Origin: Spirosoma sordidisoli
GTDB lineage: Bacteria > Bacteroidota > Bacteroidia > Cytophagales > Spirosomataceae
DNA length: 64,000 nucleotides
Direction: 5' to 3'
NCBI RefSeq assembly: GCF_004138325.1
Contig: NZ_SBLB01000012.1
Span: 62,001 to 126,000 of the forward strand
Position numbers and translations under genes: made by a program. The notes beneath the pieces were generated by a model. The model was not told the DNA's origin. It saw nothing but the letters and a program-made list of their open reading frames with translations, and searched no databases. Below, piece by piece: positions 1-64,000 of the stretch. Position 1 is the first letter of the stretch. Each line of letters opens with the position of its first letter.

Positions 1-2
1 TG

Positions 3-110
3 GGGGCTGGTGGCCTGGCCACGATGTGGGAAGCAGTCTTCGCCGATGTGGGTGTGGCAATGCTGGCTATTTTGAACGCCGTGCGGGTGCAAAATCTCAA
101 GTTCAATTGA
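3..110 (+). CDS. Heavy-metal P-type ATPase, C-terminal end (partial)
   Basis: Only the last 35 codons lie in the window. They read GAGGLATMWEAVFADVGV and continue to VRVQNLKFN, which matches the final transmembrane pair of P1B-type metal ATPases of the ZntA/CadA kind, where a GLATLWxAVFADVGV-like helix precedes the C-terminal end. These pumps export Zn, Cd, Pb or Co across the inner membrane. The catalytic domains are outside the window, so the metal cannot be stated. The gene converges on the leftward operon that begins at 6.4 kb, with a strong hairpin between them. Confidence 0.8.
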   Translation, partial: GAGGLATMWEAVFADVGVAMLAILNAVRVQNLKFN

Positions 111-119
111 TAAACGTGT

Positions 120-166
120 CGCGTTCCATCGTCACTACTAAGAAAGGCTGATGACGATGGAACGCG
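120..166. terminator. Strong bidirectional hairpin
   Basis: A perfect 15-bp stem (CGCGTTCCATCGTCA at 120-134 against its complement at 152-166) with a 17-nt loop lies between two convergent genes, the P-type ATPase and the DUF347 gene. There is no long T-run, but the location and stem strength fit a shared terminator for both directions. Confidence 0.75.
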
Positions 167-198
167 GCAGGATACAGATGTCTCCGTGTTTTGTTTAC

Positions 199-936
199 TC
201 AACTCAGCCGGTGTTCTTTTCGCTGAAACGATGTGAATGCGACAAGACCAATCAACAAACCAAAAAGAATCAGCGATGATCCTTGGGTACCAAAGCCAAG
301 ACCCCCTTTGTTAGTCGATTTAGTGAGCAGGTCACCAAACGTGGCACCGAACGGACGAGTCAGCACGAAGGCAATCCAGAACAGTACGACTGAAGAAATT
401 CGGCTGAAATAGTGCGCCAGAATAACCAAACCGATTAACGAGCCAATCAGCAGCGCACCACCGCCGAAGCCCAATCCCGAATCATCAGCCAGGTAATCAC
501 CCAAGGCTGTTCCCAGCGTATTGGAAACGAGAATAGCGGTCCAGTAAAAACTTTCGGGTCGGGCTGTTTTGATATCTGTCACCGACAAACTTTTCTCCGA
601 CCGATACCACACCGCCAGAACAACTCCCAGCAGTACCACCAAAATGGCCGAGCCGGTTGCATAGCCAAGCCCAAGCGTTCGGTCCATATAGTCCGACATC
701 GTTGTCCCGGCGGTGCTGGTCGCTAAAATAACCGACCAGTAAAGGGCAGGTACGTAACGTTTGGCGCGGAGTTGTAGCAGTAGAACAACCACGAAAAAAC
801 CAATCAGTATCAGCGAACTAAGGCCGTAGCCTACATTCAGCGTCTGCGCCAACAGGTCACCTGCTGTTTCGCCCAGGGTTGTTGCACAGATTTTCATAAC
901 CCAGAACAGCAGGGTGATTTCAGGTACTTTTTTCAT
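199..936 (-). CDS. DUF347-type multi-pass membrane protein
   Basis: 245 residues, almost entirely transmembrane, built from four degenerate repeats. Each repeat has a pattern like TTLGETAGDLL or TTMSDYMDRTLGLGYATG followed by a hydrophobic helix, with a second helix between repeats. This matches the DUF347 repeat family (COG4705), inner-membrane proteins of unknown substrate. The acidic residue after each (G/S)D or ETAGD motif sits at the membrane edge and could bind cations, which is inference. The start codon overlaps the stop of the RND pump by 4 bp, so it is the last gene of the efflux operon and probably cooperates with it. Confidence 0.75.
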   Translation of the reverse strand: MKKVPEITLLFWVMKICATTLGETAGDLLAQTLNVGYGLSSLILIGFFVVVLLLQLRAKRYVPALYWSVILATSTAGTTMSDYMDRTLGLGYATGSAILVVLLGVVLAVWYRSEKSLSVTDIKTARPESFYWTAILVSNTLGTALGDYLADDSGLGFGGGALLIGSLIGLVILAHYFSRISSVVLFWIAFVLTRPFGATFGDLLTKSTNKGGLGFGTQGSSLILFGLLIGLVAFTSFQRKEHRLS

Positions 937-3900
937 GATGGATGGATTACGCGCCTATGGAACAAAGCCCGAAGCGCAGTGGGAAGAACTAACAGCAGCA
1001 GGGGTAATCCGGCAACGAAGCCGCCAATCACCGCGACTGCCAGCGGCTGTTGCATTTGCGCCCCCAGCCCAAAACCCAGTGCCAGGGGCATCAGGGCAAG
1101 GATGGCCCCGATGGCCGTCATTAGTTTGGGGCGAAGCCGCAGGGCAATGGCATAGTTGACCGACTCGTCCACATCACCGGTTCGGGCCAGCGTGTGTTCA
1201 AACTGATTGACCGTGAAAATGGCGTTCTCAGCGATGATACCCACAATCATGATGATACCCGTGTAGCTACTCACGTTCAGCGGGATGCCAGTTAAGTACA
1301 GTGCAGTAATACAACCGGTGATGCCCAGCAGCGAGAGCAGTAACACCAGCACCGATAGCCACCAGTCTTTGAATAGGAACATCAGCACGGCCAATACCAA
1401 TAACGAGGCCAGTGTCAGAATGAGCAGTAATTCACCAAACGACTGTTGTTGCTGGGCGTACGCTCCGCCGTAGCCAACCGTGTAGCCCTGGGGTAGAGGC
1501 AACTTTTGAGCAAACTGCGTTTGTATATCGCGGATTGTGCTGCCTAAGTCCCGCCCGTTCAGCCGGGCAGTCAGCACCACGGAGGATTTAAGATCTTCAC
1601 GTCGTTGCTCAATCTCTCCGCCCAGCACCGTTACCCGGCAGAAGAAGGATAGCGGTCGGGTGGTGCCGTCAGGTAGGAAGATCAGTACGTTCCTTAGCTT
1701 ATCTAAATCGTTTTGGTCAAAGTTGGCAAAGCGCAACACCATCCGGCGCATCTGCTCGCCATCCTGAAACGAGCCGACTTGAATCCCCGCCGTGAGGGCC
1801 GCCTGCGCGGGCGAGGGTACGGGCTGGGCCGCGTTGGGGCCGAGGGATACGCCCCCCGTGTAGGCCGTAAGTTGAGTCTGAAAGTCGATCAAGCCAATCT
1901 TGTACTGACTCAACTTAGCCTGATCCGGCTCGAAAACCAGCGACGGCCCCGCTTCAACCAACCCGTCGTTTACGTCGACCACCCCCGGTATCGTCTCCAG
2001 AATGCCCGATGCCTGTTTGGAAAGCGTTTGTAACAGGATGTAATTATCACCGAACAGCTTGATCTCGATTGGCTGGGGGGTACTCATGAGATCACCTAAC
2101 AGATCGGCGATACGCTGACCGAACGAAATACTCAGCACCGGTTGAGCGGCATTGATACGTGTCCGCAGATCGTCAATGACTTCGACGGTCGTTTTGGTTC
2201 GGTTTGTTTTTAGCTGAATCGAATAGTCGCCGAAATTGGGCGGCACCCCCCGGAACCCCATGCTGATGCCCGTTCGTCGGGAATAGGTCGCCACGTTGGA
2301 ATCGGCCACAATAATCTTTTCCGCTTGGCGCAGAATCCGATCCGTTTCCTGGATAGACGTACCCGGTGGCGTGAAGTAATCCAGCACGATAGTCCCCTCG
2401 TCGAGGTCGGGCAGAAAGCCGGTTTCTAAACGACCGTATGAGAACCATGCTCCAAAACCCAGCAGCCCCACTAAAAGTAATGACACAACCGGCTTGGTGA
2501 AGAGCTGCGTTAACCAGTACAGCCGACGTACCTGAGCGAATTCATCGACAGCATGAGCGTTCTTGGAAGCTTTGAAACCAATTAATAGGTGCAGTACCGG
2601 CAGCAACAGCCACGTTACTAAAAAAGAACAGACCATCGTGATCTGCATGGTATCGGATAGCTCCCGAAAGAAGCTACCAGCCAGCCCGCTCATCAGTCGA
2701 AATGGAAAGTGAATGACGATGGTAGAAAGCGAGGAGCCAACCATCGCCGGAAACAGGTTATGAAGGGCCTCCTGCACCACGGCAAACCGGTTTTTCTCCG
2801 GTTCCTCTTCATGGACGCGGTAGATCTGTTCGATGATAACGATGGCATCGTCGATGATCAGCCCGATAGAAGCAGCAATTGCCCCCAACGACATAATATT
2901 AATGCTAATGCCCACCACGTAAAGCACTAAAATCGTAAAGGCCAGCGTAACGGGAATCGTCAGCAACACCACCGTGGAAGCCCGCCACGACCGTAGAAAG
3001 ACGATCATGACCAAGATAGCCAGCAGCAACCCTTCGTAAATGGTCTTGATGACACTGTGAACACTATCGCCCACGAACGCCGACTGGTCATAGTAGGGTT
3101 TGAGCCGCATACCACGGGGCAGGATCTTACGAACCTCAACCGCTTTGGCCTCAGCGTTTTTAGCAAAGTCAATCAGGTTCACGCCCGGCTGTTTGACCAA
3201 ATCGATTTGCACCGCTTGGTGACCATTGGCGTTGATCACTAAAAATTCCTGTTGCTGTTCCTGCACCTCAACACGGGCAACTTCGCCGAGCGTTACCATC
3301 CGGGTACCGTCGTTTTTGACAATCAACGCATTCAGTGCGTCCACGTCGAGCACTCGTGTGTCGGTCAGCGTCAGGTAAAGCCGTCTGTAGTCGGCTACGT
3401 AGCCGTTGGACAGTACGTTATTGTTGGCGTTGATGGCGGTTATGAGAGCCGAGATGGGCAAGTTCACCGAAGCCAGTTTCACCGCATCGGGTATGACCAC
3501 AATCTCTTTAGCCTTTCCTCCCCGCACCACGACGTTAGCAATACCCGATACCTGCGAAAACAGAGGACGTACCAGCAAGTTGGCGCGATCTCGCAACGCA
3601 ACTAATCCGTGCTGGTCGCTTTCCAACGTATAGCCATAGACCGGAAACAGCGACTGGTTCATGGCCTCAATGGAGAGGTTCACGCCCGGCGGCAAGAAGT
3701 TGCGAATCTCATTGATCCGGCTCTCGACCTGCGTCTTCTGGGTGTAAATATCCTGCCCCCACTTGAAAAACACGTCGATGGTGCAACTACCCCGGCTGGT
3801 GCTGCTCTTAACAATCGTTACGCCATTGACTTTCTTAACCGCGCTCTCCAGCGGCTTGGTAACGGTAATCATCATCCGATCAATGGGCTGCTGACCGTTG

Positions 3901-4097
3901 TCGACAATGATGGATACACGCGGGAACAGTACTTCGGGAAACAGATTGGTCTGCATCCGGGTATAGGCATAGATACCGGCGATCAGCAACAACACACCCG
4001 TGAACAGAATGGGGCGACTAAACACCTCAAAATAAGAACGACGAACCGGTTCATTGGTTGGCGTAGTCGTGGCGGAAGCAGAGGGCTGTTCGGTCAT
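933..4097 (-). CDS. RND efflux pump, inner-membrane permease
   Basis: 1054 residues, the usual length of an RND permease. It has an N-terminal membrane helix, a large periplasmic loop, a central membrane block, a second periplasmic loop and a C-terminal membrane block. The central block carries IGLIIDDAIVIIE, so the Asp-Asp pair of the proton relay (TM4) is intact, unlike in the pump at 47.8 kb. It is not a clear heavy-metal (HME) type, because the DFGxxVDGAVV signature is missing. The gene lies between a membrane-fusion protein (4-bp ATGA overlap) and the DUF347 gene (4-bp overlap), with TolC first in the operon. The substrate is unknown. Confidence 0.9.
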   Translation of the reverse strand: MTEQPSASATTTPTNEPVRRSYFEVFSRPILFTGVLLLIAGIYAYTRMQTNLFPEVLFPRVSIIVDNGQQPIDRMMITVTKPLESAVKKVNGVTIVKSSTSRGSCTIDVFFKWGQDIYTQKTQVESRINEIRNFLPPGVNLSIEAMNQSLFPVYGYTLESDQHGLVALRDRANLLVRPLFSQVSGIANVVVRGGKAKEIVVIPDAVKLASVNLPISALITAINANNNVLSNGYVADYRRLYLTLTDTRVLDVDALNALIVKNDGTRMVTLGEVARVEVQEQQQEFLVINANGHQAVQIDLVKQPGVNLIDFAKNAEAKAVEVRKILPRGMRLKPYYDQSAFVGDSVHSVIKTIYEGLLLAILVMIVFLRSWRASTVVLLTIPVTLAFTILVLYVVGISINIMSLGAIAASIGLIIDDAIVIIEQIYRVHEEEPEKNRFAVVQEALHNLFPAMVGSSLSTIVIHFPFRLMSGLAGSFFRELSDTMQITMVCSFLVTWLLLPVLHLLIGFKASKNAHAVDEFAQVRRLYWLTQLFTKPVVSLLLVGLLGFGAWFSYGRLETGFLPDLDEGTIVLDYFTPPGTSIQETDRILRQAEKIIVADSNVATYSRRTGISMGFRGVPPNFGDYSIQLKTNRTKTTVEVIDDLRTRINAAQPVLSISFGQRIADLLGDLMSTPQPIEIKLFGDNYILLQTLSKQASGILETIPGVVDVNDGLVEAGPSLVFEPDQAKLSQYKIGLIDFQTQLTAYTGGVSLGPNAAQPVPSPAQAALTAGIQVGSFQDGEQMRRMVLRFANFDQNDLDKLRNVLIFLPDGTTRPLSFFCRVTVLGGEIEQRREDLKSSVVLTARLNGRDLGSTIRDIQTQFAQKLPLPQGYTVGYGGAYAQQQQSFGELLLILTLASLLVLAVLMFLFKDWWLSVLVLLLSLLGITGCITALYLTGIPLNVSSYTGIIMIVGIIAENAIFTVNQFEHTLARTGDVDESVNYAIALRLRPKLMTAIGAILALMPLALGFGLGAQMQQPLAVAVIGGFVAGLPLLLLVLPTALRALFHRRVIHPS

Positions 4098-5056
4098 CGC
4101 TTTGCCGGAGTTACCAGTACACGGGCTGTGTCGGGCAGGCCGTAATTGCCTTCGGTGACGATGCGGTCACCAATTCCGAAGTGGGGGGAACGTACCTCTA
4201 CTGTCGTGGTCGTTCGTTCGCCAAGCTGAACGGGCACTTTGATCGCCGTGCTATCATTCAGCAGTCGCATAACCCAAAAGTGTTGCAGCATCTCGTCGCT
4301 GAGTACGGCGGCTTTGGGCAGCAACTGGGCTTGGGCGTTAGCCTGGCTGGTCACGTCAACCTGTACGGTTAGGTTTTCGGGGAGTGGAATGGGGCGAGTA
4401 ATGCGCGCTAATACACTCTGAGTTTGAGCCAGCGCGTTGACCGTCGTTAAGGGGGTGGTGAACGTAGCAGTCAGGGCGCGGCCATCGGGCAAACGTACCC
4501 GGCAGGTTCGACCGGGCCGGGCCAGAGCCTCATATTCGTAAGGCACGTTGACCTGCACGGCCAAGGCACTATTTTCTGCGATGGTGCAAAGCTGGGTGCC
4601 CTCCAGCACGTAGTCGCCCGTTTGCTGCTTATCGAACGTACTGATCACGCCCCCCGACGAGGCCCGCACCGTGACTAAGCCAATAATGGCTGTATCGCCC
4701 GAAATAGCCAGTCTTCCCAGGGCGCGTCGCTCCTTAGTTTCTAATTGGTAGAGCGGCTGGCCGGCACGTACCTGTGCGCCCAGGCTAACGTACACTTTTG
4801 TGACGAAGGCGGCCACGGGTGCCGTAATGGCATTTCGGCGCAGATACAGCGTCGTCCCGAACAGCGTCAGGCTATTGCTGATGCCGCCCCGACCAACGGC
4901 CTGCACGGTAACGGGCGTTCGGGCGGTGCGGGTTTGCTGCTGGGACGCATCGGTAGCCTGCGGCTTGTTGCAGGCAAACAAGCCCATCAGCAGCAGCACG
5001 CCTGTAGATAGCTGAAGACTAAGCCGTTCACTACCAGTTATAATAATTGTACGCAT
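4094..5056 (-). CDS. RND periplasmic adaptor (membrane-fusion lipoprotein)
   Basis: 320 residues. I start it at the ATG (MRTIIITG) because the open frame two codons further upstream begins with TTG. Residues 1-30 form a signal peptide with a lipobox-like LFAC, so the protein is probably lipidated. The mature part has a short lipoyl-like half (YVSLGAQVRAGQPLYQLE), almost no coiled-coil hairpin, then a second lipoyl half and a beta-barrel domain. The missing long hairpin makes it shorter than typical adaptors of about 370-420 residues. It bridges the RND pump to TolC. It overlaps the TolC gene by 26 bp and the pump by 4 bp. Confidence 0.88.
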   Translation of the reverse strand: MRTIIITGSERLSLQLSTGVLLLMGLFACNKPQATDASQQQTRTARTPVTVQAVGRGGISNSLTLFGTTLYLRRNAITAPVAAFVTKVYVSLGAQVRAGQPLYQLETKERRALGRLAISGDTAIIGLVTVRASSGGVISTFDKQQTGDYVLEGTQLCTIAENSALAVQVNVPYEYEALARPGRTCRVRLPDGRALTATFTTPLTTVNALAQTQSVLARITRPIPLPENLTVQVDVTSQANAQAQLLPKAAVLSDEMLQHFWVMRLLNDSTAIKVPVQLGERTTTTVEVRSPHFGIGDRIVTEGNYGLPDTARVLVTPAKR

Positions 5057-6365
5057 TGACAAGTAGTTGACGATTCGATTGAATCAGTAAGGCATCGCGC
5101 CGAACGGCGACCATGTTTTTCAGAACGGTGATGTAATTGATAATGGAAAGCTGACCCTGTAGAAGTTCGCGCCGGTAAGAAGCCAGCACGGCTTCGTAGC
5201 CCGCTATCTGCTGCCGGAACACGGCGAGTCGTTCGTCAAGCCCTCTTAACTCACCCCGTATCCGCTCCCGACGCACCCCATTCTGCGTGTCGATGAACCG
5301 GCGGTAGTTGCCCAGGCTCTGTTGTAGGATACTGGTGCGTTGCGCGTTGATACGCTTCTGGTGCCCGTCGAAGAGTGTCCAGACCAGGGAAACGCCCGCA
5401 CTAAACCCAAAGCGACGGGGGATGTCGGGGATGTAGGACGTATTTAGCCCGGCGTTACCGAACGCAATCCATTGAGGTCGGTAACGCAAATCGAAAATGG
5501 TTTGCTGGGCAGTTAGGGCTACGCTATCCAAAGCGTATCGTTGCGTGAATCCAGAGGGTACTGAGCCGATGTCGGGAGCCATGACCAAGTTCAGTGGAGC
5601 CAAATTGACTAACGTGGTATCGGCGATGCCGCTTAACGCATTCAACTCGAGTACATCCCGTCGGTAGGCCGTTTGGTAGCCAACGCGCAGATTCTGCTGG
5701 GTTTGGGCTTCGATGTCAACCAGCGTTAGGTCCGATTGCTTGAGCAGCGAAGACTCGACAAACTTCTGGACAATCTGCCGCTGTTCGCGTAGCACCCGCA
5801 ACAGGCTATCGGTATACTGCACCTGCAAGCGGTCCTGCAAACACAGAATGTACTGATCGGTAACAATCTTTTCAACGTCGTGCTGACCCAGCCGGATCAC
5901 CGTCTGACCAACCTGAGAAGCCAGCACAAACGGCGCGGCAAATGCTTTTGCCCGAAATAAATTAGAAATGGGTTGCGTGGCCGAGACCAGTCCCTGATAC
6001 AAGCCACCGTTGGACACCGCCAAATCGTACCCGAAGTAGTTGGTTGCTCCCGACGAATTAAGTTCTGGATGAAAGCCGCCTTTATCGGTTGAGAAGATCG
6101 GAGAGAACTGTGCGTTGCCCGTCACCTGCACCAGCGGTTTCGTGTATAATGCCTGAAGACGTTGCGCTTCAAATGCGTTAGCCTGCAACTGGTTTTGGTT
6201 ATCGCGAACAAGCGGACTGGTCTGCCGGGCATTTTCCAAATAAAAGTCCAATGCCCGTTGGGGCTGGCCGGATTGAGCCAATACGCTGACTGGCGAAACC
6301 AGATACAGTCCAGTCAACAACAGCACTACCCTCAGCTTGCTGTCCTCTGGTTGTTTCGTTTGCAT
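5031..6365 (-). CDS. TolC-family outer-membrane efflux protein
   Basis: 444 residues. The chosen ATG (MQTKQPEDSK) gives an N-terminal signal peptide ending near VSVLAQS; the longer open frame adds 20 unlikely residues. The two OEP repeats are visible as long amphipathic helices, for example QRQIVQKFVESSLLKQSDLTLVD and the matching C-terminal GELRGLDERLAVFRQQIAGYE region (given here only as landmarks). It forms the outer-membrane duct of the tripartite pump. It is first in the operon TolC, adaptor, RND, DUF347. A two-box operator with a -7 element lies upstream at 6442-6475 on the same strand. Confidence 0.9.
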   Translation of the reverse strand: MQTKQPEDSKLRVVLLLTGLYLVSPVSVLAQSGQPQRALDFYLENARQTSPLVRDNQNQLQANAFEAQRLQALYTKPLVQVTGNAQFSPIFSTDKGGFHPELNSSGATNYFGYDLAVSNGGLYQGLVSATQPISNLFRAKAFAAPFVLASQVGQTVIRLGQHDVEKIVTDQYILCLQDRLQVQYTDSLLRVLREQRQIVQKFVESSLLKQSDLTLVDIEAQTQQNLRVGYQTAYRRDVLELNALSGIADTTLVNLAPLNLVMAPDIGSVPSGFTQRYALDSVALTAQQTIFDLRYRPQWIAFGNAGLNTSYIPDIPRRFGFSAGVSLVWTLFDGHQKRINAQRTSILQQSLGNYRRFIDTQNGVRRERIRGELRGLDERLAVFRQQIAGYEAVLASYRRELLQGQLSIINYITVLKNMVAVRRDALLIQSNRQLLVNAYNYYNW

Positions 6366-6441
6366 ACGCTGTCCATCAGTGATTCTCTTGATGCCCTGAT
6401 AAAAAAGCACCACGCCCAAATCCAATTCGGTTTGGGTAATG

Positions 6442-6475
6442 CAAACGTCGTGGTCAATCTTGAAGTAAATCTGTA
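6442..6475 (-). promoter_or_regulatory. Two-box operator/promoter, site G
   Basis: Read on the minus strand: box 1 TACAGATTTAC (6475-6465), box 2 TTCAAGATTGA (6464-6454), spacer CCAC, then GACGTTTG (6449-6442), a near match to TAnnTTTG. The geometry is identical to six other sites in the window. It points to the TolC-adaptor-RND operon, with a leader of about 70 nt. Box 2 is the weakest member because of an extra A. Confidence 0.6.
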
Positions 6476-6563
6476 CCTAGTACTGATGCTGTTTATGAAG
6501 CGTTAGCGCAAACGAATCAGCTTCTGACAGACCGATTGATCCTTACTGCACGGAATCTACTGC

Positions 6564-6597
6564 TTCAGATTTGCCTCAGAATCTCCCTGTACGTTTG
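6564..6597 (+). promoter_or_regulatory. Two-box operator/promoter, site A
   Basis: Box 1 TTCAGATTTGC (6564-6574), box 2 CTCAGAATCTC (6575-6585), spacer CCTG, then a perfect -7 element TACGTTTG (6590-6597). It faces the Lys-rich exported protein at 6798, leaving an unusually long leader of about 195 nt. Sites A and G are divergent and share one 432-bp intergenic region; I see no further gene in that region. Confidence 0.7.
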
Positions 6598-6797
6598 ATG
6601 TGATTTTCAGCCGCACTCGCTTCGCTTTTGGAAAAATTCGATTCGATCAGGCAACGGCGGATATCAAAATCTCCGTATGGCTTTTTGTGTACCTCTGATT
6701 CGTCAGCACGAATACACAGTCAGCAAAACCGCCCAGCCGGAGCCAGTAGTAGAGCGGTTAATTGAATTAACAGTCAACGTTTTAAAACAAAATCGTT

Positions 6798-7085
6798 ATG
6801 AAAAACACAATGCTGGCAGCAATCATGGTTGCTGCTCTTTTCGCCGGAAATGCCCAGGCCCAGAGTGGCAAAGCACACAAAAAAGAGGCCGTCACAGAAG
6901 CCAAAGCCACCGTAGCCAGTGATAAGGCTGCGTTAAAAGAGCTAAAGTCAGATCGCAAAGATGACAAACTGCGTGGAGACCGGCAGGCGTTGAAAGCAGA
7001 CCGAAAACGCACGTTCAAGGCCGACAAGAAGCTGCTGAAAGACGAGGTTAAGAAAGACGCGGCTGTCATTAAAGAGAAGCTGTAA
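6798..7085 (+). CDS. Small Lys/Asp-rich exported protein
   Basis: 95 residues. Residues 1-22 form a clear signal peptide (AAIMVAALFAGNAQAQ). The mature 73 residues are about one third Lys, rich in Asp, Ala and Arg, and have a helical heptad-like pattern (DKAALKELKSDRK, KADKKLLKDEVKK), predicting one or two charged periplasmic helices. I do not recognise the family. The two-box site A lies upstream, so it is probably induced with the efflux operon. The size, charge and regulation resemble small periplasmic stress proteins such as Spy or CpxP in general style only; there is no LTxxQ motif. A strong terminator follows directly. Confidence 0.75.
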   Translation: MKNTMLAAIMVAALFAGNAQAQSGKAHKKEAVTEAKATVASDKAALKELKSDRKDDKLRGDRQALKADRKRTFKADKKLLKDEVKKDAAVIKEKL

Positions 7086-7100
7086 TCATCCATTCCCGAA

Positions 7101-7129
7101 CGGGCCGGCTTAGAAACCGGCCCGTTTTT
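7101..7129 (+). terminator. Rho-independent terminator
   Basis: Stem CGGGCCGG (7101-7108) pairs with CCGGCCCG (7117-7124) around an 8-nt loop, followed by TTTTT. It closes the Lys-rich protein gene. Confidence 0.9.
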
Positions 7130-7197
7130 CATTCACCTACACGCATCAGCAATTCACACCTGTTTGGTAGTCCAATACCAGACAAGATTCGTATTCT

Positions 7198-8316
7198 ATG
7201 CGCCTTTTATTCATCGTGCAGGGCGAAGGCCGAGGCCATTTGACACAGGCTATTTCGCTGGCACAATTGCTTCAGGAAGCTGGTCATGAGGTTATAGGTG
7301 CCTGGGTCAATGTGGCAACAGGACGGCCCGTTCCATCTTTTTTCGTCGAGCAGTTCACCGCCCCGATTACCGCCTTGCCCGGACCGGCACTCGTCTATGA
7401 TCCGCAAACCAACGCCCTCGATCTGAAAACGACAATACGGGGTATTATTCGACAACTGCCAACGTTCCGTCAAAGTGTTCGTCAACTCAGAATGGCTATC
7501 CTGACCGAGAAGCCGGATATTGTCGTCAACTTTTTTGAACTACTCGGTGGCCTCACTTATGGGCTGTACCGGCCCTCCACGCCAATGGTCTGCGTAGGGC
7601 ATCAATGCCTGGCGTTTCACGATTCGTTCACGTTTCCAAAAGGCAGTTGGTTCGACAAACTGTTATTCAAAGCATTGGTCCGTCTGAACAGTTGGGGCGC
7701 AACCGAGCTTTTCGGCCTGTCGTTCGACCAGCAAACCGACGTACCCAGACGTCGGTTGCGTGTAATGCCTCCCCTGCTGCGACGAGAGCTTACCGCCTGC
7801 CGTATCCAAGATGACAGAACGGACTGCTGCCCCTACGTACTGGCTTACACCACGCAACCCGGCTTGGTGAGCGAGGTGCTGGAAGCACACCGACAATGCC
7901 CGGAGATGGTTGTCCATTACTTCAACGCCACGACGCAGCAAACCCAGGAGCAGGTGGACAACCATCTCTATTTTCACCGCATCGACGGCATTCGCTACCT
8001 GAAGTACATGCAGCACTGCGAAGCAGTAGTAACTACAGCCGGATTTGAATCCGTTTGTGAAGCCCTTTACTTAGGCAAGCCCGTGCTGATGATGCCGCAA
8101 CCTAATCACTACGAACAGGCTTGCAACGCACTCGACGGGCAGCGGGTGGGCGCGGGGTTGGCGGCTAATCGCTTTGACCTGCGTCGACTGCTGACGTACC
8201 TGCCCACGCATGACCACTCGGTGAGCAATCGGTTTAAAAACTGGTATGCCAGTGGCGAATGGCGGTTTGTGATTGCCCTACAACGTCTTATTCCGCCGAC
8301 TAACTCGGCCACCTGA
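7198..8316 (+). CDS. MurG/UGT-like glycosyltransferase
   Basis: 372 residues. The N-terminus FIVQGEGRGHLTQAISLAQLL is the GxGHxxxA/T nucleotide-sugar transferase loop of GT-B enzymes of the GT28/GT1 kind. The C-terminal half holds the donor-site signature AVVTTAGFESVCEALYLGKPVLMMPQPNHYEQ, a variant of the MurG GGxxTxxE motif with conserved E and P-x-x-x-Q. No signal peptide; expected to be cytoplasmic or peripheral at the inner membrane. It probably glycosylates a lipid or secondary metabolite. The DMT-type transporter 38 bp downstream could move the product, which is inference. Confidence 0.8.
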   Translation: MRLLFIVQGEGRGHLTQAISLAQLLQEAGHEVIGAWVNVATGRPVPSFFVEQFTAPITALPGPALVYDPQTNALDLKTTIRGIIRQLPTFRQSVRQLRMAILTEKPDIVVNFFELLGGLTYGLYRPSTPMVCVGHQCLAFHDSFTFPKGSWFDKLLFKALVRLNSWGATELFGLSFDQQTDVPRRRLRVMPPLLRRELTACRIQDDRTDCCPYVLAYTTQPGLVSEVLEAHRQCPEMVVHYFNATTQQTQEQVDNHLYFHRIDGIRYLKYMQHCEAVVTTAGFESVCEALYLGKPVLMMPQPNHYEQACNALDGQRVGAGLAANRFDLRRLLTYLPTHDHSVSNRFKNWYASGEWRFVIALQRLIPPTNSAT

Positions 8317-8324
8317 GCTAATAG

Positions 8325-8340
8325 GTGTCGGAACCGACAC
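8325..8340. promoter_or_regulatory. Perfect inverted repeat upstream of transporter
   Basis: GTGTCGG, two bases, then CCGACAC: a perfect 7-bp inverted repeat lying 15 bp before the start of the small transporter gene and 8 bp after the glycosyltransferase stop. No T-run follows, so it looks more like a dimeric-regulator operator than a terminator. Confidence 0.35.
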
Positions 8341-8354
8341 AACTCAACTGATCT

Positions 8355-8744
8355 ATGAACACATCCCTCCTGTCGTGGTTATGTCTGCTTGGTGCTGCTT
8401 TTTGTGAGATGGCCTGGACGTACTCGCTGAAATACATTGATCTGCCTGCTCTTAAAACACTCCGGTGGGCAACCCTGTACCGCTCCGACGGCGGCATGGC
8501 TGTGCTGTGGCCCTGGATTGCCTACATCGTGTTTGGTGTCGTTAACTCGGTGTTGCTGGCCATTGCCATGCGAACCATCCCAACGGCGATGGCTTTTGCC
8601 GTATGGATGGCTACGTCGCTCATCATCCTCAAAGTAACGGATGTGCTGTGGCTAAAGGCAGGTTGGTCATTTACCGAATTGTTTTTCGGGTTCGTCATCA
8701 TCGTTGGTATTGTTGGCCTGAAATGGGCCGGGTCAACTCACTGA
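8355..8744 (+). CDS. Small DMT/SMR-like membrane transporter
   Basis: 129 residues with four hydrophobic segments. The first, CLLGAAFCEMAWTYSLKY, has the membrane-embedded Glu of the small multidrug resistance family in the right place (compare AExxxTxxLK in EmrE). The third, VLLAIAMRTIPTAMAFAVWMA, matches the SMR GxxxAYAVWxG region. It is about 20 residues longer than EmrE, with an extra loop (TLYRSDGG) after TM1. SMR proteins export cations or act as lipid-sugar flippases (ArnE/F type). Its position after a glycosyltransferase favours a lipid-linked role, but this is inference. Confidence 0.78.
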   Translation: MNTSLLSWLCLLGAAFCEMAWTYSLKYIDLPALKTLRWATLYRSDGGMAVLWPWIAYIVFGVVNSVLLAIAMRTIPTAMAFAVWMATSLIILKVTDVLWLKAGWSFTELFFGFVIIVGIVGLKWAGSTH

Positions 8745-8790
8745 GCTAACTCCTACGAACAGTACCTGATATAGAAACCTACCTAACTCA

Positions 8791-9819
8791 CTAAAAATCA
8801 TACTTTTCTAATTTTCCCCCACGAAAGATATAAGCCTCATAACTGTGTCGGTCAATGCCGTATACTTCTTCGAGGAACACTTTATCTGCCCCTCGACTAA
8901 GTGCATTCACGTGAGCCTGCTTATCGGGCGGCAGTTCGGAGAGTTTAATGCTACGCTCAAACTCGAATCCCTCATCGTATTCAAACTCCAGGGCGAATAA
9001 TTGTTTACGCCATTGAAGTTGAGTTTCAAGACCATCAGAGAAAGGCGCGTAATCAATGTCAACACCGTTCTTGTTGACAACCTGCGCCGATGCTTCGGTA
9101 AATAAACTGAGTCCCGACACGACCATAGCGGCATAGCCGACCCGACGGAAGAGACTCTCACTCAGCCGGGGGAGCAGCCACTTCATGCCCCAGGAAGACA
9201 CAAAAGCGGCTACGGCAATCACGGCACCAAACGTTAACGCCTTGCCCGTCAACAGGCCAAACGAAGCGTACAACGCTAATTTCACTACGTGCAGTAGAAC
9301 TTCGTTCGCGGCTCGTGTGGCAACAATCTCTTCCTTCTGTAACCCGTAGCGCAGGTAAAACCGATTGAATAATAAGCCAACAGCCCCCGTTAACCCGGAA
9401 ACGAAACCCGCAGCCGCCCCAATGATTGCCAGGTAACCTTTGGGCAGCGGATGCGTAGTCTCCAGTTCGGCGGTTGAGCGGAAAATTAAGGGCAGGTTAG
9501 CCATTAGGAACAAACCCATCAGCAGTTCGAGGTATAGCGGGTTAATGTAACTGAGTAGCCGGGCACCCAACCACACGGCGGGCAGGGCCGGTGGCACAAA
9601 CCAAATCACGACATCCCACCGAATACGCGACCAGAAAGCGACAATCCGGGAGGCCGAACTGGAAACAGTGCCGATTGACAGGGCAGCCGGAACCTGTGCG
9701 CCTGGTACGATAGAGCCTAAAACAGGTAACAGCAAAAGACCGGCCCCTCCGCCACAAACAGCACTAAGCGAGAAGGCCAACAGGGCACAGCCAAATAATA
9801 ACAGACCAGAGGCAATCAT
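8791..9819 (-). CDS. TSUP (TauE/SafE) permease with extra C-terminal domain
   Basis: 342 residues. Residues 1-240 are a TauE/SafE-type sulfite/anion permease: paired repeats beginning LSAVCGGGAGLLLLPVL and GAAAGFVSGLTGAVGLLF, both with the G-rich half-helix typical of the family. Residues about 250-342 are a soluble tail not usual in TSUP proteins, with VFLEEVYGIDRHSYEAYIFRGGKLEKYDF-like alternating beta strands reminiscent of a PepSY-like fold. The tail follows TM8 directly and its side of the membrane is not certain. Three AACTTG half-sites sit just upstream of the start. Confidence 0.8.
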   Translation of the reverse strand: MIASGLLLFGCALLAFSLSAVCGGGAGLLLLPVLGSIVPGAQVPAALSIGTVSSSASRIVAFWSRIRWDVVIWFVPPALPAVWLGARLLSYINPLYLELLMGLFLMANLPLIFRSTAELETTHPLPKGYLAIIGAAAGFVSGLTGAVGLLFNRFYLRYGLQKEEIVATRAANEVLLHVVKLALYASFGLLTGKALTFGAVIAVAAFVSSWGMKWLLPRLSESLFRRVGYAAMVVSGLSLFTEASAQVVNKNGVDIDYAPFSDGLETQLQWRKQLFALEFEYDEGFEFERSIKLSELPPDKQAHVNALSRGADKVFLEEVYGIDRHSYEAYIFRGGKLEKYDF

Positions 9820-9832
9820 CTATGTATCGAAA

Positions 9833-9874
9833 AACTTGTCAAGTTGGCGATACGTATCAACTTGTTTCGCCAAC
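9833..9874 (-). promoter_or_regulatory. Cluster of nested palindromes (operator)
   Basis: In 42 bp there are AACTTG-T-CAAGTT (9833-9845), GATACGTATC (9849-9858), and an outer GTTGGCG (9843-9849) pairing with CGCCAAC (9868-9874). A third AACTTGT half-site lies at 9859-9865, 26 bp from the first. The cluster begins 14 bp upstream of the TSUP permease start and ends 42 bp before the TPR gene stop, so it probably controls the permease. Confidence 0.45.
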
Positions 9875-9915
9875 CAATCGTACAACTGCGTGAAAATTGA
9901 GTTGATAGTTATTTC

Positions 9916-11046
9916 TTACTTTAGGTACTGTTTTGCTTCTGTGCTCAGAATCGGATATTCAGCCAGATCAAGGACTTTTTTGTAAAATAGCCGCGCTTGT
10001 TGCGGTTGATTGGTCCGAGCGGCCACCCGCGCCCGTACGGCGTAGGCCCACGCTTGGTAAGCTTCATCTTTAGGCTGCTTTTGCAGGGCAGTTTGAGCCA
10101 GGGTATCCGCTTCGGTCAAAGCTCCCTGCGCCAATTTTAGTCGTGCCATCAATAGCAGACCAATTTGCCGATAAAAAGGCTGCCAAATAGTCAACACGCT
10201 GTCGATTAGTGGAATGGCTTGCGTTAGTCGCCCTGCATGTAACAGCACCTCGGCATATCGTACTACGAAGAAAGGGTTGTTCGGATACTGCTTGGTCAGT
10301 TGTGCCAGATATGGCAACGCTTCCGAAGCGCGGTTCTCATAATCGGCCAGGATGTGGGTAAGGTAGAGTGTGGCCTCCACCTGCGAAAACAACGATTGCT
10401 TCGAGGCTATTCCCAACTGAGCCAGCCCATTTTGCTTGTCGCCGGAGCGCATAAACCAAACCAACGGTTTATAAACCGGGTGCAGTTCAGGATATTCTTC
10501 GCGGTAATAATCGTACAGCCCCGACGACAAACTAAAATCGGGATATTGCTGCCGATAGGCCCGCCCCTTTTGAAGGTAGCTATACGCCTTTTTAGCGTAA
10601 CCTACCGACTTAAGCGTTTGGTGATCAAAATACGCCATGCGCGTAAGCATCGCTTCCGTCGTGAAATAAGTGAATATCAGTTCGGGATCATCAGGCCGCT
10701 TGTCGAGTTGCGTTTGCGTTTCGTCCGCCGTTTTTTCGAGCAGGCTCACCAACTGCCCCCGTAACCGGTCGTCGGTGCGGGCAGGGAACCATTGCCAGTG
10801 CAGCCGAACCGCCCGAAGTAAATCCACGGCGGGATGATGGGCCGTTTGCATATCCAACCGATTGATTAGCCCGTCTGCCTGATCTGGATTATTGTTATAG
10901 ATTGCCTGTAGGGTTTGCCGAACCAGCGTTTGCTGGGCTGCCATAGGGCCGATGCCGACTGACTGAGCTAACAAACTACCCGTCCACAGCAAACAACACC
11001 CTACGATGGCAAGCCGCCATTTATTGATCAGCGCGAATAGCGTCAT
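9916..11046 (-). CDS. Exported TPR-repeat protein
   Basis: 376 residues. Residues 1-28 form a signal peptide (VGCCLLWTGSLLAQS). The rest is all-helical with TPR-like pairs, most visible near the C-terminus (ALPYLAQLTKQYPNNPFFVVRYAEVLL and ALQKQPKDEAYQAWAYAVRARVAAR as landmarks). It would act as a periplasmic or cell-surface protein-interaction scaffold. No specific partner can be named. It is followed by the TSUP gene after 96 bp and preceded by a hairpin that separates it from the PAP2 gene. Confidence 0.75.
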   Translation of the reverse strand: MTLFALINKWRLAIVGCCLLWTGSLLAQSVGIGPMAAQQTLVRQTLQAIYNNNPDQADGLINRLDMQTAHHPAVDLLRAVRLHWQWFPARTDDRLRGQLVSLLEKTADETQTQLDKRPDDPELIFTYFTTEAMLTRMAYFDHQTLKSVGYAKKAYSYLQKGRAYRQQYPDFSLSSGLYDYYREEYPELHPVYKPLVWFMRSGDKQNGLAQLGIASKQSLFSQVEATLYLTHILADYENRASEALPYLAQLTKQYPNNPFFVVRYAEVLLHAGRLTQAIPLIDSVLTIWQPFYRQIGLLLMARLKLAQGALTEADTLAQTALQKQPKDEAYQAWAYAVRARVAARTNQPQQARLFYKKVLDLAEYPILSTEAKQYLK

Positions 11047-11062
11047 AACGATAGTAGAAAGA

Positions 11063-11078
11063 CCCGGTACTAACCGGG
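11063..11078 (-). terminator. Short terminator-like hairpin after PAP2 gene
   Basis: CCCGGT (11063-11068), a 4-nt loop, ACCGGG (11073-11078). On the minus strand it is followed by TCTTTC. It sits 6 bp beyond the PAP2 stop. Confidence 0.5.
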
Positions 11079-11084
11079 CAGCAC

Positions 11085-11822
11085 TTAATTGGTTAATGAA
11101 CGTCGGTTTCGACGCCGGGTCAGTTTCCGTTTGACCCAGGGATACACGTGGTAAGCGGCTTCGGCAGATAGTAAGCCAATACCGGCTCCAACCAGCACGT
11201 CCGAAATCCAGTGTTTATCATTCACCATACGGAGGTACCCCGTCGAACCGGCCATTGCGTACCCGGCTATCGGGATCAGTACGTTGGTTTGCCCAAACTC
11301 CCGGTCGAGAACACCAGCCCCGGCAAACGCAAACGACGTATGGCCCGACGGGAACGACTGGTTGTTGGACCCATCGGGCCGAACGTACCCGGTGGTTTGT
11401 TTCAATCCGAATGTCACGGCCCCGGCAATGGCATTGGCCGTCAGCCACAAACCAGCCCGGTCGAATGGGGTAGAGCGACCTTTGACACCCGCAGCCGTTA
11501 ACCCAGCCAACAACGCGCTGGGACCATACGACAAATAATCGTCGAGGTGGGTGCGGTAGCCATTGACGTGATCCTGAATTTCGCCCCGTACCCGAAACCG
11601 ATTGAAAGCGTGGTTGTCGGAAAGCGTGTATAAGCCCGTGCCGATGAACACTGAGGGGATAACCAACCGGGCAACTGATAGCCGGGGCGGGTGTTCCGGC
11701 GACCCGTTTGGCAGTGAATCGGACTGGGCTGAACTCTGGAGTGTCCAGCCGGTGAGAATGAGTAACCACAACAGCCGAGGGTACCAGACTTGGCTCAGCT
11801 TTGACTTAACTGGAAAAATCAT
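11085..11822 (-). CDS. PAP2-family lipid phosphatase
   Basis: 245 residues from the ATG before FPVKSKLSQ, which places a signal peptide or first helix (LLWLLILTGWTLQSSAQS) at the N-terminus. The three PAP2 motifs are present: KQTTGYVRP (K-x6-RP), PSGHTSFA and RMVNDKHWISDVLVG (R-x5-H-x3-D). The enzyme would remove phosphate from lipid carriers or lipid A at the periplasmic face (undecaprenyl-PP, phosphatidate or LpxE/F-like). It belongs to the group of envelope genes in this part of the window. Confidence 0.88.
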   Translation of the reverse strand: MIFPVKSKLSQVWYPRLLWLLILTGWTLQSSAQSDSLPNGSPEHPPRLSVARLVIPSVFIGTGLYTLSDNHAFNRFRVRGEIQDHVNGYRTHLDDYLSYGPSALLAGLTAAGVKGRSTPFDRAGLWLTANAIAGAVTFGLKQTTGYVRPDGSNNQSFPSGHTSFAFAGAGVLDREFGQTNVLIPIAGYAMAGSTGYLRMVNDKHWISDVLVGAGIGLLSAEAAYHVYPWVKRKLTRRRNRRSLTN

Positions 11823-11941
11823 AACGTTGAGTAGATACAAACTGGGGCAAGGTTCGCTCCCGAATCTGTAGGAAAACTGATGACATCTTAACGTACCCAC
11901 CGGACGTATCCCTATTCGGGAACGACACCGGGCGTTGTCAA

Positions 11942-12301
11942 TCAGTTTAAATGAACGGCTCCAAAGGCAATGAGTGTGGGGGCATAGTTGGTCGGTGGTA
12001 ATTTCTCGGCTAACCGAGCAGGGAGCGGACCGTAGTAAGCCTCAGCATCGTAGGCTTCGGGCAGGCGCAGAATGACGTGAATGAGCAGGTCAAATACATC
12101 GGTCAAATGTTGAGCGGTATCAGCCGGAAACGTCAGACCCGTAACTAAGGCAATATCGGCAAGCACCTGTTCGAGCTGCCAATCGGTCAGTCCCAGATCC
12201 CGGCGAAGGTCGCTGAAAAGTTTGACGCGCCAGGTCGCAATCCCTGTGCGTTTGTGCAGGATACGCCGTAGGGTTCGGATGCTGAAAGTCGGGGGTATCA
12301 T
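11942..12301 (-). CDS. Acyl-carrier-like protein lacking the modifiable serine
   Basis: 119 residues. Residues 30-80 follow the ACP fold pattern closely: LRRDLGLTDWQLEQVLADI, then FPADTAQHLTDVFDLLIHVI, matching DLGADSLDTVELVMAL and IPDEEAEKITTVQAAIDYI of E. coli ACP. The DSL serine that carries phosphopantetheine is replaced (TDW), so the protein cannot be loaded in the normal way. A C-terminal extension of about 35 residues is unusual. It may be a structural or regulatory ACP mimic. It lies alone between the PAP2 gene and a terminator, with no fatty-acid or polyketide genes nearby. Confidence 0.6.
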   Translation of the reverse strand: MIPPTFSIRTLRRILHKRTGIATWRVKLFSDLRRDLGLTDWQLEQVLADIALVTGLTFPADTAQHLTDVFDLLIHVILRLPEAYDAEAYYGPLPARLAEKLPPTNYAPTLIAFGAVHLN

Positions 12302-12321
12302 ACACGATTGGGGAAAACAGT

Positions 12322-12354
12322 AGGAACCGATTCGCGCTCAACAAATCGGTTCCT
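12322..12354 (-). terminator. Hairpin terminator
   Basis: Perfect 11-bp stem AGGAACCGATT (12322-12332) with AATCGGTTCCT (12344-12354), followed on the minus strand by ACTGTTTT. It closes the exported protein gene at 12363-13190. Confidence 0.75.
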
Positions 12355-12362
12355 GAATCTGG

Positions 12363-13190
12363 TTAGAACGTCAACACGGCTCCAAGTCCAACACCCCGAC
12401 GGCTGGGTACAAACCGTAAGGTTGTAGCGGCCCGACCGTTGTAGCGATCAGCCGCCCGGCGAAATTGCACCCCGGCCCGGTGGTTCAACCAAAGTGACGT
12501 AGCCCCCAGCAGTACCCCGCTCCCTGTCAGGACAGCACCGACTACCACTTCATCGCCATGCCCATCATTGCTGTTCTCGCCGGAGGTGTTGGTATCGGTT
12601 GGGTCATTATCTCGGCCCTGAGACTCGTTGCCCATGCCGTCATGGCCCCCTCCGCCTTCACCGGCTACCAGTAAGCCCACACCCGTCCCAATCAAGGCCA
12701 CGGCAGGAATAGCCGTGACGACTGACCAGGTACGTAGCGAACGACCTTTATTGAAGCTTGTGAGCGCGTCAGGCTGGTTGTAGAGTAACGACTTGACCTC
12801 TGCGTTACCCAGTCGCTGCCCATTGGCAGCATAGAAGTGGCTGAATAAACCCCCTTTATACCGCAGCCCGTCCATGCCTATAGGTGCCAACTTAGTGGCC
12901 GTCGAAGCTGCATCTGACTTGGTCATTGGTGATGGTTTGCTAAGTAACGGTCCGCTGTTGGTGCCAAATGAATCTTTGCTGCCATTGGCATACTTAATCA
13001 GCAGTACGTCGCGGAGCGGAGCCGAATAAACGGGGCCTTCAGGATTAGATGCCTTGCGGTATTTCAAGTCGGCTTGGTTGACTTCCAGCACTTTAGCGGA
13101 AATTTCCTCGCCGTTTCGGAGAACGATGTTGTCCTGGGCGTAAGCGAATGTGGCCGTCAGGAGGGTGGCCACCAGAGTAAGTACACGCAT
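12363..13190 (-). CDS. Exported protein, unknown function
   Basis: 275 residues with a signal peptide (LTLVATLLTATFAYAQ). Residues 20-70 (NIVLRNGEEISAKVLEVNQADLKYRK) form a small all-beta segment of the kind seen at the start of many Bacteroidota exported proteins. A hydrophobic segment around residues 150-175 (VVTAIPAVALIGTGVGLLVAG) and a second near 217-235 could be helices, separated by a Gly/Asp/Asn-rich low-complexity loop. The C-terminus ends in a Phe (GLGAVLTF), as in outer-membrane proteins. Function unknown. Confidence 0.65.
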   Translation of the reverse strand: MRVLTLVATLLTATFAYAQDNIVLRNGEEISAKVLEVNQADLKYRKASNPEGPVYSAPLRDVLLIKYANGSKDSFGTNSGPLLSKPSPMTKSDAASTATKLAPIGMDGLRYKGGLFSHFYAANGQRLGNAEVKSLLYNQPDALTSFNKGRSLRTWSVVTAIPAVALIGTGVGLLVAGEGGGGHDGMGNESQGRDNDPTDTNTSGENSNDGHGDEVVVGAVLTGSGVLLGATSLWLNHRAGVQFRRAADRYNGRAATTLRFVPSRRGVGLGAVLTF

Positions 13191-13348
13191 TGATTTGATC
13201 GGTTAGATGCTCATGATTGATTAGCAGAAAGGCATACGGCATTGTGGACCTGCGCCGTTGCCTGATGGGTAGCCTGAAAATTTATTTTTTTCGGAGGCAA
13301 CGGCGGCTGGCGATAGTTCCGTAGGATACTACGGTTAGTAATCCCCTG

Positions 13349-13936
13349 ATGCCTGTGCTATTTCGACGAAGTAAAAACCTCGCTCTGCCCGACATTCTTG
13401 ACGGTTGTCGTCGCGAAAAACCGGCGGCTCAGAAGCAGTTGTTTGAGGCTTACTACAGCTTCGGCGTGAGTATCTGTCTGCGTTACGCGGGTAGCCGGGA
13501 GGAAGCCGAGGAGATGTTCGATGATGGCTTTCTGCGGGTGCTCAACAAGATAGCGTATTACGACCCGGAGCAGCCGTTTGATGCCTGGTTTCGGACGGTC
13601 ATGGTGCATTCGGCCATTGACCACTACCGGCGCAACAAATCCCCGTTGACCTATACGGACATCGACGAAGCCTATGACGTGGGGGAGTCTGACAACCTGC
13701 TCGAACAAATGGCCGCCGACGAAATTATGGCGGTGGTTCAGCAGTTACCGCCTGCTTACCGTACCGTTTTTTCATTGCACATAGTGGATGGGTATTCCCA
13801 TCCCGAAATTGCCCAGATGCTGGGAATTCACGAAGGAACATCGCGCTCAAATCTGGCTAAAGCGCGCCAGAAACTACAGGAATTGCTTATGGATTGGACC
13901 ACTACACGTTCAGTAAACCGACGAAACTATGTCTAA
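13349..13936 (+). CDS. ECF RNA polymerase sigma factor
   Basis: 195 residues. Region 2 spans about residues 25-95 (AYYSFGVSICLRYAGSREEAEEMFDDGFLRVL, FDAWFRTVMVHSAIDHYRR) and region 4 about 125-180 (LPPAYRTVFSLHIVDGYSHPEIAQMLGIHEGTSRSNLAKAR). No anti-sigma domain or extra C-terminal domain. It overlaps the next gene by 8 bp, the usual arrangement of a sigma factor and its membrane partner. Confidence 0.93.
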   Translation: MPVLFRRSKNLALPDILDGCRREKPAAQKQLFEAYYSFGVSICLRYAGSREEAEEMFDDGFLRVLNKIAYYDPEQPFDAWFRTVMVHSAIDHYRRNKSPLTYTDIDEAYDVGESDNLLEQMAADEIMAVVQQLPPAYRTVFSLHIVDGYSHPEIAQMLGIHEGTSRSNLAKARQKLQELLMDWTTTRSVNRRNYV

Positions 13937-15374
13937 CGAACGTTTCGACCGACTGATGAAACAAAATCTGGAATCGGTCAGGCCGGGCTATCAGCCAAGT
14001 GCCTGGAGCCGCTTTCGGAAACGCCTGCCTTTGGGCTTTTGGGCCAGCTTACTACCCTACGGTGGCTGGGTACTCAGTGCCTTGATGCTGACGGGCTGGA
14101 TGACCACCCTCTACACGCTAAACACGAATCAGCTGGTGATTAAGCAGCTAACCAAAACGCTGCCTGTACGCACCGAATCGGTTAACCTAACTCCCGCTCC
14201 GTCAGCACCGGCAGCACCGGCAGTGTCCACCCACCGGGTAGATACGGTATATGTTGTACAGCGCACGGTGGTTGAGCATCGCTACATACGTGAACGGGAG
14301 GCTAACGTGCAGATTAGCGGGAATCAGGAAAGCAATCAGGTACGTTCAAGCAACGACCCAGCTAATCGCCGGCAGAGTCGGTCTGAACGGCAAGCTGATA
14401 GCGCACGGTCAGGTGGTATTTTAGAAGAGTCAAAACCCTTGGCGGCTCCCCATCCAACGACCAGCGACACAGACAAACGGGATCAACCAAGCTGGAGTAA
14501 TACCAGCGGAAGCAGGCCAGACAAGCCAGGCTCAGGTGATGTAATCTCCAGCAATCAGGCGCGTCAAATTCTACCATCGCCTACCAAGGGGTCCATAGTT
14601 GATTCGGCGAACCGGGTTATTACCGAAGCCACAGCGGCCATTCCCGTTGATTCAAACCAAACCCTGAACGGCAGATCCACGTTGACCAAAGTCGATTCAG
14701 TGACTCAGAAACCGGCTAAACCGGAAGTCATCCCTTCGGCGTCAGAACCGGCCAAGGAAAGCCGTCCGCCGTTCCGGTTGTCGTCGTTACAGCCTCGCAT
14801 TGGCATTGAAACGGGAGCCACGTTGGATGGCGTGGGCGTTGGACCGGCCATTGAGTTCTTCCCAACTGAAAATCTTGGCCTGTCCGTGGGTGTGCAGGCT
14901 TCGCAGTTACAACTCGAAGAACACAAAGAACTAAGGGATTTCAACGCGGCAACGGGGGCGGAGTTTATAGAGAAGTACCGTGCCTTCTTGCCAGCCCAGT
15001 ACGATCAGATTAAGGATATTTCGGTACGTACCTCGTTGGTTAGCTTACCTGTGAACCTAAAGTACTACGTACCCCTGCGCCGAAATTGGTCGCTGCTTTT
15101 TCAGACCGGAACCAGTTTCGACATAGCCGCTTATCAACAAGTACGTTACGAAAGTTATTATCAGGGGAACGAACAGTATCATTCGTTTGAGGTGGATGCT
15201 CAACCGCGCTTCTTCCACAACTTCATGTTTGGGGCTGGGGTACAGTATCGACGTCCGCGCATCTCGGCTCAGTTAAGCCCGTACTACCTCTACGATTTCC
15301 GAAGCATCGTTAACACCCCGGCGGGCAGCAACGTGGGCATCAAAGCATCGGTCTGGCTGGATCTGTTCAAGTGA
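13929..15374 (+). CDS. Membrane-anchored sigma partner with barrel-like C-terminus
   Basis: 481 residues. Residues 1-35 are charged and cytoplasmic (FDRLMKQNLESVRPGYQPSAW), then one membrane helix (about 36-58, FWASLLPYGGWVLSALMLTGW), then a Ser/Asp/Asn/Pro-rich linker of about 200 residues, and a C-terminal domain (about 285-481) with alternating beta strands such as LGLSVGVQASQLQL and the terminal VGIKASVWLDLFK, like an 8-strand outer-membrane barrel. The N-terminal part resembles anti-sigma factors in position and topology. The gene overlaps the sigma gene by 8 bp, so I infer it regulates that sigma factor. The anchor-plus-barrel topology is odd. Confidence 0.65.
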   Translation: MSNERFDRLMKQNLESVRPGYQPSAWSRFRKRLPLGFWASLLPYGGWVLSALMLTGWMTTLYTLNTNQLVIKQLTKTLPVRTESVNLTPAPSAPAAPAVSTHRVDTVYVVQRTVVEHRYIREREANVQISGNQESNQVRSSNDPANRRQSRSERQADSARSGGILEESKPLAAPHPTTSDTDKRDQPSWSNTSGSRPDKPGSGDVISSNQARQILPSPTKGSIVDSANRVITEATAAIPVDSNQTLNGRSTLTKVDSVTQKPAKPEVIPSASEPAKESRPPFRLSSLQPRIGIETGATLDGVGVGPAIEFFPTENLGLSVGVQASQLQLEEHKELRDFNAATGAEFIEKYRAFLPAQYDQIKDISVRTSLVSLPVNLKYYVPLRRNWSLLFQTGTSFDIAAYQQVRYESYYQGNEQYHSFEVDAQPRFFHNFMFGAGVQYRRPRISAQLSPYYLYDFRSIVNTPAGSNVGIKASVWLDLFK

Positions 15375-15456
15375 GCTGATCCAATGAGAAAACTATCTGT
15401 AGCACGAAACTACAGTAGGTACTCACGCATCAAAACAGGCTTCTTGATGGGTAAAG

Positions 15457-15472
15457 CAAGCCATTCGGCTTG
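15457..15472 (+). terminator. Hairpin, possible terminator
   Basis: CAAGCC, ATTC, GGCTTG: a perfect 6-bp stem with a 4-nt loop followed by GTTATCTT, about 80 bp after the stop of the barrel-like gene. A second hairpin (CTGTAG/CTACAG) is at 15397-15415. Confidence 0.45.
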
Positions 15473-15519
15473 GTTATCTTGACTGGTCAGCGCACAGCCC
15501 GTTACGTTTGTGCGTAGGT

Positions 15520-15553
15520 GTCAGATTTGCTTCAGATTTCAGCAGAACCTTTG
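15520..15553 (+). promoter_or_regulatory. Two-box operator/promoter, site C
   Basis: Box 1 GTCAGATTTGC (15520-15530), box 2 TTCAGATTTCA (15531-15541), spacer GCAG, then AACCTTTG (15546-15553), one mismatch from TAnnTTTG. It precedes the receptor-like outer-membrane gene by about 55 bp. The spacing equals that of the other six sites. Confidence 0.7.
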
Positions 15554-15608
15554 TGGCATCTTGGCGCGGTCAACCCGGTTGATCTGGCCCTTCTAAATGC
15601 CGTTTCTG

Positions 15609-18050
15609 ATGAATACTCGTTCTTTACTCCTACTCAGCGCATTTGTACTACCACATTGCCCGGCTTGGGCGCAGCTCACCGGACAAGTAGTAGATGCCAG
15701 CACCCGGCAGCCAATGCCTTTTGCTTCTGTGGCTGTCTGGCAAAAAAATGGTCACGACAGCACCTTGCTGGGTGGTAGTCAGACTGACACGTCGGGCCGT
15801 TTCGTCGTGACTAACCTGCCCTCTTCGCCGGTGTGGGCCAACGTTTCCTTCATGGGCTACCAGGCTGTTCGTCAGCGGGTGGTACTGTCGGGTACGCCGG
15901 GGCGGGCCGATTTGGGTACGGTTACTCTTCTCGCTGATGCTCATTTGTTGAATGAGGTGAAAGTGATGGGCGAGAAAGCCGACCTGACCATGAATGCCGA
16001 AAAGCGGGTGTTCAACGTTGGCAAGAATCTCACCAGTTTGGGCGGGACCGCCGAATCGCTGCTACGTAACGTTCCTTCGATCAATCTGGATGAAGGCGGC
16101 AATCCCAGTCTGCGCGGCCTGGCTACGACCATCTACGTCAACGGCAAACCCACTCAATTGACCCTGGCCCAGATTCCGGCCAACCAGATTGAGTCGGTGG
16201 AGTTGATTACAAATCCTTCTGCCCGGTACGATGCCTCCACATCGGGCGGGATCGTCAACCTTGTTTTGAAAAGAAACCGGGAGCCGGGATACAACGGAAT
16301 GGTCAGTGTCGGGGTTGGCAACAACCACCGATACGATGCTACGGCTAACATCGACTGGCACGAAGGCAAGTGGAACGTGACGGGTCTTTACAGTCTGAAC
16401 GCTACGCAGAATCCCCTAACCGGCCATGTGAACCGCGTTAATCGGCTGGCTGGTTCGGGAGTGCCGACCAGTTATTTCGACCAGAACACGCTGATCAACC
16501 TGAACAACCGGTTCCAGAACAGCCGCGTGGCGATAGACTATGCAGCCGACAAACGAAACGTTTTTTCGCTGGCCGGTACATTGGCGAGCGGGGCATTCAA
16601 CACCGTCTCGGCCCAGCAGTACACGTACCGGGATGGGGCTGGCAACCGCACCGGCTACGGGAGTCGTGACCTTGACCCACAGAACAATTTTACGAACCTG
16701 GGGGCCGAGTTTGACTGGAAGCACAGCTTTGCCCGCAAAGGACAAGAGCTTATCCTCATGACCTCGTTGACTCGAAACCGGGTATCGAACGCGGCCAATT
16801 GGCTAACCACTTCCTTCAACGCGGACGGAACGAGTCAGCCTACGTACCCCGAACGAGACCGCATCGACGGACGCACCATCGGGAATCAATACTTGGTTCA
16901 GTTGGATTACGTCCACCCCCTGAGCGATTCGGCCAAGTGGGAGTTTGGGGTACGTAGCTTCACCTATAATCGTGATACCCAGTACTTTTTTAATCAGTTG
17001 CTTGAGGGCAACAGCACGTATGCCCTTTTACCTACCTACTCCCAAAACGCCGACATCCGGGAAACGGTCAATGCCGCCTACGCCCTCTACACCCGAACGC
17101 TTCGGAGTGGCATTACTATCCAAGCAGGTCTGCGACTGGAACAATCGAGTTTGCACGGCCTCTCGCGCTTTGATGGCACCCGTTTTGGCTACGATTACCC
17201 ATCCAGAACGGGGCAAAATCTCTTTCAGTCATTTTTTCCCTCCTTCTCGGCGACCAAAAAACTTAGTGAGACTTCCGAATTAGGCCTGAGCCTCAGTCGT
17301 AAGGTGGGTCGTCCCAACTTCCGACACGTATTCGTTGGTATCCAGGCGAATGATCGGCAGAACATTACCATTGGTAATCCAGCCGTGCGGCCTGAGTTTG
17401 TCAACACCGCCGAACTGACCTACACGCACACGAAGGGGTCACTGCAATGGCTGGCGACGGCTTACTACATCTACGAAGACCACACGATCAAACCATTTAC
17501 GCAGCCCTCAGCGACTGATTCAACGATCCTGGTTACGACGTTCATCAATGTGAAAGCCGATATCCAATACGGGCTTGACCAAACGCTCAAGCTCGATCTG
17601 GGTCGTCGGTTAAGCCTGATCGGTAACCTGAACCTGCGCAACTTTACTATTCAGTCGGAAACACTCCAGAATCAATTGTGGGTGTACAATGCCAAGCTGA
17701 ATCTGACGTACCGGTTCCCCGCCAACATCACGGCGCAGGTAGGTGCTTTTCGCGACAGCCGGGGCGTGTCGCTACAGGGCTATCGGCAAGCAGTCAACTC
17801 GATGGACGCGGCCCTCCGCAAGAGTTTTATGCAGAACCGGGCCAGCGTAGTCTTTTCCGTCAACGACGTGTTTAATTCACGCCGGTTTATTACTACCTAC
17901 GAACAGCCGACCATCTTTCAATCGTCGATGAACCGGCGCGAAGTGCGGTTCTACAAAGTGACGCTCCAGATGCCGTTGGGCCGACCGGGCGCAACCTCCC
18001 GGCGCAATGGGCGCAAACTCGAACGCCCCGACGTTGATTTTAGCAGCTAA
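15609..18050 (+). CDS. Outer-membrane receptor-like barrel with carboxypeptidase-regulatory domain
   Basis: 813 residues from the ATG before NTRSLLLLSAF; an ATG four codons earlier is also possible. Signal peptide ends near PAWAQ. Residues about 20-110 are a carboxypeptidase-regulatory-like domain (GQVVDASTRQPMPFASVAVW). A plug-like region follows (SLLRNVPSINLDEGGNPSLRG, GKPTQLTLAQIPANQIESVELIT), then a C-terminal barrel ending with KVTLQMPLGR plus a charged tail. This is the outer-membrane beta-barrel family of TonB-dependent receptor relatives common in Bacteroidota. No SusD partner is adjacent, so nutrient uptake as a Sus pair is unlikely. The two-box site C lies upstream. Confidence 0.85.
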   Translation: MNTRSLLLLSAFVLPHCPAWAQLTGQVVDASTRQPMPFASVAVWQKNGHDSTLLGGSQTDTSGRFVVTNLPSSPVWANVSFMGYQAVRQRVVLSGTPGRADLGTVTLLADAHLLNEVKVMGEKADLTMNAEKRVFNVGKNLTSLGGTAESLLRNVPSINLDEGGNPSLRGLATTIYVNGKPTQLTLAQIPANQIESVELITNPSARYDASTSGGIVNLVLKRNREPGYNGMVSVGVGNNHRYDATANIDWHEGKWNVTGLYSLNATQNPLTGHVNRVNRLAGSGVPTSYFDQNTLINLNNRFQNSRVAIDYAADKRNVFSLAGTLASGAFNTVSAQQYTYRDGAGNRTGYGSRDLDPQNNFTNLGAEFDWKHSFARKGQELILMTSLTRNRVSNAANWLTTSFNADGTSQPTYPERDRIDGRTIGNQYLVQLDYVHPLSDSAKWEFGVRSFTYNRDTQYFFNQLLEGNSTYALLPTYSQNADIRETVNAAYALYTRTLRSGITIQAGLRLEQSSLHGLSRFDGTRFGYDYPSRTGQNLFQSFFPSFSATKKLSETSELGLSLSRKVGRPNFRHVFVGIQANDRQNITIGNPAVRPEFVNTAELTYTHTKGSLQWLATAYYIYEDHTIKPFTQPSATDSTILVTTFINVKADIQYGLDQTLKLDLGRRLSLIGNLNLRNFTIQSETLQNQLWVYNAKLNLTYRFPANITAQVGAFRDSRGVSLQGYRQAVNSMDAALRKSFMQNRASVVFSVNDVFNSRRFITTYEQPTIFQSSMNRREVRFYKVTLQMPLGRPGATSRRNGRKLERPDVDFSS

Positions 18051-18069
18051 GCGGCACCCCATTGCTCAA

Positions 18070-18128
18070 GCGGGGCTGTCTTTATCCACCGGCAAATGCC
18101 GGATGGTGAAGACAGCCCCCGTTTTTTT
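18070..18128 (+). terminator. Long hairpin terminator with T-run
   Basis: CGGGGCTGTCTT near 18071 pairs with AAGACAGCCCC near 18108-18119, with an inner ACCGGCA/TGCCGG-type stem, and a T7 run follows. It closes the outer-membrane receptor-like gene. Confidence 0.88.
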
Positions 18129-18221
18129 GGTGTCAGTTTTATCCTTGATGAAGGCAGCGGTTGAGGGCATTTTGCCCGTATGCAATTGGGAAGGCAAACA
18201 GGCTTGAGGCCCTGGCTCAAG

Positions 18222-18255
18222 TTCAGATTGCCCACAGAAACGCTTTCCACCTTTG
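18222..18255 (+). promoter_or_regulatory. Two-box operator/promoter, site E
   Basis: Box 1 TTCAGATTGCC (18222-18232), box 2 CACAGAAACGC (18233-18243), spacer TTTC, then CACCTTTG (18248-18255). It sits 21 bp before the ATG of the hydroxylase gene. Because the -7 element covers the TTG at 18253, that TTG cannot be the start codon. Confidence 0.6.
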
Positions 18256-18276
18256 CGGAGGCCAAGCCCCAATTCA

Positions 18277-19167
18277 ATGCAATCGCTGATCCGCTATTTT
18301 GCCAACGTACCTGATGTACACCGGGTGCTGTTGCTGACTGTATCCATCGCCTTCTTCTGGTGGTTAGAACATGCCAAATCGCTCGTAGCGACTGGCCGTT
18401 CCTGGCACCATGCCCTGACCAATGCTACGTTTGTTTTCACCGGGGCTATCGTCCAACTTTTCTTTGGCTATGCGCTGCTAAATACGCTTAACTGGACAGC
18501 CCATCACCATTGGGGCCTGGTACGTCTCCTACCGGTAGACCAACACCCTGTGTTAGATTTCGCGCTGTCGTTTCTGCTGCTTGATCTGCTGGAATACACT
18601 TACCACGTATTCATGCACCGGTACGGCTACCTATGGCGGTTTCACGCCGTTCACCACGCCGACCCGGCAATGGACGTATCGACGGTCCTGCGGGAACACC
18701 CCGGTGAAACGGCCATCCGGCTTGCCTTCCTGACGGTTTGGGTGTTCATCAGTGGCATTACGTTTTGGGCACTTATGGCTCGGCAGTTCATTCAGATCGT
18801 CTCGAACGTGGCGGCTCATGCACACCTCCGCTTGCCCGAACAGCTCGACCGAGTACTAAGCTGGGTGCTGGTGACGCCCAACATGCATCACGTGCATCAT
18901 CACGAAAAGCAGCCCTACACCGATAGCAACTATGGCGATGTACTGAGCATCTGGGACCGATTGTTCAGCACCTTCCGCCGGATGCGGGCCGAACAGATTG
19001 TGTTTGGGCTGGATACCGTCAACGAGCCAGTGGAGGGCGTATCGTTCGGTCACCTGCTCATGCAGCCCTTTCAAGGACGACCTACGCCAAAGTCACCCGA
19101 CAGTATTCCCTTTTCGCAGCCTGCTTCGGCACATTCGATGGCCGGTATAACCAACATTGACGCATGA
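18277..19167 (+). CDS. Sterol desaturase / fatty-acid hydroxylase family protein
   Basis: 296 residues. The start is the ATG before QSLIRYFAN; an upstream in-frame TTG lies inside promoter site E. The three His clusters of membrane di-iron hydroxylases are present: HVFMHR, HAVHHAD and HHVHHHE, plus a further H after NV. Four or so hydrophobic segments surround them. Such enzymes hydroxylate or desaturate membrane lipids, fatty acids or carotenoids using O2. It overlaps the DUF5686-type gene by 4 bp (ATGA), forming a two-gene operon behind the two-box site. Confidence 0.88.
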   Translation: MQSLIRYFANVPDVHRVLLLTVSIAFFWWLEHAKSLVATGRSWHHALTNATFVFTGAIVQLFFGYALLNTLNWTAHHHWGLVRLLPVDQHPVLDFALSFLLLDLLEYTYHVFMHRYGYLWRFHAVHHADPAMDVSTVLREHPGETAIRLAFLTVWVFISGITFWALMARQFIQIVSNVAAHAHLRLPEQLDRVLSWVLVTPNMHHVHHHEKQPYTDSNYGDVLSIWDRLFSTFRRMRAEQIVFGLDTVNEPVEGVSFGHLLMQPFQGRPTPKSPDSIPFSQPASAHSMAGITNIDA

Positions 19168-21689
19168 AAAACATTCTTTGGTGCTGCCTGATAAGCTGGA
19201 TTTTCTGGCCGGGTTTTACCTGGGCGCAGACAACTGCACCCAGCGCGGTCACCCTAATCGTACGCATCACTGAAACAGGAACGGGCAAGCCGGTCTCCTT
19301 TGTCAGCGGCTATCTGAAACGCGGACGCAACGGCAATACCGCCGACGAAAACGGGCTACTACCCCTGTCTATCAAGCAACTACCCGACACGTTGCTGCTT
19401 TCTGAAGTAGGGTATGAACCGGTTACGGTACCAATTGCTGCCCAACCTACTAAACCCCTACTTATCAACATGCGAACAGTAACGGGTCAGTTAGACGAGG
19501 TGGTGGTGACGGGCTATCGCGATCCGGGCAAGGCTCTGATGAAGAAGGTTATAGCTAACAAGCGAACCAACGACCCACAACGGCTGACCCGCTGGACGCG
19601 TACCAATTACCTTCGCACGGAGGTGGACATAGAGAACCTCTCGGCCAACCAGAAACGTAAGCTGCTCACTACCATGTTAAAGGTGTATCAGCAGTTTCAA
19701 AACGATTCGTCAGCACGTACCTCGCTTCCTATCTTTTTCCGCGAACAGTACCGGAAAGAATACCACATCCGCTCCCCACAAAGTGACGCGGCTTACTTGG
19801 TTTCTGAGCAAAATCTGGGGCTGCAAACGGATGAAATAGGACAACGACTTGACCGATTCAATGAACCGGTTAATCCATACGACGGTATTATCCCGATCCA
19901 GAAAACGTCCTTTGTTGGCCCCGTGTCGGATATCGGTCTTGCTGTATATCAGTTTGACAAACCCGATACGCTGATTGATGCCGGGAAATACAGCTACCGA
20001 TTAACCTTTCGGCCCCGTAGTGCCACCGAGAACGGATTCGTAGGCAGTATGCTGATTGAGGATGGGTCTTACGCCATCCGGGAGGTGAACATTCGCACCA
20101 ATGCTGGGGCGAACCTCAATTTTATCCGTTCCCTTTCTATTCAACAGACGTACCTGCCCATTGACGATTCAGAGCGCGGAACCGTCTGGGTGTTGATTAA
20201 AAACGCGCTTCGCTACGGGTTTGAAAACGGGCTTGGGCTATTGGGATTGCCTACCCGCATTGACTCGACGAGCCGCACAGTCACTATCCAGAGCACAAGC
20301 GTGTATGGCAATTACCGGGTCAATCCAGAAGGCGTTACGGCCACCAACTTCGCCCTCGCCGAACAAACCACGCCCTCAGCCGCGACATTTACGGATGCCT
20401 ACCGGCTCAGTCCGCTGACCATCCGGGAGCGGGCTATCTATCAGGCGGTTGATTCGCTTAAGAACAACCGGCAGTTTCGCAATACAACCCGGATGGCGGC
20501 TTTTATAACCACCGGTTACTGGGATGTTCGTAACAAGATTCGGTTCGGTCCATACAGTTCCCTGTTTAGCTCCAACCTAACCGAAGGGTTACGCATTCGG
20601 ACGGGCATCTGGACAATGGAGGGTTTCGACCCGCGTTGGTGCTTGTGGGGGTACGTAGCCTATGGCACCCGCGACCGTCGGTTCAAAGAAACGGTTGGTA
20701 TCAAGTACGTACCCAATCGAAGCCCTTACCAGAAGTATGAACTGACGCTAAAGAATGACTACGATGCACTGACGGCTAATGACGACATGCTGGACAACGA
20801 CAACCTGTTCACGCTGGCCCTCCGCAAACCGATCCCGGTATACCAGAATTTCTTGCGTCAGGTACGCTTTGCGCACGAACGGGACCTTAGTCCGCTGTGG
20901 TCGGTGAAGACGTACTACAGCTATGGGTCGATGACCCCTACGTTTAAGTTCAGTTACGCGCCATCTGACGAGACCGTCAATGTGGCCGACTCATCGGTGT
21001 CGTTGCTGAATACGCTCTATAATTCAGAAGCGGGGGTTACGTTTCGGTATGCCCGTAACGAGCGAACCGCCCTTGTGAACTATGATAAGTTGCGGCTGTA
21101 CACCCGTTTCCCGGTCTGGCAGTTTCACGCAGCGGCAGGCCTGCCCCTTTACCGAAACACTTATTTCGATTACTGGAGACTAAGCACCAGCCTGACTCAA
21201 GAGATGCCCGCCCCGCTCAAAGGTTCGTTTTATTATAACCTGACGGGTGGCGTTGTTCTGGGCACGGTTCCGCTACTGCTGCTACATATCCCGCGCGGCA
21301 ATCCAAACTACGTGGCCGATAAGTACGCCTTTTACGGCATGAGTCCCTACGAATTTGCCGCCGACCGCTACGTGAGCCTGCTTACGCGCTATTCGCTGGG
21401 CGGGTTGATCCTGGACCGGATACCGCTACTCAACAAACTCAGCCTTCGGGAGCGGGTAACGGCTAACCTGTTCTGGGGCAGCCTAAGCGGGGCCAACCGC
21501 GATTTCAACAAGATCAACACCTTCCGCACTACCGGCTCCGTACCCTACGCGGAAGCGGGCGTAGGCATTGAGAACATCCTAAACCTCTTCTCCATTGATG
21601 CCATTTGGCGGCTTAATTACCTCGACGGTGCAGACGCGGCCCGTAGTACCCGATTTGGCATTTATACCGGCCTCAAACTTCAGTTCTGA
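19164..21689 (+). CDS. DUF5686-type outer-membrane protein with carboxypeptidase-regulatory domain
   Basis: 841 residues. Signal peptide (ISWIFWPGFTWAQ), then a beta-sandwich of the carboxypeptidase-regulatory type at about 25-110 (GKPVSFVSGYLKRGRNGNTADENG), then a region starting GYRDPGKALMKKVIANKRTND and a large C-terminal barrel ending in GIYTGLKLQF. This order matches the DUF5686 family of Bacteroidota outer-membrane proteins, whose function is not established. It is co-transcribed with the hydroxylase through a 4-bp overlap, suggesting a joint job in outer-membrane lipid or surface modification. Confidence 0.82.
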   Translation: MKNILWCCLISWIFWPGFTWAQTTAPSAVTLIVRITETGTGKPVSFVSGYLKRGRNGNTADENGLLPLSIKQLPDTLLLSEVGYEPVTVPIAAQPTKPLLINMRTVTGQLDEVVVTGYRDPGKALMKKVIANKRTNDPQRLTRWTRTNYLRTEVDIENLSANQKRKLLTTMLKVYQQFQNDSSARTSLPIFFREQYRKEYHIRSPQSDAAYLVSEQNLGLQTDEIGQRLDRFNEPVNPYDGIIPIQKTSFVGPVSDIGLAVYQFDKPDTLIDAGKYSYRLTFRPRSATENGFVGSMLIEDGSYAIREVNIRTNAGANLNFIRSLSIQQTYLPIDDSERGTVWVLIKNALRYGFENGLGLLGLPTRIDSTSRTVTIQSTSVYGNYRVNPEGVTATNFALAEQTTPSAATFTDAYRLSPLTIRERAIYQAVDSLKNNRQFRNTTRMAAFITTGYWDVRNKIRFGPYSSLFSSNLTEGLRIRTGIWTMEGFDPRWCLWGYVAYGTRDRRFKETVGIKYVPNRSPYQKYELTLKNDYDALTANDDMLDNDNLFTLALRKPIPVYQNFLRQVRFAHERDLSPLWSVKTYYSYGSMTPTFKFSYAPSDETVNVADSSVSLLNTLYNSEAGVTFRYARNERTALVNYDKLRLYTRFPVWQFHAAAGLPLYRNTYFDYWRLSTSLTQEMPAPLKGSFYYNLTGGVVLGTVPLLLLHIPRGNPNYVADKYAFYGMSPYEFAADRYVSLLTRYSLGGLILDRIPLLNKLSLRERVTANLFWGSLSGANRDFNKINTFRTTGSVPYAEAGVGIENILNLFSIDAIWRLNYLDGADAARSTRFGIYTGLKLQF

Positions 21690-21870
21690 CTTGGGTACGA
21701 TTTGTATGTACAAGCTGAGTTGAGGCAATGAGCCGATCCGATTAGTGTCCAGTATAGGTAAACGGTCGAGTCGATTTTCAGCAAAAAACAGGTGCGCCCA
21801 GGCAACGAATGCGGATCGATTACTCGTAAAGGTTTGGGAAGGATTTCCTTTCGCAAACTCAGCACAACTT

Positions 21871-22317
21871 ATGAAATACGCACTTCTTTTGTTTGCCATA
21901 CTCTTGTTGGCTGCTTGTGCCAAGAAACAAGATGTATTGCCTGATCCAGCCGCTACGGTTGCCGGTACGTACCCACTTACCTATGTCCGAAGCGATTCGG
22001 CAGGGGTCAAACTGTACGAGTACAACCTGCCCTACACGGCTGGCACGAACACGCTGTCGGGCACAATAGTTGCCCGGCGCGATTCAGCCGCCGTGATTTT
22101 CCTGACGCAAACAATCAAAGCAACGGGCTATAGTGATCAGACTTCAGTTATCGGATCAGTACGCTTGCAGGCCAATGGCAGTGGCTACGATATGTATTTG
22201 AGCAGCCAGAAGATCGGTACAGCCAATGGCACCACACTCAGTATTGATGAACAGCAAACCGACCCGGCAACCGGCACGGTATACCACGACTGGATCACTG
22301 GCCGCAAAGCGCAGTGA
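21871..22317 (+). CDS. Small lipoprotein, unknown function
   Basis: 148 residues from the ATG before KYALLLFAI; the longer open frame upstream is not supported. Lipobox LLAAC at residues 14-18. The mature part is beta-rich (AGTYPLTYVRSDSAGVKLYEYNLP, NTLSGTIVARRDSAAVIFLTQTI), like a small lipocalin-style or similar sheet domain. I do not recognise a family. It precedes the Rieske gene by 91 bp. Confidence 0.7.
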   Translation: MKYALLLFAILLLAACAKKQDVLPDPAATVAGTYPLTYVRSDSAGVKLYEYNLPYTAGTNTLSGTIVARRDSAAVIFLTQTIKATGYSDQTSVIGSVRLQANGSGYDMYLSSQKIGTANGTTLSIDEQQTDPATGTVYHDWITGRKAQ

Positions 22318-22408
22318 GCTTGCCCGGCTCTGAAAAAATGAAGAAAATTTGACGCAGCAGGCAGCGGTATCAGGCAGAAAAGGCGTATTCCGCTTAAACG
22401 CTATCTGT

Positions 22409-22855
22409 ATGTCACAAGTAACCAAGACCGACGCGCTGAGCCGTCATGATTTTCTTCGCCAATTAGGCTTTCAGGGGGCAGCCCTGATGGCTGTTTACTG
22501 CGCCGGGCAGTCGCTCACCTCGTGTAGTGCGGGTGCCAACGTAACCCCCACACCGCTAAACAGTCCGGTAACGGTTGATCTCACCAGTGCGGCTAATGCC
22601 GCCCTTAAGAACGTCGGTGGGTACGTCGTTACCAACAACATTGTGGTAGCTAACACAACGCAGGGGTACGTTGCGGCTACGGTCGTGTGCAGCCATGAGG
22701 GTCAGCGGCAGGTTCAACTCCGAAACAATGAGTTCTACTGCACAGCCCACGGTGCCCGCTTCGACCTGTCGGGCAAGGGTCTCAACGCTAACGGGAACCG
22801 TGGCCTAACGGTGTATAAAGTTGCCCAGTCTGATAACGTCCTGACTATTTCTTGA
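22409..22855 (+). CDS. Rieske [2Fe-2S] protein, exported
   Basis: 148 residues from the ATG before SQVTKTDAL. Residues 10-40 are a signal segment (RHDFLRQLGFQGAALMAVYC) ending in LTSC, a possible lipobox. The cluster-binding motifs are CSHEGQ and CTAHGARFDLSGKG, giving C-x-H and C-x2-H ligands with the expected spacing of about 17. The protein is a single small Rieske domain, as in electron-transfer or ubiquinol-oxidation accessory proteins. It sits before a b561-like protein and YceI, though a hairpin separates it from the former. Confidence 0.85.
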   Translation: MSQVTKTDALSRHDFLRQLGFQGAALMAVYCAGQSLTSCSAGANVTPTPLNSPVTVDLTSAANAALKNVGGYVVTNNIVVANTTQGYVAATVVCSHEGQRQVQLRNNEFYCTAHGARFDLSGKGLNANGNRGLTVYKVAQSDNVLTIS

Positions 22856-22857
22856 TG

Positions 22858-22893
22858 CAGGGCATCTCTTGGCCACAGCCCAGAGATGCCCTG
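22858..22893 (+). terminator. Strong hairpin after the Rieske gene
   Basis: Perfect 12-bp stem CAGGGCATCTCT (22858-22869) with AGAGATGCCCTG (22882-22893), loop of 12 nt, starting 3 bp after the Rieske stop. The T-run is weak, so it may attenuate rather than fully stop transcription into the next gene. Confidence 0.65.
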
Positions 22894-22919
22894 TACGCTT
22901 TCGTCCATCCATCTGATTT

Positions 22920-23594
22920 ATGCGCGTCTTTTTCACATTACTCCTGATCGGGTGTTTTGCACTGACCCGAAGCGATGCTCAAAAGGTATCATCAGCGACT
23001 CCAGCCGACACAACTGCGCCAGTCACGGCAACGACCGATCTGCTTGCTGAGTTGGTCGATAGCACCGAACAGCCATTGCTACCGCACAAAATGATTTTTA
23101 CGCAACGGGTGTTCTGGGGGCCAAAAGGATTGCTACGCGTTGCCGATTTGGCTCCGCTCACGGCGGAAGGCAGGGCCAAAGAGCTAAAAATCCGGTGTAC
23201 TATGCTGGTGGGTCATCAGGTAATGGGGTTTGTTACGTTGGCTGGTTTTGTGGCACAGGGCATCGTTGGAGCCAAGCTGTACAATGCCACCGGCGATCAG
23301 TACAACCGGTTACTCAATGTACATAGTGCGTTGGCGACGGGCGTAAACGTTACATACACGACCACCGCCCTTCTGTCTCTGACCGCTCCCCCAAAAATGC
23401 TGGATGAACGGCGGGGATTAAGCTCTATCAAACTGCACAAGTATCTGGCGGTGGCGCATATTGCCGGAATGATAGCGACGAACGTGTTGGCCGGTTCGCT
23501 TCAACAGCATCCCGAACTGAAGCCCTATCATCGGGCAGCAGCCTACACGACATTCGGGGCTTTCGCGCTGTCAATCATCGCCATTAAAATATGA
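22920..23594 (+). CDS. Cytochrome b561-like four-helix membrane protein
   Basis: 224 residues with a signal peptide (TLLLIGCFALTRSDAQ) and four C-terminal membrane helices. Each helix or its edge carries a His in positions suited to heme: CTMLVGHQVMGF, LLNVHSALATG, KLHKYLAVAHIAGM and PYHRAAAYTTF. This arrangement resembles diheme cytochrome b561 and related oxidoreductase membrane subunits. Pairing with a Rieske protein before and YceI after supports a redox role. Family assignment is from pattern only. Confidence 0.55.
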   Translation: MRVFFTLLLIGCFALTRSDAQKVSSATPADTTAPVTATTDLLAELVDSTEQPLLPHKMIFTQRVFWGPKGLLRVADLAPLTAEGRAKELKIRCTMLVGHQVMGFVTLAGFVAQGIVGAKLYNATGDQYNRLLNVHSALATGVNVTYTTTALLSLTAPPKMLDERRGLSSIKLHKYLAVAHIAGMIATNVLAGSLQQHPELKPYHRAAAYTTFGAFALSIIAIKI

Positions 23595-23603
23595 CGCTCA
23601 CAC

Positions 23604-24179
23604 ATGAATCGCTCAAGTTTTGCTCCCTTGCTTGCTGCCGGAATCGGGTTTCTGCTGGCCTTTACTGCACCAACAACACCGCGCAAACTCATTGCCGACA
23701 AAGCCAAATCCGTTATGACCTACACGATGCGCCACCCCATGCATACCTGGGATGGCGTAAGCCACGATGTGCAAAGTGTGCTGGTTTACAACGACTTGAT
23801 AGATCGCATCGAGGCCGTGGCCGTGGCAGCAAAGATTGCCTCCTTCGATAGCCAAAATGCGAACCGGGATTCGCACACCATTGAAGTTATAGAGGGCCTC
23901 AAATACCCCCGTGTTACATTTACCAGTACGCGCATTGATCAGGCGGGTGATAAGCTCAACATCCGGGGTAATCTTTCCTTTCACGGCGTAACTAAGCCAG
24001 TCATCATAGACGGCATCCGGGCCGACAAAGGCGATTGGTTGGTGGCAACCGGCGAGTTTCCAGTTAAGATGAGTGAGTATAATGTAGAAAGACCGTCGCT
24101 GATGATGGTGCCGACGGAAGAGTCATTCATACTTAAATTCTCGCTAGTTTACAGTAAGGCAGCCGTGCAAAATCAATAA
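23604..24179 (+). CDS. YceI-family lipid-binding protein
   Basis: 191 residues with an N-terminal signal segment (LLAAGIGFLLAFTA). The mature domain follows the YceI lipocalin-like pattern: DKAKSVMTYTMRHPMHTWDGVS, FDSQNANRDSHTIEVIEGLKYPRVTF and GNLSFHGVTKPV. YceI proteins bind polyisoprenoid or other lipid quinone-like molecules in the periplasm and often sit next to cytochrome b561 genes (yceJ-yceI in E. coli). The same order here supports the b561-like call for the preceding gene, 9 bp upstream. Confidence 0.88.
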   Translation: MNRSSFAPLLAAGIGFLLAFTAPTTPRKLIADKAKSVMTYTMRHPMHTWDGVSHDVQSVLVYNDLIDRIEAVAVAAKIASFDSQNANRDSHTIEVIEGLKYPRVTFTSTRIDQAGDKLNIRGNLSFHGVTKPVIIDGIRADKGDWLVATGEFPVKMSEYNVERPSLMMVPTEESFILKFSLVYSKAAVQNQ

Positions 24180-24327
24180 AAAAGCACGAATAATACTACT
24201 GGTAGTCAAGGCATTAAGCTGACAAACTTTAGTGTGGTATTAGATCATTTCTAAATTAGACAAATAGCCTGTAATTCCGAAACTTTGTCTTTTAAGAATC
24301 GTTAGTCCTGTAACATAGTAGAGAATC

Positions 24328-24714
24328 ATGAAATCAATTGTTGCATTTGTGTTGGCGTGCTGGATGCTGGGAGGCAGTTTACTCCCCGGCTTTGGCATTG
24401 ACCAGTCGGCCCACTGGGGCGACTTGGTGCAACACTATCAGCAACACCGGAAAACCGATTCTACCCTATCGTTCACTGATTTTCTGAAGATGCATTACGG
24501 GGCCGATTCTGAACACCAGAAACACCCCAACCACAGTCACCACAACCTACCGTCGAGCGGTCATTCGGTGCCTGTTTACGCGCCAACCACGCTACGGCTG
24601 GCTGCCCCCAATCCGATGCAGGTTTTGATGCCTTCTACTGCGGTATTCTTCCGTAAGGCCGACTTGTACTCGTTCCTCGCGGTCTTCGCGTTGATTAATC
24701 CCCCCCGACGGTAA
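24328..24714 (+). CDS. Small His-rich exported protein
   Basis: 128 residues with a signal peptide (FVLACWMLGGSLLPGFG). A His-rich stretch near residue 70 (EHQKHPNHSHHNLPSSGH) is a likely metal-binding loop. The C-terminus has a weak hydrophobic segment. It is first in the czc-type cluster, as are many small His-rich proteins, and may sense or buffer metal in the periplasm. No family recognised. Confidence 0.68.
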   Translation: MKSIVAFVLACWMLGGSLLPGFGIDQSAHWGDLVQHYQQHRKTDSTLSFTDFLKMHYGADSEHQKHPNHSHHNLPSSGHSVPVYAPTTLRLAAPNPMQVLMPSTAVFFRKADLYSFLAVFALINPPRR

Positions 24715-24987
24715 CTCCCTGCCGCCCCTGGCCTTAGTGTGTCCTCACGATTTCGACGTGAGTGTGTGTACGCATAGGCCCAACACTCAATCTGTATGCT
24801 GGTTTGCCACTAAGACAGCGATTTAGCTGAGGCTTTATCCTGCGCTTTGTTCCGTCGTGCTACGTTCGTTGGCATCGGTTGAGCTATACCAGTTCTTACC
24901 GTTACGGCTTTCGCCTTGATAGCGGAACGTACCTGTGTAGGCTATTGAGCCTACCCCCTGCTGTACAACCAATTCAATCTTACCATT
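24715..24987. other. Intergenic region with a compact hairpin
   Basis: 273 bp without a supported gene. It contains CTCACG...CGTGAG (about 24741-24759) and a tight hairpin GTAGGCT-ATTG-AGCCTAC (24937-24954) only 33 bp before the next start, which could affect translation or be a processing site. No clear -7 element was found. Confidence 0.4.
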
Positions 24988-25455
24988 ATGACAATCAATG
25001 GAGCACACTGGCACCTGCTGGTGAATCATTTACCTATTATCGGTGGCCTAATGGCTACCCTCGTGCTGGGCTACGGGCTGTTTCGACGCAATGAAACGGT
25101 GATCAAGCTCGGATTTGGCCTCTTCGTCATGATGAGCATCGCCACGGCCATTACCAATCAAACAGGTGAAAGTGCCGAGCATTACCTGGAGTCCATTAAT
25201 GCGCTCGACAAACAGCGTTTGCACGCTCACGAACAAGCCGCCGACTGGGCCAACATCGGTATGTATCTGACGGGCGGACTGTCTCTCCTGGCTTTGATCT
25301 GGAAACGGGCTAACCAACTGGCTTGGTTACCAGCCCTCATTTTCCTGTCATCCCTCGTCACCTTCGGCCTGATGGCTAATGTAGGCCGTTTGGGCGGGCT
25401 GATTATGCACCAAGAGCTACGTACTGAACAGTCCGTCGCCCCGGCTACACGGTAG
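24988..25455 (+). CDS. Four-helix membrane protein of the metal cluster
   Basis: 155 residues with four hydrophobic segments. Conserved-looking His residues lie near helix ends: NGAHWHLLVNHLPIIGG at the N-terminus, LHAHEQAADWANIG in the middle and GGLIMHQELR at the C-terminus. The pattern resembles DUF2231-type membrane proteins, which may bind heme or metal; this is a weak resemblance. It lies between the His-rich exported protein and the Dps-like gene, in the same direction as the czc efflux operon. Confidence 0.65.
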   Translation: MTINGAHWHLLVNHLPIIGGLMATLVLGYGLFRRNETVIKLGFGLFVMMSIATAITNQTGESAEHYLESINALDKQRLHAHEQAADWANIGMYLTGGLSLLALIWKRANQLAWLPALIFLSSLVTFGLMANVGRLGGLIMHQELRTEQSVAPATR

Positions 25456-25529
25456 CCCCATCCTTGCGAGTACCGAGTACCTTTTTATAAACAGTTAAAG
25501 TTCAGTTTCATTTTTCAACACTCAGTTTT

Positions 25530-26201
25530 ATGAAAATTCAGTCAAGCGTCGAGACGCGTAACACACTGAAAATGTATGTCGCCGGTGGCCTGTGTGCCCT
25601 GGCTCTAATGGCCCAGCCTGTGCTGGCGCAGAACCGCCGGGCGGCTGATACAAATCAACCCCGCGCCGGAGCCACAACCGAACCAGGTGCACCGTCTGGC
25701 TCACAGTTGGGCAATTACCGTAACGAGCGGGCCGATGCCTGGATTCCGCTGGAGCAGGAGAAGCGGCAGGCTATCAACGCCGATTTGCAGGCAACGGTAG
25801 TGGAACTACTGGAGCTTTTCCACGATGCCAAGCAGTCGCATTGGAACCTGCGCGGGCCGCTCTACTTCCCCCTGCACGAGAATTTGCAGGAGTACGCCGA
25901 CACGTACCGCAAGTTTGCCGACCTACTGGCTGAACGGCAGTTGCAGATCGGTATCCCAACCGATGGCCGCACGAGTACCATCGTTGAAACGGCCAACTTG
26001 CCCAAGTTTCCGGGCGGTTTCCTGTCGGACCGGCAGGTACTCGACATCATGACCGAGCGCATTTTCACCATTGCCAAACGGGTACGTTCACGCGTGGAAA
26101 GCACGGCTAAAAACGGCGATGAAGTCACGTCGAACAAGTTCCAGGACCTGAGCTACGAGTTGGACAAGCAGGTCTGGCAGTTCCGCGTACACATGCAGTA
26201 A
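25530..26201 (+). CDS. Exported Dps/ferritin-like protein
   Basis: 223 residues. Unlike cytoplasmic Dps (about 160 residues) it begins with a signal peptide (MYVAGGLCALALMAQPVLAQ) and a low-complexity linker to about residue 70. The ferritin-like domain has the Dps signature AKQSHWNLRGPLYFPLHENLQ and DLLAERQLQIG. Of the usual ferroxidase ligands, two His, the later Asp and the Glu are present, but the Asp four residues after the second His is Gln. Dps oxidises Fe(II) with H2O2 and stores iron; an exported form would protect the periplasm or surface. It lies 64 bp before the CzcA-type pump. Confidence 0.8.
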   Translation: MKIQSSVETRNTLKMYVAGGLCALALMAQPVLAQNRRAADTNQPRAGATTEPGAPSGSQLGNYRNERADAWIPLEQEKRQAINADLQATVVELLELFHDAKQSHWNLRGPLYFPLHENLQEYADTYRKFADLLAERQLQIGIPTDGRTSTIVETANLPKFPGGFLSDRQVLDIMTERIFTIAKRVRSRVESTAKNGDEVTSNKFQDLSYELDKQVWQFRVHMQ

Positions 26202-26265
26202 TTGACCTTCGGTGCAGTTGGTATTACGCCAACTGCGCCGAACACTATTTAGCCTATTATACCTG

Positions 26266-29200
26266 ATGCTAAACGCCATTATCAATTTTTCTATCCGCAA
26301 TAAGCTAATTATTGGCTTGTTCACGCTGGCCCTGATCGGTTGGGGCGTTTGGTCGGTAACGCAGTTACCGATTGACGCGGTGCCGGACATCACCAATAAT
26401 CAGGTGCAGGTCATCACCCAAAGCCCCTCGCTGGCTGCCGAAGACATTGAGCGGTTGGTCACGTTTCCTATTGAGGTGGGGCTGTCAAACATTCCCGGCC
26501 TCACCGAAATCCGGTCTTTCTCACGCTTTGGTCTGTCCATCGTTACGGTCGTTTTTACCGATGCGACGGATGTATACTGGGCCAGGCAGCAAATCGCCGA
26601 ACGGCTACAAAACGTGGCGGGTCAGATTCCGTCCGGCGTGGGTACGCCCACGATGGCCCCGGTGACGACGGGCTTGGGCGAAATCTTCCAATACACAGTC
26701 GTACCCAAAAAAGGCTATGAATCCAAGTATTCGCTCACGGATCTACGAACGATTCAGGATTGGACGATTCGACGGGGACTCCTGGGTACGCCCGGCGTGG
26801 CCGATGTCAGCGGGTTCGGGGGGTTACTGAAGCAATACGAAATCGCTGTTGACCCCGACCGGTTACGGAGCGTGGGGGTGACGATTACCGACATCTTCAC
26901 GGCCCTACAACAAAACAATCAAAATACGGGAGGGGCCTACATCGACAAAAAACCTAACGCCTATTTCATCCGCTCAAACGGCTTAATCACGTCCACAAAC
27001 GACATTGCTGATATCGTCGTCAAGCTAAACAACCAGGGGCTTCCCGTGCGGGTACGCGACGTGGCGCAGGTAGGTATCGGATCGGCGGTTCGTTACGGGG
27101 CCGTTACCCGGAACGGACAGGGTGAAACGGTCGGCGCGTTGGTAATGATGATTAAAGGCGAGAACTCGTCGGCGGTCATCAAGCGAGTCAAAGCCAAGAT
27201 TGCCGAGATCCAGAAGACTCTGCCAGAAGGCGTGCAAATCATACCGTTTCTGGACCGCACCAAAATGGTTAACAGCGCCATCGGTACGGTTGAGCAAAAT
27301 CTTCTGGAAGGGGCACTCATTGTCATTTTTGTACTGGTGCTGCTGCTGGGCGATTTCCGGGCGGGCTTTGTGGTGGCCTCGGTAATTCCGTTGGCCCTGC
27401 TATTCGCCATTTCAATGATGAACTTGTTCGGCGTATCGGGTAACCTGATGAGTCTGGGAGCTATCGACTTTGGGTTGATCGTGGACGGGGCCGTCATCAT
27501 CGTAGAGGCCACCCTGCACCATATTACACTCCGAAATAAAGACAAGACGCTGACGCAGGACGAGATGGACGAAGAGGTCTTCCAGTCGGCCAGCCGCATC
27601 CGTTCGTCGGCGGCTTTCGGCGAGATTATCATTCTCATCGTGTATCTGCCCATTCTAGCATTGTCGGGCATTGAGGGCAAGATGTTTCGACCAATGGCCC
27701 TGACGGTAGCCTTTGCCATTCTGGGCGCGTTTATTCTCTCGCTGACCTACGTTCCGATGGTGTCGGCCCTGTTCCTAAGTAAAAAGATTGTCCACAAAGA
27801 GACGTTCTCCGACAAAATCATGAAGCGCATTCAACGGGTTTATGAACCCCTGTTGCTTGGCGCACTCAAACACCGGCTGGTTATATTAGTAAGCGCTGTA
27901 GCTCTGCTGGTAGTAGCCGTATTTCTATTTTCCCGTATGGGGGGTGAGTTCATTCCACAATTAGACGAGGGCGACTTTGCCGTTGATACCCGCACGTTGA
28001 CGGGTAGTTCGCTGTCGGAAACGGTGGATGCAACGACTAAAGCCCAACAAATTTTGCTACGACAGTTTCCCGAAGTAGAGCAGGTCGTTGGTAAGATTGG
28101 CTCTGGCGAAATTCCTACTGATCCGATGCCGATTGAAGCCTCTGACCTGATGGTCATTCTCAAGCCGAGAGACCAATGGACATCGGCGACGACTCGCGAT
28201 GAACTGGCCGGTAAGATGGCCCAAGCCCTGTCGGTTATTCCGGGGGTGACGTTTGGTTTTCAGCAACCCGTTCAGATGCGCTTTAACGAATTGATGACCG
28301 GTGCCCGGCAGGACGTGGCCCTCAAAATATACGGCGATGACTTAACGCAGCTCCAGAAATTGGCCTCCGAGGTCGGTAACACCGTCAGAAGTATTCAGGG
28401 TGCTCAGGATTTGTACACCGAGCAGGTAGGTGGGCTATCACAGATCTTGATTAACCTCGACCGGGCGCAGATTGCCAAATACGGACTGAACATTGCCGAC
28501 GTAAGTCGGGTCATCAATACAGCCTTTGCCGGGCAGTCTGCCGGACAGGTGTTTGAAGGCGAAAAACGCTACGACTTGGTTGTTCGATTAGCCGCCGACA
28601 AACGGCAGAGCGTTGATGACATTGGTAATGTGTACGTGGCTACGCCCACTGGTCAGCAGATTCCTTTAAGCCAGATTGCTCAGATTTCGGTTGAACAAGC
28701 CCCAAACCAGATTCAGCGCGATAATACACACCGTCGGATCACGCTGGGCTTCAACGTGCGGGGTCGCGACGTGGAAAGCATCGTGGCGGAGTTGCAGCAG
28801 AAGATTGGACAACGTCTCAAATTCCCACCGGGTTACTACATCACCTACGGTGGTACGTTCGAGAATTTGGTGGATGCCAAGAAGCGTCTGAGTATTGCTG
28901 TGCCCATTGCGTTGGCTCTGATCTTCGCCCTGTTGTTTTTCACCTTTGGCTCGGTACGTCAGAGTCTGCTTATTTTCATGGCCATACCAATGGCCGCCAT
29001 CGGGGGCGTATTTGCCCTACTCCTGCGCGGAATGCCGTTCAGTATTTCAGCCGGGGTCGGGTTCATTGCGCTGTTCGGGGTGGCCGTTCTTAACGGAATC
29101 GTGCTGATTGCCGAATTTAACCGCCTGCGGCACGAAGAGGGCCTGACCGACATGACCGAGATCATTCGGCAAGGGGCTGAGGTCCGGCTGCGGCCCGTCG

Positions 29201-30660
29201 TGATGACAGCCCTGGTGGCTTCGTTCGGCTTCATCCCGATGGCCATTTCCAACTCAGCCGGAGCCGAAGTTCAGAAACCATTAGCTACGGTCGTCATTGG
29301 TGGTTTGCTGACGGCCACCCTGCTAACCCTGATCGTGCTTCCTATCCTGTATTCGCTGATGGAGAAAAAAGCATTGGCAAAAGAAGCACAGGCCGCTACG
29401 TCGACTTCCAAGCCTATCAGCACGGTCGTCTCCGTCATTTTATTCCTCCTGGTTGCCGGTAGTAGCTGGGCGCAGGTGGCCCCGATGCAATCCATAACAT
29501 TGGATCAGGCCCTTCAGCAGGCTTCCAGCCGCAATGCACAGGTACAGATAGCCGGGTTGGGCGTCACCCAGCAGCAAGCACTCCGGCGAACGGCCTACGA
29601 TGCCGGGCGGCTGTCGGCAGTAGCGATGCTGGGGCAGTATAACACCCGTCGGTTCGACAATAACCTGACGGTCACCCAAACAATACCTAACCCTACATTG
29701 ATGCGCAGACTGGGCGATCTCAACGACCGGGCCGTTAGTGCGCGGGAAGCGGGGGTTGTCGTGACACGCAACGACGTGCAGTATCAGGTGAAATCAGCCT
29801 ACTACGACCTGAATTATCTGTATCAGAAGAGCCGCTTGTTCCAACAGCAAGACACGGTATTGGCCGAGTTTGTTAAAGCCGCCAACCTGCGCTTTAAAGT
29901 GGGCGAAACGGGAAGTTTGGAGAAAGCTACTGCCGAAAGCCAGTTAGCGGATCAACGCGTTCGACTGGCACAGAACGAAGCCAACGTAACGGCCAGCCGC
30001 ACCCGCTTACAAACTCTGCTATATAGCCCCCAACCTGTTGAAGCCGTCTCGCAGCCGCTACCCAAATTGACCCTAACGATGGCAACCGATAGTGCGTCGT
30101 TAGCGCGCAATCCGCTGTTGAGCCAGTTAGCGCAACAAATTCGAGTGGCCGAGCAAAATCGGCTGGTCGAGCAGGCGCGGCTCAAGCCGGATTTTATCGT
30201 CGGCTTGTTTAGTCAGACGCTAATCGGTAGTCAGCTTATCAACGGCAACGAACTCTACTTCGGTCCGGGCTACCGGTTTAACGGGGGGCAGGTGGGTGTT
30301 ACGTTGCCTTTGCTGGGTAAAGCACAGAAAGCCCGTATCAACGCGGCCCGCGTGGGCGAACAGATCGCACAGACTGATTTGCAGAATCAGCGATTTGCGC
30401 TGGAGCAACAACTCCAGCAGGCTATTCGCCAATACGAGCAATATCGTGATGCGCTGACGTACTACGAAACCAACGGATTGCCGCAGGCCACGCTGATTCA
30501 AACCAATGCCCGGCGGGCATTCAGCAGTGGCGACATCGGGTACGTTGAGTTTTCGCTGGCGATCCAACAGGCATTGACCATCCGGTCGAACTACTTGGAT
30601 CTGCTCAATCAGTTCAATCAATCTATCCTTTACATCAATTACCTGCTGGGTAATCCATGA
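26266..30660 (+). CDS. CzcA/CusA heavy-metal RND pump fused to TolC-type channel
   Basis: 1464 residues from the ATG before LNAIINFSIRNK; the longer frame begins with GTG and is less likely. Residues 1-1040 are a heavy-metal RND permease: SLGAIDFGLIVDGAVIIVEA is the HME signature, with a periplasmic porter domain in each half. After residue 1050 comes a signal-peptide-like stretch (VVSVILFLLVAGSSWAQ) and then an outer-membrane TolC/CusC domain (LDQALQQASSRNAQVQIAGL to the C-terminus). The two parts cannot lie in one membrane, so cleavage at the internal signal-like segment is expected. The fusion is known among Bacteroidota CzcA proteins. The adaptor gene overlaps by 4 bp. Confidence 0.9.
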   Translation: MLNAIINFSIRNKLIIGLFTLALIGWGVWSVTQLPIDAVPDITNNQVQVITQSPSLAAEDIERLVTFPIEVGLSNIPGLTEIRSFSRFGLSIVTVVFTDATDVYWARQQIAERLQNVAGQIPSGVGTPTMAPVTTGLGEIFQYTVVPKKGYESKYSLTDLRTIQDWTIRRGLLGTPGVADVSGFGGLLKQYEIAVDPDRLRSVGVTITDIFTALQQNNQNTGGAYIDKKPNAYFIRSNGLITSTNDIADIVVKLNNQGLPVRVRDVAQVGIGSAVRYGAVTRNGQGETVGALVMMIKGENSSAVIKRVKAKIAEIQKTLPEGVQIIPFLDRTKMVNSAIGTVEQNLLEGALIVIFVLVLLLGDFRAGFVVASVIPLALLFAISMMNLFGVSGNLMSLGAIDFGLIVDGAVIIVEATLHHITLRNKDKTLTQDEMDEEVFQSASRIRSSAAFGEIIILIVYLPILALSGIEGKMFRPMALTVAFAILGAFILSLTYVPMVSALFLSKKIVHKETFSDKIMKRIQRVYEPLLLGALKHRLVILVSAVALLVVAVFLFSRMGGEFIPQLDEGDFAVDTRTLTGSSLSETVDATTKAQQILLRQFPEVEQVVGKIGSGEIPTDPMPIEASDLMVILKPRDQWTSATTRDELAGKMAQALSVIPGVTFGFQQPVQMRFNELMTGARQDVALKIYGDDLTQLQKLASEVGNTVRSIQGAQDLYTEQVGGLSQILINLDRAQIAKYGLNIADVSRVINTAFAGQSAGQVFEGEKRYDLVVRLAADKRQSVDDIGNVYVATPTGQQIPLSQIAQISVEQAPNQIQRDNTHRRITLGFNVRGRDVESIVAELQQKIGQRLKFPPGYYITYGGTFENLVDAKKRLSIAVPIALALIFALLFFTFGSVRQSLLIFMAIPMAAIGGVFALLLRGMPFSISAGVGFIALFGVAVLNGIVLIAEFNRLRHEEGLTDMTEIIRQGAEVRLRPVVMTALVASFGFIPMAISNSAGAEVQKPLATVVIGGLLTATLLTLIVLPILYSLMEKKALAKEAQAATSTSKPISTVVSVILFLLVAGSSWAQVAPMQSITLDQALQQASSRNAQVQIAGLGVTQQQALRRTAYDAGRLSAVAMLGQYNTRRFDNNLTVTQTIPNPTLMRRLGDLNDRAVSAREAGVVVTRNDVQYQVKSAYYDLNYLYQKSRLFQQQDTVLAEFVKAANLRFKVGETGSLEKATAESQLADQRVRLAQNEANVTASRTRLQTLLYSPQPVEAVSQPLPKLTLTMATDSASLARNPLLSQLAQQIRVAEQNRLVEQARLKPDFIVGLFSQTLIGSQLINGNELYFGPGYRFNGGQVGVTLPLLGKAQKARINAARVGEQIAQTDLQNQRFALEQQLQQAIRQYEQYRDALTYYETNGLPQATLIQTNARRAFSSGDIGYVEFSLAIQQALTIRSNYLDLLNQFNQSILYINYLLGNP

Positions 30661-31907
30661 CCATGTTCCTACACGTGATTAATAAGAAGCAACAACTTAC
30701 CCGAGGTTTGTACCTGCTGATGAGTCTTTCAGGTGTCATGGGCTGGACATCGGGTTGTAATTCCGATAAGACCAACAGCCCTGCCGACCAGGCCAAATCG
30801 TCAGCAAGCGCGGATTCAAGCGGATCGAAACGGGACTCATCAACTGGCCCGGTGCGGGTATCCCTGACCCAGGCGCAGTATGACGTAGCGGCCATTAAGA
30901 TGGGCCAACCTACGCCCCGGACACTCAGCACCACGCTCAAAGTCAACGGCGTAGTGGACGTACCGGCGCAAAACATGGTGTCTGTATCGGTACCCTTTGG
31001 TGGGTACATTCGGCAGATTCGCTTAGAGCCAGGGATGCGGGTACGCAAAGGTCAAACGCTGGTCGTTCTCGAAAACCCCGACTACATTCAGCTCCAGCAG
31101 GACTACTTAGACACCAAAGCCAAGCTCGAGTACGCTGATCTCGAATTTGCCCGCCAACAGGAGTTGAGCCGCGACAACGTCAACGCGCTAAAGGTATTCC
31201 AGCAAACCCGCTCGAACCGGCAAAGCCTACAGGCACAACTGGCTGGTACGGCGCAACGGCTGGCGATCCTACGCATCAACCCGGCCAAACTAACGCCGGG
31301 GCAACTGACGCGAACTATCAGCATTCCCTCACCGGTGTCGGGCTTCATTACCAACGTACCCGTCAACAACGGGCGGTTCGTGAACCCGGCTGACGTGTTG
31401 GCCGACATCACGGATGTTAGCCGCCTATATGTCCGGTTAAGCATTTTCGAGAAAGACATCAGCCGCATTCGCACGGGGCAAACGATTCGCTTCGGGATGG
31501 GTGGCGACGCAACGCTGACCCATCGGGGCCAGATCTTTCTGATTGGCAAGTCCATTGCCGCTGACCGGACCATCCCGGTTCTGGCGCACCCCGATGGGTA
31601 CGCCGATGATTTCATTCCGGGTGGGTACGTATCGGCGCAGGTTGACGTGAAGACGCAACCTTTACCTGCTCTCCCGGAGTCAGCAGTGGTCAACTACGGG
31701 GGGCAGTCGTTGATTTACGTACTGGAGGGAAAGCGGGGAAGCCCGGCCACCTATCAGTTTCGGCAAGTACTGATAAAAACGGGAGTCCGCGAGAACGGCT
31801 ATGTGGCTGTTACGCTCCCCTCCGATGTGAACCCGCAGCAGACACCTATCGTGATGAATGGGGCATACAGTTTGCTCTCAAAGTTGAATAACAGTGAGGA
31901 GGAATAA
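30657..31907 (+). CDS. CzcB/CusB-type periplasmic adaptor
   Basis: 416 residues. Signal peptide with lipobox TSGC near residue 34. The body shows the order barrel-lipoyl-hairpin-lipoyl-barrel: SVPFGGYIRQIRLEPGMRVRKGQTLVVLEN, a coiled-coil hairpin at about 145-200 (YLDTKAKLEYADLEFARQQEL), TISIPSPVSGFITNVPVNNG and the C-terminal NPQQTPIVMNGAYSLL. It is the adaptor between the CzcA part and the TolC part of the fusion protein. ATGA overlap with that gene. Confidence 0.9.
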   Translation: MTMFLHVINKKQQLTRGLYLLMSLSGVMGWTSGCNSDKTNSPADQAKSSASADSSGSKRDSSTGPVRVSLTQAQYDVAAIKMGQPTPRTLSTTLKVNGVVDVPAQNMVSVSVPFGGYIRQIRLEPGMRVRKGQTLVVLENPDYIQLQQDYLDTKAKLEYADLEFARQQELSRDNVNALKVFQQTRSNRQSLQAQLAGTAQRLAILRINPAKLTPGQLTRTISIPSPVSGFITNVPVNNGRFVNPADVLADITDVSRLYVRLSIFEKDISRIRTGQTIRFGMGGDATLTHRGQIFLIGKSIAADRTIPVLAHPDGYADDFIPGGYVSAQVDVKTQPLPALPESAVVNYGGQSLIYVLEGKRGSPATYQFRQVLIKTGVRENGYVAVTLPSDVNPQQTPIVMNGAYSLLSKLNNSEEE

Positions 31908-31928
31908 GGTCAATTTTAACCAGTTAAA

Positions 31929-33140
31929 ATGCAGACAGTATTAGCTCCTTTTTCAAGTCTAAGGAACAAGCCATTCGCCCGGCTATACACCGCTGAGACG
32001 ATTAGTCTACTGGGCGATGCATTTACGTGGGTCGGTATCGCCTTGTTAGCCTATGATTTAGCCAAACAACAGGCGGCTTCTATACTGGCAATAGCGTTAA
32101 CGTTGCGGGTATCAGCATTTATCGTGTTTGCCCCGCTGGCAGGCGTGTGGGCAGATCGCTATCCCCGCCGGACCATTCTCATTGTTACTCACCTGGGCCG
32201 AATGATCGTCGTTAGCTTATTTCCGTTCGTTACGGAGACGTGGCAGGTGTATGGCTTGATTATCGGGCTGAACATTTTCAACGCATTCTTCACTCCAGCC
32301 TATAAAGCGACCATTCCTCAGTTCGTAACCGGCGGAACTGATTCTAAGCAGGCTATTGCTTTGTCAAATGCAACGTATCAATTGTTGGGCGTTTTGGGGC
32401 CAGGTTTGGCCGGGGCGCTGGCAGGACTACTTGGGGTTCAACAAATTTTCTGGTTGGATGCCATTTCATTTTTGCTGGCGGGCATCTTAATCGCTACCCT
32501 ACCCCGGTCGGCTTGGACCCGGTTACCGCTACCGACAGCGTCTGCCGAGACAACAACCTGGCAGGGTATTCGCAACGGTACGCAGTGGCTTTTCAGGCAA
32601 CCGGCCATACGGTTCTCGCTGCTGATGGAATTCATAGCTGCGCTGGCGGGTGCCCAGATTTTGGTTAATACGGTGGGGTTGGTAAAAGGGATTATGGGGC
32701 AGGACGATCAACACTATGGATGGGTTATGTCTGGCTTCGGCGTTGGAGCGACCCTTGCCGCCTTTGGCGTTTCGCGGCTAACGCAACGGTTTCGCTTGCC
32801 AACGATTGCTCTGTTTGGTGCGCTCATAGCATCTCTGGCTATTTTACCCGCTCAGGAAGTATCATTAATAGGTTTACTAATCCTTTGGGCAATAGCTGGT
32901 ATGGGGCAGAGTTTGGCCGAGATGCCCAACCAATTTCTCATTGCCGAGCGGATACCACCTGCTGAACAGGGCCGCGTGTATGGTGCCCATTTTGCCTGGT
33001 CACACACCTGGTGGGCCATTGGCTACCCGCTGGCAGGCTGGTTAGGCAGCCGCTTTACCCCACAAACATTCTGGATCGGGGGACTCATCGCGATGACCTG
33101 TTGGTTAGCCGCAACAGTAGCACTCAAACGCACTACATGA
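31929..33140 (+). CDS. MFS transporter (EntS-like DHA3 type)
   Basis: 403 residues, 12 hydrophobic segments. The motif-A loop between TM2 and TM3 is GVWADRYPRRTILI, and the second half has a weaker repeat. The N-terminus LRNKPFARLYTAETISLLGDAFTWVGIALL is typical of the DHA3/enterobactin-exporter-like branch. Substrate not predictable. It follows the CzcB gene by 21 bp and so may be in the same transcript. Confidence 0.85.
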   Translation: MQTVLAPFSSLRNKPFARLYTAETISLLGDAFTWVGIALLAYDLAKQQAASILAIALTLRVSAFIVFAPLAGVWADRYPRRTILIVTHLGRMIVVSLFPFVTETWQVYGLIIGLNIFNAFFTPAYKATIPQFVTGGTDSKQAIALSNATYQLLGVLGPGLAGALAGLLGVQQIFWLDAISFLLAGILIATLPRSAWTRLPLPTASAETTTWQGIRNGTQWLFRQPAIRFSLLMEFIAALAGAQILVNTVGLVKGIMGQDDQHYGWVMSGFGVGATLAAFGVSRLTQRFRLPTIALFGALIASLAILPAQEVSLIGLLILWAIAGMGQSLAEMPNQFLIAERIPPAEQGRVYGAHFAWSHTWWAIGYPLAGWLGSRFTPQTFWIGGLIAMTCWLAATVALKRTT

Positions 33141-33173
33141 CTTACTCGTTTATTACATTCTCTTTCTACTAAG

Positions 33174-33878
33174 ATGGCTGACGTTGGGTATTTACACCGG
33201 GAGGAGCACCTCCGTAGTTCAGATTTTATTTCTGACATTGTCATTGGTATGTCAGATGGATTAACGGTACCATTTGCGCTGGCAGCAGGCCTGAGCGGAG
33301 CCGTTGCCAGTTCGTCGCTCGTCGTAACGGCTGGTATTGCTGAGGTTGTGGCGGGGTCTATTGCCATGGGACTTGGCGGTTATTTAGCGGGCCGCACCGA
33401 GGCTGATCACTACGATTCCGAACGTCGGCGTGAGGCTGCCGAGGTTGAAGCCGTGCCGGAGCGCGAGAAAGAAGAAGTTCGTGAAGTGTTTGCCGACATG
33501 GGTCTGAGTCCAGCGTTGCAAACCGCCATTGCCGACGAACTGGCCAAAGACAAGACGAAATGGGTAGACTTTATGATGAAGTACGAATTGGGGCTTGACG
33601 AACCGGACCCAAACCGCGCGACAAAGAGTGCATTGACGATTGGCTTGGCCTACGTAGTGGGTGGGTTAGTGCCGTTGACGCCTTATTTTTTGGTCGATAA
33701 CCCGCATAAGGCTCTCCTCTATTCCAGCGGAATCACCCTCATTTGTTTGTTTATCTTCGGTTATTTCAAAGCGAAAGTGACCGGGCAACCGCCCGTTAGT
33801 GGAGCTATTAAGGTTATGCTGATTGGTGCAGCAGCGGCTGCGGCAGCCTTCGGTGTGGCCCGGCTATTCGGCGGGTAA
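33174..33878 (+). CDS. VIT1/CCC1-family Fe/Mn transporter
   Basis: 234 residues. The first helix SDFISDIVIGMSDGLTVPFALAAGL has the conserved Asp and Gly-Met residues of the CCC1/VIT1 family, followed by AEVVAGSIAMGLGGYLAGRTE (second helix) and the long charged cytoplasmic loop (about residues 75-140) with many Glu residues that bind metal in plant VIT1. Three more C-terminal helices follow. It moves Fe(II) or Mn(II) out of the cytoplasm. It continues the metal-transport theme of the preceding operon. Confidence 0.9.
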   Translation: MADVGYLHREEHLRSSDFISDIVIGMSDGLTVPFALAAGLSGAVASSSLVVTAGIAEVVAGSIAMGLGGYLAGRTEADHYDSERRREAAEVEAVPEREKEEVREVFADMGLSPALQTAIADELAKDKTKWVDFMMKYELGLDEPDPNRATKSALTIGLAYVVGGLVPLTPYFLVDNPHKALLYSSGITLICLFIFGYFKAKVTGQPPVSGAIKVMLIGAAAAAAAFGVARLFGG

Positions 33879-33881
33879 TCT

Positions 33882-34187
33882 TCACCAAGTGATCCACGAA
33901 TGGGTCACCATGATTACCGTAATAGCCATTATCCCAAGGAGCGAAGTCAGAAACAGGTACTCAGCCACGTCTTCCAGCCAGCGTTCGCGAGTAGCTACTT
34001 TGGTGCGAATGGATAGAAATGAGCAAATAGACGACGTGGCTAACAGGAACGCGATGATGTAGGTAAACTCATCCAGCAGGGTTTTTTCTTCACCATCCTT
34101 TATCCGCAGTGAGGTCGCTACAAACAAACAGAACCCGAGCAGATTAGCCGACGTACCTAAAATATGTTGAGACGTTTTGTTTGCCAA
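33882..34187 (-). CDS. Small multi-pass membrane protein
   Basis: 101 residues with three to four hydrophobic segments (ILGTSANLLGFCLFVATSL, FTYIIAFLLATSSICSFLSI, YLFLTSLLGIMAITVIMVT). The start codon would be TTG, since no ATG or GTG lies between the last upstream stop and it. It converges on the VIT gene with 3 bp between stops and diverges from the DUF1003 gene. No family recognised. Confidence 0.5.
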   Translation of the reverse strand: MANKTSQHILGTSANLLGFCLFVATSLRIKDGEEKTLLDEFTYIIAFLLATSSICSFLSIRTKVATRERWLEDVAEYLFLTSLLGIMAITVIMVTHSWITW

Positions 34188-34313
34188 GTTCTGAGAACAG
34201 ATTTACTACAGGTTTGAAACGCAATTTGTCTGAAAGCTGCGCTACAAACGCATCTGGGAAGGTAGCGGAGAACAAGTCTGTAAGCGGACACGGTGAATCA
34301 ATTACTCGATGAT

Positions 34314-35030
34314 ATGGAAATCAATCAGGTCGTATGTGCATTAACGGGACAATCAATTTCTGTAAAAGACGCGACTCAAGTATCGACGTTAGACCAGGAG
34401 TTTCAAGAGTACATTCGGCAGCAACACGGGCAACTGGCGGATAGTGACTACATCTGCTCTCAGGAAGTAGCTTCTCTTCAGACTGCCTATCTCCAGGCAT
34501 TACTGACGGACGACTTAGATCAACTAAGCGACTTGGAGAAGGAGATTGATCTGACCATAGCGGCTAACCCATTATTGAATACAGACATTGAGGAGGATGC
34601 TATCCCGGAGCTTACTACAGGTGAGCGAGTCGCGGACAAGGTAGCGTCGTTCGGTGGAAGCTGGCCATTCATCATTATATTTTTCAGCTTCCTGATTATC
34701 TGGATGAGCATCAACGCGTTTGCACTGCATGAGCGCGGTTTCGACCCCTATCCGTTTATTCTGTTAAATCTGATTTTATCCTGTTTGGCCGCCATTCAGG
34801 CACCAATCATTATGATGAGTCAGAACCGGCAAGCGCACAAAGACCGGCAACAAAGCGAGCACGATTATAAAATTAATATGAAAGCCGAATTAGAGATTAA
34901 GCTGTTACACAAGAAGATCGACCATGTGCTAACGTACCAGAACCGGCGTTTGCTTGAGTTACAGCGGGTCCAAACGCAAATGCTGGAGAAGCTAATTAAT
35001 TCAACGAATCCTACGGAAATGTCAGCCTGA
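34314..35030 (+). CDS. DUF1003 membrane protein
   Basis: 238 residues from the ATG before EINQVVCAL; a GTG 7 codons upstream is an alternative start. Two membrane helices (about 110-130, FIIIFFSFLIIWMSINAF, and 145-165, PFILLNLILSCLAAIQAPIIMMSQNR) carry the DUF1003 signature with the conserved QNR after the second helix. A coiled-coil-like C-terminus follows. DUF1003 proteins are of unknown function. A weak version of the two-box motif lies at 34196-34217, with different spacing to the -7-like element. Confidence 0.82.
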   Translation: MEINQVVCALTGQSISVKDATQVSTLDQEFQEYIRQQHGQLADSDYICSQEVASLQTAYLQALLTDDLDQLSDLEKEIDLTIAANPLLNTDIEEDAIPELTTGERVADKVASFGGSWPFIIIFFSFLIIWMSINAFALHERGFDPYPFILLNLILSCLAAIQAPIIMMSQNRQAHKDRQQSEHDYKINMKAELEIKLLHKKIDHVLTYQNRRLLELQRVQTQMLEKLINSTNPTEMSA

Positions 35031-35066
35031 GTTTTCATGAACTAGAGCGGTAGAACGGTCCTAATT

Positions 35067-36398
35067 ATGCGGGTAAACGAGGAAATCATACTGTTTTTCA
35101 CCGTCTTAAAATGGCTGGTACTTTCTACGTTAGTTGGCTGCATTGTTGGGCTGGCCGCTTCGGGATTTATCAAGTTTATTCACTACGTTATAGAGGCAGG
35201 TAATCGGTACGAGCACGTCTTTTATTTGTTACCGCTGAGTTTTTTTCTGGCTAATGTGCTGAGTCAATTTGTGTTAAAGCAGCATTTGGGCACGGACACA
35301 TTGATTGCCGCGATAAACAAAAATTACGGTCGAGTTGAGGGAAGCCTCATTCCAACCAAGATCGTAAACGTCGTGCTCATTTTGGCAACGGGCGGCTCGG
35401 CGGGCAAAGAGAGTCCCTGCGCCCAGATTGGGGCGGGTATTGGCAGTCTGTTCGCCAACCTTTTCAGGGTAGACGATGTGGACCGCCGGAAGATGGTGCT
35501 TTGCGGCTTCTGCGCTGGCTTCTCCTGCGTTTTTGGCGCACCCATTGCTGGGGCCTTGTTTGGTATCGAGGTGTTGGCTGCTGGCGTAATCCTGTACGAT
35601 GTGCTCTTGCCCGCGTTTGTAGCCTCCATTACGGCCTATCAGGTCTCCTCGGCTCTGGGAATTACATTCTTCTACTACCCGCTGCAATTCGTACCGGCCT
35701 TTGAGCAAGGCTTTTTCATTCGGCTGCTGCTGGGTGGTATCTTCTTCGGGCTGTGTGCCTATGCCTTCATTCGGACGGTACGAGCCAGTACCGCCTTTGC
35801 AACCGGCATCGCTATCTGGCGACCACTCAAAGGGTTAATCGGCGGTTCAATCCTGGTGGGGTTGACGCTGTCATTTGGCCGCGATTATCTGGGTTTGGGC
35901 CTAAACCTGATGGAAGCCTGCATTAAGGGAATGCCGGTGCTTGGGTACGCTTTTTTGCTGAAAGCCCTGTTTACCCTCATTACCTTGAGCATTAGTCGCA
36001 GTGGCAGCGTCATCACGCCCATTCTCTTTATCGGGGCTACGGCGGGCAGTTTCTTCGCTGAAGCTGTGGGGGCAGACCGGGCCACATTTGCCGCCATAGG
36101 GTTTGTGAGCGTACTGGCCGGGGCCACCAATACCCCAATTGCCACGAGCATCCTGGCGATTGAATTGTTCGGTGCTACAGTAGCTCCGTATGCGGCTGTT
36201 TCGTGCGTTATCAGCTTTTTGATGTCGGGCCACCAGAGCCTGTATACGGCGCAGGTGCTGGCCGTGCAAAAATCGCGCGGCTTGCCCAACCACGTCGGGC
36301 AGGAAATTGGTACGTTGCCCGATCAGCGTAACGCCGAAATAGGTAACCCACTTAAATCCATCTGGAAGTGGCTGCGACCCTATTTTAAGCGCAAGTGA
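35067..36398 (+). CDS. ClC-family chloride channel/transporter
   Basis: 443 residues, 10 or more membrane segments. The signature GGSAGKESPCAQIGAGIGS is the GKEGP selectivity-filter region; the gating Glu (E in GKESP, near residue 114) is retained, which favours Cl-/H+ exchange or gated conduction. A second filter-like stretch is SRSGSVITPILFIGATAGSFF. No CBS domain. The two-box operator of the following response regulator begins at the base right after this stop codon. Confidence 0.9.
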   Translation: MRVNEEIILFFTVLKWLVLSTLVGCIVGLAASGFIKFIHYVIEAGNRYEHVFYLLPLSFFLANVLSQFVLKQHLGTDTLIAAINKNYGRVEGSLIPTKIVNVVLILATGGSAGKESPCAQIGAGIGSLFANLFRVDDVDRRKMVLCGFCAGFSCVFGAPIAGALFGIEVLAAGVILYDVLLPAFVASITAYQVSSALGITFFYYPLQFVPAFEQGFFIRLLLGGIFFGLCAYAFIRTVRASTAFATGIAIWRPLKGLIGGSILVGLTLSFGRDYLGLGLNLMEACIKGMPVLGYAFLLKALFTLITLSISRSGSVITPILFIGATAGSFFAEAVGADRATFAAIGFVSVLAGATNTPIATSILAIELFGATVAPYAAVSCVISFLMSGHQSLYTAQVLAVQKSRGLPNHVGQEIGTLPDQRNAEIGNPLKSIWKWLRPYFKRK

Positions 36399-36432
36399 TA
36401 CAGAATTGCTTCAGTATTGGGCAGTACGTTTG
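36399..36432 (+). promoter_or_regulatory. Two-box operator/promoter, site B (autoregulation)
   Basis: Box 1 TACAGAATTGC (36399-36409), box 2 TTCAGTATTGG (36410-36420), spacer GCAG, then a perfect TACGTTTG (36425-36432). The site starts immediately after the ClC stop and fills nearly all of the 44 bp before the response regulator. The transcript would begin only about 5-10 nt before the start codon. Confidence 0.75.
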
Positions 36433-36442
36433 GTTAAATCCT

Positions 36443-37126
36443 ATGTCTATGAAGATCCTGCTGGTCGAAGATGAGCCAAGCCTATTGCAAGCGATGCGGC
36501 AATACCTTGAAGAGGACGGCTATGTCGTAACAACGGCTGCTACGTTCGCCAAGGCATCAATGGCCCTCAACGATTACGACTATGATTGTGTCGTTGTGGA
36601 CATTGGCTTGCCTGATGGAAACGGCTTAAACCTAATCCGCCAATTGAAGACGGCTGAAAAAGGGAGTGGCCTCATCATCATTTCTGCCAAAGACTCGCTC
36701 GACGATAAACTGACGGGTCTCGAACTGGGGTCGGACGACTACATCACCAAACCCTTTCACCTGCCCGAACTCAATGCCCGCATCAAGTCTGTACTTCGGC
36801 GACGGTTTTTTGGGGGTAACAACCTGATCCGGTACGGAGAAATTGTCGCTGATCCACTCTCGCATCAGGTAACGGTTGCTGGTCAACCGCTCGAACTGAC
36901 CGAAAAAGAGTACCACTTACTGCTCTTCTTTTTAGCCAACGTCAACCGACTACTGACCAAATCAGCTATCGCCGAGTACGTGTGGGGCGATCACATGGAC
37001 ATGGCCGATTCGCATGATTTTCTGTACACGCACATCAAAAACTTACGGCGCAAACTCATTGATGCGGGTTGCCCCGATTATATCAAAACCCGCTATGGGG
37101 CCGGATACTTATTCACAACGCCATGA
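36443..37126 (+). CDS. OmpR/PhoB-family response regulator
   Basis: 227 residues from the ATG before SMKILLVEDE, or 225 from the next ATG 6 bp on. A longer upstream frame is ruled out because it would run through operator B. Receiver domain residues 1-120 with acidic cluster E9-D10, phospho-acceptor D53 (VVVDIGLPDG) and Lys at about 102 (DYITKPFHLPEL). C-terminal winged helix about 130-227 with TEKEYHLLLFFLAN and the recognition-helix region DFLYTHIKNLRRKL. Such proteins bind tandem 11-bp repeats as dimers. It overlaps the kinase gene by 4 bp. Confidence 0.93.
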   Translation: MSMKILLVEDEPSLLQAMRQYLEEDGYVVTTAATFAKASMALNDYDYDCVVVDIGLPDGNGLNLIRQLKTAEKGSGLIIISAKDSLDDKLTGLELGSDDYITKPFHLPELNARIKSVLRRRFFGGNNLIRYGEIVADPLSHQVTVAGQPLELTEKEYHLLLFFLANVNRLLTKSAIAEYVWGDHMDMADSHDFLYTHIKNLRRKLIDAGCPDYIKTRYGAGYLFTTP

Positions 37127-38394
37127 GCCTGCTCCGCAAAACGTTGCTGTACCTGTTGTTAGCGGCTATCCCTGTCGCACTAACGGGCGTATGGGTTTTT
37201 GATGCGCTCGTTAACCGAGTCATTCGCTATGAAGTCGACGAGCAGCTCAGCAGTGATTTGGGGTACATTCAGCAGCAACTTCAAACGGCCCGAACACCCT
37301 TAAACCGGGGGCAATACTTATTGGATAACCCACACATCTCGTTGCTGCCATCGGGGCGCAACGTACCCCCCACTTTTTCGGATTCAATTGAGTTTGACCG
37401 GCGCGAAAACGAAAAAGTGCCTGTCCGTCGGCTGACGGCCACGGTTCAGGTTGGTAAGCGGACGTACCTGGTCGTTGTCAAACAGGCGATGGGTGAGTTT
37501 GAGGAAATTGTCCAAATGCTTTCAATGAGCGTAATCGTAGCCTTTCTAGCGTTGGTCGTTTTTCTGACCGCAATCAATGGCTGGGTGTCGCGCCAGTTAT
37601 GGCAACCCTTCTACCAACTTATCGACCAGCTACGGGCGTACCGACTTGACGAACGTACCCCAACCACATTCGACCAAAGCAGCATCGCGGAGTTTGACCA
37701 GTTGAGCGTTGCGCTGAACGACATGAGCCTGACGTTACACCATCAGTACGTTGTTCAGAAAGAGTTTACGGATCATGCCGCCCACGAAATGCAGACACCA
37801 CTGGCCGTCATGACGACTCAGTTGGACCGGTTGCTCACCACAGAACCCCTCACTGAAGAACAGGTCAATCTGATGGAACAAGCCCAGGCTTCTATCCGAC
37901 GGTTGACGCAGCTTAACAAGAGCCTGCTGCTGTTGACCAAGATTGAAAACAACCAGTTTGCTGACCAACAGCGGGTGAATCTGAGCGAACTGCTGGACCG
38001 GCTGCACCGCAACTTTACCGCCTACGCCGAACACCGGGGACTAAGCTGGGCTATTCAGATCGACCCTGACGTTAACCGGTTGATGAATCCCCATTTGGCG
38101 GAGGTACTGTTCAGCAACCTCATCAAAAACGCACTGACCCACGCACTGCCCCACACGTTCGCCAAGATGAGCCTGACGAAAACGAAATTTGTTTCGCTGA
38201 ACGTTGGCCCGCCCCTCCCCTTCCCAGCGGAACAACTCTTCGACCGTTTTGTAAAGAACCCAGCTCGCCCGGAGTCAACCGGACTTGGTTTGGCCTTGGT
38301 CAAACAGATTACTGACCGCTACGGTATGACCGTCGAGTACGAGTACGACGAACGAGGGAGGCTGCACACCTTTACTGTTTCATTTCCAACCTGA
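37123..38394 (+). CDS. Sensor histidine kinase
   Basis: 423 residues from the ATG before SLLRKTLLY, which overlaps the regulator stop (ATGA). Two membrane helices (about 7-27 and 125-150) flank a periplasmic sensor domain of about 95 residues with no cofactor motif I recognise. DHAAHEMQTPLAVM is the H box (His near residue 221). The ATPase domain has an N box LIKNALTHA, a Bacteroidota-style NVGPPLP in place of the DxGxG box, and G box STGLGLALVK. It should phosphorylate the preceding regulator. Confidence 0.92.
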   Translation: MSLLRKTLLYLLLAAIPVALTGVWVFDALVNRVIRYEVDEQLSSDLGYIQQQLQTARTPLNRGQYLLDNPHISLLPSGRNVPPTFSDSIEFDRRENEKVPVRRLTATVQVGKRTYLVVVKQAMGEFEEIVQMLSMSVIVAFLALVVFLTAINGWVSRQLWQPFYQLIDQLRAYRLDERTPTTFDQSSIAEFDQLSVALNDMSLTLHHQYVVQKEFTDHAAHEMQTPLAVMTTQLDRLLTTEPLTEEQVNLMEQAQASIRRLTQLNKSLLLLTKIENNQFADQQRVNLSELLDRLHRNFTAYAEHRGLSWAIQIDPDVNRLMNPHLAEVLFSNLIKNALTHALPHTFAKMSLTKTKFVSLNVGPPLPFPAEQLFDRFVKNPARPESTGLGLALVKQITDRYGMTVEYEYDERGRLHTFTVSFPT

Positions 38395-38401
38395 CAGACA
38401 C

Positions 38402-38827
38402 ATGCCAACGTGGGTACTCTACAGCCTGATTTCCATGCTCTTCGCCGGGCTAACCTCGGTAATCGCCAAGCTGGGCCTAAATGACATTAGTGCTAATCTG
38501 GGGCTGGCCGTGCGGACGACGGTCGTCTTCGGGCTGGTGCTGCTCAACTTCGTCGTTTTCCAGAACGTCCGGGAGGTAGGTCAGCTAAACGCTCGTACGG
38601 TGAGTTTTTTGGCCGTATCGGGCCTGACGGCTTCCCTCTCGTGGATCTTCTACTACAAGGCGATCCAGATTGGCCGTGTAACCGATGTTGCCCTAATCGA
38701 TAAAGGGAGCATCATTATCACCATCCTGTTATCTATCACGCTGCTGCGCGAGCCAGTAACGCCAAAATTATTCGTCGGTGGAGGGCTTATCCTGCTAGGC
38801 TTGCTGGTGTTGATTTGGCCTTCCTGA
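38402..38827 (+). CDS. EamA-domain DMT transporter (single domain)
   Basis: 141 residues, five hydrophobic segments, one EamA unit rather than the usual tandem two. The C-terminal end VALIDKGSIIITILLSITLLREPVTPKLFVGGGLILLGLLVLIWPS is the typical EamA ending, with the conserved RE before the last helix. It starts 7 bp after the kinase stop and so probably belongs to the regulator operon. Single-domain members dimerise; substrate unknown. Confidence 0.85.
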   Translation: MPTWVLYSLISMLFAGLTSVIAKLGLNDISANLGLAVRTTVVFGLVLLNFVVFQNVREVGQLNARTVSFLAVSGLTASLSWIFYYKAIQIGRVTDVALIDKGSIIITILLSITLLREPVTPKLFVGGGLILLGLLVLIWPS

Positions 38828-38837
38828 GGCACGAACT

Positions 38838-40247
38838 TCAGAACACTTGCCCGATGCCAAAGTAAAACAGCCGGTCTTCGCGCGAAAGTCCGTAATCAAA
38901 AAACACGATAGTCGAAAGGTTCCAAGCTAAGCGGGCACCGGCTCCGTAGGACGTGCGCAGATCGCGCAGACTCAAATCCTGCCAACGGTCGCGCACCGTA
39001 CCCGCATCGAAGAACGGAGCTACGCCCAGTCCGAATGTTTGTCGGCCCATTTTCAGGTCGGCCAACCGCACCCGAAGTTCTACGTTGGCAAAAGCCAGTG
39101 AACGAGCCAAAAACCGGTTAGCCCGGTAGCCCCGCAACGATTGCCGTCCACCCAGCGCGTTAATGCTTCCGTCTGGACTCCATTGATCCTGAAATTCAAA
39201 AAACGGAGCCTGCTGGCCAAAAATGGTCCCAACGCCCAAGCGTCCAGCCAGCACCGTGCGCGTTCCAACGGGTAAGCGTTGGTACAACCGCCCCTGCACA
39301 AACAGCTTATTGAAGTTGAACTGAGAACCAATGAGCTGATTAGAAAACTCATTGGCCACCTCCACGTACCCACCCCTGGTGGGGTCGGGTTCAAAATCGC
39401 GGGTGTCGTAGATCAGAGCCGACTGTAAAATTGACAACCACCCGCCAGTAAGACCAAAAATACGGCCTTGCTCCGCATCTCGGGCCAGCAGCGACGTACC
39501 ATTGGGGGCCTCGGTCGTATTACCTGTAACGGGGTCGATGGCCTCGGTTCGGGTCCCCTGGAAGGTCTTATACGCCAAATGTTGAATTTCGTAACCGGCC
39601 ATCAGCCGCCATTTGCCCGCTCCCAATGCATAATCGGCTTTTAGATTTAGCATAAATTCCGTCTCTCGAAAGCGGTTCGAGAGCGCGTCGCTCACCAGGA
39701 TTGCCTCGCCTGGTTCGCCAGAGCGCAACTGTCGGCGGGCCTTGTTATAGGCCGCATAAGTGGCAAACATCACAGTGGGATTTGACGGCAACCGCAACGA
39801 GCCGAGTGTGCTTTGATCAGAACCAAAGTACAAATTGGCCGGGTTCTGTTGCGCCTTAAAATCAGCCCTCAGCCGCCAGCGCGTACCCCGGACGTAAGGC
39901 ATGTCGACCGATAGTACCAGCTCGCGGGCGTTGGTGCTATAGTAAGCGGCATTAGCGCGAAGCCGGACCAAGTAGGGCGTATAAGCAAATAGCGGATTTG
40001 ACCGGTTGCCATTCCAATACGTATTGGTGCGTACCCCAAACCCAAAACCAGTTACCGGGTCCGACGAGAGGTCGGGAAGACCAGTCGTAAACCGCCCTTC
40101 CCGCTTCTTGGCTAAATCAGCATCCGACATTCGCTTTGATCGAATAAACGTCAGACTATCATTCCCGGCAAGTTGATCCGCCAGTTGAGCCTCAGCGGGT
40201 AAAGCCATCAGGGTTAGCAGGCCCCGTATTAAGAAGTTTACTTTCAT
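38838..40247 (-). CDS. BamA/TamA-type outer-membrane barrel protein
   Basis: 469 residues from the ATG before KVNFLIRGLL; the longer frame adds 19 doubtful residues. Signal peptide ending PAEAQ. No POTRA domains. The N-terminal stretch KKREGRFTTGLPDLSSDPVTGFGFGVRTN resembles the DUF5982-type leader found before some Omp85 barrels in Bacteroidota. The C-terminal barrel contains ALGGRQSLRGYRANRF, the conserved (V/I)RGY-like element of the Omp85 family, and ends with Phe. Possible role in protein export or assembly at the outer membrane. Confidence 0.82.
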   Translation of the reverse strand: MKVNFLIRGLLTLMALPAEAQLADQLAGNDSLTFIRSKRMSDADLAKKREGRFTTGLPDLSSDPVTGFGFGVRTNTYWNGNRSNPLFAYTPYLVRLRANAAYYSTNARELVLSVDMPYVRGTRWRLRADFKAQQNPANLYFGSDQSTLGSLRLPSNPTVMFATYAAYNKARRQLRSGEPGEAILVSDALSNRFRETEFMLNLKADYALGAGKWRLMAGYEIQHLAYKTFQGTRTEAIDPVTGNTTEAPNGTSLLARDAEQGRIFGLTGGWLSILQSALIYDTRDFEPDPTRGGYVEVANEFSNQLIGSQFNFNKLFVQGRLYQRLPVGTRTVLAGRLGVGTIFGQQAPFFEFQDQWSPDGSINALGGRQSLRGYRANRFLARSLAFANVELRVRLADLKMGRQTFGLGVAPFFDAGTVRDRWQDLSLRDLRTSYGAGARLAWNLSTIVFFDYGLSREDRLFYFGIGQVF

Positions 40248-40338
40248 AACGTAACAGCAATTTGTGACGCACTCCTCGGAGTGCCATTTTGATGGAATGA
40301 ACAAAATACTGCGAGTAGAACCGGGCTGGCGATAACGC

Positions 40339-40950
40339 TTACGCCGACTGTCGCCAACGCCGAATGAGTAGTGTACTCAATACAAGCCCGACTACGCCCA
40401 TAAAGATGTATTCAACGTACTGACCTATTTGGGGAAACTGCTGTCCCAACCAGAAGCCGATGCCTGTAAGTAGGCTGACGTAGGCGACGCTACCTATTGC
40501 AGTCAGGCCCAAAAAGCGGGACCAGCGCATGCCACTTTGAGCCGCCAGAATCGGATTGAAAGTGCGGATTACGGGTAGAAACCGTCCTATCAACAAGGCC
40601 CTACGCGGATGCCGTTGATAAAATTGATTTGAATCGTCGAGGTCACGCCGTTTAAAGATCCAGTTGTCGGGTTGCTCACGCAGCCGCTTGATTAGCCGCC
40701 GACCCAACCAGAAACCGGTCATATCGCCCGAGATGGCAGCTACAATCAACAGTACAATCAGAGCAGGCAGCGTTATTTCCAGACTGCGGGTTCCCGTTAG
40801 CAACCCCGCTGTGAATAGCAGCGTTTCGCCCCCCGGTACTACCAAGCCCAGTAACAGGCCCGTTTCGATAAATACTAAGGCGGCAATCAGGGTGGTGCCG
40901 CCCCACTCCAGCCAGGCGGTGTTCAGGAGCAGAATACTCACAGTGTCCAT
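40339..40950 (-). CDS. DedA-family membrane protein
   Basis: 203 residues. The DedA/VTT pattern is clear: ETGLLLGLVVPGGETLLFTAGLL at the N-terminus, then FWLGRRLIKRLR, the GRFLPVIRTFNPILAAQSGMRWSRFL region with conserved Arg and Pro, and a last helix. DedA proteins flip undecaprenyl phosphate or phosphatidylethanolamine and affect resistance to cationic peptides and proton gradients. The two-box site F lies just upstream, which ties it to the regulator at 36.4 kb. Confidence 0.92.
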   Translation of the reverse strand: MDTVSILLLNTAWLEWGGTTLIAALVFIETGLLLGLVVPGGETLLFTAGLLTGTRSLEITLPALIVLLIVAAISGDMTGFWLGRRLIKRLREQPDNWIFKRRDLDDSNQFYQRHPRRALLIGRFLPVIRTFNPILAAQSGMRWSRFLGLTAIGSVAYVSLLTGIGFWLGQQFPQIGQYVEYIFMGVVGLVLSTLLIRRWRQSA

Positions 40951-40974
40951 TCACTTGTCGTTGGTTATCCGGGA

Positions 40975-41008
40975 CAAAAGTGCCTGCCAAATCTGAAGAG
41001 TTTCTGAA
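40975..41008 (-). promoter_or_regulatory. Two-box operator/promoter, site F
   Basis: Read on the minus strand: box 1 TTCAGAAACTC (41008-40998), box 2 TTCAGATTTGG (40997-40987), spacer CAGG, then CACTTTTG (40982-40975), two mismatches... only the T and A positions deviate partly from TAnnTTTG (A and TTTG kept). It lies 24 bp before the DedA start codon. Confidence 0.65.
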
Positions 41009-41516
41009 GAGCTTAACCTGTTTTTAATAATATGGCAGCCGAAGTAGCTATAATCGACTTTGGCAAGGAGCAATACTTTCGTGTTGGAAGACCATTCTGT
41101 TATCTATCTCACTTCGGCGCGAACCTCTCACGCCAAAGTTGCTTATTAGCAGATGGCTTATTTTTTGGTGTTACTGGTACTTATTTGGCCTAAATAGCTC
41201 GCCCAACCTGCTGCCGGTCAGCTAAACTTTAGTGTAAGTATCTGAGTACCTCCTCAGCAATTAGAGCTACGGTGAGGTGCTCAATCAACTGACGCGCGTA
41301 CTGCTTTACCTTGTGAAGGTTAGTTTGTTTGAAAGAAGAAAAGGACAGTTGAGATCCTTTTTTCAACGTGTGCCGGAATCGGCGGGGTCCAAATTTGCTT
41401 GATTGCATCGTCTTAGCGAGTTGTTGTTTCTGCAAAGCAACAGACAACCGATGCCGAGTGTAGGAACAGGCAACTGCTATTTTCAAACCAAGATGTTCCT
41501 ACTCATTTTCAATGGG
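41009..41516. other. About 500 bp without a supported gene
   Basis: Between operator F and the 585-residue protein gene I find no convincing coding region. An 85-codon frame at 41229-41486 (minus) would start with TTG and has no family resemblance. The stretch is AT-richer than the average of the window, like the gene that follows it. No terminator or repeat of note is seen. Confidence 0.4.
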
Positions 41517-43274
41517 TTACTGAACTTCAGTAGCCTGTTCGGTGCTGGGTTGGGTTCCTGATTTATGCCACCTCTTGACCTTCTCGACGATGATGCGCTC
41601 ATCGTCCCACTGCTGATAAAAAAACCAGGTACGTTGCAGCATGACAGCGATAATGGCGTAGTACCGCGATGAGGGCATGTATTCGTCGTCAGCCGGGGGA
41701 GCCTGTTCTAATAGATACTGATAGAAGGCCGTCGTAAACCGCACGGAAAACCGCTCTTCAGGAAAGTTGAACCGGTCGTGATGCTGTATTTGATACCCTC
41801 CGTCGGGTAAGGTGTTATAAGTCGACTTTACAATATCATTCTCAAACTCTTCTTTGTGAGTTTCCATGTAATCCTTCAGTGCCGACTCGATCAGGTAAAG
41901 CGGCAACCGCTCTTCCAACTGGTATTGTCGTTCGTCTCCTTCAACACGGAACGACAATGAAGTTAGCTGACGCTTTTCCTGAAGTGTCTCGATCAACTTA
42001 CGAAGCGAATTATATTCAGGGAAGCGCGATTGGCCGCGACGACTGTCGGATAATAGCTGGAACCCCTGAGCACTTGTTAATCTACGTAGTGATTGTGCAA
42101 TGTGAGCCAACTCCACTGTTATGTGCTCAAGGTTGAATCGTTTGGCTAAGAATAGCGCGAGGGATATAGCATCAGCACGCTTGGTATCATCAGACCACTT
42201 TATGAGGTCATCGCCAAAGTATCGACCCAATTTATCTGTGTCAACTGGGAGATCTATGTACGTAATACCTTCTTCGAATTCATTGCGCCTAAGCCAGTTG
42301 CGAATGTGCCGCCGTTTTACGTCATCCGTTTCATCAAAATCACCAACCGGAATCAGGGCGAACTCGATGATTCGCGCAATACAGAGCATTAGATCATTTG
42401 GGTAAGGGGCCGTATCTGAGACCTCAAAAAATCCTTCTTTCGTGAGAAGATTGTATAAGGATTTTGCCAGACGGTATTTGAATTGGGCTTTTATTTCATT
42501 CTCCCGAAAGCGTTCCGGGTATCGCTCCAGATCAAGCCGCCAATTTTTGTAGGCGAACTTATCGTACTGATCTTTAAAGCTTTCGATAAACTCTTTAGCC
42601 AACCAAGGATGGCTAATTTTTATTGTCTCATCTTGAAAGGCGAAGCTAACATGTAAAAGCTCGGCGGGTCGTTGGCCCCTTAACCAAGCTTTATCGTCTA
42701 TTTTATCAATTAGCTTTATGGCTTGCGCGGCTTCTCTCCCCGCCGTAGTTATAATGCGCTGCTGCTCGGGCCTCTCCCAAAATGACACGCTTTCAACATA
42801 CTTGCGCTGAGCTATTGCAATAATTTCAAGAATCAGACCTCTGATAGATAGCAGTTGAAAATCATTGATGAAATTCAGTAACTGATGATGTAAAGGCTTT
42901 GGCAGAATTAGCGTAAAGAAGGTATTAGTCGGAACGTGACCTTCAAGAAATGCACGCTCTTCAAAAACCTCTTTAAAGTGGTCGATGAGCATCCGAAGCA
43001 TACCATTATGATAGCTGATATAGAAATCGTAAGGAGGTTGGTCCGGCGAGCGATATAACTCTACTTCCGCAAAATTCGGGTCTTGTCGGAGATTATTCAA
43101 CTTTTCATCTTCATGACTGTTTAGATTAAAATAGGGTCGGTAATAACCGAAAGCCGGGTCTAAATAATGAAATACGTAGGTGTACCGCCACCATTGAAAA
43201 CCCTTCCAATCAAAGGGACCCGAACCAAAATCGACATCACCGTTTGCTTTCCTCTTTCGCTCTTCCTTAGCCAC
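41517..43274 (-). CDS. Unrecognised 585-residue cytoplasmic protein
   Basis: 585 residues with a GTG start (VAKEERKRKANG read as MAKEERKRKANG). No signal peptide or membrane segment. Mostly charged and helical, rich in aromatics (FQWWRYTYVFHYLDPAFGYYRPYFNL), with Asp/Glu-rich stretches. I recognise no motif of a nuclease, kinase, ATPase or transposase. Its base composition is AT-richer than its neighbours, and it stands alone, convergent with nothing, between a 500-bp gap and the divergent PepSY-like gene, hinting at separate acquisition. Function cannot be assigned. Confidence 0.7.
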   Translation of the reverse strand: MAKEERKRKANGDVDFGSGPFDWKGFQWWRYTYVFHYLDPAFGYYRPYFNLNSHEDEKLNNLRQDPNFAEVELYRSPDQPPYDFYISYHNGMLRMLIDHFKEVFEERAFLEGHVPTNTFFTLILPKPLHHQLLNFINDFQLLSIRGLILEIIAIAQRKYVESVSFWERPEQQRIITTAGREAAQAIKLIDKIDDKAWLRGQRPAELLHVSFAFQDETIKISHPWLAKEFIESFKDQYDKFAYKNWRLDLERYPERFRENEIKAQFKYRLAKSLYNLLTKEGFFEVSDTAPYPNDLMLCIARIIEFALIPVGDFDETDDVKRRHIRNWLRRNEFEEGITYIDLPVDTDKLGRYFGDDLIKWSDDTKRADAISLALFLAKRFNLEHITVELAHIAQSLRRLTSAQGFQLLSDSRRGQSRFPEYNSLRKLIETLQEKRQLTSLSFRVEGDERQYQLEERLPLYLIESALKDYMETHKEEFENDIVKSTYNTLPDGGYQIQHHDRFNFPEERFSVRFTTAFYQYLLEQAPPADDEYMPSSRYYAIIAVMLQRTWFFYQQWDDERIIVEKVKRWHKSGTQPSTEQATEVQ

Positions 43275-43403
43275 TTGTCAGATCTCTAATTGTAAATTAA
43301 AGATAGCCATTTCAGGGATTTTCCCGAACAGCGATTCAACTCATCTATAGTATACCGGTTTCGGGCGAAGCACTCAAACTTTGACTCCATCTGCTTGTCG
43401 AGA

Positions 43404-43437
43404 CCCAAAATTGCTTCAGAATCGTGTGGTAGGTTTG
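43404..43437 (+). promoter_or_regulatory. Two-box operator/promoter, site D
   Basis: Box 1 CCCAAAATTGC (43404-43414, the weakest first box), box 2 TTCAGAATCGT (43415-43425), spacer GTGG, then TAGGTTTG (43430-43437), a perfect TAnnTTTG. It lies 34 bp before the PepSY-like gene. Confidence 0.65.
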
Positions 43438-43471
43438 AGTCGGTTAAGCAATCAACTAACCAACCAAGCAT

Positions 43472-43924
43472 ATGAAAACCATCCTGTTTGCGGGCCTGCT
43501 GAGTGGGTTCGCGCTCTCGGTCGCTCTACCGACTAATGCCCGTCCTGCTCTCACTACCGCACGTGTTGTTGGCTTGGCCGACGAAACCCCAGCCGCTGTG
43601 AAAGCGACCATCGCCCGGCTGTATCCGACCGCTAAGAACGTGAAATTCGAGAAAGAAGACGGCGACTATGAAGCGGGCTTCAAACACAACGGCAAGTCAA
43701 TGTCGGTGGTGCTCGATGCGAAAGGAACGGTGAAGGAAACTGAGACCGAAATTCCCGTCAATGCCCTGCCTGCTGCCGTTCGCGACTACGTAGCTAAACA
43801 GATGCCAGGCAAGAAGATTAAGGAAGCTGCCGAGATCGTAGATGCCAACGGCACCAAGAAATACGAAGCCGAGGTTGGCGGTAAAGACCTGATGTTTGAC
43901 ACATCGGGTAAGCCGTTAAACTAA
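43472..43924 (+). CDS. PepSY-like exported protein
   Basis: 150 residues. Signal peptide (AGLLSGFALSVALPTNA). Two tandem PepSY-like units follow: VKATIARLYPTAKNVKFEKEDGDYEAGFKHNGKSMSVVLDAKG and VRDYVAKQMPGKKIKEAAEIVDANGTKKYEAEVGGKDLMFDTSGK, the BLIP-like beta-lactamase-inhibitor-protein-like DUF2874 arrangement common in Bacteroidota. These are small periplasmic or surface proteins often induced by two-component systems. The site D promoter lies upstream. Confidence 0.88.
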   Translation: MKTILFAGLLSGFALSVALPTNARPALTTARVVGLADETPAAVKATIARLYPTAKNVKFEKEDGDYEAGFKHNGKSMSVVLDAKGTVKETETEIPVNALPAAVRDYVAKQMPGKKIKEAAEIVDANGTKKYEAEVGGKDLMFDTSGKPLN

Positions 43925-43931
43925 GTAGTCG

Positions 43932-43972
43932 AGTCTGGGTAGTTCAATGATAATACTTGAGCTACTCAGACT
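43932..43972. terminator. Bidirectional hairpin between convergent genes
   Basis: A 16-bp stem (43932-43947 with 43957-43972, containing two G-T pairs) and a 9-nt loop lies after the PepSY-like stop and overlaps the stop codon of the AI-2E-type gene. Confidence 0.6.
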
Positions 43973-45039
43973 TCTACAGATGTATCGTCTAAAGAGTACT
44001 GAACATATAGCGTCTTCACTAAAACCATTCCGATGACCAGCAATGGAGCAGCCATAATCAGCCCCAACGTACCGGCAAATGCGCCAATAATGAGCTGTGC
44101 TGTCAGCAACAGGGCAGGCGGGATATCGTTGAGTTTCTTCTGAATCAGGGGCGTGACTAGGTTGCTTTCGACAAACTGAATGGCCACGTACAACCCCAAT
44201 ACGTACAGAGCCTGTTGCGGGCCGTCGAGCAGGGCAAATAACAGGGCCGGAATGAGGGCCAGCACCGGGCCGAGGTTCGGAATAAACGTGATGAGGGCGG
44301 CAAACAGGGCCAGAATACCCGCAAGCGGGACACCCAGCAACGACAAGCCTACATAACTCAGTATCCCCACGATAGCCATCGAACAGAGCGTGCCCAGCAG
44401 CCAGCCCAACAGGTCCGCGTCGATTCGGGCCAAAATATGCCGCGCCCGCTGCCGACCTGCCGGGGGTACTAAACTGACCAGGCCATTAACGTACAGTTTT
44501 GGCTCGGCCATCAGAAACAGGGCGAGAAAAAAGACGACGTACAGGTCAGTGAACGTGTTGATCGTCCCCGACACAACGCCGAATACCCGCCCGGCCAACC
44601 GCCTGCCGCCCCCGCCCCCTTCCAGGATTTTGTCGGGCGATTGAGGAATCTGATCCACCAACTGGCGACCCCAGCTTGTTTGTTCCAACTGCCGCCGGGC
44701 GTTTTGCAGTACGTTAGGCAGCTCTTTTTGCAACTCCTGCGCCTGTGCGCCAATCTGTGGAGCTACCAACGTACCGATGCCGACCAACGTACCCACGAGT
44801 ACCAGCCCGACAACCAGCAACGACCGGCCTTCGGGCCAGCGGGTTTTGCGGCTCACCCACCGGGCCGCAGCCCGCATGGGTACGGCAACGAGCACCCCCG
44901 CCAATAGCAATAGCAGAATATCGAAGGCAGCTCCCAGGAGCCAAACTATCCCGATGAATAACAGCGTGATTCCAACCGCTATGCAAACACGCCGGACGAA
45001 ATCGGATTGTGAAGGAGGCAGTTGCGATTGGTCCATCAT
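43966..45039 (-). CDS. AI-2E-family (PerM-like) permease
   Basis: 357 residues from the ATG pair before DQSQLPPSQ. About eight membrane segments, with a long soluble stretch after TM3 (QELQKELPNVLQNARRQLEQTSWGRQLVDQIP) and the GxxPNLGPVLALIPALL, LDGPQQALYVLGLYV and VTPLIQKKLNDIPPALLL motifs of the AI-2E transporter/PerM family. Members export signals or act as Na+/H+ antiporters; the substrate is not shown here. It lies 77 bp downstream of lgt on the same strand. Confidence 0.9.
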   Translation of the reverse strand: MMDQSQLPPSQSDFVRRVCIAVGITLLFIGIVWLLGAAFDILLLLLAGVLVAVPMRAAARWVSRKTRWPEGRSLLVVGLVLVGTLVGIGTLVAPQIGAQAQELQKELPNVLQNARRQLEQTSWGRQLVDQIPQSPDKILEGGGGGRRLAGRVFGVVSGTINTFTDLYVVFFLALFLMAEPKLYVNGLVSLVPPAGRQRARHILARIDADLLGWLLGTLCSMAIVGILSYVGLSLLGVPLAGILALFAALITFIPNLGPVLALIPALLFALLDGPQQALYVLGLYVAIQFVESNLVTPLIQKKLNDIPPALLLTAQLIIGAFAGTLGLIMAAPLLVIGMVLVKTLYVQYSLDDTSVEV

Positions 45040-45115
45040 AGTTGTTGACAATGAGTTACAAATCAACGCAGATCAGTTGTTGGAAACAGCATCCGTTCCG
45101 GCTTTTCATGCATGG

Positions 45116-45958
45116 TCAGGTTTTGGTCAAAGGCGCATGTGATGCTGCTTGATGGTTGCGTTGCTCTGTGACTAAGCTCTTAACTATCAAGTAAATACCC
45201 AGCATAATGGCCGGGATGCTCAACAACTGCCCTACGTTTAACGGCATCTGATTTTCAAACGCGACCTGATTTTCCTTCAGGAATTCGTAGCCGAATCGTA
45301 ACGTGAAAACCCAGACGAAAAAAATGCCGAGTAACAGGCCCTGGGGCGTTTCTCTTTTAGTCCGTCGCCACATCGTCAGCAGTACACCAAACAGGAGCAG
45401 GCAGGTTAGGGCTTCGTAGAGTTGGGCCGGGTGTCGAGCTACAGGGGCGTACTCCGTATTGTTGACAAAAACGACCCCCCACGGCAGGGTGGTAGGCCGA
45501 CCAACGATTTCTGAATTCATCAGATTACCCAAGCGAATAAAGAACCCACTGAGGGCGACGACGATAGCAATCCGATCCGCTACCCACAAGAACGATTGGC
45601 CGCGACTACGCCGGGAACGGACGTACAATAACAAGCCCGTTAGAATGCCAATGGCCGCGCCGTGGCTGGCTAACCCGCGATAAGGAGGCAAAATCACCTC
45701 CAACGGATGCTGCCACAACGTTGCCGGTTCGTAGAAGAGAAAATGCCCTAATCGGGCACCGACCACCGTGGACACAACCATATAGATCAGCAACGAATCG
45801 ACATCGCTGGCGGGCTTGCCTTCTTGGCGAAAAATAGAGCTAATTAGTTGGCTACCAATCAGAAAACTCAGGGCGAAGAACACGCCATACCAGCTTATGG
45901 CAAACGGGCCAATCTGAACTATGTCGGGGGTAACCGTCCATGTTATGTAGCTTAACAT
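45116..45958 (-). CDS. lgt: Prolipoprotein diacylglyceryl transferase
   Basis: 280 residues, seven membrane helices. I start at the ATG before LSYITWTV, as in relatives; ATGs 3 and 8 codons upstream are possible. The Lgt signature is present: SGFFIRLGNLMNSEIVG (the GxxxRxGNxxNxE box) and the active-site His-Gly region YRGLASHGAAIGIL. It transfers diacylglycerol from phosphatidylglycerol to the lipobox Cys of prolipoproteins. Many lipoproteins, including adaptors, are encoded in this window. A hypothetical lipoprotein gene lies directly upstream. Confidence 0.93.
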   Translation of the reverse strand: MLSYITWTVTPDIVQIGPFAISWYGVFFALSFLIGSQLISSIFRQEGKPASDVDSLLIYMVVSTVVGARLGHFLFYEPATLWQHPLEVILPPYRGLASHGAAIGILTGLLLYVRSRRSRGQSFLWVADRIAIVVALSGFFIRLGNLMNSEIVGRPTTLPWGVVFVNNTEYAPVARHPAQLYEALTCLLLFGVLLTMWRRTKRETPQGLLLGIFFVWVFTLRFGYEFLKENQVAFENQMPLNVGQLLSIPAIMLGIYLIVKSLVTEQRNHQAASHAPLTKT

Positions 45959-46039
45959 AGTGTTCATCGTCCTAATAGCCATATCATCCCGGATGTCGTC
46001 AGAGGCACTGGCCTACAGACGTTGTCAATAGCAACGCTG

Positions 46040-46657
46040 TCAATCGACAGGTTTTTTCTCATGTTTGTCGAGTTTTAATTTGGCTGAACCAACCGTGGTT
46101 GACGGATGATGCCGGGTAAGGCTACGTTGCTGACGGTGGCAAAATTGATACGCATTGACCAATCCGTAGGAACCGTGGGCATCGGTGTCGCTCAATTGCC
46201 CGTTTCGCATCTGCCGGAGCAGCATCAGCATACAACTGTCGCCACGAAACACGCGCCGACAGGTACGTTTGTCGAGGTAATGAATCTCACTGTCGGGCGT
46301 GAGACTAAAATGATAATCTTCCCGCCGGGAGTCACCGACCCAATCTTCGGTGCGGTAAATAGACAACGGGCCTTGTTGCATCACCTCGTAGGTGTCCTCT
46401 CTGTAGAACCGGTACGTCTCGCCCTGATTGGTGCGGTAGCCCCAAACCGAACGGCTCGACAACCGTTGCCGGTTACCAGCCCCATCGACGAAAACGATCT
46501 GCCGCCCGCGCGATTTGGTCCACACCGATTTGACCCAGGGGTTATCCGTCGTAGCCTCAGAACTCCGCATGAGCTGGTAGGTGGTGCGGTCGCAGTTAGT
46601 TAGACCGACCACTATCAGCAAATAGAACAGAGTACGTAGTCTATTTCGACTGCCCAT
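46040..46657 (-). CDS. Lipoprotein of unknown function
   Basis: 205 residues. Signal peptide with lipobox LTNC (residues 19-22). The body is beta-rich with many Arg and Tyr (VWGYRTNQGETYRFYREDTYEVMQQGPLSIYR), then a helix-rich middle (CMLMLLRQMRNGQLSD) and a basic tail with His and Lys. Family not recognised. It lies between the RND adaptor terminator and lgt. Confidence 0.7.
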   Translation of the reverse strand: MGSRNRLRTLFYLLIVVGLTNCDRTTYQLMRSSEATTDNPWVKSVWTKSRGRQIVFVDGAGNRQRLSSRSVWGYRTNQGETYRFYREDTYEVMQQGPLSIYRTEDWVGDSRREDYHFSLTPDSEIHYLDKRTCRRVFRGDSCMLMLLRQMRNGQLSDTDAHGSYGLVNAYQFCHRQQRSLTRHHPSTTVGSAKLKLDKHEKKPVD

Positions 46658-46677
46658 AGTCTTATTTGGTTGCTTAA

Positions 46678-46694
46678 AACGGGCATAACCCGTT
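46678..46694 (-). terminator. Terminator of the GC-rich RND operon
   Basis: AACGGG (46678-46683), 5-nt loop, CCCGTT (46689-46694). On the minus strand the stem is followed by TTAAG after CCCGTTTT. It sits 6 bp after the adaptor stop. Confidence 0.65.
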
Positions 46695-46699
46695 CACAA

Positions 46700-47809
46700 T
46701 CAGCGAACGGCGATGCCTTCCTTGATGTCGTCGCGGGCGTTGACGATAATCCTGTCGTCGGCCCGCAGGTTGCCAAACACTTCCGTGAGCGGACCGGCTT
46801 TCTGCCCCCGGCGCACAGGTACGTACTGCGCCCGCCCGTCGGTCACGCGGATCACGTACTGCCGTTCGGTGGAGGTGACGACTGCCGTAGTCGGCACAGC
46901 CAGGGCACCCGGTGTGCCGGCAGTGGGCAGGGTCAACTCGGCAAACATGCCGGGGCGCAGGGTGCGGGTGGGATTGGCCACGTCGATCTCCACCGTTTCG
47001 GACCGAAATTGCTGGTTCATGCTGCCTGATCGCCGGTTGATTTTGCCCGTAAATTCCCGGCTCGGCATAGCGGCCACCGAAAAGCGAACCGTGCTGCCTT
47101 CGCGCAGGCCCACGCTGTAGGTTTCGGGAATGTCGGCCACCAGCCGCAGGCGGTTTTGTTGTTGCAGCACCAGCATCGGCCCTTCCATCTTGGCCCCCGA
47201 TCCCACCAGCGCACCGGGGTGTACGTTCCGCTCGGTGATGATACCGTCGAAGGGTGCCCGCACGGTCAGGTAGTCCCGGAGTTTGGTCAGGGCGCGGTAG
47301 TTGGCCCGCTCGCCCAGCACCGACGCGCTGTCAGAGCGAAGCCGGGCCTGCGCCGTTTCCAGGTCCAGTGCCGACACCGAACCGGGAATTTTATTGCTGG
47401 CCCGCAGTCGCCGGTAATGTTCGCGGCTGGCCGTTAGCATCACCTCGGCTTTGAGCGTGTTCGACCGGGCGGCCACCAGCCGCTCCTCCGTTTCGGGGGC
47501 ATCGAGGATCATCAGCACCTGCCCCCGCCGAACGGCACTCCCCCGGTCGACCAGCACTCGTTCCACGAAGCCATTGGCCCGTGGGTAAATGCTGACCTCT
47601 TGATAGGCCCGAAACTGGCCCGGCAACTGCACCGACGGGCTGACCCGCTGCCGGGAAACGGTGCCGACCTGGTAGGCGGGTGCCGACGCGGTAGGTTCGG
47701 CGGTCGTCTTTTTGTGGGGCTTGTCTGCCGATTCGGACGAGGTGCACTGCTGAAAAAAGCCGCCCAGCCCCAACAGGGCCAGTACGTAGCTATAAGGGGT
47801 GATTTTCAT
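46700..47809 (-). CDS. RND periplasmic adaptor (membrane-fusion lipoprotein)
   Basis: 369 residues from the ATG before KITPYSYVL; the longer frame upstream overlaps the pump and lacks support. Signal peptide with lipobox FQQC near residue 20. Order of domains: SIYPRANGFVERVLVDRGSAVRRGQVLMILDAP (lipoyl), coiled-coil hairpin about 110-165 (EERLVAARSNTLKAEVMLTASREHYRRL), APFDGIITERNVHPGALVG (second lipoyl), then the barrel domain. It overlaps the pump gene by 20 bp. GC-rich, like the rest of this operon. Confidence 0.9.
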   Translation of the reverse strand: MKITPYSYVLALLGLGGFFQQCTSSESADKPHKKTTAEPTASAPAYQVGTVSRQRVSPSVQLPGQFRAYQEVSIYPRANGFVERVLVDRGSAVRRGQVLMILDAPETEERLVAARSNTLKAEVMLTASREHYRRLRASNKIPGSVSALDLETAQARLRSDSASVLGERANYRALTKLRDYLTVRAPFDGIITERNVHPGALVGSGAKMEGPMLVLQQQNRLRLVADIPETYSVGLREGSTVRFSVAAMPSREFTGKINRRSGSMNQQFRSETVEIDVANPTRTLRPGMFAELTLPTAGTPGALAVPTTAVVTSTERQYVIRVTDGRAQYVPVRRGQKAGPLTEVFGNLRADDRIIVNARDDIKEGIAVR

Positions 47810-50800
47810 ACGCTTCGGTCTGAGCTTGTTCTTTATGAAATTGATCGGCGGTGTCGTCGGCCATCTGCACGGCGTAGGCCGATTCGGTCGGTAGCAGCGA
47901 AGGATCATGGAAAGGGGTGCTGCGCTGTAGCCAGACATACACCTGGGGTACGATGTAGAGCGCGGCCAGCGTGGAAGCAATCAGGCCACCAATAACGGCC
48001 CGGCCCAGTGGGGCTACCTGCTCCCCGGCCTCGCCCGTACCGAGGGCCATCGGAATCATGCCCGCAATCATGGCAAACGACGTCATCAGCACGGGCCGAA
48101 GCCGAACGCCCACACTGTCAACGGCGGCCCGGTGGGTGTCGCGGTACTCCCAGCGCAACCGCTCGGCATTGGTCACAATAAGAATGGCGTTGGCTACCGA
48201 AATGCCCACCGACATGATGATGCCCATGTACGATTGCAGGTTGAGCGTGCTGCCCGTCAGCAACAGCAGCCCAATGGCCCCCACAATCACAGCGGGCACG
48301 GTTGACAAAATGACGAACGAGAGTTTAAACGACTGGTAGTTAGCCGCCAGCAGCAGGAAAATAACCAGGACGGCCACGCCCAAGCCGACCTGCAAACTGT
48401 CCAGCGTTTCGGTCAGCAGCGACGACATTCCTTTTACGGACGTGACTAATCCCTTGGGGGCCTCACCCAGATCCGTCAGCGTCTGCTCAACGGCCCGCGT
48501 GGCCGTACCCAAATCACTACCGTGCAAATTGGCCGACACCGTTACAAACCGGCGGGGTCCGGTGCGGTCGTACTCACCGGGCAGCGTATCGACCGAGAAC
48601 GTCGCCACGTCGCTCAACACGGGCCGTACCTGCCCGGCCACCAACGGAATTTCGCCCAGTTGCGCCATGTCGCTCATGGCGTATTCAGGCACCTGCACCT
48701 GCACCTGATACGTGTAGGCCGAGCGTTTGTCGAGCCACTGGTTTTTCTCCGTAAAGCGGCTCGACGAGGTCGATGCCGTAATGGAACGGGCGGCTTGTTG
48801 CAGGCTCAGGCCCATCATGGCCAGCTTCTGCCGATCCAGGGTGATGTTGATGACCGGAAACTTCAGCGGCTGCACAATCCGTACGTCGCGCAGGTAATCA
48901 ATCTTTGCAAGGCCCGCCACCACCTGCCGGGCGTAGGTTTCGATCTGCTGCATGTCGCGCCCAGCCACCTGTACCTCGATGGGCGTGGCGGCTCCCCCGC
49001 TCATCAGTTTTTCGGTCAGGTCGGCGGGTTCAAACGAAACCGTCAGATCGGGGTACTGCTCGGTGACGGCCTTCCGAATCCGCTCTTTTACGGCCTGCAT
49101 GTTGGCGTGGTAGGCTTTGTTGAGAGCCACTTTGATCACGGCATCGTTCGGGCCGGTGGTGCTGACGTACAGGTTGGTAGTGGCGTAGTTGGTGGGCACC
49201 ACGCCCACGTAGGCCGACGATACCGCCAGGTTGCCATCGGTAACGGCATCAACCAGCGTAACCAGTTGTTTGGCTCGCTCCTCGGTTCGTTCGAGCCGGG
49301 TGCCGTCGGGCGTTTTCATCCGAATGACCATCTGCCCGGCGTTGAGCTGGGGGAGCATATCCTTACCAATCAGCACAAAACCCAACCCAGCCAAGAGCAG
49401 GACCAAGACAAAATAGAGACTGATAATCAATTTATTGCGCGTCAACAGGCCCTCCGTTTGACGTACGAATCCATTGCGTACCCGGTCAAACAAGCCGGGC
49501 TTTTTGTCGGCCACCTCCGCGTCTGCTTGCGTGGGGGGATGGGCGTGCGTTTTGAGCAGCCAGTTGGCCAATACCGGCACCAGGCTCTGAGCCAGGAAAT
49601 AGGACACCGTCATGGCAAAGCCGATGGAGAGCGACAGGGGCAAAAACATGGCCCTGGGTACGCCCGACATGATGAACGATGGCGCGAACACGGCCAGAAT
49701 ACAGAGCAGAATCAGCAGCAGCGGCAGGGCCACCTCTTTACAGGCATCGTAAATAGCCTGTTTCTTCGTCTTGCCCATCTCCAGGTGCTGGTGGATGTTT
49801 TCGATGGTCACCGTTGCCTGATCGACCAGAATACCGATGGACAGGGCCAGCCCCGACAGGGTCATGATGTTGATGGTTTGCCCGGCCAGCCCCAACAGCA
49901 GCACCCCCGCAATCACCGACACCGGGATGGTGATGATCACGATGAGCGACGAACGCCAGTCGCCCAGAAACAGCAGCACCATCAGGCCCGTCAGGATGGC
50001 CCCTAAGCCGCCCTCAAACAGCAGGCTTTTCACGGCGTTGATTACGAACACCGACTGGTCGAACTCATACGACACCTCGATGTCATCGGGCAGCAGACTC
50101 CGCATTTCGGGCAGTTTGGCCTTCAGCCGGGTCACCACGTCCCAGGTGGAGGCATCGGCGGTTTTCACCACCGGGATGTACGATGAGCGGCTCCCGTTGA
50201 CCAGCGCGTAGCCCGCCGTGACGTCGGAGGCATCGGCTACGGTGGCCACATCGCGCAGAAACACACTGCGGTGGCCTTCGGTTACGATGGGAATCTGCCC
50301 GAAGTCTTCGACCTGATCTTCCAGCGAATTGAGTGTGGTGATGTAGGTCGAATTGTCGATGCGAATATTGCCCGACGGGGTCATGGCGTTGTTGGCGGCC
50401 AGGGCTTCGACCACCTCATCGGGCGAGATGTTCAGGCTGCGGATCTTCTGGGGATCGAGGTTAATGACCACCGTGCGGGCGTTGGTGCCGATGGGGGGCG
50501 GGGCCGTCAGGCCGGGAATGGTCGAAAACAGGGGCCGGATGCGCGTGGAGGCCATCTCGTGGATCTCGCGCAACGGGCGGGTTTTGCTCGAAAACACCAG
50601 GTCTCCAATGGGTACCGAGGATGCATCGTAGCGTACCACCTGCGGGGGCAAGGCTCCGGGCGGGAAAAACTTCATGGCCCGGTTTACCTGGATGGCGACC
50701 TCCGCCGATGCCTGCGCCATATCGACCCCCTCATAGAAAGCCAGTTTCACGATGGTCAGGCCCTGGGTGTTGCGGCTTTGAATCTCTTTGATGCCCCCGA

Positions 50801-51020
50801 TATACAGGAACTGATCCTGCATTCGGGTGGCAAAAAAGCCTTCCATCTGGGCGGGTGACATCCCGCCGTAAGGTTCAATGACGTAGATAGTCGGCGAATT
50901 GAGCCGGGGAAAAATGTCGATGGGAATGCGCAAGGCAGCCAGCACCGAGAAAACCACCACACCGGCCACCACCACCAGCACGGCAATGGGACGCTTCAAC
51001 GACGTTGAGAGTAAGGACAT
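47790..51020 (-). CDS. RND efflux permease with altered proton-relay pair
   Basis: 1076 residues with standard RND topology. Starts SLLSTSLKRPIAVLVVVAGVVVFSVLAALRI. TM4 reads SIGILVDQATVTIENIHQHLE: where AcrB-type pumps have Asp-Asp this has Asp-Gln. Not a heavy-metal (DFG) type. The subfamily with E or Q here is found in Bacteroidota pumps for unknown substrates. It is in an operon with TolC (11 bp upstream) and the adaptor (downstream), and next to a two-component system transcribed in the opposite direction. G+C is much higher than in the flanking genes. Confidence 0.9.
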   Translation of the reverse strand: MSLLSTSLKRPIAVLVVVAGVVVFSVLAALRIPIDIFPRLNSPTIYVIEPYGGMSPAQMEGFFATRMQDQFLYIGGIKEIQSRNTQGLTIVKLAFYEGVDMAQASAEVAIQVNRAMKFFPPGALPPQVVRYDASSVPIGDLVFSSKTRPLREIHEMASTRIRPLFSTIPGLTAPPPIGTNARTVVINLDPQKIRSLNISPDEVVEALAANNAMTPSGNIRIDNSTYITTLNSLEDQVEDFGQIPIVTEGHRSVFLRDVATVADASDVTAGYALVNGSRSSYIPVVKTADASTWDVVTRLKAKLPEMRSLLPDDIEVSYEFDQSVFVINAVKSLLFEGGLGAILTGLMVLLFLGDWRSSLIVIITIPVSVIAGVLLLGLAGQTINIMTLSGLALSIGILVDQATVTIENIHQHLEMGKTKKQAIYDACKEVALPLLLILLCILAVFAPSFIMSGVPRAMFLPLSLSIGFAMTVSYFLAQSLVPVLANWLLKTHAHPPTQADAEVADKKPGLFDRVRNGFVRQTEGLLTRNKLIISLYFVLVLLLAGLGFVLIGKDMLPQLNAGQMVIRMKTPDGTRLERTEERAKQLVTLVDAVTDGNLAVSSAYVGVVPTNYATTNLYVSTTGPNDAVIKVALNKAYHANMQAVKERIRKAVTEQYPDLTVSFEPADLTEKLMSGGAATPIEVQVAGRDMQQIETYARQVVAGLAKIDYLRDVRIVQPLKFPVINITLDRQKLAMMGLSLQQAARSITASTSSSRFTEKNQWLDKRSAYTYQVQVQVPEYAMSDMAQLGEIPLVAGQVRPVLSDVATFSVDTLPGEYDRTGPRRFVTVSANLHGSDLGTATRAVEQTLTDLGEAPKGLVTSVKGMSSLLTETLDSLQVGLGVAVLVIFLLLAANYQSFKLSFVILSTVPAVIVGAIGLLLLTGSTLNLQSYMGIIMSVGISVANAILIVTNAERLRWEYRDTHRAAVDSVGVRLRPVLMTSFAMIAGMIPMALGTGEAGEQVAPLGRAVIGGLIASTLAALYIVPQVYVWLQRSTPFHDPSLLPTESAYAVQMADDTADQFHKEQAQTEAYENHPL

Positions 51021-51031
51021 ACGAAACGGGA

Positions 51032-52417
51032 TTAACGACGGAACAGGGTGTAAAACGCAGCAAAATCATTGGTGGCCAGGGCGCGTTGCAGCCGAAGCTG
51101 AACGGCCTGCGTTCGGGTCTGCACGGCTTCTTTTTCTACTGTCGTGAGCAGGGTAAGCGCGTCGGTCAGGCCCAAAATGGTTTCCAGGCCGTTGTTGTAC
51201 AGCGACAACCGCTGGGCGTAGGCCGCTTGGGCCGACCGGAGGGCCGAGGGTAATTCGGTTAGTTGCCGTTGCAACACCGTAAGCTGGGCATCGGCGGTAC
51301 TCAGGCTATTCTGGAGCTGCACCTGCCCGAGGGCCAACTGATTGCGGGCCTCCTCGACGCGGAACTGTTGCAGCCGAACGCGCGAACCAGCCCGCTTCAG
51401 ATCCATCAGGTTCATGGTGGCGGCTACGCCGAGCAGGTAGTTGGTGCGGCTGTAGGCCAGGCCCGACCCCAGCGGCCCGAAATTATTTTCCACGTCTAAG
51501 CTCGTGCCCCGCGCCCAGGTAGCCGCCAACAGCGACAGCCGGGGCAGGGCCGATTTTCGGATCAGGTCAATTTCGGTGGTCTGCCGAATCACGAGCCGTT
51601 CGCCCACCCGCAGCAGCGGATGGTTAGCCGTGGAAGCGGGGGCCAGCACGGGGGCCAGCAGGGGTTCCGGGCGGAAGGCGGTGTCGATCTGAATCTGCTC
51701 AAGCGGGCGACCCGTCAGCGTAGCCAACTGCACCCTGGCCCGTTCGTAGTCTTCCTCCACCCGCAGGTAAGCCAGCCTGGCCCGCGAGAGGGCCACGTTG
51801 GCCAGCGAGGAATCCAGGCCGGGCTTGATGCCGTTACGCACCAGGTTGCTGATAATTTGCCGCACCGTATCGACGCGGGCCAGGTTTTGCCCCTCGATGC
51901 GCCGGGTTTGCTCGGCCCAGAACACGTCCAGGTACGCCCCGATGACCGCCTGCCGCAGGTCGAACTGTTCGCGTTCCAGCCCGGCTTCCCCCACGGCCAC
52001 CTCCGCCCGGATGAGTTGATCTTCGGCGGCAAACCGACCAAAGTTGAACACCTCCCAGTCGGCACTGGCCAGGGCAATGTTTCCCGTAGCTAAGTTCCCA
52101 CTGTTGTCGGCCCGGCGTGCGCCGGAGGTGGGTACGATCAGTCCCAGTGAGAAATAAGACCCCGACAACCCGTTGGCTGTGCCTACGTTGGTCTGGCTGT
52201 GCAGCCGCACGTTGGGCAGTCGGTTGTCGCGCACCACCTGGGCGTTGGCCCGGAGTGCTTCGACAGCCGCCCGTTGGGCCGCTAGCGTGGGGTATTGCGA
52301 CAGCGAAGCCTCGACGGCCCCTTCCAGCGTCAGGGGCTGGGCGAGCGTCACGGACAAGCCCGGCAGAAAAGCCAACAGGCAAAGCAGGTAAAACCAACGT
52401 GGGTGTAAACAGATCAT
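51032..52417 (-). CDS. TolC-family outer-membrane efflux protein
   Basis: 461 residues. Signal peptide (LLAFLPGLSVTLAQP), then OEP repeats: LTLEGAVEASLSQYPTLAAQRAAVEALRANAQ and EAVQTRTQAVQLRLQRALATNDFAAFYTLF at the C-terminus. First gene of the GC-rich operon TolC, pump, adaptor. The start codon is 177 bp from the divergent response regulator start; that gap contains GTTATTACAA (52510-52519), a possible shared operator. Confidence 0.9.
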   Translation of the reverse strand: MICLHPRWFYLLCLLAFLPGLSVTLAQPLTLEGAVEASLSQYPTLAAQRAAVEALRANAQVVRDNRLPNVRLHSQTNVGTANGLSGSYFSLGLIVPTSGARRADNSGNLATGNIALASADWEVFNFGRFAAEDQLIRAEVAVGEAGLEREQFDLRQAVIGAYLDVFWAEQTRRIEGQNLARVDTVRQIISNLVRNGIKPGLDSSLANVALSRARLAYLRVEEDYERARVQLATLTGRPLEQIQIDTAFRPEPLLAPVLAPASTANHPLLRVGERLVIRQTTEIDLIRKSALPRLSLLAATWARGTSLDVENNFGPLGSGLAYSRTNYLLGVAATMNLMDLKRAGSRVRLQQFRVEEARNQLALGQVQLQNSLSTADAQLTVLQRQLTELPSALRSAQAAYAQRLSLYNNGLETILGLTDALTLLTTVEKEAVQTRTQAVQLRLQRALATNDFAAFYTLFRR

Positions 52418-52594
52418 AACATCAGCCGTTGACTAGGAGAAACGGCCCTACACGGGCCAGCTTAACCTGCTCAAAGGAACCACCTCACTTCTTAGAGACC
52501 TCTGAGAGAGTTATTACAATCTGATGAGAATGAGCTTGTGGCCCGTAGGCAACGGACCTGCTTGCGTACTTTCGGCGGTCAAACAGATAAGATT

Positions 52595-53272
52595 ATGAAC
52601 GTACTGGTTGTCGAGGATGACATCGAATTGAACCAATTCATCCAAAAGGGATTACAATCAGAAGGCATCGGTGTATCCGTAGCCTATGACGGTATTATTG
52701 GCCGCTCGTTGATCAATGAGCATCAGTACGACGTAGTCGTGTTGGATGTCAATATGCCGGGTATGAACGGCTACGATCTGTGCCGCTTTGTCAAACAAAA
52801 CTGGCCCGCGATCCCGGTAATTATGCTGACGGCTCTCAGTAGCCTGGATAATAAGGTGATGGGCTTTGAGTCAGGGGCCGACGATTACTTAGCCAAACCG
52901 TTCGCATTTAAGGAATTGGTATTCCGTCTGAAGGCCCTGGCTCGCCGACACCCGTCCCGTGCACCACTGCCGAAGCGATTGGAATTACTCAACTTGGTTG
53001 TCGATACGGAATCGCATCAGGTGTGGCGGGCGGGCGAGCGAATCTCGTTAACCGCCCGTGAGTATGCGCTGCTCGAATACCTACTGATTAATCAGGGGAA
53101 GGTCATCAGCCGCATTGATCTGTTGGAAAACGTTTGGGATGTACATTTCAATACCAACACCAATGTGGTCGATGTCTATGTTAATTATCTACGCCGTAAG
53201 GTGGATCATATCGAGCCAAAACTGATTCATACGGTGTTTGGCGTTGGTTACCTGATGAAGGCTGAACCATGA
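52595..53272 (+). CDS. OmpR/PhoB-family response regulator
   Basis: 225 residues from the ATG before NVLVVEDDIEL; the track frame upstream is not needed. Acidic cluster E7-D8-D9, phospho-acceptor D51 (VVVLDVNMPG), Lys near 101 (YLAKPFAFKEL). Winged helix about 130-225 with TAREYALLEYLL and the recognition region NVVDVYVNYLRRKVDHI. Overlaps the kinase by 4 bp. The neighbouring pump, DUF305 and multicopper oxidase genes make a copper/silver-responsive CusR-like role plausible. Confidence 0.92.
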   Translation: MNVLVVEDDIELNQFIQKGLQSEGIGVSVAYDGIIGRSLINEHQYDVVVLDVNMPGMNGYDLCRFVKQNWPAIPVIMLTALSSLDNKVMGFESGADDYLAKPFAFKELVFRLKALARRHPSRAPLPKRLELLNLVVDTESHQVWRAGERISLTAREYALLEYLLINQGKVISRIDLLENVWDVHFNTNTNVVDVYVNYLRRKVDHIEPKLIHTVFGVGYLMKAEP

Positions 53273-54639
53273 GTATCAAGCAGCGCATTACGGTTGGGTT
53301 TACCGTGCTGGTAGCGGCACTGCTGTTGTTATTTTCCGTTTTTATCTATCAGACCTACGAATCTTATCGACGGTCTCAAATGCGGACCCGGCTGCAACGG
53401 CGGGCCTTATCGGCGCAGCTTTATTTACAAAACAAGCCCGAATACCTGCGCTTTTCCTATCTGACCCTGCCTGAACAATACGAGTCACTATTCGACGTGC
53501 GGCAGCGGCAGATCTACCAATCGTCTGGTTCATCCGATTATGTAATCACTCCGGCATTATTACAAAAAGCACACGATCAGGAAGTTTATTTCACTTATCC
53601 AAGCCGCCGTTGGGAAGAGCCGAAGGAAGGGGTTGCTTTGTCTTTTGCTAATGAGGGGAACCGTTATGTTGCCGTAGTCACTGCTTATGATTTGGCCGGG
53701 CGGCAAACAAGTAAAAATCTTCGGTACATTCTCATTGCGGGCAACGTGCTATCCTTAGTGGTCATTGCCCTAGTCGGATTTTTGTTTGCACGAAGGGCCA
53801 TGCGGCCCTTCGACGTTCTGATCAGTCAGCTAAATACAGCCACCGTAAACGATTTTTCATTTCGGCTGGGCCACATGGGTCGAACCGATGAAGCCGGTTA
53901 TTTGGCCAGTTCCTTCGATCAATTACTGGGGCAGTTGGGTCAGTTAGCGGCCAGTCAGGAAAACTTCGTTGCCTACGCATCACACGAACTCCGAACGCCC
54001 CTCACAGTTGTCAAGGGCATCATGGAAACGGCATTAGCCTACGATCAAACTCTTCCCGACCTGCGCGCAAGTACAGAAAAAGCCTTATTTAGATTGGAAG
54101 GAGCAATTGATTTAGCTAATGCGTTGCTTCGACTGGCCGAAGTAGAAAGTCTTAAAGCCAGTCGGCTTAAAGATGATATTAACGTAGTGGACATTTTATT
54201 CGATACAGTTGCCTATATCCAAGAAAAGTACCCTACTCAAACCATCGACGTTCAGCTTACCGACGAATTTGCTGAACAAAGTTCGGCCATTCAACTTGTT
54301 GGCAACTCGACACTGCTTCGCACAGCTCTGATTAATATAATCGACAACGCCTGTAAATATTCAATGGACAAACCAGTTAAGGCCAGCATTCATTACATGC
54401 CAAATTGGGTCTTGATTGACATCATCGACGAGGGCATCGGTATACCACCCACCCAGCTTCGAGATGTGTTTCTTCCCATGATGCGGGCCGAAAATGTTGG
54501 GCAGGTACGTGGCTTTGGGCTAGGGCTGACGCTGGCAAAACGAATACTCGACATGCACCAAGGCGAATTGACTGTCGAGTCAAGCGGCAAAAGTGGTACC
54601 TCCGTATCAATTCGTTTGCCCGCACTACCATTAAACTGA
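53269..54639 (+). CDS. Sensor histidine kinase
   Basis: 456 residues. TM1 about 10-30 and TM2 about 155-180 (IAGNVLSLVVIALVGFLFARRAMRPF) flank a periplasmic domain of about 125 residues, followed by a HAMP-like linker. H box SHELRTPLTVVKG, N box LINIIDNACKYS, D box DEGIGIPP, G box GFGLGLTLAKRI, all complete. ATGA overlap with the regulator. No His- or Met-rich sensor loop is obvious, so the signal is unproven. Confidence 0.92.
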   Translation: MSIKQRITVGFTVLVAALLLLFSVFIYQTYESYRRSQMRTRLQRRALSAQLYLQNKPEYLRFSYLTLPEQYESLFDVRQRQIYQSSGSSDYVITPALLQKAHDQEVYFTYPSRRWEEPKEGVALSFANEGNRYVAVVTAYDLAGRQTSKNLRYILIAGNVLSLVVIALVGFLFARRAMRPFDVLISQLNTATVNDFSFRLGHMGRTDEAGYLASSFDQLLGQLGQLAASQENFVAYASHELRTPLTVVKGIMETALAYDQTLPDLRASTEKALFRLEGAIDLANALLRLAEVESLKASRLKDDINVVDILFDTVAYIQEKYPTQTIDVQLTDEFAEQSSAIQLVGNSTLLRTALINIIDNACKYSMDKPVKASIHYMPNWVLIDIIDEGIGIPPTQLRDVFLPMMRAENVGQVRGFGLGLTLAKRILDMHQGELTVESSGKSGTSVSIRLPALPLN

Positions 54640-54935
54640 TGAGTTTCATTGACGAATTGACTCCAAAAAAAACGATACTTCTAACGCCTTTAGTTGGTCT
54701 TCGTGGTGCAGAAGATTACTAAGGTCACTACGTTGCTTGTATTTGTTAATCAGGTTAAGTAAGCCATTAGTAAGCATAGCGTAGTGGATAAGCAATCGAT
54801 ATAATAAATAAGGTGGTTATCGCGAGGTAGTGCCCAATGGATGCCTCTAAAATTCTGTAACTCCACGAGTGAATCTTGTAACAACCAGGCTGTGCAGTCG
54901 GCAGTTAATAATGTGTACAAACGTTTCTCAACGCG
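54640..54935. other. Intergenic region before DUF305 genes
   Basis: About 296 bp with no supported coding region. It contains TCTGTAAC (54854-54861) and CTTGTAAC (54875-54882), 21 bp apart, and TTGTAACAAC (54876-54885), which resembles the complement of GTTATTACAA in front of the regulator at 52595. The last 40 bp are AT-rich and probably hold the promoter. Confidence 0.35.
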
Positions 54936-55565
54936 ATGAAAAATACGTTAGTTGGCCAGATGGCATTAGTTGCTTCACTGGCATGGACCATTGCAGCCTG
55001 TACTGACAGCAACGACGGGCTTAAACCTCAGGCACATGACGCGAACGTCTATCAGCAAATCATGCACACGAACATGGCCCAGATGAACGCCATGAAAATG
55101 ACGGGCGACGCGGATCATGATTTTGCGATGATGATGTCGATGCACCATCAAGGGGCTATTGACATGGCCAATCAAGAACTAAAAAATGGTACCGATCAAA
55201 CCATTAAGGCAATGGCGCAAACCATTACTACCTCCCAGACAAAGGAAAAAGCACAACTTGCTCAATTCCTAATTGGGCATCAGGCCACTGCATCGACTGC
55301 CGGACAGTCGTTCGATATGATGGCCATGCAGGTCATGGAAAAAATGATGAAAGCGCAGGATACCCGCTTCCTCACGGGTACGTCCGACGTTGATTTTTCA
55401 TCCTTGATGATCGACCATCACCAAAGTGCCCTGGAAATGGCTCAGCTCGAGTTGACATATGGCAAGGTGGATTCGATGCGTCAAATGGCTCAGATGATTA
55501 TTGATGAGCAAAAGACTGAGATCAGCCAGTTTCAGGACTGGCTGATTAAAAACAAGCCCTACTAA
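54936..55565 (+). CDS. DUF305 lipoprotein
   Basis: 209 residues. Signal peptide with lipobox IAAC. Two DUF305 half-domains: HDFAMMMSMHHQGAIDMANQEL and DVDFSSLMIDHHQSALEMAQLEL, each with the M/HH-Q-A metal-binding pattern. DUF305 proteins (CopM-like) bind copper and silver in the periplasm. A 18-bp palindrome follows the stop codon, then a paralogous DUF305 gene. Confidence 0.9.
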   Translation: MKNTLVGQMALVASLAWTIAACTDSNDGLKPQAHDANVYQQIMHTNMAQMNAMKMTGDADHDFAMMMSMHHQGAIDMANQELKNGTDQTIKAMAQTITTSQTKEKAQLAQFLIGHQATASTAGQSFDMMAMQVMEKMMKAQDTRFLTGTSDVDFSSLMIDHHQSALEMAQLELTYGKVDSMRQMAQMIIDEQKTEISQFQDWLIKNKPY

Positions 55566-55566
55566 T

Positions 55567-55584
55567 CTAACCCATATGGGTTAG
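55567..55584. promoter_or_regulatory. 18-bp perfect palindrome
   Basis: CTAACCCATATGGGTTAG is a perfect inverted repeat with no loop, 2 bp after the stop of the first DUF305 gene and 50 bp before the second. No T-run follows. Better as a regulator operator than a terminator, but this is not certain. Confidence 0.4.
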
Positions 55585-55633
55585 TCAGGCCACACGAATT
55601 CATAATCAGACAACCAGTAAACCAGTACAACCA

Positions 55634-56215
55634 ATGAAAACCAGTTTGTTATCAGTAGCCAGCCTAAGTGCAGCTCTGTTGCTCTCGCAACCGACAATAG
55701 CGCAGCAATCAACCAGCAATGCCATGATGAAGTCCATGCAATCGGGTATGACCCAGATGATGAGCATGAAGATGACTGGTGACCCCGATCATGACTTTGC
55801 CATGATGCTCAAGATGCATCACCAATCGGCAGTCGAGATGGCCGACATGGAGGTAAAACAAGGCAAAAACGCACAGGTAAAGGCATTGGCCAGTAAGATC
55901 AAAGCCAGCAACCAAAAGGAAATACGCGAACTCGACCAGTTTATGAGTAGCCATAAGCCTCAGTCATCCTCGTCCAAACTGGGCCAAAAGGGCATGGACA
56001 TTATGCACGGTGGAACCCATTCGATGAACGGCAATGTGGACCACGATTTCGCCAGCATGATGGCCCAGCATCATCAGCAGGGGGTAGAGATGGCCCGTGC
56101 GTATCTGAAGGAAGGTAAGACATCAACGATGAAGAAGATGGCTAACAACGTCATTAAGATGCAGACGAAAGAAATGGCCGAACTTAAGAAGCTTGAGAGC
56201 AGCCTCAAAAGCTAA
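55634..56215 (+). CDS. DUF305 exported protein
   Basis: 193 residues. Signal peptide (ASLSAALLLSQPTIAQQ) without a lipobox. Two DUF305 half-domains: HDFAMMLKMHHQSAVEMADMEV and HDFASMMAQHHQQGVEMARAYL, with the Met-rich MMSMKMTGDPDHDFAMM shared with the upstream paralog, so the pair looks like a tandem duplication. It should bind Cu or Ag in the periplasm and converges on the multicopper oxidase gene across a terminator. Confidence 0.9.
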   Translation: MKTSLLSVASLSAALLLSQPTIAQQSTSNAMMKSMQSGMTQMMSMKMTGDPDHDFAMMLKMHHQSAVEMADMEVKQGKNAQVKALASKIKASNQKEIRELDQFMSSHKPQSSSSKLGQKGMDIMHGGTHSMNGNVDHDFASMMAQHHQQGVEMARAYLKEGKTSTMKKMANNVIKMQTKEMAELKKLESSLKS

Positions 56216-56227
56216 CCTTTAACTACT

Positions 56228-56264
56228 AAAAAGGGCCGCTACGTAGAGTAGCGGCCCTTTTTTT
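56228..56264. terminator. Bidirectional terminator
   Basis: Stem AAAGGGCCGCTAC (56230-56242) pairs with GTAGCGGCCCTTT (56248-56260), loop GTAGA, and T-runs on both sides. It serves the DUF305 gene and the convergent multicopper oxidase gene. Confidence 0.88.
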
Positions 56265-56279
56265 GTGGTCTTACTATAG

Positions 56280-58961
56280 TCAAAAGTTATACCCCAATCC
56301 GCCGGCAACGGTTTTGTACCGCGTGTCATAATCCGTATGAAGAAACAGATTTTTCGTGACGGTATATTGCAGTTCTACATGTGCTCGCACGTAGCCCCCT
56401 ACCAACCATTGCGTCTGATACTGAAAATCTAAGCGTGGAAATAGCATTTGTTGGCCACTCAGTTGAAAGCGGACATTACCCCGTGTGTCGAGTTTAACTT
56501 CCGATTGAATCAAAAACGGCAACATATACCGAATACCCGCTACTGGCCGGATAATACGCCGACCCCCAACAGGCGTTCCACCGTCTTCGGGACGTACCCG
56601 GCGCAGGAACTCTTCGTTTCCTCCATCAATGCCGGCAAATACCCGAAACCAGTCGCCGAGGTAGCGTTCATAATCGAGGTCAAACTCGAAGCGATTCGTG
56701 CGCCAGTCGTGGTCTCCACCCGCAACAATGGCGTTTTTGTTGTTGGACACATTTAAGGCGAAGTAATTAAGCGGGTAGCCTGGTTGCAGATACCCCCAGA
56801 CAAATGGTTGGTTGTCGCGCATGTCGCGCAAATGCAGCTTCTGAATATTGGCGATGGACGAATCAGGTTTGTCGCCATAACTGACTACGCGCGCCATGCC
56901 GCTGAGCATATGGTAGAGCAGGTGGCAATGAAAAAACCAGTCCTTGTCATCGTCGGCCATAAACTCAATCGTGACGTTTTCCATCGGCGATACATTCACC
57001 GTATGCTTGAGCGGTGAATACTGCTCCTGTCCGTTGAGGACCCGGAAGTAATGACCATGCAGGTGGATGGGGTGCATCATCATGGTGTTGTTCATGAGCC
57101 GCATCCGCACAATCTCACCCCGTCGAATCTGAATCATATCCGCCCGTGACAAAGGCTGCCCGTTGAATCCCCAGATGTAGCGAAACATGTTGCCCGTTAA
57201 GGTGAGCGGGATCTCGCGGATAGGGTGATTGGCCGGAAAGACAATCGGTTCAGGCGATTTAAGAATACTATAATCGATCGTATTTTGCTCATCCATCATG
57301 CTCATGCCTCGGTCCGACATTTCGGCCATTCCTCCACTGTTCATACCCTTCATTCCGGCCATGTCACCTGGCTTGTTGCCCATGTTCATCTGGCCGTGAT
57401 CCATTCCGGCCATGTCGTCCTGCTTTTCACGCGCCGTTTTTTTAGTTGGCATCGAATCCGTTTTCATGGACATTTTACCGTGATCCATACCGGGCATGGA
57501 TGAGTGATCCATTTGCCCGTGGTTCATGCTCGACGTATCCATCTTACCATCTTTGGTCGTGTTCATACCCCCCATGTTCATACCACTATGGTCCATGCCA
57601 CCCATTGATCCAGCCGATTTTGTTGGTTTAGCGGCTTTTTTTGCCGGGGCGGGCTTATTTGCCGTCGGCTTTCCGCTCATATCCATCTGGGTGTGATTCA
57701 TTCCTGCCATGTTGTGCATCATAGGGCCGTTCATATCCAGGTTGGCCTGAGCCGTTGTGTCGGTTTTGCCCATGTTCATCGTACCCATGCCCATGCCGCC
57801 CATCCGGCTCATGTTAGCGGTAAGCTTGTAAAGATCAGGACGGGGAATTGTTGGCGCATAACGGGCCGGACCAGTGCCAAGCAGGGCTGTTGCATAACCC
57901 GATCCGTCCTGCGCGGAGGCTCGCACTTCGAAGGCACCCCCTTGAGGTACGGTAATAACAAAGTCGTAGGTCTCGGCAATGGCGATCAACCGCCGGTTAA
58001 CGTCCACTGGCTGTACATCCAGGCCGTCAGCAGCGATGAGTTTCATGGGACCACCTGCGTAATTAAGGTGAAAATAGGTGGACGCACTGGCATTGATCAC
58101 GCGCAGCCGAACAGTTTGACCAGCCTTGATGTCCGGGTAGCGTATGGTGTCTTTGCCGTTAATCAGAAACCGATTATAATAGACATCCGAAATATCCATT
58201 GGGGCCATCTTCATCATCGACTGCCGCAGGTACGCCCCTACCGCCTTGTGCTGAATAATGCGGTTGAGCGACTGGACATTGCCTTTCTTGATCGAATACC
58301 ATTCGTTGCGCCGTTTCAAATTTTTAAGGATGTAAGCCGGATTCTCATCCGTCCAGTCGGAGAGCAACAAGACCAAATCATGGTCAACCTTGTACGCAGG
58401 CTTCTGGGGCTGAATGGCGATGGACCCATACACACCAACCTGCTCCTGATAACGCGTGTGCGAGTGGAACCAGTACGTACCTGACTGCACCAGTGGGTAC
58501 TCAAATGTGTAGGTGTCGCCCGCATGAATGGGTGGTGTATTTAGATAAGAAACACCATCTTGTTTGTTAGGTAGCAAAATGCCATGCCAGTGCAATGAGG
58601 TTTCCGTCTTCAACTTATTATGAACCCGTATGACGGCGACATCACCTTCCTTGAACCGCATGGTCGGGCCTGGAATACCCCCGTTAATCGTCATGGCCCG
58701 CTTCGGCTTGCCCGTAATCGTGACGGTCTGCTCATCGATAACCAGATCATACGTCACCCGCTTGCCGGTCGGTTTCACCTTCGCAAAAGCCTGTGGGCGC
58801 GACACGGGTAGCGAGGTAGGAACCACTGGAAAGTTCGACTTGTCGGGGCTGTATGGCCGGGCATTGGTCTGGTTCGCCGTGGGGGATTCGTGGTGCTCAT
58901 GCTGAGCGTACCCGGTGCTCCATAGTAGCAGGCAAACGGCTGTAAAAAACGTGTTTCTCAT
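56280..58961 (-). CDS. Multicopper oxidase with Met-rich insert and barrel-like tail
   Basis: 893 residues, longer than CopA/PcoA-type oxidases (about 600). Signal peptide ending TGYAQ. Copper ligands: LHWHGILLP (about residue 121), YWFHSHTRY (about 163), HPIHLHGHYF (about 630) and HCHLLYHMLSGM (about 675, type-1 Cu). A Met/His-rich insert of about 170 residues (around 390-560) has many MDHxxM repeats. Residues about 700-893 are beta-strand rich and end with GLGYNF, like a CopB-type outer-membrane barrel. It likely oxidises Cu(I) in the periplasm, and the C-terminus may anchor it at the outer membrane. Confidence 0.85.
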   Translation of the reverse strand: MRNTFFTAVCLLLWSTGYAQHEHHESPTANQTNARPYSPDKSNFPVVPTSLPVSRPQAFAKVKPTGKRVTYDLVIDEQTVTITGKPKRAMTINGGIPGPTMRFKEGDVAVIRVHNKLKTETSLHWHGILLPNKQDGVSYLNTPPIHAGDTYTFEYPLVQSGTYWFHSHTRYQEQVGVYGSIAIQPQKPAYKVDHDLVLLLSDWTDENPAYILKNLKRRNEWYSIKKGNVQSLNRIIQHKAVGAYLRQSMMKMAPMDISDVYYNRFLINGKDTIRYPDIKAGQTVRLRVINASASTYFHLNYAGGPMKLIAADGLDVQPVDVNRRLIAIAETYDFVITVPQGGAFEVRASAQDGSGYATALLGTGPARYAPTIPRPDLYKLTANMSRMGGMGMGTMNMGKTDTTAQANLDMNGPMMHNMAGMNHTQMDMSGKPTANKPAPAKKAAKPTKSAGSMGGMDHSGMNMGGMNTTKDGKMDTSSMNHGQMDHSSMPGMDHGKMSMKTDSMPTKKTAREKQDDMAGMDHGQMNMGNKPGDMAGMKGMNSGGMAEMSDRGMSMMDEQNTIDYSILKSPEPIVFPANHPIREIPLTLTGNMFRYIWGFNGQPLSRADMIQIRRGEIVRMRLMNNTMMMHPIHLHGHYFRVLNGQEQYSPLKHTVNVSPMENVTIEFMADDDKDWFFHCHLLYHMLSGMARVVSYGDKPDSSIANIQKLHLRDMRDNQPFVWGYLQPGYPLNYFALNVSNNKNAIVAGGDHDWRTNRFEFDLDYERYLGDWFRVFAGIDGGNEEFLRRVRPEDGGTPVGGRRIIRPVAGIRYMLPFLIQSEVKLDTRGNVRFQLSGQQMLFPRLDFQYQTQWLVGGYVRAHVELQYTVTKNLFLHTDYDTRYKTVAGGLGYNF

Positions 58962-59067
58962 CGTTGGATAGGCTGTATATATCCGGTTAAAACAAAAGCG
59001 GTCCTACCAAACGGAAGAACCACCTACTAGGCTGGTGGGATTGGTTCAGAGCGGCTGGGCGAATCGG

Positions 59068-59598
59068 CTACTCACTTTCTAGCTGGGCTAGTTTCGCTTT
59101 CATCTGCGCTATTTCTTTTTCCTGAGCGGTGATGATGTCGTCTTTTAACTTGACCAGTTCAGGGTCATTCAGTTTGGCTTCTTTCGCCATCAAAATGGCC
59201 GCAGCGTGGTGAGGAATCATCGACTTGACGAACTGCCGATCCGACACTGCCGTTTGCTGCCGGATGAACCAGAAAAAGCCCACGAGGGCCAACGTACTCA
59301 CTGCGATGATGAGGCCATTGCGCCGTTTGTCGGGGTACATTGCCGACATCAACAGGACTTCAATAATGAGCATAGGCATGGTCATCAAACCCGCCATATA
59401 AAACTGATTGACATTGGGGACTACGTTGGCGAACCGATCAACCATCGAATACATCAGTACGTACATCGACGCGAATGACAGGATAGCCATGAGGGCCAGT
59501 TTGCCGTAGTGCCCTTCGTGCGTAGCTCCCGAATGGGGCATGGTATGGCCCGATTCGTTAGTTCGAGATTTGTCCGTGTGCTGCTTGTGTGTTTCCAT
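59068..59598 (-). CDS. DUF305 protein with membrane anchor
   Basis: 176 residues. A His/Ser-rich N-terminal tail, then three hydrophobic segments (about 35-55, 65-85, 95-112) and one DUF305 half-domain (SMIPHHAAAILMAKEAKLNDPELVKLKDDI) with a coiled C-terminal end. It differs from the other two DUF305 proteins in being membrane-embedded. It lies between the oxidase and the metallochaperone gene, all on the minus strand. Confidence 0.88.
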   Translation of the reverse strand: METHKQHTDKSRTNESGHTMPHSGATHEGHYGKLALMAILSFASMYVLMYSMVDRFANVVPNVNQFYMAGLMTMPMLIIEVLLMSAMYPDKRRNGLIIAVSTLALVGFFWFIRQQTAVSDRQFVKSMIPHHAAAILMAKEAKLNDPELVKLKDDIITAQEKEIAQMKAKLAQLESE

Positions 59599-59629
59599 AA
59601 CTTGAGTTGTTGTCTAGTAATCAAACAAA

Positions 59630-59661
59630 TAAGCTGCCTGACCGGGTGGCCAGGCAGCTTA
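59630..59661 (-). terminator. Hairpin terminator after metallochaperone gene
   Basis: TAAGCTGCCTG (59630-59640) pairs with CAGGCAGCTTA (59651-59661). On the minus strand it is followed by TTTGTTTG, so it probably ends the copA-chaperone transcript before the DUF305 gene. Confidence 0.65.
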
Positions 59662-59714
59662 CAAGATTCAGGGGATTCCGTTGCAAAACTTTTGGTAACC
59701 AGCTCGAACCGCCA

Positions 59715-59936
59715 TTACGGCCGTGGTATTGGTTCGGCCTTATAGCCCGCCTGCTCGACTGCCTTGCGCACGGCCTCGCCGACGCGGTTATCCGTCGTTT
59801 GCACGGTCAAAATTTTGTCGGGATTGCCTGTATCGACGTTCCAGCCATCCACTTGTTCGATGGCATTGAGAAAAGGCGTTACAGCCGCTACGCAGCCGCC
59901 ACATTTGATGTTGGTTTTGAAATTCAGCGTTTCCAT
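59715..59936 (-). CDS. Heavy-metal-associated (HMA) metallochaperone
   Basis: 73 residues from the ATG before ETLNFKTN; an upstream ATG 10 codons away is weaker. It is a single HMA ferredoxin-like domain with the metal-binding motif KCGGCVAAVTPFLN (CxxC). The conserved Met before CxxC in most copper chaperones is Lys here. It would carry Cu(I) to CopA, whose gene is directly upstream (44 bp apart). Confidence 0.9.
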   Translation of the reverse strand: METLNFKTNIKCGGCVAAVTPFLNAIEQVDGWNVDTGNPDKILTVQTTDNRVGEAVRKAVEQAGYKAEPIPRP

Positions 59937-59980
59937 AGGAGTCTTGGTTGATACTCGGTTACACAATCAGATGGAGCCGA

Positions 59981-62248
59981 CTACAGCTTTGTTCTTCGTA
60001 GCCGCAAGCTATTGCTGACGACCGACACGGAACTAAGGGCCATCGCGGCCCCGGCGATCATCGGATTCAGCAAAAATCCGTTGATGGGATACAGTACCCC
60101 GGCAGCTATCGGGATACCGATGAGGTTATAAATGAAGGCCCAAAACAGGTTTTGGCGGATCGTCTGCACCGTTCGCCGGGACAGGTAGAGGGCTTTAGGT
60201 ACGCTATTCAGATCAGACGTGATGAGCGTCATCTTGGCCACATCCATTGCAATATCGGACCCCCGACCCATCGCGATGCTGACATCGGCCTGCGCCAGGG
60301 CCTGCGAGTCGTTGATGCCGTCGCCGACCATCGCGACCACCTTTCCTTTTGCCTGTAGTTCCTGCACCAAGGCGGCCTTGTCGGCGGGTAATGCCTCCGC
60401 CCGGAAATCGCTGATGCCAACGGCTTTGGCCACGGCCTCGGCAGTTTGGGGGTTATCACCGGTCATCATGTACACGGCGATGCCCCTCTTCTTCAAGGTG
60501 TGAATGGCCTCCCGCGAGGTTTGTTTGACCGGGTCGGCAATCGCGATGGCTGCCAGAATCTGCTGCTCGTCGGCAAAGTAAATGACGGTTTTAGCTTCGT
60601 CCTGCCAGCGGCTCACTAACCCGTTTAACGTCGCCAGTTGATCGGCGAGACCCCGCTCGGCCAGTAGTCGGCGGTTGCCAACCAGGTAAGCCTGACCGTT
60701 GTAGCGACCCGTCACCCCCCGGCCCGTCAAGCTCTCGAAGCCATCGAGTTGAATGCCCGAAACGCCTTCCGTTTTCAACCGCGCCACTACCGCTTCGGCC
60801 AGGGGGTGTTCCGACTGGCTTTCGAGGGTGAATAGTACCTGTGGGAGAATGGATTCGTTGACCGGTTTAGTAACCCAGGTCAAATCCGTCACCGTGGGCT
60901 TTCCTTCCGTAATCGTGCCAGTCTTGTCCAGAATAACCGTGTCAACCTTGTAGCCCAATTCCAAGCTCTCCGCATCTTTAATGAGGATGTTGTTGTCGGC
61001 TCCCTTGCCCACGCCGACCATAATGGCCGTTGGCGTAGCGAGTCCCAGCGCACAGGGGCAGGCAATGACCAACACGGTTACGGAAGTGAGTAGGGCGTGG
61101 GTAAAGCCATTGTCACCACCTACGATCATCCAGACCGCAAACGTCAGAATGGCGATGCCAATGACGACGGGTACGAAGATCCCTGCGATCTTGTCGACTA
61201 ATTTTTGAACGGGGGCTTTACTACCCTGGGCTTCCTGCACCATCCGAATAATCTGCGCCAGTATGGTGTCACCGCCCACTTTCTGCGCGGTGAAGCGAAA
61301 CGCCCCTTTCTGGTTGATAGTGCCGGCAAAGACCGACTCCCCAACCCGTTTCTCGACGGGTATCGGTTCACCCAAAATCATGCTTTCATCGACGAACGAG
61401 GTACCCGATTCGACGACCCCATCAACGGGAATTTTCTCGCCCGGACGAACCGCGATTACCTGCCCGACCCGCACCTGCGCGATGGGAATCTCCTGCTCCT
61501 CGTTACCGTTCATGACGCGAACGGTTTTGGGCTGTAGCCCCATTAGCTTCTTGAGAGCCGACGTCGTATTCGACTTAGCTTTCTCTTCGAGCAGCTTGCC
61601 GAGCGAGATAAAGGCAATCACTACCGCAGCGGCCTCGAAGTAAACGTGGGGGTGCAGCCCCCGGCGATGCCAAAAATCAGGATTCAGGGTGTTGAACGTA
61701 CTAAACAAAAAGGCGATACCCGTACTGAGCGCGACCAGCGTATCCATGTTGGCTTTGCCGTGCCGCGCCTGCTTCCAGGCGTTGACGAAGTACGACCGGC
61801 CCAGCCAAAAAACCACTGGAGCCGACAGGGCCATCATGATGTAATTGGCGTAAGGAGCCTGCATGAAAAACATGCCTAGCACGACGACGGGTACCGATAA
61901 AATGCCCGCCCATAGGGTGCGCTTTTTGAGCGATTCGTACTGTCGTTGCTGGGCTTCGGCCTGTACTGCTTGCGGGTCTTCCGTATCGAATACCAAATCG
62001 TAGCCAATCGAGCGGATTGCCTGTTGCAAACCCTCCTGGTCGATGGCTTCGGGATCGTATTCGACGGTTGCCGATTGGTTGGCGTAATTGACGGCTGCCT
62101 TCTGCACCCCCGGCGTGTTTGTCAGTATGGATTCGACGCTGACGGCACAGGCTGCACAGGTCATCTCCAAGACGGGAAACGTCTGCTTGGTCGTCAGCCC
62201 TTCGTTGACCTTAGTTCGACGGGCTTGTTGGGTGAGTTGCGCTTCCAT
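59981..62248 (-). CDS. copA: Copper-translocating P1B-type ATPase
   Basis: 755 residues from the ATG before EAQLTQQA. One N-terminal HMA domain with MTCAAC (C31/C34). Membrane block with CPC ([12 protein letters not shown], about residue 396). Phosphorylation site DKTGT (about 441), nucleotide-binding HP motif (SEHPLAEA), hinge [14 protein letters not shown] (about 640). The C-terminus [16 protein letters not shown] has the MxxSS motif of CopA-type Cu(I) pumps. It exports Cu(I) from the cytoplasm. Preceded by an HMA-AraC regulator gene (111 bp) on the same strand. Confidence 0.95.
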
Positions 62249-62359
62249 AGGTGGACAATTAAGTTGATACCACAAAGGTCAGCAAGCAGGTATGGGGGTA
62301 CGTTACACAATTCCCCCCCGACGTTTGTAAGATTCAGTAGGCGGGTGAATCCCCTCCAC

Positions 62360-62968
62360 TTAGTGGGCAGACTCCATCCCGTTGCGTTGCAATTGCTGCT
62401 TGTCGCGCCGGATGTCACGGAAGTGACTGGGCGAAAAACTGGTCAACTTTTTAAATTGATTTGATAGGTGCTGAGCGCTACTAAAACCGGTGCGATAGGC
62501 GATGTCGGCCAACGTCAGATCGGTATAGACGAGAAGTTCTTTGGTCCTATCCAACCGCCGACTGATTACGTATTTTTCAAGCGTAATGCCTTCCTGAACA
62601 GAAAATAGCGCACTCAGCGCATCATAGCTCAGGCCGACTCGCTGAGCAAGCTGCTCAGAATACCGAGTCGTTTCTTCACCGAGATTATCGCAGCTAACCA
62701 CATCCTCGACGGCCTCTTTGATGCGTTGCACTAAGATTTTCTTCGGGTCGGTCAACACAGCAAACCCCTGCGTTTCCAGAGCCGATTGCAGTAGTGTTTC
62801 TTGCTCAGGCGAGACCTTCCCCTCCACCACGACATGCCCCAACGAAACCGACAAAACGGGTAATTTGAGTTGTTCAAATACAGCCTGCACAGCGTCTATG
62901 CAACGGCCACAGACCATTCCCCGAATGCGAAAGGTGGTGGTTTGATCGGTTAGAACGTCGGGGTTCAT
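62360..62968 (-). CDS. HMA-domain fused AraC-family regulator
   Basis: 202 residues. Residues about 10-75 are a heavy-metal-associated domain with GMVCGRCIDAVQAVF (M-x-C-x2-C). The rest is an AraC DNA-binding domain (SRRLDRTKELLVYTDLTLADIAYRTGFSSAQHLSNQFKKLTSFSPSHFRDIR) with both helix-turn-helix units. No cupin or sugar sensor is present, so metal binding to the HMA part is the likely signal. It would regulate copA and neighbours. It is divergent from the CopB-like ATPase at the window end. Confidence 0.9.
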   Translation of the reverse strand: MNPDVLTDQTTTFRIRGMVCGRCIDAVQAVFEQLKLPVLSVSLGHVVVEGKVSPEQETLLQSALETQGFAVLTDPKKILVQRIKEAVEDVVSCDNLGEETTRYSEQLAQRVGLSYDALSALFSVQEGITLEKYVISRRLDRTKELLVYTDLTLADIAYRTGFSSAQHLSNQFKKLTSFSPSHFRDIRRDKQQLQRNGMESAH

Positions 62969-63206
62969 CAGTGCAGAATTTAAAGGGGGGAGGCTGGTTA
63001 CGATAGCCTGATTAGCTACCTGATGATAACAAAAGTCGTAGACAAAGCTATCCCTCGGAATGTAGCCAACGCTTGCAAAATTTCCCGGCGAGTCTTACAG
63101 AATTTCTAAAACGTATCCTTTTCCGATGCGACAAGTGTTACTACTAAACGAACCTTTACCCCTGGTGAATTGGTATCGTCAACTCAACCGATAGTTCCCG
63201 CGCGTT

Positions 63207-64000
63207 ATGAAGAAGCATCAACATCACTACGTTCTCCACGGCCTTCAAACTCAAGAACAGGCACAGGCAGTGCAGCAGGCTTTACTTCGGCAACCGGGTG
63301 TTCAGGATGCCCACGTGTCGGTGCAGCCGCCCGAAGTGCATCTAACTGTCGATAAACATCCGTCAATGGACGCCTTGCAACAGGCGGTAGCCCAAGTCGG
63401 CGCGTTTCACCTGATGGAGAAACAAGCTGAGGTGAACCACCATCACGGCCATCATTCGATGCCTGCTGATGAAACCGTACCCGTGGTTCACCCGCACCAT
63501 CAATCTGATGCAGCGATACCAGCCGAAGAGCAGGCACTGCAACACATCGGTCATGACGAGCATAGCGGGCCTGATCGTGAGCATCATCGCCATGCCGAGA
63601 TGGACCATGCGGGGATGGATCACGGGGCAATGGGTCATGCCAATCACGGGGCGGGACACGATCACGGGGCGATGATTGCCGATTTCCTGCGTCGGTTCTG
63701 GGTGTGCCTATTACTGTCGGTGCCAGTGGTGGCCCTATCGATGATGTTCCAGGAGTTGGCTGGCTACACCCTTGATTTTGCCTTCCGGGAACCCCTCGTC
63801 ATTGCTCTGGCTACGCTGATCTATTTCTACGGGGGATGGCCCTTTTTGTCAGGCATGATCGGCGAGTTACGTACCCGAAAGCTTGGCATGATGACGCTTG
63901 TCGCCGTAGCGATCACGGCAGCCTACGTATACAGTGTAGCCGTTTCGGTAGGCTGGCTCAAGGGGATGGATTTCTTCTGGGAACTGGCTACCCTGATCGA
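63207..64000 (+). CDS. CopB-like P1B ATPase, N-terminal part (cut by window end)
   Basis: About 264 codons, open at the right edge. A degenerate HMA-like beginning (HHYVLHGLQTQEQAQAVQQALL) with no CxxC, then a His-rich stretch (residues about 80-150, e.g. HDEHSGPDREHHRHAEMDH and HGAMGHANHGAGHDHGAM), then membrane helices (FWVCLLLSVPVVALSMMF, PLVIALATLIYFYGGWPFLSGM, LGMMTLVAVAITAAYVYSVAVSVGWL) and FFWELATLI. The His-rich head and FFWELATLI are typical of CopB/silver-copper type P1B-3 ATPases. It would export Cu or Ag; a short 5' gap follows the AraC gene. Confidence 0.85.
   Translation, partial: MKKHQHHYVLHGLQTQEQAQAVQQALLRQPGVQDAHVSVQPPEVHLTVDKHPSMDALQQAVAQVGAFHLMEKQAEVNHHHGHHSMPADETVPVVHPHHQSDAAIPAEEQALQHIGHDEHSGPDREHHRHAEMDHAGMDHGAMGHANHGAGHDHGAMIADFLRRFWVCLLLSVPVVALSMMFQELAGYTLDFAFREPLVIALATLIYFYGGWPFLSGMIGELRTRKLGMMTLVAVAITAAYVYSVAVSVGWLKGMDFFWELATLI

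Follow-up and report, generated by a model that had tools for sequence, protein, structure and literature searches.

The regulator gene and its copper locus

The window analysed here is a stretch of 64,000 nucleotides of Spirosoma sordidisoli (contig NZ_SBLB01000012.1), in which positions are counted from the first letter. It carries a gene for a two-domain regulator within a set of copper genes, as follows (strand in brackets):

54936 to 55565 (+): DUF305 protein, a predicted regulon member
56280 to 58961 (−): multicopper oxidase, Met/His-rich (ORF and Pfam)
59068 to 59598 (−): membrane protein with a DUF305 domain (ORF and Pfam)
59715 to 59966 (−): CopZ-like HMA protein with CGGC (HMA 24.3 bits against a cut-off of 24.8)
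59981 to 62248 (−): copA, a copper ATPase with P1B-1 signatures that also includes an HMA domain
62360 to 62968 (−): regulator gene, 202 aa from an ATG start, encoding an HMA-like domain (approximately residues 9–72, with GMVC20GRC23), a helix and an AraC-type DNA-binding domain (approximately residues 74–200)
63207 to 63998 (+): 5′ part of a divergent heavy-metal P1B ATPase, CopB-like, with CPH

An earlier note on this DNA had placed the regulator upstream of copA and divergent from a CopB-like ATPase, and both placements hold. Indeed, copA lies on the same strand, 3′ of the regulator gene after a gap of 111 bp, and the divergent ATPase starts at 63207 on the (+) strand; the label ‘CopB-like’ is right, since the complete gene of 803 aa (L178:9208–11616) combines CPH with a P1B-3-like C-terminus. 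The N-terminal HMA-like region of this ATPase lacks CxxC, and a His-rich stretch comes after it. Two HMA-type proteins, copA and the CopZ-like one, lie in the same cluster as the regulator; note that the CopZ-like ORF is listed from a TTG and that its true start is likely a later ATG. The copper island occurs in two parallel copies in the S. sordidisoli genome (G000), on contigs C4 (161,899 bp) and C6 (105,845 bp), which may be plasmids, since close relatives reside on plasmids.

Domain structure of the regulator

In the C-terminal part of the protein, Pfam detected the two-HTH DNA-binding domain by which AraC/XylS members are recognized (HTH_18 with 1.5e-19 at residues 107–185 and HTH_AraC with 4.3e-9). 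The N-terminal part reached 16.7 bits with Pfam HMA (PF00403), under the gathering cut-off of 24.8, and residues 11–71 matched the NCBIfam CopZ model at 3.2e-5 (24 bits, below the cut-off of 91); among the best 25 of 37 NCBIfam matches of the regulator, no model attained its own cut-off. Reading metal specificity from Pfam alone was rejected, since the HMA match remained under its cut-off.

The AlphaFold2 model, for which the input was a 40-row alignment with the first Met omitted, had a mean pLDDT of 92.6 and consisted of a ferredoxin-like, chaperone-type domain followed by AraC helices. By structural alignment, residues 73–200 resembled AraC-type domains with Z up to 13.7, the first six chains (Z 13.7 to 12.3) all being of this type, and residues 8–72 resembled GolB (Z 8.0), Atx1 (7.9), PacS (7.7) and CopZ (7.7). 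ACT domains matched the N-terminal fold about equally (Z to 7.8 against 7.7–8.0 for the HMA proteins), in a range where, according to the tool, Z values below 8 may reflect a common arrangement only. Since the two fold scores are about equal, it is the CxxC in loop 1, at the HMA position, that decides for an HMA-like domain, and the assignment relies on this position together with the weak CopZ-model match and the ferredoxin-like fold. In the 40-row family alignment, the M, the V and the second Cys are invariant, and the first Cys and the Arg are conserved in at least 90% of rows. The fusion of an AraC domain to a CxxC HMA-type domain, as proposed in the earlier note, is thus borne out by HTH_18, the fold and the CxxC, with a sub-threshold HMA score. 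Long Foldseek matches (Rns, ToxT and XylR) were discarded as evidence of full-length likeness, since they concern the AraC part only, with an rmsd of ~ 10 or more.

Family distribution and paralogs

With the alignment as query (E ≤ 1e-20), 142 of the 296 Bacteroidota genomes sampled contained a match to the regulator family, and relatives were also found in Ignavibacteria MAGs. Among 37 plasmid records with a match, 31 align over 80% or more of the query and the others over the AraC domain only. The best plasmid relative, from a Fibrella plasmid, displays 92.6% identity and a conserved gene order, and is annotated merely as ‘AraC family transcriptional regulator’. The S. sordidisoli genome itself holds seven copies with both domains, one of them degenerate and one of SxxC type (L005), and four intact CxRC copies are located on contigs C4 and C6. 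In the degenerate paralog (L003:2335–3129, the same gene as L174:7545–8339), which adjoins an intact copy and has a very long branch in the family tree, CxxC is replaced by TSRGL.

In our search of the open-access literature, no account of a regulator of the HMA-AraC type turned up; the family, large in Bacteroidota, is apparently undescribed. The parts, an HMA-like and an AraC domain, are ordinary, but the way in which they are joined seems undescribed. Beyond the single protein of the earlier note, our results delineate a phylum-wide family with a definable predicted regulon.

Cysteine classes and gene context

From 208 loci, we collected 227 distinct regulators (166 CxRC, 29 SxxC, 26 CxHC and 6 other), which are not population frequencies, since the loci were chosen by patterns, by hand and by similarity. 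Indeed, 80 loci came from a peptide-pattern scan with patterns including CxxC (the best 80 of 238), 80 were hand-picked among the listed best matches of the 296-genome alignment search, 10 came from the S. sordidisoli genome and its genus, and 20 CxHC and 18 SxxC regions were picked by similarity. Genes were called with a simple longest-ORF script, ATPases were typed by sequence motif, and the context counts exclude loci with short flanks.

Metal genes (P1B ATPase, RND, CusB, multicopper oxidase, SO_0444 and CDF) were found within 5 kb of 140/166 CxRC and 24/26 CxHC regulators, and of 1/29 SxxC regulators; a looser count gives 3/29 for the latter, two of them due to one untyped P-type ATPase (L265). 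Within the same distance, the copper-type P1B-1 ATPase accompanies 83/166 CxRC regulators and a multicopper oxidase 24/166, and a Zn/Cd-type ATPase accompanies 20/26 CxHC and 6/166 CxRC regulators. The neighbors of SxxC regulators include a PAS histidine kinase (9/29), a response regulator (9/29) and a cupin protein (11/29); this subfamily is represented by loci L142, L145, L150, L153, L159, L164, L171 and L263–L280.

In the family tree, CxHC forms one clade (SH-aLRT 100) and hence represents a single event, and SxxC is nested within CxRC, with three CxRC members branching with the SxxC group. An independent-pairs test gave no support for a link between cysteine class and metal context (3–4 pairs, 0 concordant), nor for one between CxHC and Zn ATPase (one pair only), and the links between class and context are for this reason stated as counts over related sequences. 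The association thus exists as a count, and repeated evolution is not supported, the independent lineages being few.

A predicted operator and its promoter

Comparison of twelve loci of the regulator's own clade yielded a direct repeat 5′ of the regulator in 12/12 and also 3′ of it, in the gap to copA, in 9/12. This training operator, aligned by eye, gave the predicted pattern AATYNTRYAA-N10-12-AATYNTRYAA (N11/12 for the sites of the window). The earlier note had pointed to both gaps (62249–62359 and 62969–63206) as places for conserved palindromes; conserved sites do occur in them, but palindromes were rejected, as the conserved elements are direct repeats. The sites and boxes of the window are:

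63073 to 63104 (−): predicted operator 5′ of the regulator, AATTCTGTAA-N12-AATTTTGCAA, 22-bp period
63043 to 63050 (−): −7 promoter box TAGCTTTG, 22 nt after the regulator operator
62303 to 62334 (−): predicted operator in the regulator-copA gap, AATCTTACAA-N12-AATTGTGTAA
62273 to 62280 (−): −7-like box GACCTTTG, 1 mismatch, 22 nt after the copA operator
59659 to 59690 (−): weaker operator match, 1 mismatch, 5′ of the DUF305 membrane protein and multicopper oxidase genes
54851 to 54881 (+): perfect operator match 55 bp 5′ of the DUF305 gene, without a clear −7 box at 21–22 nt

The first of these sites sits in the intergenic region common to the regulator and the divergent ATPase and is a probable autoregulation site. 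The sites at 54851 and 59659 are weaker, because both lack a −7 box where one would be expected and the latter also overlaps a hairpin (seen by eye).

The pattern was then applied to a test set of 154 CxRC regulators that do not belong to the training clade. A site (with at most 1 mismatch) was located within 400 bp 3′ of the gene in 44/154 cases (0.20 in dinucleotide shuffles) and within 400 bp 5′ of it in 15/154 (0.15 in shuffles), given that in tandem loci a single site may count as 3′ of one regulator and 5′ of the next; for most of the test regulators, the pattern detects no site. There are 58 distinct test sites, and 59/144 test loci have one. All 58 display a period of 21 bp, even though 20–22 were allowed, and the 20 training sites have a period of 21 (11 sites) or 22 (9 sites). 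When 308 regions were scanned, the period of 21 occurred in 59, and no other period between 10 and 60 in more than 3. The predicted site is in this way a tandem direct repeat of about two helical turns near a promoter, as is characteristic of AraC/XylS.

For the promoter, we searched for TAnnTTTG, the consensus of the Bacteroidota-type −7 box. Such a box (with at most 1 mismatch) follows 21–22 nt after the site in 43/58 test and 20/20 training sites, and is perfect for 10 and 11 of them, respectively; among the test sites, other adjacent offset pairs outside 20–23 give a box in at most 2. At copA, the box at 62273–62280 would start the transcript downstream of the TTG at 62275, so that the ATG at 62248, and not the upstream TTG, is likely the start of copA.

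On the genome scale, perfect operator copies number eight in 7.37 Mb vs 0 for the reversed control, all on two contigs, and four of the eight are training sites. With one mismatch, 17 sites were found vs 2 for the control, and 14 of the 17 fall on contigs C4 and C6, i.e., on 3.6% of the genome. Of these 14, twelve lie in front of a copper gene, a Cys-rich/CusA gene or a regulator gene, namely two regulators, two copA, DUF305 genes, two DUF305-multicopper oxidase pairs, two HYC_CC_PP-like proteins (under the cut-off of that model) and, twice, a Cys-rich gene 5′ of CusA (at 64 and 485 bp). The perfect copies at C4:127856–127887 and C6:41960–41991 face no clear target gene, and a one-mismatch site at C1:916841–916871 lies directly 3′ of the SxxC paralog and 5′ of a 410-aa protein that is probably exported. 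In genomes of genus g12 (G021, G025, G206, G222 and others), perfect operator-like matches outnumber the regulators, with few control matches; the number of perfect sites per genome goes up to 19, in G021, which has two regulators. Thus, the motif may be common to other regulators, and the surplus sites may belong to a wider regulon or to another regulator.

In the other two classes, SxxC regulators have an operator site 5′ in 3/29 and 3′ in 3/29 cases, above shuffles, so that the DNA specificity seems partly kept. None of the 26 CxHC regulators has a site by the copper-class pattern; their loci display TGCAn-type repeats with a 21-bp period in 14/26 (other periods from 14 to 29 in at most 2). 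This repeat was spotted by eye, and the loci that revealed it also supplied the count, for which the pattern was slightly looser than for CxRC; the count is thus not an independent test.

A candidate one-component copper sensor and activator

The earlier note had proposed a one-component copper regulator with an HMA-type sensor, and the evidence that can be computed (fold, CxxC, context and operator) mostly agrees. Altogether, we consider, with a probability of roughly 80%, that the regulator is a one-component Cu(I)-responsive sensor and transcriptional activator that would also control its own gene. The computed basis of this model comprises the predicted fold, the CxxC conservation, the gene context, the operator, the spacing and the promoter distance; from these, we infer Cu(I) binding, DNA binding, activation as opposed to repression, two protomers per site and an allosteric step.

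In the proposed mechanism, the chaperone-type N-terminal domain would bind Cu(I) with C20 and C23; the ion would come from the cytosolic pool or be handed over by CopZ-like proteins through ligand exchange. Cu(I) would alter the way in which two AraC domains engage the two half-sites, which are 21–22 bp apart on one DNA face and adjoin the −33 region. The regulator may then replace or contact this −33 region and recruit RNA polymerase to the TAnnTTTG promoter. Its targets would be copA and its own gene, to which the divergent pump and the genes for DUF305 proteins and multicopper oxidase can probably be added.

A first alternative is that the CxxC domain senses Ag(I), Au(I), Hg(II) or thiol oxidation, the copper genes being just one part of the response. 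CxxC pairs are able to form disulfides, the N-terminal fold also matches the gold protein GolB, and some paralogs adjoin general RND/MCO clusters; however, a P1B-1 ATPase near 83/166 CxRC regulators and a multicopper oxidase near 24 argue for copper, and we regard this alternative as improbable. It is likewise unlikely that the regulator is a repressor freed by copper. The operator adjoins the promoter, and sequence by itself does not tell activation from repression, but the protein has an AraC-type domain and the gap of 21–22 nt between site and box is fixed (43/58 test and 20/20 training sites). A fixed distance between site and box is typical of activators touching the −35 region, and it speaks for an activator when taken together with the AraC domain and with half-sites arranged in tandem on a single DNA face. 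Finally, a non-sensing oligomerization or ACT-like domain, with the regulation coming from elsewhere, would fit the similar scores of ACT domains and the SxxC subfamily, which retains the domain without the Cys pair, but is very unlikely given that the pair is nearly invariant at the HMA position in the 40-row alignment and that CxxC members mostly retain metal neighbors.

Relation to known copper regulators

The preferred reading, a Cu(I)-responsive activator, resembles CueR of the MerR family, which senses cytosolic Cu(I) as a one-component regulator and switches on copA and a multicopper oxidase gene: the regulator too is proposed to be a one-component Cu(I) activator of copA; the DNA-binding and sensor folds of CueR are unrelated to those of the regulator. 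The cut-off of the CueR model (TIGR02044) was passed in 0/296 Bacteroidota genomes and 1/14 control genomes, and the model is absent from the best 25 of 37 NCBIfam matches of the regulator. In the S. sordidisoli genome, its best match, on another contig, scored 32.6 bits vs the cut-off of 147.4. CsoR and CopY are repressors of copA operons that act via Cys-bound Cu(I), and their folds are unlike the regulator's. CsoR (PF02583) gave no match in the regulator at E 0.1 and none in the S. sordidisoli genome at E 0.001. CsoR-family matches occur in 86/296 genomes (9/142 regulator-bearing and 77/154 others), an apparent exclusion that is confounded by descent, since 65 of the 77 CsoR-matching genomes without the regulator come from one genome family.

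As to its parts, the regulator shares the ferredoxin-like fold with MxCxxC with CopZ/Atx1 chaperones and the N-terminal HMA domains of CopA, but, unlike CopZ/Atx1, its domain is fused to a DNA-binding domain and typically has an Arg before the second Cys. With AraC/XylS activators (AraC, MarA, SoxS and RhaS), it shares the DNA-binding domain and tandem half-sites 21–22 bp apart, whereas the sensor of AraC is an arm-and-cupin domain, unlike the HMA-like sensor here.

For the phylum, a 2024 study deals with the copper genes of a single member, Bizionia argentinensis (PMC11213822). The genes described there comprise P1B-1 ATPases, CusB and CopZ-like proteins; the MerR- and CopY-type proteins found lack the copper sites of their families, and the authors offer two proteins of the ArsR type as copper-sensor candidates; AraC is nowhere mentioned in the main text (PMC11213822). 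The phylum and the kinds of genes are thus the same as in our study, but the candidates are ArsR proteins there and AraC-type proteins here. In this phylum, where such sensors are poorly known, the regulator family is a good copper-sensor candidate; it is widespread (142/296), often found at copper operons and now provided with a predicted operator and promoter geometry, which makes the question of how Bacteroidota sense cytosolic copper testable.

More tentatively, and with less than even confidence, the metallochaperone-domain sensor may define a phylum-wide class of metalloregulators that would receive metal by CopZ/CopA-style docking and ligand exchange, and in which the choice of metal would shift with one residue of the loop (CxRC or CxHC) and with the half-site (AATYTTRYAA for copper, TGCAC/TGCAA for zinc/cadmium, both with a 21-bp period). 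The CxHC and SxxC relatives represent natural comparisons for metal choice and for the loss of sensing, respectively. In addition, tandem regulator pairs (NMVCxRC with GMVCxRC) were seen directly 5′ of copA or CusBA genes in L028, L034, L035, L038, L046, L059, L079, L084 and L108, and it is possible that the two regulators of such a pair form heterodimers.
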